Part shown: piece by piece, positions 1 to 23,360 of the stretch
Layout of the letters: each line of letters starts with the position of its first letter
Position numbering within the stretch: the first letter of the stretch is position 1
IMG/VR virus record: IMGVR_UViG_3300007735_000504
Coordinates: 1 to 23,360 of that record
Length of the DNA: 23,360 nt
Source: a virus
Reading direction: 5' to 3' (one strand)
Translations under genes and position numbers: made by a program
Notes under the pieces: generated by a model
What the model saw: the letters and a program-made list of their open reading frames with translations, nothing else
What the model was told of the DNA's origin: nothing
The model's database searches: none

Positions 1-127
1 CTCGCTTTGCCCAGAACTCCTCGTCATCCTCACCAGGATTGGCAGGACCGTATCCGTACTCCTTGAACGCATGATCGCGGTTCTCAAGGTTGACCTCGAT
101 GTCCTGGGTGGCGATAGGGCACTTCAT
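1..127 (-). CDS. Conserved phage hypothetical protein, N-terminal part (runs off the left edge)
   Basis: About 42 codons are visible before the window ends. The protein begins MKCPIATQDIEVN and continues through a YGPANPGEDDEEFW stretch. I recognise this opening (M-x-C-P-x-ATQD, then YGPxNP, then an acidic patch and a tryptophan) from small proteins found in several groups of tailed phages, whose function I do not know. The start is the ATG that overlaps the stop of the upstream 52-aa gene as ATGA, so the two are probably translationally coupled. It is the last visible gene of the leftward block and lies downstream of the UUCG terminator. Coding looks real; function unknown. Confidence 0.75.
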   Translation of the reverse strand, partial: MKCPIATQDIEVNLENRDHAFKEYGYGPANPGEDDEEFWAKR

Positions 128-282
128 TTCTTTTTCATCGCCTTCTGCATCTCAATGGCCTCGTACCCCTTCCCGAATTCATCGGCCATCTTGTAGGCCT
201 TCATCGGTTTGGTGTGGTGGTACTTGCGCTTGTTCTGCTCGAGATACTTCTGCATCTCTTTGGCTTGGGACTTGTTGAACAT
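124..282 (-). CDS. Small basic hypothetical protein (52 aa)
   Basis: A 52-residue, lysine-rich protein starting MFNKSQAKEMQKYLEQ and ending MQKAMKKK, probably mostly helical. The start at 282 is chosen because GGAG lies 5 nt upstream, directly after the U-tract of a hairpin terminator. Any longer reading upstream would run through that terminator. Its stop overlaps the next gene as ATGA. I do not recognise the family. Its small size, high charge and absence of cysteines or membrane segments would suit a nucleic-acid or protein-binding accessory factor, but that is only inference. Confidence 0.7.
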   Translation of the reverse strand: MFNKSQAKEMQKYLEQNKRKYHHTKPMKAYKMADEFGKGYEAIEMQKAMKKK

Positions 283-291
283 GGTGTCTCC

Positions 292-313
292 AAAAAGAAG
301 GGGCCGAAGCCCC
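292..313 (-). terminator. Rho-independent terminator with UUCG tetraloop
   Basis: On the minus strand the sequence reads GGGGC-UUCG-GCCCC followed by UUCUUUUU. This is a 5-bp all-GC stem closed by the very stable cUUCGg tetraloop, with a U-rich tail. It lies after the disrupted HNH gene and immediately before the Shine-Dalgarno of the 52-aa gene at 124-282, so it separates those genes or attenuates between them. Confidence 0.85.
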
Positions 314-338
314 AACCCGACAACTGCGATGAAGGGTA

Positions 339-657
339 TCAGAATTCTATATCGGGAACGGGAATGTCAATAGGCCATTTTCCCTGCCTCTGAAGCTCTT
401 TGACCGTCCGCTTATGAGCAGCAAGCCACTTCTGCTTTCGCTCGTCCTTGGTCAGTTTGTTGCCCTGGTCGATCTCAAAATGGCATCTGACACAGAGGCT
501 CGCGCAGAATTCATCGCTTGCCTTGATTCCCTTACCCTTCCCGCCCCACCAGTTTGAGTGCGCGGCTTGGGAGTTCTCATGCCCACAGCACTGACACTGC
601 AGGCCAGCAACTGCTTTAAGGAGCTTGGCTTCGAATGTAAGTTTGCTTGGGGATCAT
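339..657 (-). pseudogene. HNH nuclease-like gene (Ref / phage recombination-type) with a frame break at its 5' end
   Basis: From about 653 down to 339 one frame encodes a convincing HNH-type protein: SKLTFEAKLLKAV, then CQCCGH, then AAHSNWWGGKGKGIKASD, then LCVRCHFEIDQGN, ending PDIEF. This resembles phage HNH proteins related to the RecA-dependent nuclease Ref (CxxC, AAHSN, KGxGIKxSD, CxxCHxxIDQG). The frame has no plausible start codon: it opens directly after the stop of the upstream gene. The expected coupled ATG at 657 (ATGA overlap, as elsewhere here) lies in another frame and stops after 13 codons. Removing one C from the CCCC run at codons 3-4 would join that ATG to the HNH frame. It could be a true frameshift, a sequencing or assembly slip, or programmed slippage. 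Confidence 0.7.
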
Positions 658-980
658 TCTGTTGCCCTTACTTGCATTCGTGCGGAGGCTTCCTCTGACC
701 TCCAAATATCCACCCTCATCCTCGCAGCCTCCAGCTTCCACTTCAGTTCTTCCTCAATCTCTATGGCTTCCTGCAGGCCTTTGAGGAGTTGCTGATACTC
801 CGGGTGAGCGTAGGCCTCTCGCTCTTGAGCATTGGCGGCTTCGTACTTCGCCATTGCGTCTTTCATCAGCAGGGCTTTCTTGGTCTTACGGAACTCTTCT
901 AAGTAAACCCTTTGTGCTTTGGCTTTTGAGTAATCCCCTGCGTTTCTGATGATGAAGTCCACCGCTGCGTTTGCGTTCAT
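654..980 (-). CDS. Conserved phage hypothetical protein (108 aa), coiled-coil-like
   Basis: The protein runs from MNANAAVDFIIRNAG to RMQVRATE. It is rich in Glu, Lys, Arg and Ala with long helical stretches. The central REAYAHPEYQQLLKGLQEA and the late LKWKLEAARMRVDIWRSEEA segments match my recollection of a small phage protein found near recombination and replication genes. The start at 980 was chosen over the in-frame GTG six bases upstream because GAGGGG lies 5 nt before this ATG, and because the ATG overlaps the preceding stop as ATGA. A role alongside recombination nucleases is suggested only by neighbourhood. Confidence 0.8.
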   Translation of the reverse strand: MNANAAVDFIIRNAGDYSKAKAQRVYLEEFRKTKKALLMKDAMAKYEAANAQEREAYAHPEYQQLLKGLQEAIEIEEELKWKLEAARMRVDIWRSEEASARMQVRATE

Positions 981-1846
981 TCCCACCCCTCAATCAAGTG
1001 AGAGAACTCGCCTGTTATTTGCTTGTACTTTTTGCTGTCAACCAAAACAAGCGTCACTAGCGGGTGGTATTTCTTCATTCTCTTGAGCTTGGTCTTGCTT
1101 CTATCATCCATCCAGCCCTTGACCTCATGGTATTCCTCGGAGCCATCCGGTTTCAGCACCCAGAAATCAGGCAGATAGCTAACGCAGCCCCTCTTGATGC
1201 CTTCGAACCAAAAAGTCCTTGGCTCATGCTTCCAGTCAGTGATGGCGCTGTTGTTTTTTTGCCACTCAAGAAACCTGGCGTAATTTGCTTCCCATCGCGA
1301 ACGGTAAAACTTTTCCTCTGTCCCAATCGTTCGCCAACCACCCTTCCATGTGGTCTTGATGCGTGGATTAACCAGTGTTCCGTTCTTGGCCTTTGTCTCA
1401 AGCATCTTTTTTAATTTTTCAAACTTTTTATCTTCAGACATTTCAGCAAATCTTTTCTTTGAAATATCTGAAAACCTTGCTTTCGTTTCAGCAGAATGCT
1501 TTTTGCCAAGCATCCCTCTTGGATGAGGATTTTCCTTGAGACGCTTTTTAGCTTTTTCTGAAATTGCTGCTTTTTGCGCTTCAGTCTTTTTTAGCTTTCC
1601 ATCCTCATGCAACTTCTTGATGACCAACGCTTGATCTGGCCTCTTTTTGCCAACTTTGCTTTGCGCGGCCCTGGCTTGCCAATCCTTGAAGAACTCAGAT
1701 TCCGTGTTTGCTTTGAGTCCAAGCTCTGCGGCCATCCATCGAACGGATGCCTCGCCTCGACCAAGTGCATTAGCGCACCACATCTTCCCCTTATCGGGAT
1801 AGTTGTTTTTTAGCAACACCAGTTCTTCATCAGTCCATTTTTTCAT
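977..1846 (-). CDS. Putative PD-(D/E)XK endonuclease with NUMOD3-like region, homing-endonuclease-like (289 aa)
   Basis: Residues 3-45 (WTDEELVLLKNNYPDKG onward) look like a SANT/Myb-type or HTH DNA-binding module. Residues about 60-135 are Lys-rich and contain a NUMOD3-like segment, NPHPRGMLGKKHSAETKARF, typical of the DNA-binding spacers of phage homing endonucleases. The C-terminal third carries a likely PD-(D/E)XK fold: SRWEANYARFLEW with Glu186, YLPDF with Asp227, and HEVKG with Glu241 and Lys243. There is no strong Shine-Dalgarno before the start at 1846; translation may depend on reinitiation. It is flanked by small genes with no terminator, as expected for an inserted mobile nuclease. 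It could instead be a resolvase-like or recombination nuclease. Confidence 0.75.
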   Translation of the reverse strand: MKKWTDEELVLLKNNYPDKGKMWCANALGRGEASVRWMAAELGLKANTESEFFKDWQARAAQSKVGKKRPDQALVIKKLHEDGKLKKTEAQKAAISEKAKKRLKENPHPRGMLGKKHSAETKARFSDISKKRFAEMSEDKKFEKLKKMLETKAKNGTLVNPRIKTTWKGGWRTIGTEEKFYRSRWEANYARFLEWQKNNSAITDWKHEPRTFWFEGIKRGCVSYLPDFWVLKPDGSEEYHEVKGWMDDRSKTKLKRMKKYHPLVTLVLVDSKKYKQITGEFSHLIEGWE

Positions 1847-1864
1847 CAGGCCATGTTATCAGAA

Positions 1865-2053
1865 TCAGCCGACATTGACAACATTCTTGCGAAGCTCATT
1901 CATTTTTCTCCGTAACTGCTCGGCTGAATCTTTGCCCCGTTTCTTTTCGATACTAGATATTGTTCGGCCCCACCACCCAGCAGCGGCTTCGAGTCCTTTG
2001 GTGGCTTTCATGTCGTTGAAGATTCGGATGTAATGTCGCGCCTCGCATTCCAT
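1865..2053 (-). CDS. Small basic hypothetical protein (62 aa)
   Basis: The protein begins MECEARHYIRIFNDMKATKG and continues with AAAGWWGRTISSIEKKRGKD and a basic C-terminus. The ...ARHYIR...IEKKRGK... layout resembles small phage proteins of unknown function. The start at 2053 is chosen because GGAG lies 6 nt upstream. It overlaps the 3' part of the 68-aa gene in another frame by about 100 nt, so one member of the pair may be shorter than drawn. Probably co-transcribed with the methyltransferase locus upstream and the endonuclease downstream. Confidence 0.65.
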   Translation of the reverse strand: MECEARHYIRIFNDMKATKGLEAAAGWWGRTISSIEKKRGKDSAEQLRRKMNELRKNVVNVG

Positions 2054-2159
2054 CCTCCAGGTCTCCTGTGAGATAGAGGGCGTGTGAGATGAGTTCTGTG
2101 GAGTGGTCGATTCCATCTTTGACCTCATTCAGAAGTTTGTGGGCTTCAAAGTAGTTCAC
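1953..2159 (-). CDS. Small hypothetical protein (68 aa), GTG start
   Basis: The N-terminal half, MNYFEAHKLLNEVKDG...ELISHALYLTGDL, has the look of a small phage protein with a short helical repeat ending in LxxTGDL. The second half (after about residue 36) overlaps the 62-aa gene and looks less protein-like (Arg/His-rich), so the functional part may be only the N-terminus. The start is a GTG at 2159 with GGAG 8 nt upstream, overlapping the end of the 424-codon frame by 14 nt. Function unknown. Confidence 0.6.
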   Translation of the reverse strand: MNYFEAHKLLNEVKDGIDHSTELISHALYLTGDLEDGMRGATLHPNLQRHESHQRTRSRCWVVGPNNI

Positions 2160-3420
2160 TTAATTCTCTCCATGCGGTTGCTGCACATAAGGGGACTTGT
2201 CCGTTTCCAATGGCTTTAAGTCTGTCCACCCTAGCGGTTACGCCAGATGCGACTCTTGGGATGATCTGCGTTTCATCCATGCCAGTTTGTTTCCACACTC
2301 CCTGCTGCAGGTCTTTTCTCTGGCTCGTTTGTAAGTGAATATCTTCCCGCAATACAGACACTTTCGGTCTTTCGTGTGATCCTTCCATCTCTGATTGGCA
2401 TGAAGCGACCCGTGACACTTGCTGCAAAGAACCATCAAGTTCTTGCTCTGGTTGTTCGTTGGATCGTTGTCCAGATGGTGCCTGTGAAGGGTCTCTGTCC
2501 CACCACATCGTTCGCACGAGACGAGATTTTTGTAAAGCCGCTGCGCTTGCTTCCTGCCAGCGTTGAAAGTCTTTTTGGTTGATTGCATTGAGATTGCTCC
2601 AGGTGATAGGCCAATTCATCAACCATTCTACCCAATCAGGGTTCAGGGTTCCACCAATCGCACTGGACAGGGGTGGCGAATGCCCCTCTCTGGGTTGTGC
2701 GCCAGTCCCGCTCTTGTAGTCCCGCCTGGTCGGAGTTGGGAACCTGACCGCATCCACCAATTGAACTTGCTTCCCAGGTCTTGGCCTGCCACTGCTTCCC
2801 CTGCTGCCCGATGCTATTGGAGTGGGCCATTTCGCCACTTGAGTTGCCAACCCATCCCCGCTCGTCTTGCTTGCACCCTTGCGGTTGTGGTTGCCGCATA
2901 CGGTTGGAGTGGCCCACAAGCCAGAATCTATCCCTTTGGTGCGGCGCTCCGACATCGGCAGCTCCCATAACAGTCCACCTCGTGTCATACCCGAGCGCGG
3001 CAAGGTCTGCAATGACTCGGGTTCCTCCTCTAGAAGTGAGCATTGGGCTGTTCTCCACAAAGACGAATCGGGGTCTAACTTCGCCAACCACCCGCGCCAT
3101 GTGTTTCCACATTCCGCTTCGCTCGCCATCAAGCCCATCTCCTTTTCCTGCGACTGAGATGTCCTGACAGGGAAAGCCTCCCGATACAACATCAACAATT
3201 CCTCTCCACGGTCTTCCGTCAAAGGTTTGAATGTCATCCCAAATCGGGAAAGGCGGGAGAAGGCCGTCATTTTGTCGGGCGGCAAGTACGCAAGCTGCGT
3301 ATGGCTCCCACTCAACTGCACAGACGGTTTGCCATCCGAGGAGCTTTCCTCCAAGGATTCCACCTCCTGCTCCCGCGAAGAGTGCAAGCTCTCGTAAAGG
3401 GCTTTTGAAATCAACCACAT
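2146..3420 (-). CDS. Overlapping-frame methyltransferase-associated protein (424 aa) carrying C5-MTase motif X
   Basis: This 424-codon frame covers the whole methyltransferase gene in the +1 frame and continues past it. It starts at an ATG sharing one base with the stop of the DUF1376 gene (TAATG), with GAGG 5 nt upstream. Several segments recall a widespread phage family: FGMTFKPLTEDRGEELL (61-76), three W/F-x-TP units (LWATPT near 168-173, KWPTPI near 197-202, RFPTPT near 226-231), CGNHNRKGASKTSGDGLAT (175-193) and LNPDWVEWLMNWPITW (259-274). The C-terminus, RVDRLKAIGNGQVPLCAATAW (about 397-417), matches motif X of cytosine-5 methyltransferases, which the MTase frame lacks. It may be a separate subunit, the downstream half of a frameshift fusion, or partly a shadow of the MTase frame. 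I consider it coding at least from about 2640 to 2146. Confidence 0.65.
   Translation of the reverse strand: MWLISKALYESLHSSREQEVESLEESSSDGKPSVQLSGSHTQLAYLPPDKMTAFSRLSRFGMTFKPLTEDRGEELLMLYREAFPVRTSQSQEKEMGLMASEAECGNTWRGWLAKLDPDSSLWRTAQCSLLEEEPESLQTLPRSGMTRGGLLWELPMSERRTKGIDSGLWATPTVCGNHNRKGASKTSGDGLATQVAKWPTPIASGSRGSSGRPRPGKQVQLVDAVRFPTPTRRDYKSGTGAQPREGHSPPLSSAIGGTLNPDWVEWLMNWPITWSNLNAINQKDFQRWQEASAAALQKSRLVRTMWWDRDPSQAPSGQRSNEQPEQELDGSLQQVSRVASCQSEMEGSHERPKVSVLREDIHLQTSQRKDLQQGVWKQTGMDETQIIPRVASGVTARVDRLKAIGNGQVPLCAATAWRELSELL
2238..2588 (-). CDS. HNH endonuclease with second zinc finger (116 aa), nested inside the methyltransferase locus
   Basis: Residues 25-59 form a textbook HNH/zinc module: Cys25-x2-Cys28, HRHH at 35-38, then DPTNN, and LCSKCH with Cys55, Cys58 and His59. 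A second zinc-binding element follows: Cys77-x2-Cys80, KIFTYKRAREKTC with Cys94, and Cys98. This pattern is common at the C-terminus of phage HNH proteins. It has its own GGAG 8 nt before the ATG at 2588. It lies wholly within the 424-codon frame but in a different register, so the same DNA encodes two recognisable products. It may be a homing-type nuclease that colonised the MTase gene, or a nuclease working with the methyltransferase. Coding is very likely. Confidence 0.85.
   Translation of the reverse strand: MQSTKKTFNAGRKQAQRLYKNLVSCERCGGTETLHRHHLDNDPTNNQSKNLMVLCSKCHGSLHANQRWKDHTKDRKCLYCGKIFTYKRAREKTCSRECGNKLAWMKRRSSQESHLA
2636..2641 (-). other. Candidate programmed +1 ribosomal frameshift site CCC-UGA
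   Basis: The methyltransferase frame ends GAA-CCC-TGA. Moving the proline tRNA from CCC to the overlapping CCU gives a +1 shift, and reading continues GAT-TGG-GTA (DWVEW). This restores the WWxxEPD junction usual for this kind of methyltransferase and leads in frame to motif X. Proline CCC-U followed by a stop is the documented +1 site of Listeria phage PSA structural genes. The fusion product would be 423 aa. I have not identified an upstream stimulator sequence. Confidence 0.55.
2636..3418 (-). CDS. DNA cytosine-5 methyltransferase, catalytic part (260 aa, motifs I-VIII)
   Basis: C5-cytosine methyltransferase motifs appear in order: motif I FAGAGGG (14-20), the acidic residue of motif II at Glu36 (CAVEWEPY), motif IV GGFPCQ with catalytic Cys84, motif VI ENS at 122-124, and motif VIII QRDRFWLVG (161-169). 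A variable region with three A/V-H/N-S-N/D units follows (near 170-235), where target recognition is expected. The frame ends WWNPEP at a CCC-UGA stop without motifs IX-X, which lie in the +1 frame. The start is taken as the GTG at 3418 with GAGG 7 nt upstream; an ATG for the other frame is two bases earlier. The enzyme would methylate phage DNA, probably against host restriction. Alone it looks incomplete: it needs a +1 shift or a partner subunit. Confidence 0.88.
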   Translation of the reverse strand: MVDFKSPLRELALFAGAGGGILGGKLLGWQTVCAVEWEPYAACVLAARQNDGLLPPFPIWDDIQTFDGRPWRGIVDVVSGGFPCQDISVAGKGDGLDGERSGMWKHMARVVGEVRPRFVFVENSPMLTSRGGTRVIADLAALGYDTRWTVMGAADVGAPHQRDRFWLVGHSNRMRQPQPQGCKQDERGWVGNSSGEMAHSNSIGQQGKQWQAKTWEASSIGGCGQVPNSDQAGLQERDWRTTQRGAFATPVQCDWWNPEP

Positions 3421-4160
3421 TAGCGCCTCAAGATGCTTTGGATTTGCTGACGAACCTCAAGCGGGATCTGCTCTCGCTTCTTGCGGTCCTCGTCCAACTT
3501 GACCAGCGCAGGATCTCGCTCAGGACGGCTTGGGACGGTGAGCTGAGTTTGCGGCTTGAAATTTTGGTTCTTTTGGCTACGAACCCAGTTTCGCCAGGTC
3601 GCATCCCAGTCCAACTTCACGCCTGCCTGCCCCGGTTTGGCGATCCAGTAGTCCCTGAAGCTCTCGAACACTTCTCGAGGCACAAGGTCTGGCCGCTTCT
3701 CTTTGCAGAAGTTGGCCCACTCAGGAGGAAATGGATAAAGGGGGTCAAGGCGCGTTCCGCGCACAACCTTTGGTTTATGGTTATTGGTTTCTGGTTCTTG
3801 GTTTATGGTTAGCTTTCCAGTCGGTTGCGACTCGGAACCCACTGGGTTTTGTTTGGGCCTTCCACCTCTAGAACCATTGGAGCGATTGCGCTCTGCAAGG
3901 GCCTGATACTTGGCGATTTCTTTGTCGCACCGCTCGTTTCGATAGCCGTCTTCGGTCCGCTCAAACATGTCGTTGAGCACATCTCGAACGATGCTGCCAT
4001 CCACTCGTATCCGCCTGGAAACCCACTCGGTATCGAGCGGGATTTGACCCTCAAGGTCATAGTACATGTCAAGAAGACGCCTGTAGGCCAAATCTTCTTC
4101 GTTTGTCAGATGGGCGGTTGAGGACCGATAGTCCCCAATGTGGAACTGGTAGTAGTGCAT
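3420..4160 (-). CDS. DUF1376 replication-type protein (246 aa)
   Basis: The N-terminus, MHYYQFHIGDYRSSTAHLT...EEDLAYRRLLDMYYDLEGQIP, is diagnostic of DUF1376, a family found at the position of replication initiators in many phages. After residue about 100 comes a basic linker (RNRSNGSRGGRPKQ) and a low-complexity stretch (LTINQEPETNNHKPK). The C-terminal part has FPPEWANFCKEKRPDL and LDWDATWRNWVRS, as in phage replication proteins that recruit a helicase loader. The start at 4160 is chosen over an in-frame one at 4193 because AGGGG lies just upstream and MHYYQF is the family start. Its stop overlaps the next ATG as TAATG. It carries an iteron-like array within its coding sequence, similar in layout to lambda O with its origin. 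Confidence 0.85.
   Translation of the reverse strand: MHYYQFHIGDYRSSTAHLTNEEDLAYRRLLDMYYDLEGQIPLDTEWVSRRIRVDGSIVRDVLNDMFERTEDGYRNERCDKEIAKYQALAERNRSNGSRGGRPKQNPVGSESQPTGKLTINQEPETNNHKPKVVRGTRLDPLYPFPPEWANFCKEKRPDLVPREVFESFRDYWIAKPGQAGVKLDWDATWRNWVRSQKNQNFKPQTQLTVPSRPERDPALVKLDEDRKKREQIPLEVRQQIQSILRR
3771..3812. repeat. Six tandem 7-bp units TGGTTNN (candidate replication iterons)
   Basis: The plus strand reads TGGTTTA, TGGTTAT, TGGTTTC, TGGTTCT, TGGTTTA, TGGTTAG without any interruption: six head-to-tail heptamers, also readable as three 14-mers. The array lies inside the DUF1376 gene and encodes its NQEPETNN linker. The 7-bp period is out of phase with codons, so the constraint looks DNA-level rather than protein-level. 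Iterons inside an initiator gene mark the phage lambda origin; here that role is inferred. Slippage in a low-complexity linker is the alternative. Confidence 0.8.
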
Positions 4161-4173
4161 AACACCCCTTACT

Positions 4174-4230
4174 TCACCCCAAAAGGAAACCAACGGCAGG
4201 CGGGGGTGTGTCGCTTTTCGGGAGGCTCAT
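4174..4230 (-). CDS. Candidate 18-aa leader peptide upstream of the DUF1376 gene
   Basis: A very short reading frame, MSLPKSDTPPPAVGFLLG, is preceded by a strong Shine-Dalgarno (GGGAGG, 5 nt before the ATG). It lies between the Cro-like gene and the DUF1376 start, in the same direction, and ends 13 nt before the DUF1376 ATG. The three consecutive prolines could stall ribosomes in the absence of EF-P help, so it might act as a translational coupling or leader element. There is no homology support; the strong ribosome site is the only solid evidence. Confidence 0.4.
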   Translation of the reverse strand: MSLPKSDTPPPAVGFLLG

Positions 4231-4261
4231 GACTTCCTCCCTAGCCGGGTTTCGCAACATT

Positions 4262-4432
4262 CTATGCGATGTCGCCTGGAACAGCAAACCACTCAGGACG
4301 CAATTCCTTGAGCTGCAGCAGCCTAAGCTGGGGCACCTTCTTCCATTGGTAGATAGCAGGTGGTTTTATCCCTAGCAACTTCGCCAGAGCCGTAACACCA
4401 CCGGCCTTCTGGATCAGGTCTTTCTTGTCCAT
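4262..4432 (-). CDS. Cro/YdaS-like small DNA-binding regulator (56 aa)
   Basis: The protein starts MDKKDLIQKAGGVTALAKLLG and continues IKPPAIYQWKKVPQLRLLQLKEL. This is the compact helix-turn-helix of YdaS/Cro-type proteins: GGVTALAKLLGI as helices 1-2 and PPAIYQWKKVP as the recognition helix and turn. The start at 4432 has AGGA 5 nt upstream; longer in-frame extensions lack this. It is the first leftward gene beside the divergent control region, the usual place of a Cro-like switch gene. It probably binds the inverted repeats at 4530-4604 and represses its own and/or the rightward transcript. No CI-like partner is visible. Confidence 0.85.
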   Translation of the reverse strand: MDKKDLIQKAGGVTALAKLLGIKPPAIYQWKKVPQLRLLQLKELRPEWFAVPGDIA

Positions 4433-4646
4433 GTCTTTCCTTGGGTGGGGCCAGCCCTCATAAAGCAGAGTGGCTGCCTGCTGATAATTCGTGATACCAG
4501 GCCGCACGGAGCTAACCCGTTCCTGGCCCCGCTTGAGTGTAAGCGAGGTTTACATAAGGGAACTTAGGGAAAGTCCTAGTTCTCATGCCCATAAGACCGC
4601 TTATAGTCACACCCATGCCGCTAGTTCGCGGTCTCTGGAGCGACAA
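4433..4646. promoter_or_regulatory. Divergent control region with three inverted repeats
   Basis: This 214-bp noncoding stretch separates the leftward Cro-like gene from the rightward early genes. It contains CGCTT-N6-AAGCG (4530-4545), an imperfect AACTTAGG-N6-CCTAGTT (4561-4581) and ATAAG-N4-CTTAT (4591-4604). CATAAG occurs twice. A TATAGT (4602-4607) could be a rightward -10 overlapping the last palindrome, but its -35 is weak. These are plausible operators for the Cro-like protein and flank where the early promoters must be. I cannot fix the promoter positions with confidence. Confidence 0.55.
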
Positions 4647-4805
4647 ATGGAAACCTATCAAAACGCCCTAAAACAAGCCATTGCCTTGTTTGAGATGTGT
4701 CCCGACCTTGAGTGGACTTCGTGCCTCAAGGAATGCGCGAGCCGCAATGGCATCGCATTCGGTGACGAAATGTCTAACTTCATCAAGTGGGCGAAAAAGC
4801 AATGA
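4647..4805 (+). CDS. Small hypothetical protein (52 aa), first rightward early gene
   Basis: A 52-residue protein beginning METYQNALKQAIALFEMCPD and ending FIKWAKKQ. The start at 4647 has GGAG 6 nt upstream, whereas reading further upstream crosses the control region. It is mostly helical with two cysteines and shows no motif I recognise. Its stop overlaps the next start as ATGA, beginning a chain of coupled genes that runs to the exonuclease and SSB-like genes. Confidence 0.75.
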   Translation: METYQNALKQAIALFEMCPDLEWTSCLKECASRNGIAFGDEMSNFIKWAKKQ

Positions 4806-5032
4806 AGATCCTTCCCTGCAATCGGTGCCAGCACTACATCCACTCGGAGAGAGAGCCGTCAGCGTTCTCCCAGTGCGGCCACCAAGATACCCAAAAGATC
4901 GACTTCGTGACGGGGCAGACCAATCCCATGTTCTGCACCACCGTCCGAGCACTTCATGGCCGATGCGGTCCTGAAGGAAAGCTGTGGGCCTATGACGATG
5001 CCTTCCCTCCTTCTGAGGAGTGGGAAGCATGA
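4802..5032 (+). CDS. Cysteine-rich hypothetical protein (76 aa)
   Basis: The protein starts MKILPCNRCQHYIHSE and contains CxxC (CNRC), a SQCGH segment, MFCTTVRALHGRCGPEGKLW and an acidic C-terminus. Spacing of about five cysteines and histidines suggests a zinc-binding fold, similar in feel to the 76-aa protein at 9655-9885. The start overlaps the previous stop as ATGA and its stop overlaps the next start the same way. Function unknown. Confidence 0.8.
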   Translation: MKILPCNRCQHYIHSEREPSAFSQCGHQDTQKIDFVTGQTNPMFCTTVRALHGRCGPEGKLWAYDDAFPPSEEWEA

Positions 5033-5211
5033 ACGAGACCATCGTGTGGAACAAGCTCACAGAAGCTGATCCTCCTGAAGAGGTTGGGCTTCTCCTTTAC
5101 TACAAAGGTGAGGTGTTTTGGGGTGACTGGGATGGTGAGGCCTTCCGTGATGCCTACACCGGCCTTGTCGAGTCAGCCGATTACTGGGCAGTCGTGAAAG
5201 GTCCGAAATGA
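5029..5211 (+). CDS. DUF551-like small protein (60 aa)
   Basis: The sequence VWNKLTEADPPEEVGLLLYYKGEVFWGDWDGEAFRD...ADYWAVVKGPK has the layout of DUF551: an N-terminal W, a DPP turn, a hydrophobic LLYY strand, GDWDGE and a final YWA...P. DUF551 proteins are common in phage early regions and have no known activity. It is coupled by ATGA overlaps at both ends. Confidence 0.7.
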   Translation: MNETIVWNKLTEADPPEEVGLLLYYKGEVFWGDWDGEAFRDAYTGLVESADYWAVVKGPK

Positions 5212-5330
5212 GATACGCATACCGTCCCCGCGAAGAAGAGATCGAAGCTCGCCGCTCTGCAGCAATGGATGTATTGACTGCGGTGGCTCTCGGTCTCTGT
5301 GGTGCAACCTTCTTTTTCTTTTACCTATGA
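5208..5330 (+). CDS. Tiny single-pass membrane protein (40 aa)
   Basis: Translation from 5208 gives a basic, charged N-terminal half (MRYAYRPREEEIEARRSAAM) and a hydrophobic C-terminal half (DVLTAVALGLCGATFFFFYL) long enough to span a membrane. It fills exactly the space between two genes, with ATGA overlaps at both ends, which is the main reason to accept such a short frame. The expected topology is N-in. It could be an early inner-membrane factor; no function is assigned. Confidence 0.7.
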   Translation: MRYAYRPREEEIEARRSAAMDVLTAVALGLCGATFFFFYL

Positions 5331-5872
5331 AACACATCGCATCAGCCCTGGTCAAGGCTCAGAAAGAATTTGGCCCCGCTCTCAAGACTTCCTCTAACCC
5401 TCACTTCAAGAGCCGATACGCTGACCTGGCCGCTTGTGTTGAGGCTGTGGTGGACGCTCTGAACGCAAACGGGATCATGCTCATGCAGCAGAACTCGGAA
5501 TGCTCGGACGGAGTGATCGTGGAGACTGTGTTTATCCACGAGAGCGGAGAAACCATGTCCTCTGGGAAACTCCATGTCCCAGCCTCTAAGCATGACCCTC
5601 AAGGGTATGGATCGGCTCTCACATACGCCAGGCGCTACAGCCTCATGGCGGCTTGTGGAATTGCCCCGGAGGACGATGACGGGAACCAAGCGGTCAGGGG
5701 AACAAACGCCGAGGATAAGGCTTTCGAGGATCAACACCTTGATTCCCTACGCAACGCAGCCCTGGAGGGCATGGCGAGCCTGGAAGCGGCCTTCAAAGCG
5801 ATCCCCGCATCAGCAGCGAAGTCTCGGTTCTGGACAAAGCACCAGCAATCTCTGAAGGGAGCCGCAAAGTGA
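5327..5872 (+). CDS. erf: ERF-family single-strand annealing protein (181 aa)
   Basis: The N-terminal 120 residues carry the ERF pattern: IASALVKAQKEFGPALKTSSNPHFKSRYADLAACVEAVVDALNANGI, a central strand region, and GYGSALTYARRYSLMAACGIAPEDDDGN. The YARRYxL...GIxxEDDDGN end is typical. ERF proteins anneal complementary single strands during phage recombination and genome circularisation, acting on ssDNA made by a 5'-3' exonuclease. That partner, YqaJ, is the next gene and overlaps as GTGA. The C-terminal 60 residues are variable and helical, as usual for the family. Start overlaps the previous stop as ATGA. Confidence 0.9.
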   Translation: MKHIASALVKAQKEFGPALKTSSNPHFKSRYADLAACVEAVVDALNANGIMLMQQNSECSDGVIVETVFIHESGETMSSGKLHVPASKHDPQGYGSALTYARRYSLMAACGIAPEDDDGNQAVRGTNAEDKAFEDQHLDSLRNAALEGMASLEAAFKAIPASAAKSRFWTKHQQSLKGAAK

Positions 5873-6474
5873 TTGAACAAAGGACCCCGGATTGGTTCGC
5901 TCAACGAGCCGGGAAGGTCACCGCATCTTCTGTTTATAAGGTCATGGCAAAGACCAAGACTGGTTATTCAGCAGATCGGGAGAACTACCAGGCCCAACTG
6001 GTCGTTGAGAGGATGACTGGTCAACCCGCAAAGACTTACTCCAACGCAGCGATGGAGTGGGGTGTAGAGCAAGAAGCCAACGCCAGAGCAGCATATGAGG
6101 CCCAGACCGGGAATCTCGTTGAGGAGGTGGGGTTCATCCCTCATCCTTCAATTGAGATGTGTGGGGCCAGCCCAGACGGGATCGTTGGCGAGGGACTCAT
6201 CGAGATCAAGTGCCCTGAGACGGCCACCATGATTGAGATGCAGCTCAACCGGAAGATTCCTGACAAGTACCTGAAGCAGATGCAACTTCAGATGCGCTGC
6301 ACGGATAAGAAGTGGTGCGACTTCGTGTGTTTCGACCCGAGGATGCCGCAAAGACTTCAGCTCCTAATCATTCGCGTTGAGCGAGATGAGAAGCTGATTG
6401 GGGAGATGGAAGCCGAGATCGTTAAGTTCCTGGCCGAAGTCGATGAGAAAGTGAAAAAACTGGAAGCAATATGA
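5869..6474 (+). CDS. YqaJ-type viral exonuclease (201 aa)
   Basis: Motifs of the lambda-exonuclease/YqaJ fold are present: RTPDWFAQRAGKVTASS (5-21), MEWGVEQEANARAAYE (62-77), ASPDGIV with Asp103, LIEIKCP with Glu112 and Lys114, and YLKQMQLQMRCT (134-145) with the DNA-contacting Gln. This is a PD-(D/E)XK 5'-3' exonuclease that makes single strands for the ERF protein. It starts with GTG overlapping the ERF stop (GTGA) and ends overlapping the SSB-like gene (ATGA), so the three form a coupled recombination cassette. All key catalytic residues appear intact. Confidence 0.92.
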   Translation: MIEQRTPDWFAQRAGKVTASSVYKVMAKTKTGYSADRENYQAQLVVERMTGQPAKTYSNAAMEWGVEQEANARAAYEAQTGNLVEEVGFIPHPSIEMCGASPDGIVGEGLIEIKCPETATMIEMQLNRKIPDKYLKQMQLQMRCTDKKWCDFVCFDPRMPQRLQLLIIRVERDEKLIGEMEAEIVKFLAEVDEKVKKLEAI

Positions 6475-6710
6475 GCAAAGTTCTGTACGAAATCACCGTA
6501 TCCACTGGGACATACACCAACAAAGACGGAGAAGAAAAGAAGCGGTATCTCAAGATCGGATCAGTCATTGATACGAAAAACGGCCCTATGGCGAAGTTCG
6601 ACTGCATCCCTCTGGCACAAGGAGGCTGGGACGGATGGGCCTGGATGAACCCGCCCAGAGAAGAAGATCGCCCCGTTAAGAAGGGAAATCCCCGAGACAT
6701 TGAGTTCTAA
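6471..6710 (+). CDS. Small SSB-like protein of the recombination cassette (79 aa)
   Basis: The protein opens MSKVLYEITVSTGTYTNKDGEEKKRYLKIGSVI, with alternating strands as in OB-fold ssDNA-binding proteins, includes GGWDGWAWMNPP, and ends PRDIEF. The C-terminus resembles the acidic-aromatic tips (DDIPF) of bacterial and phage SSBs that recruit partners. Its place directly after ERF and exonuclease, with an ATGA overlap, fits a single-strand binding or loading role. The family match is from pattern only; a plain hypothetical is the alternative. Confidence 0.7.
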   Translation: MSKVLYEITVSTGTYTNKDGEEKKRYLKIGSVIDTKNGPMAKFDCIPLAQGGWDGWAWMNPPREEDRPVKKGNPRDIEF

Positions 6711-6749
6711 GCCACCTTATGATCCGTACTTAAACGAATGGAGCCAATG

Positions 6750-7172
6750 ATGCACGGAGCACACCGTAAAGACGATCCTGACACCGCTAAGGAGGCCGCA
6801 AAGCTGGATGTGAGCCAGCTCGAGGCCAGGGTCTATGAACTCTTGAGATTTAAACCCTCAACAGCAGAAGAGATCGCTTTTGCCCTGAATAAATCTCTGC
6901 AGTCCATCACCCCAAGAATCGCTCCTTTGCGGAGGAGGGGGTATATCTTCGACTCAGGGCTAAGGAGGAACGGAGCCTCTGGGCGGTCCCGAATCGTGTG
7001 GGCCGCAGCAACTGAGATCATTCCAGAGCCAGTAAAGACGAAAAAGCTGGAGGAAAAGGAAATCCTCCAAATCGCCAGTCGGCACACCAAGTATATGACC
7101 GGCAAAACAGCCTGGGCAATGGATGTGGTGTCTCTCATTAGAGAGTTGGAGGCAAGATGGAACATCAAGTGA
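6750..7172 (+). CDS. Winged-helix DNA-binding protein (140 aa)
   Basis: The opening MHGAHRKDDPDTAKEAAKLDVSQLEARVYELLRF...TAEEIAFALNKSLQSITPRIAPLRRRGYIFDSG, then RRNGASGRSRIVWAA, is a recognisable phage winged helix: helix, STAEEIA helix, SITPRIAPL recognition helix and a GASGRxxxVW wing. The start at 6750 is the third in-frame ATG (others at 6738 and 6747); it has GGAG exactly 6 nt upstream and MHGAHRKDDPDT is the usual family start. The C-terminal 50 residues are charged. Likely a transcriptional regulator of the phage. Confidence 0.8.
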   Translation: MHGAHRKDDPDTAKEAAKLDVSQLEARVYELLRFKPSTAEEIAFALNKSLQSITPRIAPLRRRGYIFDSGLRRNGASGRSRIVWAAATEIIPEPVKTKKLEEKEILQIASRHTKYMTGKTAWAMDVVSLIRELEARWNIK

Positions 7173-7336
7173 AAAAGACGATGCCGCTGATTCCAGTTGG
7201 GCATCCAGATTTCAAATGGACTTCCGGGGCCGATGTGCAGGCCACCTGGAGAAAGCACGGGTGGACCCCTCCGAGTGCTGGGAAGCCCGTTTTCCAAGAG
7301 AAGAAAGAACCCAAGTGGGCCGGGAGAACGAAGTGA
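7157..7336 (+). CDS. Small conserved phage protein (59 aa)
   Basis: Translation gives MEHQVKKTMPLIPVGHPDFKWTS then GADVQATWRKHGWTPPS and a short basic tail. The PLIPVGxPxFxW...ADVQATWRKxGWTPPS pattern is one I recognise from many short phage proteins of unknown function. GGAGG lies 4 nt before the ATG. The start overlaps the end of the winged-helix gene by 16 nt and its stop overlaps the next start as GTGA. It lies in a frame different from the longer open frame here, which is a shadow upstream of 7333. Confidence 0.8.
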   Translation: MEHQVKKTMPLIPVGHPDFKWTSGADVQATWRKHGWTPPSAGKPVFQEKKEPKWAGRTK

Positions 7337-7569
7337 TCTCTCACAAGCAAGCCCAGATGCTCTCCATGTTTGAGAAGGGATGGGGATTTAAGTTGTTCAA
7401 CGACCGGCCTGGCTCATGGTGCACCTACTGGTCGCTCGTTCGCAGGAAGTTAATCTGCGATCGAAAGACAGTCACCCACGCGGGAAAGCCGGTCTGCATC
7501 CCAAAACTGAGCGAGATGGGCAAGAAAGAATTACTGAAGCATCGAAAGAAACTATGTACCGCAACCTAG
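7333..7569 (+). CDS. Hypothetical basic protein (78 aa), GTG start
   Basis: Starting from the GTG that overlaps the previous stop, the product reads MISHKQAQMLSMFEKGWGFKL, then CTYWSLVRRKLICDRKTVTHAG, and ends with a Lys-rich tail. The pattern of helix, short loop and RRKL helix followed by a beta-like segment could be a small winged helix, but I cannot name a family. It overlaps the MazG-like gene by 16 nt. Confidence 0.7.
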   Translation: MISHKQAQMLSMFEKGWGFKLFNDRPGSWCTYWSLVRRKLICDRKTVTHAGKPVCIPKLSEMGKKELLKHRKKLCTAT

Positions 7570-7856
7570 AAATTGAGATCCTGCGCTGGGCCGAGGCCCG
7601 TCAGATCATCCCCAACTCCTCTACAGAGAAGCAACTCCTCAAGTGCGTAGAGGAACTCGGAGAGCTTGTGGGGGCCACTCTGAAAGGCAATCGAGAGGCC
7701 CAGATTGATGGCTTTGGAGATGTCCTGGTGACTCTGATCCTGGCGGCTGACTTGGCCGGTTTAGATCTCGTGGCCTGTCTCAAACGGGCTTATGAGGAGA
7801 TCAAAGATCGTAAAGGAACGCTGACCAAAGAAGGCATCTTTGTGAGGGAAACATGA
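7554..7856 (+). CDS. MazG-like nucleotide pyrophosphohydrolase (100 aa)
   Basis: The helical signature EKQLLKCVEELGELVGATLKG...DGFGDVLVTLILAADLAGLDLVACLKRAYEEIKDRKG contains the MazG metal-binding EExxE and, after a spacer, a D-x-x-GD element. Such phage enzymes hydrolyse NTPs or dNTPs, and possibly the alarmone ppGpp, to monophosphates, adjusting host nucleotide pools. The single-domain length is typical of phage MazG-like proteins. The start at 7554 has only a weak purine-rich site; it is favoured by the overlap with the previous gene. It is coupled to the next gene by ATGA. Confidence 0.85.
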   Translation: MYRNLEIEILRWAEARQIIPNSSTEKQLLKCVEELGELVGATLKGNREAQIDGFGDVLVTLILAADLAGLDLVACLKRAYEEIKDRKGTLTKEGIFVRET

Positions 7857-8224
7857 ACCTACGACAAGCCGCGCAGCAGGCGCTTGAGGCATTGGAGGGT
7901 TTGGCTGATTACCGATACACCGATCGGGTCAAAAATACGATGGCCTCCCTGCGTCAAGCCCTTGCCGAGCCTGAGCAGGAGCCGGTGGCGTGGATGACGC
8001 ACAGCAACGACTTACTTCCGCTGTTTCACGCAACAAGAGTCGGTGCGCTGAATTGGGCCACACAACCAACACCCCTCTACACCGCACCAACCCCGCGCAA
8101 GCCGCTGACGGAGAAAGAGATTGACCACCTGATGCCGTATTGCCACAACGAGTTTGACCTAGCCCATTACAGAAACTTCGCCCGCGCCATCGAACGCTTG
8201 CACGGGATCGGGGGTGGTGAATGA
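7853..8224 (+). CDS. Conserved phage hypothetical protein (123 aa)
   Basis: The layout is a helical N-terminus (MNLRQAAQQALEALEGLAD...MASLRQALAEP), then EQEPVAWM, a variable middle, PLYTAPTPRKPLTEKEIDHL and a final helical HYRNFARAIERLHGI. This mix (ALAEPEQEPVAWM and PLYTAPxxRKPLTxxEI) is a familiar mosaic protein in phages of beta- and gammaproteobacteria, without a known activity. It overlaps both neighbours as ATGA. Confidence 0.8.
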   Translation: MNLRQAAQQALEALEGLADYRYTDRVKNTMASLRQALAEPEQEPVAWMTHSNDLLPLFHATRVGALNWATQPTPLYTAPTPRKPLTEKEIDHLMPYCHNEFDLAHYRNFARAIERLHGIGGGE

Positions 8225-8922
8225 CAACTCAACTTATCAGAGAAGTCATGCGCGAGATGGCCGATGCCGGGGTTGATGTGACCGAGATGCATTGGTTTGA
8301 TTCAACTGGAATGTTTCAGGCTCAGTCTGAGCAACCCCAAGACCCGCTGCATTTCATGCGCCCACCGTTTCAAAAGTGCTGTGTGGTGTGGCGCGGTTCT
8401 TCCCCATCTTACGACCAGTTCGTCATGCACATGATCGTGGCCGGGAACGACCCCGAGGAAGGGATTGTGGTGTCTGCCACCCGCTGCCCGCCGGGAGGGA
8501 TGCCGGTCGCCAGTCCACTCCTTGTTTACGCTCTTGATGAGGGGCAGATTAAGTACGGGCCTGCCGAGGAAGGCGACACCATAGACCACAAAGAAGCCGA
8601 GATGATTCTTGGGTTTGTCTCTGCATGGTACGGATCAATGGCCCAACGCAGCACGGCCTTTGTCCCAAGTGTGGCCCAGACTTTTACGAACAAGCGAAAG
8701 ATCGCGGCAGGCAAAGTCCCGGCCTACGACTGGCACACGGTCGTGATTGAGGCAGTCGAGCCTAAAGGCGAATCAAAAGGCGGCACACACGCCAGTCCAC
8801 GGCTGCATGACCGCAGAGGGCATATCCGCAGACTGCGAAGCGGCAAGAATGTATGGGTCAAACCCTGCAAGGTTGGTGATGCATCAAAGGGGGTTGTGTG
8901 GAAAGACTATGTATTGCATTGA
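8221..8922 (+). CDS. Conserved phage hypothetical protein (233 aa)
   Basis: An N-terminal alpha/beta region of about 180 residues contains HFMRPPFQKCCVVWRG, CPPGGMPVASPLLVYALDEGQ and EAEMILGFVSAWYGSMAQR. It is followed by a short C-terminal module, GGTHASPRLHDRRGHIRRL...KNVWVKPCKVGDASKGVVWKDY. The His/Arg-rich tail (THASPRxHxRRGHxR) recurs in unrelated phage proteins and may bind nucleic acid. Function unknown. It is the largest uncharacterised gene of the early block and its start overlaps the previous stop as ATGA. Confidence 0.8.
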   Translation: MTTQLIREVMREMADAGVDVTEMHWFDSTGMFQAQSEQPQDPLHFMRPPFQKCCVVWRGSSPSYDQFVMHMIVAGNDPEEGIVVSATRCPPGGMPVASPLLVYALDEGQIKYGPAEEGDTIDHKEAEMILGFVSAWYGSMAQRSTAFVPSVAQTFTNKRKIAAGKVPAYDWHTVVIEAVEPKGESKGGTHASPRLHDRRGHIRRLRSGKNVWVKPCKVGDASKGVVWKDYVLH

Positions 8923-8956
8923 TCGGCAAACGCGCCCACGGCATAGGAGAGCAGAC

Positions 8957-9181
8957 ATGAGTAACAACACCGGCGGCCCTGCATTTCCCGCGCACCATTT
9001 TGATTTGGCAGAAGGTGAGCATGGTATGACCCTGCGCGACTATTTCGCAGCACAAGCGATGCACGCATTGTTGGTGAGTCTTGAAGCGGGGAAAGAACAG
9101 CAGGCCGCTTTAATTCCCCGCACGGCGTATGACATAGCGGACGTCATGCTCAAGGCAAGAGAGGAAGACAATGGATCGTGA
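8957..9181 (+). CDS. Conserved phage protein with GMTLRDYFAAQAM motif (74 aa)
   Basis: The product MSNNTGGPAFPAHHFDLAEGEHGMTLRDYFAAQAMHALLVS...YDIADVMLKAREED has the GGPAFP...GMTLRDYFAAxAM...YxxADxMLxARE layout of a very common small phage protein of unknown role. GGAGA lies 6 nt before the ATG at 8957; reading from further upstream in this frame overlaps the preceding gene and lacks a ribosome site. It overlaps the next gene by 11 nt. Confidence 0.85.
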   Translation: MSNNTGGPAFPAHHFDLAEGEHGMTLRDYFAAQAMHALLVSLEAGKEQQAALIPRTAYDIADVMLKAREEDNGS

Positions 9182-9503
9182 AACCATCATCCGACTGGCG
9201 CGGGAGGCCGCGTTTTACACGCCTGTGATGGAAGGCGAACTGATGCGCTTCGCTGACCTTGTGGCCGCTCATGAGCGAAACAAGGTAGCCGCATGGATGA
9301 TTGATCGCGGTTACGCCACGGGGCATGGCGACACGACCGAGGACTTGCTGAAAGAGTTGGAGTGGCAGATCAAAGAGCGTGAGCGTGAGGAGTGCGCGAA
9401 TGTTGCCTTGACCGGCACCGGAGAGGCTGTGCAAATAAAGACACTGGAAATCATCCGGGCAGAGCGCGAGCGCATCGCCGACGCCATCAGGAGCAGGAAA
9501 TGA
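9171..9503 (+). CDS. Hypothetical helical protein (110 aa)
   Basis: The protein MDRETIIRLAREAAFYTPVMEGELMRFADLVAAHERNKVAAWMIDRGYA... resembles phage proteins with an LxRFAALVAAxER segment followed by a variable charged coil and a final ERERIADAIR helix. It is probably all-helical. Codon pattern and overlaps with both neighbours (11 nt and ATGA) support it as real; no role can be given. Confidence 0.75.
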   Translation: MDRETIIRLAREAAFYTPVMEGELMRFADLVAAHERNKVAAWMIDRGYATGHGDTTEDLLKELEWQIKEREREECANVALTGTGEAVQIKTLEIIRAERERIADAIRSRK

Positions 9504-9610
9504 AGCTCGGCGAATGGTTTGTCACTCTGTGGGCAATGTGCTTTCTGGCGGTGATCTTTCTGGGGCCATTCGTCACCCTAGGGCTGATGATTAAATTTAT
9601 CCTCCAATGA
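9500..9610 (+). CDS. Tiny membrane protein (36 aa)
   Basis: The product MKLGEWFVTLWAMCFLAVIFLGPFVTLGLMIKFILQ is almost entirely hydrophobic and could cross the membrane once or as a hairpin around the Gly-Pro. The start overlaps the preceding stop as ATGA, with AGGA upstream. Like the 40-aa membrane protein at 5208 it is a small early inner-membrane peptide. Function unknown. Confidence 0.65.
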   Translation: MKLGEWFVTLWAMCFLAVIFLGPFVTLGLMIKFILQ

Positions 9611-9654
9611 AAGCACTCGTTCTGAGGCCAAACTCAACCTAAGTAAGACCTTCA

Positions 9655-9885
9655 ATGCTCCCGAAGTACACCTGGGATAAAGACAGAGAACTCTGTAAGA
9701 AATGCGCCCACTACAGACCCATCGAAGACAACCCTAGATACAACTCTGGGGTGATAGTGATGTGCTGTGACGCAAACCCCGCCAGGGGTAGGAGAGGTAT
9801 AGGGAGTTGTATTGACAACCGCACCAGAGGCCCGTGTGGGCCTTTGGGGGCGATGTTCAAGCCTAGTTCGTTCGCCGGTCTTTGA
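9655..9885 (+). CDS. Cysteine-rich hypothetical protein (76 aa), last rightward gene
   Basis: The sequence has WDKDRELCKKCAHYRP, VMCCDANPARGRRGIGSCIDNRT, and GPCGPLG. Cysteine pairs spaced over 60 residues suggest a small zinc-binding domain similar to other phage early Cys-rich proteins. The ribosome site is weak, and 44 bp separate it from the previous gene. Its 3' end overlaps the convergent minus-strand gene by 23 bp, so early and late transcription meet here. Confidence 0.65.
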   Translation: MLPKYTWDKDRELCKKCAHYRPIEDNPRYNSGVIVMCCDANPARGRRGIGSCIDNRTRGPCGPLGAMFKPSSFAGL

Positions 9886-10060
9886 TCTTCTCAAAGATCC
9901 GCATAGCCTCGTCCTCAGAGACTGGCATTGCCTCGTTGAAAAGCTCACCGTTGTCGGCCAGGTTCATGAGCTGAAGAATCAACTCCTCCAGCTCCTCCTG
10001 AGTTCCCTCAAACTCATCAAAGCACCCAGGCGCGAACTCAATCGTGTATTTAGTCGGCAT
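9863..10060 (-). CDS. Small acidic phage protein (65 aa), last gene of the late operon
   Basis: The protein reads MPTKYTIEFAPGCFDEFEGTQEELEELILQLMN... and is acidic and helical after a short strand. The xKYxIxFxPGxxDxFEGTQEELExLI pattern is familiar from small proteins of aquatic phages with no known function. The start at 10060 has GGGGGA 6 nt upstream, and it overlaps the 3' end of the phosphoesterase gene by 11 nt. It is the last leftward late gene before the convergent junction. Confidence 0.8.
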   Translation of the reverse strand: MPTKYTIEFAPGCFDEFEGTQEELEELILQLMNLADNGELFNEAMPVSEDEAMRIFEKIKDRRTN

Positions 10061-11036
10061 ACAGTTTCCCCCGGAAATAAGCATTCCCATCGTCTCTCAC
10101 AGCACAAAATTCGGGATGGAGAAGAACCCCATTCCTCCAGGTCAGAACAGCAAATCCTGACTGCCAATTTAACCCAGGCTTTCCGAGGCGATAGTCGAAC
10201 TCCTTTTGGTCGTTATCGGCCAGCATCCCAGTCTTGATGCCGTAATGAGTGCCCTTGAACCCTCTATGCGCTTTCGTGCCTAGCTCATGGGTGTGGCCGG
10301 TCACCGTATGACAGCCTCCTTTTAATACATCATTCCACCCCGAGTGGATTCCAGCATGCCAGTCGTGCAGGATCACCATATCCTCGTTGACATCAATCCG
10401 ATCTGAGTCAGCCCACTTCGGGAGATGGTCTCTGAGGGTAAACCCTCCAATGCCTTCATACTCGGGCACTTGAGCGGACAGGCGCGACTCGAATCTGGCG
10501 CAGTGGTTTCCATAAGTTCTGAACAGATGAGTCCCCGGTTGGATCGCCTGCTCAATGTCTGTGGTCCTTTTAATCACTGCATCAAGTTCATCCTTGACGC
10601 TTGGAGGCTTCTTCCAGCGGATTCGAGGATGCCTGCTGATTGATCCACCGTCCAAAATATCCCCGTTCAGGACCACGGCCTTGACCTCAGAGCCGAGATC
10701 GACAATCAGATTACACAGGGCTTTATGGGCCATCGGGATCACTTCCGGGGTGTAGTGAGCATCCGACCCAACCAAAACAACGCCATCTTGTATCTCAAGC
10801 CGGTTCACATCCCGGCGAGCGGACATGATGGCTCGCGTTACAACTGGGTCGTGCTTGACAGCCTTTGGGGTGTTTGCCACCAAAGCAATGCCGTATCGAG
10901 CTTCGATGGCATCCCGCCGAGCATAGATTCCGCGAAGACTGACCCCCAGCTGCTCGGATAACCGAGTTGGAGAACCGCCAGCAGCGTGCCAAGCGGATAT
11001 GAATTGCTCATCCCTCTCTTTGCTCGGGTGCCCCAT
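10050..11036 (-). CDS. Metallophosphoesterase with N-terminal helix-turn-helix (328 aa)
   Basis: Residues 1-55 look like a DNA-binding HTH (RLSEQLGVSLRGIYARRDAIE). From about residue 85 the calcineurin-like phosphoesterase metal ligands appear in order: SDAH (Asp92, His94), NGDILD (Asp126), YGNH (Asn177, His178), a HDWH region and TGHTHE (His248, His250). All five blocks are intact, so it should be an active two-metal phosphoesterase or nuclease, perhaps on DNA given the HTH. The start at 11036 has GGAG 6 nt upstream and overlaps the preceding gene by 29 nt; an upstream in-frame ATG at 11096 has no ribosome site. It lies in the lysis/late region, where the role is unclear. Confidence 0.85.
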   Translation of the reverse strand: MGHPSKERDEQFISAWHAAGGSPTRLSEQLGVSLRGIYARRDAIEARYGIALVANTPKAVKHDPVVTRAIMSARRDVNRLEIQDGVVLVGSDAHYTPEVIPMAHKALCNLIVDLGSEVKAVVLNGDILDGGSISRHPRIRWKKPPSVKDELDAVIKRTTDIEQAIQPGTHLFRTYGNHCARFESRLSAQVPEYEGIGGFTLRDHLPKWADSDRIDVNEDMVILHDWHAGIHSGWNDVLKGGCHTVTGHTHELGTKAHRGFKGTHYGIKTGMLADNDQKEFDYRLGKPGLNWQSGFAVLTWRNGVLLHPEFCAVRDDGNAYFRGKLYAD

Positions 11037-11403
11037 GTATAACTCCGTACAAGACTGTTTCAAGGACATTGATGACCGAATGCTCAACAGCATCAAGATT
11101 CGGCTCTGCGCCCCGGTCTTGTGCGGCAGCGATCAATTCGTGGAGGAAAACATGGAGCACTTCGTGGAGTGCTGTCTGTGAGAGGGATTTGTCGTTTATC
11201 GGCGTTGCACCGAAATCCCCCAAGCGGTAAGTCGCCAGCTTTGCATCATCGTTGAACTCGACCGATGCCATCGCGTCTTTGGCCTGTTTCTGGCCGCGCT
11301 CTATTCGCCATCGGTGCAGGCCTAGAAGATCCTGCCATTGCTTGACGAAATCATCAAACTGCTCTGCCTGGACTGCGGTAGGAACATTCTGATGTTTCGC
11401 CAT
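11008..11403 (-). CDS. Putative zinc metallopeptidase-like protein with HExxH (131 aa)
   Basis: The protein has ALHEVLHVFLHEL, an HExxH zinc-binding motif with His80, Glu81 and His84, followed by AVEHSVINVLE with Glu107 and His108 as possible third ligands. The N-terminal part has a strand and helix pattern (LHRWRIERGQKQ, ASVEFNDDAKLATYRLGDF) reminiscent of minimal SprT/ImmA-like peptidase folds in phages. Substrate unknown: a virion, host or lysis-linked protein is possible. It follows the lysozyme gene by 3 bases and overlaps the phosphoesterase gene. Confidence 0.7.
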   Translation of the reverse strand: MAKHQNVPTAVQAEQFDDFVKQWQDLLGLHRWRIERGQKQAKDAMASVEFNDDAKLATYRLGDFGATPINDKSLSQTALHEVLHVFLHELIAAAQDRGAEPNLDAVEHSVINVLETVLYGVIHGAPEQREG

Positions 11404-11406
11404 ACA

Positions 11407-11877
11407 TCACCCCAGCAAAGTAGCCTCTGCCTCTCGTCTGCGTGTTAAGCCTTTCAAAACGCGCCCAGCCGCTTTGTTCCACTTAACGATCTCTTCTTGG
11501 GCGCCGCCCCAATCTTTGTCGTTGATGCGTTTTCTCAATGTGCTTACTCTGTAATTTCCAAGGCCACAGTTGTAAGCAAAAGAAATTACAGCCGCAAGTC
11601 GGCGAGGGGGTTCGCCAATCAAATCGGGAGAAAGTTTCAAAACACCCACGCAGAAATGCAGCAAGTGCTTATCAAGTTCTGACTGGGCAACCTCAACAGA
11701 CCAAACTGTGCCGGGATTTATTGAGGGTCCAGTGCAACCCCACCCAATCGTCCAAGGATCTCCTCCCGTCCCCGGGTCTGGATAGGCGGTGCAGGAGCCA
11801 TCAGGTAGGCGCTTTGCGTAGCCCTCAAATGGCTTTATCAGCAAGTCGCCAGCCAGTTTAATGGCTTCCGTGGTCAT
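11407..11877 (-). CDS. GH24 endolysin (T4/P22-type lysozyme, 156 aa)
   Basis: The glycoside hydrolase 24 triad is visible: Glu18 in KPFEG, Asp34 in AYPDPGTGGD and Thr43 in WTIGWG, followed by typical LAAVISFAYNCGLGNYRVSTLRKRIN and a C-terminal KWNKAAGRVLKGLTRRREAE. It cleaves the glycan of host peptidoglycan for release of progeny. No secretion signal is present at 11877, so it needs a holin, probably the preceding gene. The spacer between the catalytic Glu and Asp is slightly longer than in T4, with an extra LPDGSC turn. The start at 11877 overlaps the holin-like stop as ATGA; an upstream in-frame ATG at 11925 lacks support. Confidence 0.93.
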   Translation of the reverse strand: MTTEAIKLAGDLLIKPFEGYAKRLPDGSCTAYPDPGTGGDPWTIGWGCTGPSINPGTVWSVEVAQSELDKHLLHFCVGVLKLSPDLIGEPPRRLAAVISFAYNCGLGNYRVSTLRKRINDKDWGGAQEEIVKWNKAAGRVLKGLTRRREAEATLLG

Positions 11878-12356
11878 TTTTGATATTTCTCTATGCTGCG
11901 ACCCACAAACCAAAAGGTCAAACACATATTGAGCATGGCAAAGTCATCACTACTCCAGACCTTGGTCATGACCTCGCTCCAGTGCCCGCCGCTGCGGAAG
12001 GCCATGTAAATGGCCGCAGCCTTGACTGTGGCATACATAAAAAACAGCGCCCAAGTGATTCCGGGGCGCACCAACGCAGACACCACCGAGACAAACCAAC
12101 CAGCTTCCTTGGCGGTTTGAGACTGCTCCTTAAAGGCTTCTTTAATGGTGTCGAGCTGCTGGACAGAGTAGTCCACATACTTCTCTTCCATCTTGAACTG
12201 GCCGCGCAGCTTCTCTAGGTCAGTCTGCAGCGTGAACATCGCCAGCTCGTGTTTGCGCTCATTGCCTTTGTCAAAATACTTCAAAACCTCTGGGGCAAGA
12301 CGAAACAGACCGCCAAAAATAGAACCCAACAGACCACCACCAAGCATCTCAAACAT
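11874..12356 (-). CDS. Holin-like membrane protein (160 aa)
   Basis: A glycine-rich hydrophobic N-terminus (MFEMLGGGLLGSIFGGLFRL) and a charged, coiled central region (NERKHELAMFTLQTDLEKLRGQ) precede two membrane helices: one around residues 90-118 (VVSALVRPGITWALFFMYATVKAAAIYM, split here by my reading) and one at 138-154. This matches a large family of phage proteins proposed as three-helix holins or spanin-like partners. It lies directly before the lysozyme gene with an ATGA overlap, the classic holin-endolysin order. GGGAG lies 5 nt before the ATG. Confidence 0.75.
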   Translation of the reverse strand: MFEMLGGGLLGSIFGGLFRLAPEVLKYFDKGNERKHELAMFTLQTDLEKLRGQFKMEEKYVDYSVQQLDTIKEAFKEQSQTAKEAGWFVSVVSALVRPGITWALFFMYATVKAAAIYMAFRSGGHWSEVMTKVWSSDDFAMLNMCLTFWFVGRSIEKYQK

Positions 12357-12374
12357 CTAAAGCTCCCAAGAAAT

Positions 12375-12869
12375 TTAGAACCCACATTCACGGGTCTCCT
12401 TGCAGTGTCCATATCCAAGAACTGCCATGTATCCCATGCCTCCTAGAGCGGCCACAATAATGATTGCGCCGATAGCAGCCTCTATAGCCTCTGCGATTTG
12501 TTTCTTTCGCTTGGCTGCTGCTTCCTTTTCTTTCCGGGCGTTGTGAGCATCATCCCGGTTCATCTGGGCCACACGGATCTGGATGTTCTGCCAGACATCA
12601 GCATTGCCGCTTTGGAAAAAGAGCATCTTTAGCTCTTCCTCAAAAGCCTTCTGCTGCATCAACTCCAGTTCGACCTGGACCGCAGCCCCCATGTTGGAGC
12701 CGCCCTTCTTCTTGGCTTGATTGACCGCCTTCGTGCACTCGTGTTTTGCATCGAAGTATTTACCCAAAAGAGGGCCAAGAGACCGTACATCATCAACGGT
12801 CTTCGAGGCCTTCTTGATTAGGTTGACGGCTGACGATACAGCCGCCAGCGCGGTCAACGGATCAATCAC
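12375..12869 (-). CDS. Phage membrane-anchored coiled-coil protein (164 aa), GTG start
   Basis: The N-terminus, IDPLTALAAVSSAVNLIKKASKTVDDVRSLGPLLGKYFDAK, is followed by a helical charged region (LMQQKAFEEELKMLFFQSGNADVWQNIQIRVAQM), a Lys/Glu coil, one membrane helix near 130-152, and a short tail with two cysteines. I recall similar proteins in lysis/late regions of marine and freshwater podoviruses, with no proven role. It starts with GTG overlapping the preceding small gene (GTGA). It could be a spanin-like or second holin-like component. Confidence 0.75.
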   Translation of the reverse strand: MIDPLTALAAVSSAVNLIKKASKTVDDVRSLGPLLGKYFDAKHECTKAVNQAKKKGGSNMGAAVQVELELMQQKAFEEELKMLFFQSGNADVWQNIQIRVAQMNRDDAHNARKEKEAAAKRKKQIAEAIEAAIGAIIIVAALGGMGYMAVLGYGHCKETRECGF

Positions 12870-13018
12870 AGCTTAAACGCTACAGAGAGCAACAGAATGA
12901 TGATCGCGCCTGCGCTCCCTATCAGGATCTGCTCGAGCCTTTTGAGCCGAGCATTGATTCCTGCATAGCGTTCTGCACAGACGGCTTCATGAGTCGAGAG
13001 GCGGGCTGCTGTGTCCAT
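12866..13018 (-). CDS. Small XhlA/holin-like membrane protein (50 aa)
   Basis: Translation from 13018 gives a short N-terminus (MDTAARLSTHEAVCAERY), a coiled segment with INARLKRLEQILIG, and one membrane helix (AGAIIILLLSVAF) ending in KL. The STHEAVCAERYxxIxxRLxRLE...TM arrangement is that of very small haemolysin XhlA-type or holin-associated proteins in phage lysis cassettes. The stop overlaps the GTG of the next gene as GTGA. The start overlaps the end of the upstream 76-aa gene by 32 nt. Confidence 0.75.
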   Translation of the reverse strand: MDTAARLSTHEAVCAERYAGINARLKRLEQILIGSAGAIIILLLSVAFKL

Positions 13019-13217
13019 TTTCTAAAGACTTCTTTAGCATTGAGAGGAAAGCCTCTTTTCCAACACGGAGCTGATCCATTTGGAAAGAACATGAGGCCAG
13101 CTTACGATCAAGATCCAAACAATGCTCTAGAAGCATCTTCTGGTCTTGGGTGAAATTGTCGAGTTCGTGCTCAACACCGTCAATCGTTACAGTCTGGGGT
13201 ATTTTGTTGTTGCCCAT
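12987..13217 (-). CDS. DUF6447-like small protein (76 aa)
   Basis: The protein MGNNKIPQTVTIDGVEHELDNFTQDQKMLLEHCLDLDRKLASCSFQMDQLRVGKEAF... has the ITIDGxxYxLxxLSxxxKxxLxxxxxLDxxIxxLxxQ... layout of a small phage family that I recall as DUF6447. A short beta element is followed by a long helical coil. Ribosome site GGAG 6 nt before the ATG. It lies between fibre-linked proteins and lysis genes; function unknown. Confidence 0.75.
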   Translation of the reverse strand: MGNNKIPQTVTIDGVEHELDNFTQDQKMLLEHCLDLDRKLASCSFQMDQLRVGKEAFLSMLKKSLENGHSSPPLDS

Positions 13218-13261
13218 TCTGATCTCCTAGTTCCACCGTCAAGGGCCGGTGGGATGCCCTA

Positions 13262-13570
13262 TTACCAGGGAAGCGCAGACTCCGACACCGGAGGGTTCTT
13301 CTGAAGGGCGATCTGCTTTTGAAAAGCAGCCTCAGTAGCGGCCTTATCCACTCCGTTAGCCCAAACCCAGCCCAGGACTTGAGCCTCGGTCAGATTGTTG
13401 TAGGGAGTGAAAGAACCCGAAGGTGCTGGGAAAGAGCAGGTGCTGTAGACGCTTCCAGAAAAGTCGCCATCAACACCATTGCACTGCCAATGAGCCGTTA
13501 CGACAACATTGGTGTTGCCAGCCTCTTGAGGCTTGTGGTCCAGTTGAGTGATCTTCCATGTCGTGGTCAT
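13262..13570 (-). CDS. DUF7936-like protein downstream of the tail fibre (102 aa)
   Basis: The product MTTTWKITQLDHKPQEAGNTNVVVTAHWQCNGVDGDFSGSVY... then FTPYNNLTEAQVLGWVW and a final NPPVSESALPW closely follows the layout of a phage family that I recall as DUF7936 (MxxxWxIxxLxxxPQxxGxxxVVxxxHW...FxPYxxLTxxQVxGWV...NPPxxxxxLPW). Such proteins sit next to fibre genes. The start at 13570 is preferred over the ATG at 13576, because AGGA lies 6 nt before the former and abuts the latter. It lies 18 nt after the fibre stop and may assist or decorate fibres. Confidence 0.8.
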   Translation of the reverse strand: MTTTWKITQLDHKPQEAGNTNVVVTAHWQCNGVDGDFSGSVYSTCSFPAPSGSFTPYNNLTEAQVLGWVWANGVDKAATEAAFQKQIALQKNPPVSESALPW

Positions 13571-13588
13571 TTTCATTCCTTTCGTTGG

Positions 13589-16117
13589 TTACTTGGCTTC
13601 AAGTTGCGCAACCCGTGCGCGGAGGTCGGTGATGATGGCTTGCTGTTCTTGGATGGCTGCGGTCAGCGTTGCCACAAGGAAGCTGGTGTCGATGCCTTGA
13701 TAGACTGGCTTGCCTTCAGCGTCTACTGCGTCTTTCTTGCCAGTCACACATTGGGGAACGACAGCTTGCAGCTCATGGGCAATGAAGCCTTCACCGTTAG
13801 AGCCGTCTGCTTTCCACTTGTAGGTGCATGGCTTCAGAGCAGCGACCTTAGCCAGCGCACCAGTCATGGGCTGGATGTTTTCTTTCAGGCGGTAGTCGGA
13901 AGAAGTGGCGTAAGTTGTAGACGAGCCGTTTGAGGTGATTGAACCTCTTTCCGTCCCATTCTCGGAAAACTTAATGTGGTAAAAAGTGCCACCATCGCTT
14001 AAAGCATCTGATGTAATTCGCCAACCGCCAGCAGAAGTACAGCCAAGATATAAGTTATTTGATGCAGCCCCAATGATTCTTTGCTTTGCTGCTGTTGCGC
14101 CGCTTCCAGAATCAGTGGTCCCAACCAACAAATCCCCACCCGAGGTAATCCGGGCGCGTTCTGTGTTGTTGGTGCCAAAAATAATTGGGTTATTTTCGTA
14201 ATTCCACAAGTACGCATCCATAGCGGCAACGATGCCTAAATAAAGCCCGTCGCCAGCATTAGTTCCGGTGTTTGAATTTTGGAAAAGAAAAACCGCTTCA
14301 TTTGCCCCGCTACTTCTAACTCTGCTAAGATTTTGAGAAGCAGATACAACATCTAATCTTGCAAGGGGCGAGGTAGTCCCCACCCCCAAATTCCCACTCG
14401 CATCAAGCGTCATCGCCTGCGTGAAACTGATGGTAGAGCCTGCGGTGCCGGAGGGGGCGGTGAAGAACTTAAAGATATTGCCGTCAACCTGCAAAGCGGC
14501 GGCGACATTGGTCGCTTTGTATTTAAAGGCGCCCGATCCATAGTAGGCATTGCTTGCAATACCAACTTGTGCGGCACCGCCCCACAAAGCACCGCCAGAG
14601 CCAATATCAAAGGCTTTCAGCGTATCCCAAGCACTCGGCGTCACCCCAATGCCGAGGTTGCCGGAGGAGTCGAGGGTGGCGTTTAGAACACTGTTGGTAT
14701 AGAACCTCAGCGCCGCAGCACCTGTCGTGCCGATGCCCATCGTGTTAGCGCCGATGGTGTAAAGCTCACCCTGGCCGCCTGCAAATGCACCACCTACACC
14801 AGCAAGAATAGCAGCGGAACCTGCTCCAAGGCGTGTAGTACCGTTGACATCCAGCCTGTAAGCAGGCGAACTCGTCCCAATGCCTACATTTCCGGTGGGA
14901 TCAATCGTTAACGCTGCCGTGTTTGATGCGCCAACACCAAACTGCAATCCATAAGATGCGCTTGATGGGCCAAGGATGTACCCGTAGTAAGGCAATCCAT
15001 TCGTAAGCCAACTTCCGGTGCTGTTGTTAATACCAAAACTGACAGTGCCACCACTGTTGGTGACGATGATGTCAGCGCGGTTGGTGTCTGATCGGGTCGC
15101 AGAGATGATTGACCCTGTGCCAACAACATCCAACTTATAAGCAGGCGAACTCGTCCCAATGCCCAGACCTGTGGAGGTCAGGCGCATGCCTTCGGAACCG
15201 GAAACTCTAAACTGAAGGTTTAAGCCATCAATGCGAATGGCTCTGTCATCTACACCAGCATGAAAACCTTTTATGTGGCCAATGTTGTCTTCAAAGTAAA
15301 GGTGCATACCATTACCTGAGCCAGACAAATTACCAGCCGTAATTGATTCACGCCCAGCAACACCTAAATTCGTCCCATCAAAAGTCAGCGCACTCCCCGT
15401 GGTCAGCACCTTTGACCCATTGAGGTAGGCCACTCCGTTGGCGGTGCCGCCTGAGACAGTGATGTTCCCAGACGCACTCAGAGTCGTGAATGCTCCCGTG
15501 GTCGGGGTAGTAGCACCCACCGTACCATTAATGTTGATAGAAGCCGTACCAGTCAGGTTAGTGACCGTTCCAGACGAAGGAGTGCCCAGAGCACCACCAT
15601 TGACAACAAAGGCACCAGCAGAGCCTACAGCGATGCCCAGAGCGGTCTGTACGCCCGTTCCAAGAGCCGTGAGGCCCGTACCCCCATTGGCGATAGGAAG
15701 CGTTCCCGTGATGTCTGCGGTGTTGATGTCAATCGCATCCCAGGAAGTATTCGTGCCATCCGTCTTTAGGTACTTCCCTGATTGAGAGGTTTGGGACGGA
15801 GCAAGAGCGTTGAACGCTGCGTTAGCCGTTGTCTGACCCGTGCCACCCTCAGAGATTTGAACCTGGTCGCCAGTAAGAGCAAAAGTCCCAGAAGCAGAGA
15901 AGTTGGTGAACGCACCCGCAGCAGGGGTTGTCGTTCCCACTGGGCCGTTGAAGGAGTCACCAGCAGTACCGGCTTGGAAGTCCTTCAGTTGAGCCATCAG
16001 CTCACGGATGGCATCGTTGATGCCACTCGGGGCGCAACCTTCACTGATGTTTATCCCATCAATGTCTGTATTGTTGCCAGGCGTTGCTGAGAACTCTGAA
16101 ATCTTAGTCTTCGGCAT
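13589..16117 (-). CDS. Tail fibre/spike with C-terminal S74 intramolecular chaperone (842 aa)
   Basis: The N-terminus (MPKTKISEFSATPG...IREL...AQLKDFQAG) resembles fibre attachment domains. The long central part is repetitive, with ISEGGTGQTTA, IANGGTGLTALGTG, TTPAAGAFTNFSASG and GIGTSSPAYKLDVVG units (three copies of the last), typical of trimeric beta-rich fibres. The C-terminus from about residue 739 is a peptidase S74 domain: SSDYRLKENI with Ser739/740 and Lys745 as the self-cleavage pair, ALKPCTYKWK and EGFIAHELQAVVP, then a coiled coil to the end. In known members it assists trimer folding, then cuts itself off. It should bind the host receptor. GGAG lies 6 nt before the ATG. Confidence 0.93.
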   Translation of the reverse strand: MPKTKISEFSATPGNNTDIDGINISEGCAPSGINDAIRELMAQLKDFQAGTAGDSFNGPVGTTTPAAGAFTNFSASGTFALTGDQVQISEGGTGQTTANAAFNALAPSQTSQSGKYLKTDGTNTSWDAIDINTADITGTLPIANGGTGLTALGTGVQTALGIAVGSAGAFVVNGGALGTPSSGTVTNLTGTASININGTVGATTPTTGAFTTLSASGNITVSGGTANGVAYLNGSKVLTTGSALTFDGTNLGVAGRESITAGNLSGSGNGMHLYFEDNIGHIKGFHAGVDDRAIRIDGLNLQFRVSGSEGMRLTSTGLGIGTSSPAYKLDVVGTGSIISATRSDTNRADIIVTNSGGTVSFGINNSTGSWLTNGLPYYGYILGPSSASYGLQFGVGASNTAALTIDPTGNVGIGTSSPAYRLDVNGTTRLGAGSAAILAGVGGAFAGGQGELYTIGANTMGIGTTGAAALRFYTNSVLNATLDSSGNLGIGVTPSAWDTLKAFDIGSGGALWGGAAQVGIASNAYYGSGAFKYKATNVAAALQVDGNIFKFFTAPSGTAGSTISFTQAMTLDASGNLGVGTTSPLARLDVVSASQNLSRVRSSGANEAVFLFQNSNTGTNAGDGLYLGIVAAMDAYLWNYENNPIIFGTNNTERARITSGGDLLVGTTDSGSGATAAKQRIIGAASNNLYLGCTSAGGWRITSDALSDGGTFYHIKFSENGTERGSITSNGSSTTYATSSDYRLKENIQPMTGALAKVAALKPCTYKWKADGSNGEGFIAHELQAVVPQCVTGKKDAVDAEGKPVYQGIDTSFLVATLTAAIQEQQAIITDLRARVAQLEAK
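14859..15163 (-). repeat. Two copies of a 26-bp repeat in the tail-fibre gene
   Basis: The same 26 bp (plus strand beginning TAAGCAGGCGAACTCGTCCC) occurs at 14859-14884 and 15138-15163. Both encode the GIGTSSPAY unit of the fibre. Identity at the DNA level, including third codon positions, suggests recent duplication or gene conversion and could allow recombination that changes fibre length. Confidence 0.85.
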
Positions 16118-16152
16118 TTGGTGCTCCTTGATCGGATTCTAGGGATTGCTTG

Positions 16153-16180
16153 TTGACGGGGCAATCGTGATCGATAAAAT
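16153..16180 (+). promoter_or_regulatory. Near-consensus sigma-70-type promoter facing right
   Basis: TTGACG at 16153-16158 and TAAAAT at 16175-16180 are separated by 16 bp; five of six and five of six bases match consensus. It lies in the 178-bp gap between the fibre start and the HNH-AP2 gene, opposite to the late operon. The predicted start site, about 16187, falls exactly where the first RNA hairpin begins. Confidence 0.7.
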
Positions 16181-16186
16181 GTTGGC

Positions 16187-16283
16187 AGGCTTAGAACTTG
16201 GGTGTACCAGACCTTGATAGCTCTAAGCCACTGGCTGCCCCCTGGGTGTTCGTACTGGTACTACGGATGCTCAGGGGGTTTTT
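16187..16283 (+). ncRNA. Candidate structured small RNA with two hairpins and complementary 7-nt loops
   Basis: Hairpin 1: GGCUUAGA (16188-16195) pairs fully with UCUAAGCC (16222-16229), with an inner GGGU/ACCU stem (16200-16203 and 16211-16214) and loop GUACCAG (16204-16210). Hairpin 2: 16238-16254 pairs with 16262-16278 over 17 consecutive pairs, including four G-U wobbles, with loop CUGGUAC (16255-16261), followed by UUUUUAUUU. The two loops are exact reverse complements, so a 7-bp kissing interaction or dimer is possible. The wobbles would be A-C mismatches on the other strand, so the structure favours a plus-strand RNA. A promoter lies immediately upstream. No known RNA family is recognised; the role could be regulation of the HNH gene or action in trans. 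Confidence 0.65.
16238..16283 (+). terminator. Rho-independent terminator with 17-bp stem
   Basis: CCCCCUG at the base pairs with CAGGGGG, continues through GGUGUUCGUA with UACGGAUGCU, and is followed by UUUUUA. It ends 12 nt before the ATG of the HNH-AP2 gene, so it can stop the short RNA or attenuate transcription into that gene. Confidence 0.8.
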
Positions 16284-16295
16284 ATTTGGTGCGCT

Positions 16296-16781
16296 ATGGA
16301 AATCACTCAACAGCTTTTGCATGAACTCTTTGAGTACCGTGATGGGGTTCTGTTTTGGAAGGTTGATCGCAGAGGCAACAAGCTCAAAGGAAAAAGAGCC
16401 TGTCGTCCCACCATTCATGGATACCAGATGGTAACGATCTGCAAGAAGAAACATTACGCTCATCGTGTGATCTTTATGATGTTTCATGGTCGCTGGCCCG
16501 TCCAGGTAGATCACATTGATGGTGATAGATCAAACAATCTGATCTCCAATCTGCGTGAGGCCAACAACGCTCAGAACAATCGCAACACTGGTCTCCGGTC
16601 AACAAACAGAACAGGGTTCAAAGGCGTTTCTTACTACAGAGCAGTCAATCGCTATATCGCCCGAATCACGGTCAACTACAAGAACATTCACATCGGCTGC
16701 TTCAGGACCGCAGAGGAAGCTCACGAAGCTTACAAGAAGGTTGCTTCTGAGCTTCATGGGGACTTCGCTCGGTTCGTTTGA
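16296..16781 (+). CDS. HNH homing endonuclease with AP2 domain (161 aa)
   Basis: The protein has an N-terminal LLHELFEYRDGVLFWKV region, an HNH_3 nuclease core (AHRVIFMMFHGRWPVQVDHIDGDRSNN with His73 and Asn80/81, then NLREA) and a C-terminal AP2 DNA-binding domain (GFKGVSYYRAVNRYIARI... to FRTAEEAHEAYKKVA, about 107-152). Such enzymes are free-standing homing endonucleases that spread between phage genomes. It lies on the strand opposite to the surrounding late genes, between the fibre and an internal protein gene, and meets the latter tail to tail. The start codon has no good ribosome site; the terminator hairpin is just upstream, so expression may be restricted. Confidence 0.92.
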   Translation: MEITQQLLHELFEYRDGVLFWKVDRRGNKLKGKRACRPTIHGYQMVTICKKKHYAHRVIFMMFHGRWPVQVDHIDGDRSNNLISNLREANNAQNNRNTGLRSTNRTGFKGVSYYRAVNRYIARITVNYKNIHIGCFRTAEEAHEAYKKVASELHGDFARFV

Positions 16782-16782
16782 T

Positions 16783-18642
16783 TTATTCCAATCCAAAAAC
16801 GGAACCAAGGCCAGCAGCGATTGCTCGCTTCTTCAGCTCATCGGACAAAGGCTCTACTGTCGAGGTAGAGGCTTTCTTCATCAGTGAGCTGGCGAGTTTG
16901 GGATCAAGCATTGCCTCCACCAGAAGCTGGCGAATAGCGTCATCCGTCCCGTTGTAGAGCCAGTTAAGCGGTGCGGCAGCTTTCTGTACGCCAGGAGAAA
17001 TCTCCCCGAACATCTGCTTACCGACAATCCCGCCAATTATGTTGGCAGTGCTGAGATTTTTAAAGGTGTCTGATCCCGGTACTTTAACGGCTCGGCCCAG
17101 AACACCAGAGTCTAGATCCTCTCCCAAACGCCTCAAAACGGCGAGTTGGGTCTTGGAGAGCTTGGTGTCCTTCTCTGCGTCTCGGATGGCCCTTACAAAC
17201 GAAGGTTGAGAGATCAGATAGTCGCCCATTGAGGACGGGTCAGGAGTTGTTGTAAGGACTTTGCTCTTGAACTGTTGTGCAGCCTCAAGACGCTCAATGC
17301 CCCGACTAGAAGCAGCGTACTTCTGGAGGTAGTCCTTATACCCAGGAGCAGCCGCCTCGAGAGCATCATCAATCGAGCGAATGACTTGCTCCAGCTGTCC
17401 TTTGGCAAGACTGTAAGCAGCGCCTTCCTTGTCCAAACGGCCCTGGGAGGCATCACGGAGGTCTTTACGAACCTCATACAGTCTCTGAGGTGTAGTCCCG
17501 CGCTGGACCTGTTGTTGCGCCCATCTCATGGTGTTTTCCACCGTGGACCGAGCGCCAACATCGGAAGCAAGGATGTCGTCAATCGTCTTATTGACAGTGA
17601 GAGTAACCCCGCTCTGGAAGGCCTCTGGCGTTACATTGGCCTTGGCGAATGCCTCCTCACGCAGAGGAGCGGTTACTTCATCGCGCTTTGCAATGGCCCT
17701 CTCAAGAGCATCCTTGTCCTTTGCCAAGCGGTCAAGAATCGCCATCCGAGCACGATTGGCCTGCGATGTTTGTATGCCGAATTGCCCCGTATCCATTGAT
17801 CGGATCGGACCTTCTGCGGAGATCAATCCAATATCGCGAGTGGCTTGTGCGGTGGTTGGGGTATACCCTGGAACACGAGGCGTATAAGTAGCCGCCGCCT
17901 CTGCTGCGCGTTCTGCATCGGTTGCGAGCTGGCGCAGGACATTCCCAGTAATGACTTCCCGTCCAGCCTGGGTAAACGGACGCACAACTTCAGGAGCGGC
18001 CCGTCCAACAGCCTGAGCCGCAGTCCCGCCACCAGGAATCATTGCGCCACCCAAAAGGCCAGCGGCCAACTGAGCGCCAGTCCCGCCTCCCATCTCTTTT
18101 ACTGCCTCAGTAGCCGAAGCAGCAGTGGCCGCAGCAGCAGTCTGGGCAAGAGGGCTTGTCGCTAGAGTCTGGGCGACCTGCCTAGCAATCGGAGCGGACA
18201 ACTGCCGAGAAGCGGCTCCTGCCATCCGAGCAGAACCAGCAGCACCACCCATAGCTTGAGCGATGGACTGAACACCTCGTTCCATCTCGGTCTCAGGCTT
18301 AGGAAGGCCCAAGATGTCAGAGATGATTTGCCCAGAGCGAGTCGCAGAGATTCCTCGTTGCTGCAGAGTCGGAACATTTGCACCGGCCTTCTGAGCCAGA
18401 CTGATCCCAATATCTGCTAGTGCATAAGGGACATTTGCCACCATCGCAGGAAGTGAAGTAACTCCCTCAATACCTGCCCGAGCAGTCAGCCCAAGTTGGC
18501 GCAGGAGTTCTTCTGAGCGAGGCCTGCGCGGAGCAGCCGGTGCCTCTCCAGCAATCATCTGAAGGCCAGCGGTGGACACATCTTGCATCCGACCTGCGGC
18601 GATTGCCTCAAGGTCTTTATCGCTGAGTTTGGACAAGTCCAT
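16783..18642 (-). CDS. Internal virion / DNA-ejection-type protein (619 aa)
   Basis: The N-terminus, MDLSKLSDKDLEAIAAGRMQDVSTAGLQMIAG, is typical of large phage internal or ejection proteins. A long Ala/Gly-rich, partly hydrophobic stretch follows (QTAAAATAASATEAV, GAQLAAGLLGGAMIPGGG), then helical and coiled regions to the C-terminus (DELKKRAIAAGLGSVFGLE). The length and composition resemble P22 gp16/gp20-type proteins that leave the capsid to form a conduit in the host envelope. No lytic transglycosylase motif is seen. The start shares one base with the stop of the preceding gene (TAATG). It meets the HNH-AP2 gene tail to tail. Confidence 0.75.
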   Translation of the reverse strand: MDLSKLSDKDLEAIAAGRMQDVSTAGLQMIAGEAPAAPRRPRSEELLRQLGLTARAGIEGVTSLPAMVANVPYALADIGISLAQKAGANVPTLQQRGISATRSGQIISDILGLPKPETEMERGVQSIAQAMGGAAGSARMAGAASRQLSAPIARQVAQTLATSPLAQTAAAATAASATEAVKEMGGGTGAQLAAGLLGGAMIPGGGTAAQAVGRAAPEVVRPFTQAGREVITGNVLRQLATDAERAAEAAATYTPRVPGYTPTTAQATRDIGLISAEGPIRSMDTGQFGIQTSQANRARMAILDRLAKDKDALERAIAKRDEVTAPLREEAFAKANVTPEAFQSGVTLTVNKTIDDILASDVGARSTVENTMRWAQQQVQRGTTPQRLYEVRKDLRDASQGRLDKEGAAYSLAKGQLEQVIRSIDDALEAAAPGYKDYLQKYAASSRGIERLEAAQQFKSKVLTTTPDPSSMGDYLISQPSFVRAIRDAEKDTKLSKTQLAVLRRLGEDLDSGVLGRAVKVPGSDTFKNLSTANIIGGIVGKQMFGEISPGVQKAAAPLNWLYNGTDDAIRQLLVEAMLDPKLASSLMKKASTSTVEPLSDELKKRAIAAGLGSVFGLE

Positions 18643-19865
18643 TATTGCCCCCTAAGACGGCGCTCGAGTTCTCTCTGAGCTGCGGTTCGAAGATCAATAG
18701 GCGGCTGAGTAGGCTCTGGAATCTTTGCGCTTCCAGCCGCTTGAATCATGCCTTGATTAGCAAGTGCTCGAGCCTGAGCCTTTTGTTCGATAACCCGTGG
18801 AGAGTCACCAGTCACCGGGAAGTAGGTGCGGAATTCGTTTTCCTCTTCAGCCACACCAATCGCGGCACCTGATTCCTTGCGCAGCTTCGCACGAATCCAA
18901 TCACGCGCAGCCTGAGCGTATTGCTGTGTCTCAGGAGACTGAGCCAAGTTCCTGAGAGATTCGCCAACAAACGGCACAGAACCAGCCAAGCCAGACCCAA
19001 GGCCAGGAGCAGCGGCCGCAATCGCAGGCTGGCTGATGATTTGATTAGCCGCAATCATTCGGCCAGCAAACCCAGCTGCATTACGCTCGCCTTCTGTGGG
19101 CTTTGCGCCTTTACCGGCAACAGGCTTCCCATCTTGCATCACTGGAGTAAGTTGACCAGTGCGCGGGTTAAAGGTCATCAAACCGGCTTCTGTCTCCACA
19201 GTCTGCAGCGATACCGGACCTTCTGGAGCGCGGCCCTTTGGCTTACGGCCAACTTCCACACCATCCATGTATTCGATGATCGCGTTTCCAACATCAACAG
19301 TTGTGAACTTCGGCTCTTTCGGCTTGGGAGCGCCGGTGGCAACAACATCCCCAGTCTCTGGATTTATCAAACGCTCCTCAACTCCAAGCTTCTCAAGCTT
19401 AGGACCGGCGAATGCTCCTTTTATTGCACCGGCCTCTTTGAGAACTTGGCTTCGTGCTCCAGGGGTCAATCCTGCAAGAATTCCCTGCAGTCGGGTCATA
19501 TCCAACATCGGAGCAGCACCTTCCTCTCGAGGAACGAATGCTTGCTGGATTGCCTGCTGTGCGGACTGAACATCAGCCATAGCTTGGCGGCGCTCTGCGA
19601 GCTGCTCCATCAAAGCGCGTTCTTGTACGGCTTTGTTATACGCACCTTGATAGGCCTGCTGACCGGCCTGAACGCCTTGGGCAAGAAGTTGACCAATGCC
19701 TCGAGGTTGTGCGGACGGACCGGACCCAGCAAGGAGAGACAGACCAACATTTAACAGGCCTTGTTGTTGGGCCTGTTGTTGGAGTCGGCGAGCCTCTTCC
19801 TCACCCAGAAGCATCTGGGCGTATGAGGGTTGCTGCCCGAATAGTTGTCCGAAGAGTTCGTTCAT
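18642..19865 (-). CDS. Internal virion / DNA-transfer-type protein (407 aa)
   Basis: A Gln/Ala-rich N-terminus (MNELFGQLFGQQPSYAQMLLGEEEARRLQQQ) precedes helical repeats, a beta-rich middle (LINPETGDVVATG, VETEAGLMTFNPRTGQLTPV) and a C-terminal domain around 310-375: ARDWIRAKLRKESGAAIGVAEEENEFRTYFPVTGDSP. This C-terminal pattern (RxxSGAAIxxxExxxxxxxYFPxxGDSPxxIxxKxxAR) is shared by a family of phage virion proteins found with ejection proteins. It is presumably packed in the capsid and delivered with DNA. GGGGG lies 5 nt upstream of the start, which directly follows the previous stop. Confidence 0.75.
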   Translation of the reverse strand: MNELFGQLFGQQPSYAQMLLGEEEARRLQQQAQQQGLLNVGLSLLAGSGPSAQPRGIGQLLAQGVQAGQQAYQGAYNKAVQERALMEQLAERRQAMADVQSAQQAIQQAFVPREEGAAPMLDMTRLQGILAGLTPGARSQVLKEAGAIKGAFAGPKLEKLGVEERLINPETGDVVATGAPKPKEPKFTTVDVGNAIIEYMDGVEVGRKPKGRAPEGPVSLQTVETEAGLMTFNPRTGQLTPVMQDGKPVAGKGAKPTEGERNAAGFAGRMIAANQIISQPAIAAAAPGLGSGLAGSVPFVGESLRNLAQSPETQQYAQAARDWIRAKLRKESGAAIGVAEEENEFRTYFPVTGDSPRVIEQKAQARALANQGMIQAAGSAKIPEPTQPPIDLRTAAQRELERRLRGQ

Positions 19866-20687
19866 TTAGACCCCCAAGAGTCCAGCAATGCCACCGGCAA
19901 TCGCGCCAGGAACACCGAACATAGATCCACCAGCCAACGCACCACCCAACGCACCACCGGCTCGGCTTGAGTAAACAGGAGTGGTTTGGACCATTCCTCG
20001 CGGAGAGCCATATACCGCTGCGAGATACTGGTTCAATTGGTTCTGCGGAAGACCCTGCATGAAGTTGAATCGGTTGATGTCGCCCTGCAACGCGGCTTGT
20101 TGGTAGCCCTCTGCGGTTTGACCGGCTTGCATCAGTCGCTCAATGTCACCGTAATCAGCAGCGGCCAGACCAGGAGCAGCGCCCAACATCGCCTGTTGGC
20201 GAGCGCGTTCTGCTTCGTAGTTCTGGTATGCGAGTTGCCCTGCCACATTAGACAGAGACTGAGCCAGTTGACCACCAGCCCTTTCCTCGAGTCCTAGTGC
20301 GGCTTGAGATCCATACCGTCCTGCACGAGAGGCGTTAGACCTTGCTTGCTGAAGAGCATCAAAGTAGGTCTGTTGCGCGGCTTGCGCGGCAGGTTGGAAG
20401 GCTCCTTGGAAGAAAGGATTTCCTCCGAGGAACTGACCCTGAATAGTGTTAAACGCCTGCTGTTGAGCAGCCGGGAGCAGAGGAGATCCCATCACTGCCC
20501 GTTGTTGGGCTGCAGTCAGAGCCTGCTGGGTCTGAGCACTCGGGCCGACATAGGTCTGTCCTGGGTAGTATTGAGGAGTCTCGGTGGTGTAAAGCCGTTG
20601 AGCCTCACTCAAACCGTATTGAACATATGGACGGATCGCGGGATCAAGTTCCTGCGTTGTCGTTTGCATTCTAGTAGAACCACCCAT
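19866..20687 (-). CDS. Ala/Gln-rich internal virion-type protein (273 aa)
   Basis: The product is dominated by Ala, Gln and Gly, with helical repeats such as AAQQRAVMGSPLLPAAQQQAF and ARSNASRAGRYGSQAALGLEERAGG, and ends with a glycine-rich hydrophobic tail (GGALGGALAGGSMFGVPGAIAGG). I recall this kind of protein, beginning with a LDPAIRPYVQYGLSEA segment, next to ejection proteins of podoviruses. A role as a P22 gp7-like ejection protein is inferred from composition and order. GGAGG lies 5 nt before the ATG. Confidence 0.75.
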   Translation of the reverse strand: MGGSTRMQTTTQELDPAIRPYVQYGLSEAQRLYTTETPQYYPGQTYVGPSAQTQQALTAAQQRAVMGSPLLPAAQQQAFNTIQGQFLGGNPFFQGAFQPAAQAAQQTYFDALQQARSNASRAGRYGSQAALGLEERAGGQLAQSLSNVAGQLAYQNYEAERARQQAMLGAAPGLAAADYGDIERLMQAGQTAEGYQQAALQGDINRFNFMQGLPQNQLNQYLAAVYGSPRGMVQTTPVYSSRAGGALGGALAGGSMFGVPGAIAGGIAGLLGV

Positions 20688-21080
20688 TTAGACCTCCAAT
20701 GCCCACGAGCGGGGCTTGAATCCAAGTTTCTTAGCCTGTCGCTGCCAGCCAGGTCGCCATGACTCAAAGGTGAGTCGTCTAGCGTCACCGTGCTGTGCAA
20801 TGTTCAGGAGATGCTGCCAGCCTTCCTCAAAGAAACCCACCTCTTGCAGATAGGCGCACCATACATGGAGCGAGGAATCTCTGGGTTGCAATACCATGAA
20901 CCCGACTGGCCTTGCGTCATCCAGAGCTATCCAGAGCATGGATTTCCCGTTGTAGCAGTCTGTGTAGACATCCTCGGGAATCCATCCCTCCGGGGTCTTT
21001 TGAAGAACCTTCAGAAGCCCAGGCCTGACGAATCCCCACCATTGTCTCAGATCGTTAGGGGAAATCAAGCGAACATTCAT
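20688..21080 (-). CDS. GNAT-like acetyltransferase domain protein (130 aa)
   Basis: The order of elements is that of a short GNAT fold: LISPNDLRQWW helix, GKSMLWIALDDARPVGFMVLQPRD central strands, WCAYLQEVGFFEEGWQHLLNIAQHGDARRLTFES with the expected helix and strand, and WQRQAKKLGFKPRSWALEV at the end. The acetyl-CoA loop is weak, so activity is uncertain. Similar short GNAT proteins sit in the structural gene clusters of several podoviruses. It overlaps the C1q-like gene as ATGA. Confidence 0.75.
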   Translation of the reverse strand: MNVRLISPNDLRQWWGFVRPGLLKVLQKTPEGWIPEDVYTDCYNGKSMLWIALDDARPVGFMVLQPRDSSLHVWCAYLQEVGFFEEGWQHLLNIAQHGDARRLTFESWRPGWQRQAKKLGFKPRSWALEV

Positions 21081-21856
21081 CCCACCACCACATAAGCAAA
21101 TGTCTTGTCGGATGTCGAATTGGCAAAGTGCGTGATAACCGCGCTTCCCTGGGCCTGAGAGCTTACATACACATTGGCGATTGAAGCCATCGAGACATAA
21201 GTCATCGTGGCGATCACAGAAGGCGTGGCAGGCCTCGTTGGGCTTGTCTGAGCAGGAAGTTGCTCAATCGTGACCAGTGTGGAAGTCGTGGCCCACATGA
21301 TCTGGATGTAGTCATTTGCGGCTAGATCAATGAAGTAATTAAGCGCCGCGATAAGGTGACCATCCGTCCCTCCGTGGGAGTTTGGGACCGAGAACTTACT
21401 GTTCGACCCAGCTACATCCGTCCCGTTCTTCCTGAACCAAACATCCACATCCTGAATCTGGTTGTTGGCATTGGCGAACTGGATAGAAAACTGGATGTTG
21501 TAAACCCCAGGATTCGTAACATTTAGCCTCGAACTGTTACTAAGGGTTATCCCGTTAGAGTAGTCCGTGGTGTTATAAGTGACCGCATAAGCCGTAGTGG
21601 TTGAGGCCGCTGCCTGGTCTGTGGAATCTTGAAACGCCCCATAAGGAATCTTGTCGTTAAAGGCGTTTGCAGAGAACGGGATCAGAATGATCTTTGACTC
21701 AGGACTGATCCGAGCATCGTAAATCGTGGTGGTTGATGCCCCGCCAGTATTTAGCGTTACTGTCCCGGTGTTGTTTGATTTCCCATTCATAAGCCCATTG
21801 ACGATCTCCGCGACACCGCGAGGATCTGAGCCGAATGGGGGAAGAACGCGAAACAT
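21077..21856 (-). CDS. Structural protein with C1q/TNF-like domain (259 aa)
   Basis: The N-terminal 80 residues contain a helix (GVAEIVNGLMNGKSNNTG) and strands. From about residue 80 the pattern is AVTYNTTDYSNGITLSNSSRLNVTNPGVYNIQFSIQFANANNQIQDVDVWFRKNGTDVAGSNSKFSVP, typical of C1q-like jelly-roll domains in phage virion proteins (GxYxIxxSxQxxN...DVxxWxRKNGxDVxxS). It could be a minor tail or decoration protein that contacts sugars. It shares one base with the stop of the gp10-like gene (TGATG) and is coupled to the GNAT gene. Confidence 0.75.
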   Translation of the reverse strand: MFRVLPPFGSDPRGVAEIVNGLMNGKSNNTGTVTLNTGGASTTTIYDARISPESKIILIPFSANAFNDKIPYGAFQDSTDQAAASTTTAYAVTYNTTDYSNGITLSNSSRLNVTNPGVYNIQFSIQFANANNQIQDVDVWFRKNGTDVAGSNSKFSVPNSHGGTDGHLIAALNYFIDLAANDYIQIMWATTSTLVTIEQLPAQTSPTRPATPSVIATMTYVSMASIANVYVSSQAQGSAVITHFANSTSDKTFAYVVVG

Positions 21857-23277
21857 CAGCGCCGCCCTGCTTGAACAGTATCCACATCCACCCCAATGGT
21901 TGTGGTCCAGTTGCCACTCGGGATAACCCTGATTCTGTGGTATTTGCCGAAACTTCTCAGGCTGACTCGGTTGTCAGAGTCTGCGGCCACAGAGGTTCCA
22001 AACGAGATGGAGTCGTCCAGGCGATCTCTAGAGGCCACCGCTACAGAGGCAGATCCATTGTCCACCTGGGGACGGGCCAGCTTCACAACCGAGTTTTGAC
22101 CGGCCACGAAGTCTCCGGTCTCAAGGTTTGCGGTTGCGGGTTGACCCGTAAAGGTGACGATCTTGGCTCCCTGAAGGCCAGAGAACACAAACTTCCCACC
22201 CAGCCAAGTCCGCGAGTCCAGCGAAGTCCCGAGAGCATCAATGCTCGCCGAATAGAGATCCAAGCCCTCCAGGGTCACCGCTGCAGTTGCCATTGAAGCA
22301 ATGTAGTTCGCGGTGGTGTCGGCATAAGTCCACTTCTGAACTTGCCAGTTATAGATCAAGATCGACTGACCAGCTCGCGTGTTCGGGTATGACCAGGCCA
22401 CAACCTTACGGACCGGATCAATGGCCGCGCTCATTTTACCCACATTCGCGGGGTCAAGGTCGTCAAAGAACCAGCGATCTACCTTCTCAGCCCCGATGGG
22501 TTTAATGGACTGCCCATCGCAGACATAGAACCCGTCATCGCTCAGGAAGAAGGTAAGCGGACCATACTGGGCGATTGAGCCTTGCTCGTAACACCCAAGC
22601 TGGCGGGAGATGGTGTCGAACTGGAAGAAGAGCGGCGCTCCAATATAGGACATCCGTACAACTGCCTGCTCAAGAAGGATCACTCCAAACTCGCCACCCG
22701 TGATTCCTACGATATTCCCACCGTCAGGAATGTCCTGAAAGTCGGATTGAGATGTAGGGCCAGATGTCCAGTTTGTCTCGTCATTAATGTCTGACCACTG
22801 AACCCGATTCGGATAGCTTGAGATGTTCGCCGCCACAACAAAATCACGCACCACAGAGATGTAGGACGCAATCGGAGCGGCAGCGGCTAGATCAGCGAAT
22901 GCAGTTGAGGTTCCAAGCGTCCAAGCCTGGAGCTTCTGAGTCCCATTGGCGGCAATGACAACATCCCCAAACTGGGTGAACTTCCACGGCTTAGTTCCCG
23001 TATACCCGCCGACCTTCGACACATCGTCCATCGAAAGATCGGTGGAGTCGAACTTGAACAGCTTGGAGTTACCCCCGGCAAAGATGTTAGAAGTCGCCCC
23101 AAACTCACCAGTAAACACAGCTGTAAGGTTCTCAGAAGCCGCAGCGGAGTAATCCACCATCAAGGGGAATGGTCCGTATCCAACGGTCTGTGGGATCACA
23201 TTCTTCGCGTCTTGGAGTGCTCCAACCAAACCGGGCTGGTCTGGGAGCCACTCACCGAAATTTAGGCGTTGTTCCAT
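21856..23277 (-). CDS. P22 gp10-like packaged-DNA stabilisation / tail protein (473 aa)
   Basis: The protein starts MEQRLNFGEWLPDQPGLVGALQDAKNVIPQTVGYGPF, typical of gp10-like proteins, and continues with beta-propeller-like repeats: FTGEFGATSNIFAGGNSKLFKFD, FGDVVIAANGTQKLQAW, VVRDFVVAANISSYPNRVQWSDINDETNW and FLSDDGFYVCDGQSIKPIG. In P22 the gp10 hexamer lies below gp4 and closes the portal channel after packaging. Length matches the family. AGGA lies 8 nt before the start, which overlaps the previous gene by 16 nt. It is the head of the visible late operon. Confidence 0.8.
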   Translation of the reverse strand: MEQRLNFGEWLPDQPGLVGALQDAKNVIPQTVGYGPFPLMVDYSAAASENLTAVFTGEFGATSNIFAGGNSKLFKFDSTDLSMDDVSKVGGYTGTKPWKFTQFGDVVIAANGTQKLQAWTLGTSTAFADLAAAAPIASYISVVRDFVVAANISSYPNRVQWSDINDETNWTSGPTSQSDFQDIPDGGNIVGITGGEFGVILLEQAVVRMSYIGAPLFFQFDTISRQLGCYEQGSIAQYGPLTFFLSDDGFYVCDGQSIKPIGAEKVDRWFFDDLDPANVGKMSAAIDPVRKVVAWSYPNTRAGQSILIYNWQVQKWTYADTTANYIASMATAAVTLEGLDLYSASIDALGTSLDSRTWLGGKFVFSGLQGAKIVTFTGQPATANLETGDFVAGQNSVVKLARPQVDNGSASVAVASRDRLDDSISFGTSVAADSDNRVSLRSFGKYHRIRVIPSGNWTTTIGVDVDTVQAGRR

Positions 23278-23360
23278 GTTGTCGATCCTGCTGAGGATTG
23301 CGTCCAGGTCGTTGAACCTGCAGAGACAGGGTTCCAGGTCGTTGAGCCTTCTGGAACATC
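23262..23360 (-). CDS. C-terminal end of a structural protein with GSTTW repeats (runs off the right edge)
   Basis: The last 32 codons of an upstream late gene are visible. They read EGSTTWNPVSA, GSTTWTQSSA and GSTTWNNA before the stop, which is a 10-residue repeat encoded by a 30-bp tandem repeat. Such short STTW-type tails occur at the C-termini of some phage capsid or head proteins. It overlaps the gp10-like gene by 16 nt. Confidence 0.7.
   Translation of the reverse strand, partial: DVPEGSTTWNPVSAGSTTWTQSSAGSTTWNNA

Follow-up and report, generated by a model that had tools for sequence, protein, structure and literature searches.

A putative heterodimeric C5-cytosine methyltransferase of phage encoded in two fully overlapping frames, with an HNH nuclease gene nested in the second

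Two overlapping reading frames in the window (the whole 23,360-nucleotide stretch of viral DNA analyzed here) probably encode the two subunits of a heterodimeric phage C5-cytosine DNA methyltransferase, with an HNH nuclease gene nested in the gene for the second subunit; the probability of this reading is put at roughly 0.8. The first subunit, alpha (frame A), would contribute the catalytic, SAM-binding domain with motifs I-VIII. The second, beta (frame B), which would be read in the +1 frame from almost the same ribosome site, is predicted to contribute the variable DNA-recognition part with its TP repeats, motif IX and, in the window phage, motif X as well. B would be a complementary piece of the enzyme rather than a second full methyltransferase, and the predicted role of the enzyme is probably to methylate phage DNA against host restriction. 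The frames, the selection acting on them, the insertion of the HNH gene, the duplication and the move of motif X are documented in the sequences of the window and its relatives, from which translation, dimerization, target recognition, methylation and purpose are predicted.

All of the features concerned lie on the minus strand. Frame A (3418-2636) starts with GTG and encodes 260 amino acids that include C5-methyltransferase motifs I-VIII and end in ...CDWWNPEP. Frame B (3420-2146), in the +1 frame relative to A, starts with ATG and encodes 424 amino acids, and frame C (2588-2238), in the +1 frame relative to B, starts with ATG and encodes an HNH nuclease of 116 amino acids. Codon position 1 of B coincides with position 2 of A, position 2 of B with position 3 of A, and position 3 of B with position 1 of A. 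In the start region (3416-3429) the sequence GAGG (3429-3426) precedes both the ATG of B at 3420 and the GTG of A at 3418, the latter beginning two bases inside the former, and this single GAGG could serve both starts; the TAA stop of an upstream DUF1376 gene (3422-3420) overlaps the ATG of B in the sequence TAATG. Frame C has a Shine-Dalgarno sequence of its own, GGAG at 2600-2597, within B. Downstream of the methyltransferase, also on the minus strand, positions 977-1846 of the window encode a DUF1064 protein that matches the phage Holliday-junction resolvase family phrog_190 (9e-21).

Profile matches identify A and C. A matches PF00145 (E 2.4e-32, amino acids 11-175) and phrog_363 (1e-60), and its FPCQ nucleophile and ENS sequence mark it as the I-VIII part of a C5-cytosine methyltransferase; it ends before motif X, which in the window lies in B. 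C matches the phrog_1271 HNH endonucleases (3.6e-10) and has the zinc-binding cysteines, by which it belongs to the HNH family, and the Pfam HNH profile scores 18.6 bits on it, under the cut-off of 21.4. The initial annotation had described a C5 methyltransferase frame, a 424-codon open frame and an HNH nuclease gene with its own ribosome site, and the limits it gave for all three prove exact. B matches phrog_1008 (6e-25), as do all 90 B relatives, and it also includes the C-terminal, motif-X part of phrog_363; no Pfam family matched B, and a B profile found nothing significant among PDB sequences.

The order along B is an N-terminal part over the A core, the TP-repeat region, a motif-IX-like block, a linker that overlaps the HNH gene, and motif X. 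The blocks first noticed in it are where they had been placed: DRGEELL at 3213-3193, CGNHNRKG...DGLAT at 2898-2842, LNPDWVEWLMNWP at 2646-2590 and motif X at 2232-2191. Three W/F-x-TP units, at 2916, 2829 and 2742, lie in a region (2728-2916) that is the probable target-recognition part. The block named third is the motif-IX-like block, LNPDWVEWLMNWPITWSNL (2590-2646); its assignment is proposed from its position and from the pattern LNPxWVEWLMGWPxGW rather than from a profile match. This block and motif X, RVDRLKAIGNGQVP, both show B-phase substitutions among the type II loci defined below.

Relatives were collected in two ways. A search with B returned 79 viral and 5 genome loci, and a profile of A alone, which is unbiased with respect to B, returned 80 more; the comparison covers about 150 relatives, and the contigs are metagenomic. 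Two arrangements are seen. In type I (124 loci), A carries motifs I-VIII and X and B stops just after the motif-IX-like block. In relatives, LNPxWVEWLMGWP in B overlies EPxxGRVAxGxxxRVDRLKALGNGQVP in A. In type II (24 loci, including the window), A is without X, motif X is in frame B, and an HNH match is present in 21 of the 24. In two further loci, L105 and L109, the motif-IX-like block stands in frame behind motifs I-VIII, which is the order of monomeric enzymes. In L098 a shift just before motif IX joins A in frame to WVEWLMGWPIGW and leaves X in the third frame. Lone in-frame stops occur in otherwise intact pairs, in A of L142 and L148 and in B of L129 (type I) and L023 (type II); these may be sequencing errors, recoding or early decay.

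Structure models bear on the division of labor. For a type I A protein, AF2 gives a model in which 184 residues between positions 1 and 273 can be aligned with M.HhaI (Z 21.2, rmsd 2.5), and residues 181-257 have pLDDT under 50; an alignment of this kind around a low-pLDDT middle indicates that A is the large domain including X, without a recognizable small domain. AF2 of B alone (90 homologues) gave a mean pLDDT of 57, with no Foldseek or VIA match and no PDB match with E below 1. Position, B-phase selection, sequence pattern and the block order in L105 and L109 point to B as the recognition part plus motif IX.

Over the A core, B is a genuine overlapping gene, constrained beyond what A explains. 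Since blocks of B lie over conserved motifs of A (AFPVRTS over GFPCQDIS, and WRTAQCSLL over VENSPMLTS), recognizable B text is in itself no evidence and codon-level tests are needed. Interior stops are absent from B in 77 of the 80 viral loci found with A alone, with about 5-6 expected per locus. Across 67 non-redundant loci found in this way, the +1 frame has 18 stops against 300 expected, part of the 18 preceding the start of B, and the +2 frame has 917 against 807. Expectations were taken from A-synonymous codon shuffles; these ignore phylogeny, and controls on the same contigs are flat, 233 neighboring ORFs giving 2761 stops where 2721 are expected. In the window alone the shuffles predict 3.5 stops in B over A and 5.5 over the HNH gene, and none is seen; the shuffles and the relatives together exclude chance as the reason for a frame open over 424 codons.

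The start of B and the third bases of A are fixed in a manner that B requires. The common start context of the relatives is NTGAATGAG, in which A starts with ATG, TTG or GTG and B always with ATG, and the asparagine of A at the B start is encoded by AAT in 124 of 124 loci, never by AAC. Among 118 non-redundant loci, invariant glycines of A each have a fixed base at the fourfold site, with GGG at G143 (116/118), GGA at G28 (105/114) and GGT at a third (90/111), and other fixed third bases are those of P125 (CCA, 104/114) and V75 (GTT, 102/109). The fixed base differs from one A position to another and matches what the residue of B requires. At column 140, proline is 99% conserved in B where A is 73% alanine. 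Third positions of the A core change at 468 per 3285 codons versus 652 per 2015 in neighboring genes, a comparison that mosaicism could affect. Amino acid identity between close pairs is 0.836 for B and 0.816 for the third frame of the A core and does not separate them, so the argument for the A core rests on the stops, the fourfold sites and the low third-position rate. The initial annotation had named neutral change of B wherever it overlaps A or C as the sign of mere shadows; over A, the counts of 18 stops against 300 and the fixed fourfold sites contradict it.

Constraint on B is uneven: in the A core both frames are constrained, and between motifs VIII and IX B is the main frame and A is passive. 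For 20 close pairs, 52% of the changes from VIII to X are at B position 3 and identity is 0.818 in B versus 0.638 in A, which indicates that it is B that encodes the variable region, with A only passing through. A stays open in type I to reach X, and the constraint relaxes once X has left A. With B-codon shuffles as the expectation, A-frame stops between VIII and IX number 2 against 367 expected in 93 type I loci, and 26 against 72.5 in 16 type II loci. Relaxation is incomplete, as several type II loci have A still open to near IX. Along with the stop depletion and the fourfold sites, the B-phase changes bear out the long-range overprinting that was first suspected in the window.

Separately started subunits are favored over a single chain in which A and B are fused by programmed +1 frameshifting or transcript slippage, an alternative of low probability. 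Such a fusion would fit the fact that B is the +1 frame of A, the in-frame joining of I-VIII to IX in some loci, and a sub-clade in which a run of G10-G15 stands at the junction of motif VIII and the recognition region with all phases represented. A frameshift product would, however, need neither an invariant ATG for B nor a B that is open and constrained in its amino acids across the entire A core, and the window is without a G10-G15 run.

The G run itself is found exactly at this junction in some 30 viral contigs (including L119, L105, L109, L137 and L179-L211). Its length selects one of three joinings (I-VIII plus X with B plus IX; I-VIII plus IX; B plus X), and every downstream frame is open in every phase. 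Near-identical flanks have unlike run lengths: 14 in L109 and 12 in L185, where the flanks are 100% identical, and 11-14 in others at 97-98%. The junction run looks like a phase-variable methyltransferase switch, and the differences in its length may be assembly error. Long G runs also occur elsewhere in the gene, at A codon 90 in L024/L055 (G10), codon 82 in L127/L132 (G11), codon 244 in L019/L020 (G10) and codon 15 in L130 (G9).

The type II arrangement is best followed in a comparison of the window with L009, a type I locus of 81% amino acid identity in A. The window differs by one clean insertion of 373 nt (2236-2608, with boundaries placed to within about 10 nt). The HNH gene makes up 351 nt of it, and blastn aligns blocks of L009 to B nucleotides 694-812 and 1176-1272. 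As 373 is 1 mod 3, the insertion placed X in frame B. Two copies now exist of the DNA that IX and X share: in the one before the HNH gene, IX is kept in B and the A reading has decayed to LGRMVDELAYHLEQS, and in the one after it X is kept. This relic of frame A (2591-2635), formerly the motif-X leader, follows the stop of A and overlaps motif IX of B; as read from the sequence, it resembles GRVADELAxRxDRL of type I relatives. Remnants of the duplicate are also found behind the HNH gene in the HNH frame, as WTDLKPLEMDKF or WTDLKP-like text in L010 and L033, and L039 has the remnant LLMGWPIGHTALRP. Three HNH sequence groups share the one insertion site. The initial annotation had suggested an HNH gene that entered a methyltransferase gene without breaking it: the clean entry is supported, but the insertion did sever A from motif X, and the enzyme appears to have been rescued by the duplicated X in frame B.

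In the common ancestral plan beta would have had IX and alpha X, with the same nucleotides encoding both. A mobile HNH gene would then have entered just behind the motif-IX codons, with duplication of the shared IX/X segment, so that beta now uses one copy for IX and a second for X; this chain would be translated across the HNH gene as a neutral linker, and the HNH protein from its own site. The mirror image is found in L039, where the HNH gene is in the frame of B, X is on A, and A is open through the HNH gene to X; this locus would have solved the same insertion the opposite way, with alpha read through the HNH gene. L014 has lost most of the HNH gene, and its B frame is intact to X. The balance leans toward the view that the HNH gene resolved an ancestral overprint by moving an essential catalytic motif, X, across subunits, with the X-bearing chain read through the HNH gene and three overlapping products made from 1.3 kb.

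Where B overlaps the HNH gene, it is openness and not amino acid sequence that is selected. In ten type II loci the changes fall at HNH third positions, and identity is 0.758 for HNH and 0.506 for B, the same as for the third frame (0.506). Stops in B over the HNH gene number 1 against 98.5 expected in 18 loci of three HNH groups, with 91 against 72 in the third frame. That B is kept open where its amino acids are neutral argues that it must be read through the HNH gene to reach X, and it would follow the general pattern of these loci that whichever chain bears X must be readable through HNH. The early impression that every frame looks conserved fails for the amino acids of B over HNH, although stops are still excluded there.

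That the insertion destroyed the methyltransferase in the window lineage, with HNH alone still selected, is as improbable as the frameshift fusion. A has lost motif X and ends early, and stops accumulate in A of type II loci, as a dead enzyme would predict; against this, in 10 type II loci the IX and X segments that B alone encodes have most of their changes at the third codon position of B, with B identities of 0.77 and 0.74 versus 0.54-0.66 in the other frames, and B is open through three different HNH families. Still less credible is that B is not translated and only shadows the conserved frames of the methyltransferase and the HNH nuclease. A shadow would account for the many B blocks exactly over conserved A motifs and for the neutral amino acids over HNH, but it is opposed by the stop depletion with its calibrated controls, the invariant ATG of B, the position-specific fixation of fourfold sites, and the B-phase substitutions, both from VIII to X and in those parts of IX and X that belong to B alone. 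The related proposal that methyltransferase motifs systematically cast a +1 shadow, and that the B family as a whole is no more than this, fails on stop depletion, fourfold sites, B-phase changes and controls. Phage introns often harbor HNH genes, and ...WWNPEP joined to ...RVASGV would resemble a type I A, but a self-splicing intron that contains the HNH gene and restores I-VIII plus X in A is the least probable reading of all: Rfam, searched over window positions 1800-3600 with E values to 1, gave no intron match, the insert is almost all HNH with flanks that are the duplication, and an open frame B would be unneeded.

The heterodimeric reading can be set beside two-polypeptide enzymes already described. 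The small subunit of M.EcoHK31I, which recognizes YGGCCR, is encoded in another frame inside the large-subunit gene. There are two known split plans: that of M.EcoHK31I, with I-VIII and X on the large subunit and motif IX alone on the small, and that of M.AquI, with I-VIII on the large subunit and IX-X on the small (PMC3404938). Type I relatives have the motif split of M.EcoHK31I, with IX alone on the second, overlapping chain and X on the large one, but the predicted recognition domain of M.EcoHK31I is on the large subunit, whereas the constrained variable region of type I is in B, and B spans the full length of A. The window departs from M.EcoHK31I in that B carries X and has an HNH gene nested inside it. 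Its motifs are distributed as in M.AquI, motif IX being assigned by pattern and position only, yet beta overlaps all of alpha, and this M.AquI-like split would have arisen by HNH insertion into an overlapped ancestor. A concrete route is thereby offered from an EcoHK31I-like to an AquI-like split. The HNH gene is like phage HNH genes of phrog_1271 and free-standing homing nucleases in its zinc finger, its length of about 116 amino acids and its conserved gene site; it differs from them in lying inside a live overlapping gene with the host frame read through, and no intron or intein was detected.

Existing phage annotation already includes the split. In Paenibacillus phage Tadhana both frames of a nested pair are annotated (TADHANA_54/55), and in Streptomyces phages Euratis and Samy A and B are almost adjacent and X lies on B, an M.AquI-like arrangement. 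What is added here is the overlap along the full length, the evidence that both frames are selected and the transfer of X by the HNH insertion; a literature search that covered a minority of subscription papers found no paper on any of these. Few demonstrations exist, in prokaryotes and their viruses, of long overlaps on one strand in which selection acts on both frames, and the A/B family, with its many natural replicates including frame swaps, makes the rules of overprinting directly testable. Most of the phrog_1008 and phrog_363 phage records examined have one frame annotated (A in Leptospira p2 and in Acinetobacter phage ABMM1, whose two starts are four bases apart, and B in phPA-G), so that half of the enzyme is overlooked. 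The family also suggests that, in many phage C5-methyltransferases, an unannotated frame encodes the part that recognizes the target sequence. In Pseudomonas phage phPA-G (L174), B at 1442-2170 is annotated as a "hypothetical protein" and the methyltransferase frame A was missed.

More distant loci, in phiGT1 (L166), HB10c2 (L167) and Nodularia 2AV2 (L172), have a shorter +1 open frame of about 200-240 codons that begins inside A and includes TP units. An MGFP-like block is present in the +1 frames of phiGT1 and HB10c2, and Nodularia 2AV2 has just a weak WIMG. The A/B overlap may extend far more widely than the clade of the window.

Follow-up and report, generated by a model that had tools for sequence, protein, structure and literature searches.

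The analysed DNA is a virus record of 23,360 bases, referred to here in its full length as the window, and the locus lies on its minus strand. Two long overlapping reading frames, named alpha (frame 1) and beta (frame 2, +1 relative to alpha), and a third ORF encoding an HNH endonuclease were found there, with the following features.

2636-3418, minus strand: alpha, predicted C5 methyltransferase catalytic subunit with motifs I-VIII; 260 aa, GTG start, ending in CCC-TGA
2146-3420, minus strand: beta, with the predicted specificity region and motifs IX and X; 424 aa, ATG start at 3420, N-terminus MWLISK; phrog_1008, 6e-25
3426-3429, minus strand: GAGG, Shine-Dalgarno-like by sequence, 5 nt before the beta ATG and 7 nt before the alpha GTG
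3415-3422, minus strand: TAATGTGG, where by sequence the TAA of the upstream gene overlaps the beta ATG (3420-3418), which overlaps the alpha GTG (3418-3416)
3220-3261, minus strand: beta motif FSRLSRFGMTFKPL, where alpha reads LLPPFPIWDDIQTF; the place at which synonymous diversity falls most
2915-2950, minus strand: alpha motif VIII, GAPHQRDRFWLV; the final segment of frame 1 under clear constraint
2701-2919, minus strand: beta specificity region LWATPTVCGNHNRKG...WPTPIAS...FPTPTRRDYKSGTG; frame-2 substitution pattern, with an in-frame counterpart in single-chain actinophage enzymes
2590-2652, minus strand: beta motif IX-like GTLNPDWVEWLMNWPITWSNL; nearly invariant columns
2636-2641, minus strand: CCC-TGA ending alpha; not conserved
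2588-2635, minus strand: LGRMVDELAYHLEQSQ, frame 1 after the stop, resembling LGRVADGVAARVDRLK of complete relatives
2238-2588, minus strand: HNH endonuclease ORF in the third frame, 116 aa, between motifs IX and X and overlapping beta; phrog_1271, 3.6e-10; same site in relatives
2170-2262, minus strand: motif X, IPRVASGVTARVDRLKAIGNGQVPLCAATAW; encoded by frame 2 in the window and by frame 1 in relatives of class 1

The upstream neighbour of the pair is a primosome-like gene (PHROG 3992 and others; 3420-4193, minus strand) ending in TAATG, and the overlap of its end with the beta start suggests that the two may be translationally coupled. Elsewhere in the window, positions 977-1846 (minus strand) encode a Holliday-junction-resolvase-like protein (PHROG 190, 8.7e-21), with an additional resemblance to homing endonuclease PHROG 314 in its N-terminal region.

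The C5 methyltransferase motifs I-VIII (SAM site, PCQ, ENV and RxR) are present in frame 1, with ENS replacing ENV. Alpha matched Pfam DNA_methylase (E=2.4e-32) over residues 11-175 only, corresponding to motifs I-VIII, and also matched phrog_363 (9.8e-61) and, by sequence, M.HhaI (1.1e-15). Its C-terminus reads ...CDWWNPEP and is followed by CCC-TGA (2641-2636), and the specificity region and motifs IX and X are absent from frame 1 of the window and lie in its frame 2. The original prediction had described frame 1 as stopping at CCC-TGA and the +1 frame as running to motif X, which was confirmed in the sequence, and the 423 residues that it calculated for a slip at this site were reproduced; a +1 step at another site, when translated, gave the same length. 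Frame 2 is open over the entire methyltransferase gene (3420-2146), also upstream of CCC-TGA, and reaches RVDRLKAIGNGQVPLCAATAW (2262-2170), so that a +1 shift anywhere in the gene would reach motif X.

The phrog_1008 family matched by beta is named DNA methyltransferase, and a search of Pfam and NCBIfam found no family for beta. Viral loci were fetched via frame 1 (80 loci) and via frame 2 (70 loci), giving 83 unique genes, and frame 2 was open along the gene in 80 of them; the third frame of the 83 genes usually met a stop within 24-76 codons. When frame 1 was shuffled synonymously, frame 2 stayed open in a median of 0.1% and a maximum of 7.8% of cases. Since the second fetch selected through frame 2, the alpha-chosen set was counted separately, and frame 2 was open past motif VIII in 59 of 62 genes, the three exceptions being L025 and L074, which are indel-permuted copies with shifted frames, and L061, with one stop. 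By region (n = 74 genes), frame 2 was open in 74 genes compared with 19.2 expected in the N-terminal part, and in 73 compared with 9.7 and 73 compared with 20.6 in the other two regions. Both L098 and L061 have a single in-frame stop in an otherwise open beta. The mean pLDDT from AlphaFold was 56.7 for beta and 45.8 for an alpha-beta fusion, the latter with a poor alignment mixing alpha and beta rows; confidence in both models was too low for them to be informative.

Pairwise DNA differences at frame-1 codon positions 1/2/3 were.148/.074/.334 up to motif VIII, which is the signature of frame 1, and.251/.086/.164 after motif VIII, which is the signature of frame 2, with 264 of 291 pairs in agreement, these pair counts not being independent since the compared loci share kinship. 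The second 60-nt bin after motif VIII gave.448/.166/.148, and the pattern drifted back towards frame 1 near motif X. The DNA after motif VIII evolves as frame 2, indicating that the specificity region and motif IX are encoded in frame 2, and the HSNS-type frame-1 text across the specificity region would be mostly passive. Inside the alpha core, synonymous diversity (observed/expected) fell to 0.29 and 0.48 of the gene mean where frame 2 reads FSRLSRFGMTFKPL. Most of the N-terminal half of beta showed mainly frame-1 evolution, with frame-2 constraint in patches only, which counts against a reading as two subunits.

In most relatives, alpha begins with NTG-AATGAG, which places a frame-2 ATG 4 nt after its start. 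AATGAG was found in 117 of the 119 loci with N-E-L, giving frame-2 ATG-AG, and AAT is a minority Asn codon elsewhere; the Leu codon of N-E-L was CTG or TTG in 112 loci, far from the codon use elsewhere in the gene. This codon choice points to a conserved ATG belonging to beta itself, usually 4 nt after the start of alpha. Frame 2 might still be an untranslated by-product of codon bias in alpha, as beta has no Pfam or NCBIfam family and most annotations list one frame only, but this is contradicted by the shuffles, the flip in codon positions, the start-codon bias and the beta-specific motifs, and is considered very improbable.

The original prediction, which cited CCC-U as the +1 frameshift site of Listeria phage PSA, proposed that the enzyme is completed when tRNA-Pro slips by +1 at CCC-TGA. 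The site is present in the window and the +1 frame is open to motif X; motif X and the other parts missing from frame 1 are indeed encoded in that frame, on which selection acts, but slippage at CCC-TGA as the way to reach it was not supported. A programmed slip there would retain the frame-1 segment 2914-2639, which is not under selection, frame 2 being the selected frame after motif VIII. The anticipated conservation of CCC-TGA, or of another slippery codon plus stop, was not seen either: CCC-TGA occurs in the window alone, 11 other class 2 loci (those with motif X in frame 2) are without it, and the first frame-1 stops in class 2 relatives were AAG-TGA, CCG-TAA, ACT-TAA, CAA-TAG, TTG-TAG, TCG-TAA, GAG-TAG, AGG-TAG, CCA-TGA and GCC-TGA. 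Nearly all complete relatives have GAA CCC N.. at this place, with TGA after CCC solely in the window, and CCC is common among them because frame 2 encodes Asn-Pro there. A comparison of homologues at the junction showed that in class 1 relatives no shift is needed to reach motif X, which frame 1 itself encodes. Selection on frame 2 is not confined to the part downstream of the slip site and extends far upstream of CCC-TGA, start included; a late frameshift would never translate the conserved start and N-terminal motifs of frame 2, which argues against slippage at this site. No stable RNA structure was found downstream of CCC-TGA (z = 0.19), although a stimulatory structure is not always required. 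Slippage of tRNA-Pro at CCC-TGA has a minimal chance of being correct, and the resemblance of CCC-TGA to a frameshift signal most likely arose by chance in a single member. A local mutation or sequencing error alone is contradicted by the class 2 relatives, which share this architecture.

Relatives of class 1 carry motif X in frame 1, and their frame 2 runs only as far as the end of motif IX. Class 2 comprises the loci in which frame 2 encodes motif X: the window, L083/L090, L092-L094, L096-L101, L103, L106, L108, L112, L118 and L132. Frame 1 of class 2 stops at differing places and codons, with up to nine stops (L092), and frame 2 remains open; frame 1 of the window has one stop before the junction, and LGRMVDELAYHLEQSQ after it is likely a relic of the lost C-terminus of frame 1. 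The simplest account of both classes would be that supplying motif X is the sole reason for retaining the tail of frame 1, which decays when frame 2 takes over this supply, an order of events that we infer from the present sequences.

The HNH ORF (2588-2238) contains the HNH motif and has the phrog_1271 match given above, and its match to Pfam HNH (0.0021) is below the curated cut-off. The same HNH is present at the same site in L083, L092-L094 and L097-L099, and more distant HNH ORFs occupy that site in L106, L054 and L132; in L103 there is no HNH and the frame-2 join to motif X is retained. Beta runs uninterrupted across the HNH gene in 9 of 11 loci, compared with 0-1.25% of synonymous shuffles of HNH, the two exceptions being L098, with one frame-2 stop, and L093, whose HNH ORF extends beyond the end of beta. 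A group I intron with an HNH ORF was also considered and rejected, since no Rfam intron match was found in 2000-3600 and HNH ends inside the motif X segment. Alpha could instead be a broken gene, with frame 1 truncated by the HNH insertion and the enzyme dead in this phage, in keeping with the missing motif X of frame 1, the position of HNH at the junction and the likely remnant in frame 1 of its former C-terminus. This is improbable, given that about a dozen class 2 loci retain the architecture, that alpha I-VIII and beta are intact with beta open through HNH, and that L103 lost HNH yet kept the frame-2 motif X.

A programmed +1 frameshift could also occur between motif VIII and the first frame-1 stops, not at CCC-TGA, and in class 2 would yield a single chain with motifs I-VIII from alpha and the specificity region, IX and X from frame 2. 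The product would match the motif order of the single-chain actinophage enzymes, in 79 of the 80 genome loci examined (the best 80 of 235) frame 2 is offset by +1 from frame 1, and a frameshift was left open for Corndog gp7/gp6 (PMC4351075). However, as motif X is in frame 1 in class 1, ribosomes there would have to shift into frame 2 and then return to make a single chain, no obvious slippery codon-plus-stop is shared just after motif VIII, and the conserved frame-2 ATG and N-terminal frame-2 motifs would be left unexplained, so that such a frameshift is judged unlikely.

The reading favoured here, with a probability of roughly 0.77, is that two co-extensive overlapping genes at this locus specify a C5 cytosine methyltransferase of two subunits, both predicted to be translated and to assemble into a methylating enzyme. 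What the sequence itself shows are the open frames, the frame selected in each region, the conserved beta start, the non-conserved CCC-TGA and the HNH overlap. Alpha would supply the SAM-binding and catalytic motifs I-VIII from frame 1, and beta, from its own ATG beside the start of alpha, would supply the DNA-specificity region and motif IX from frame 2. In most relatives motif X stands at the end of alpha; in the group of the window, with the HNH gene between IX and X, motif X is read as the end of beta, and stops have accumulated in the decayed tail of alpha. A single active enzyme would form from the two chains, and it probably protects the phage DNA from restriction.

As in enzymes of the two-polypeptide type, the motifs of the window are divided between two reading frames. 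The beta polypeptide of M.EcoHK31I is read from an alternative frame inside alpha. M.AquI and M.EcoHK31I are natural C5 enzymes of two polypeptides divided at these motifs (PMC3404938). In M.EcoHK31I (YGGCCR), the larger polypeptide has motifs I-VIII and X, the smaller has IX only, and the TRD was placed in the larger (PMC3404938); it likewise needs two polypeptides and its motif split is matched by class 1 relatives, whereas here selection puts the TRD in frame 2 and motif X of the window is on beta. The likeness is one of motif division, and the locus is described as probably working like M.EcoHK31I, with no claim of identity. In M.AquI (CYCGRG), the large subunit has motifs I-VIII and the small subunit has the distal variable region and IX-X (PMC3404938), which is the same motif division as in the window, but the variable region of the window is wholly in beta, beta spans the entire alpha gene in another frame, and HNH is nested in it.

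Corndog gp7/gp6 of the cluster O mycobacteriophages resembles the overlapping arrangement of the window, in that an N-terminal methylase gene is followed by a C-terminal one that overlaps it and whose coding potential extends into gp7 (PMC4351075), but no HNH insert was described for it. Two subunits, a frameshift, a hop or an intron were left open by its authors in 2015; RT-PCR showed no splicing, the extent of the overlap was left ambiguous, and the products were not detected by mass spectrometry (PMC4351075). Gordonia phage Jabberwocky gp4 and Mycobacterium phage Daenerys gp70 are single chains matching both phrog_363 and phrog_1008, with the same core, LPTP-type region and motifs IX and X as the locus, but all in one frame, and by sequence they confirm the predicted identity of the beta specificity region. 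As in phage homing-endonuclease genes-in-pieces, an HNH gene lies at the boundary of a divided enzyme gene, although in this locus overlapping frames share the enzyme between them and beta continues across the HNH gene without a stop. A literature search on phage methyltransferase overprinting found no other description in the papers covered.

A genome scan was performed with the beta alignment, and among the best 80 of 235 loci, which were examined, alpha was in the frame one base upstream of beta in 79 bacterial or archaeal loci, and the alpha-beta overlap was >300 nt in 77. These best 80 of 235 loci ranged from Pseudomonas and Acinetobacter to Spirochaetia, Verrucomicrobia, Patescibacteria and one archaeal assembly, where metagenome bins may be misassigned. 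Isolated phages with the pair include Salmonella, Klebsiella, Pseudomonas, Vibrio and Mycobacterium phages. The chances appear about even for the wider proposal that two co-extensive frames encode the methyltransferase in phages, in genome records of many bacterial phyla and in one archaeal assembly, the half that reads DNA being encoded in the +1 frame, that the N-terminal half of beta, overprinted on the catalytic core, has its own function, and that with HNH in the third frame all three frames of one strand are used in the group of the window.

Two-polypeptide C5 methyltransferases were already known and overlapping phage methylase genes were left unresolved in 2015 (PMC4351075); the substitution data point to co-extensive overlapping subunits, with an overlap of typically 750-1000 nt. 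The specificity region sits in the frame omitted by many annotations, and since most of the records examined list one frame, the presumed DNA-reading half is often missing or called an ordinary methyltransferase. The locus also offers a natural system for studying dual coding and the passage of a catalytic motif between overlapping genes.

Several variant layouts were observed. In Paenibacillus phage Tadhana (gp54/gp55, L005), beta (gp55) starts 202 nt inside alpha. Rebeuca gp80/gp79 (L006) is a split enzyme with an overlap of 50 nt only, in which gp79, the C-terminal half and also a member of PHROG 1008, starts just after motif VIII. Both subtypes count against the favoured reading, as do the single frame-2 stops in L098 and L061. 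The related phage copies L016, L064 and L071 have poly-G tracts of 11, 11 and 9 G in the specificity region (gene positions 588, 681 and 639), where alpha and beta are both out of frame with their ends and 10 G would restore both, a pattern suggestive of phase variation or of a homopolymer error. In the chromosome of E. coli PT62, a natural prophage copy at positions 1254488-1255210, which would be convenient for laboratory work, shares 94.9% DNA identity with the Kluyvera locus L221 and is annotated only as DNA cytosine methyltransferase.
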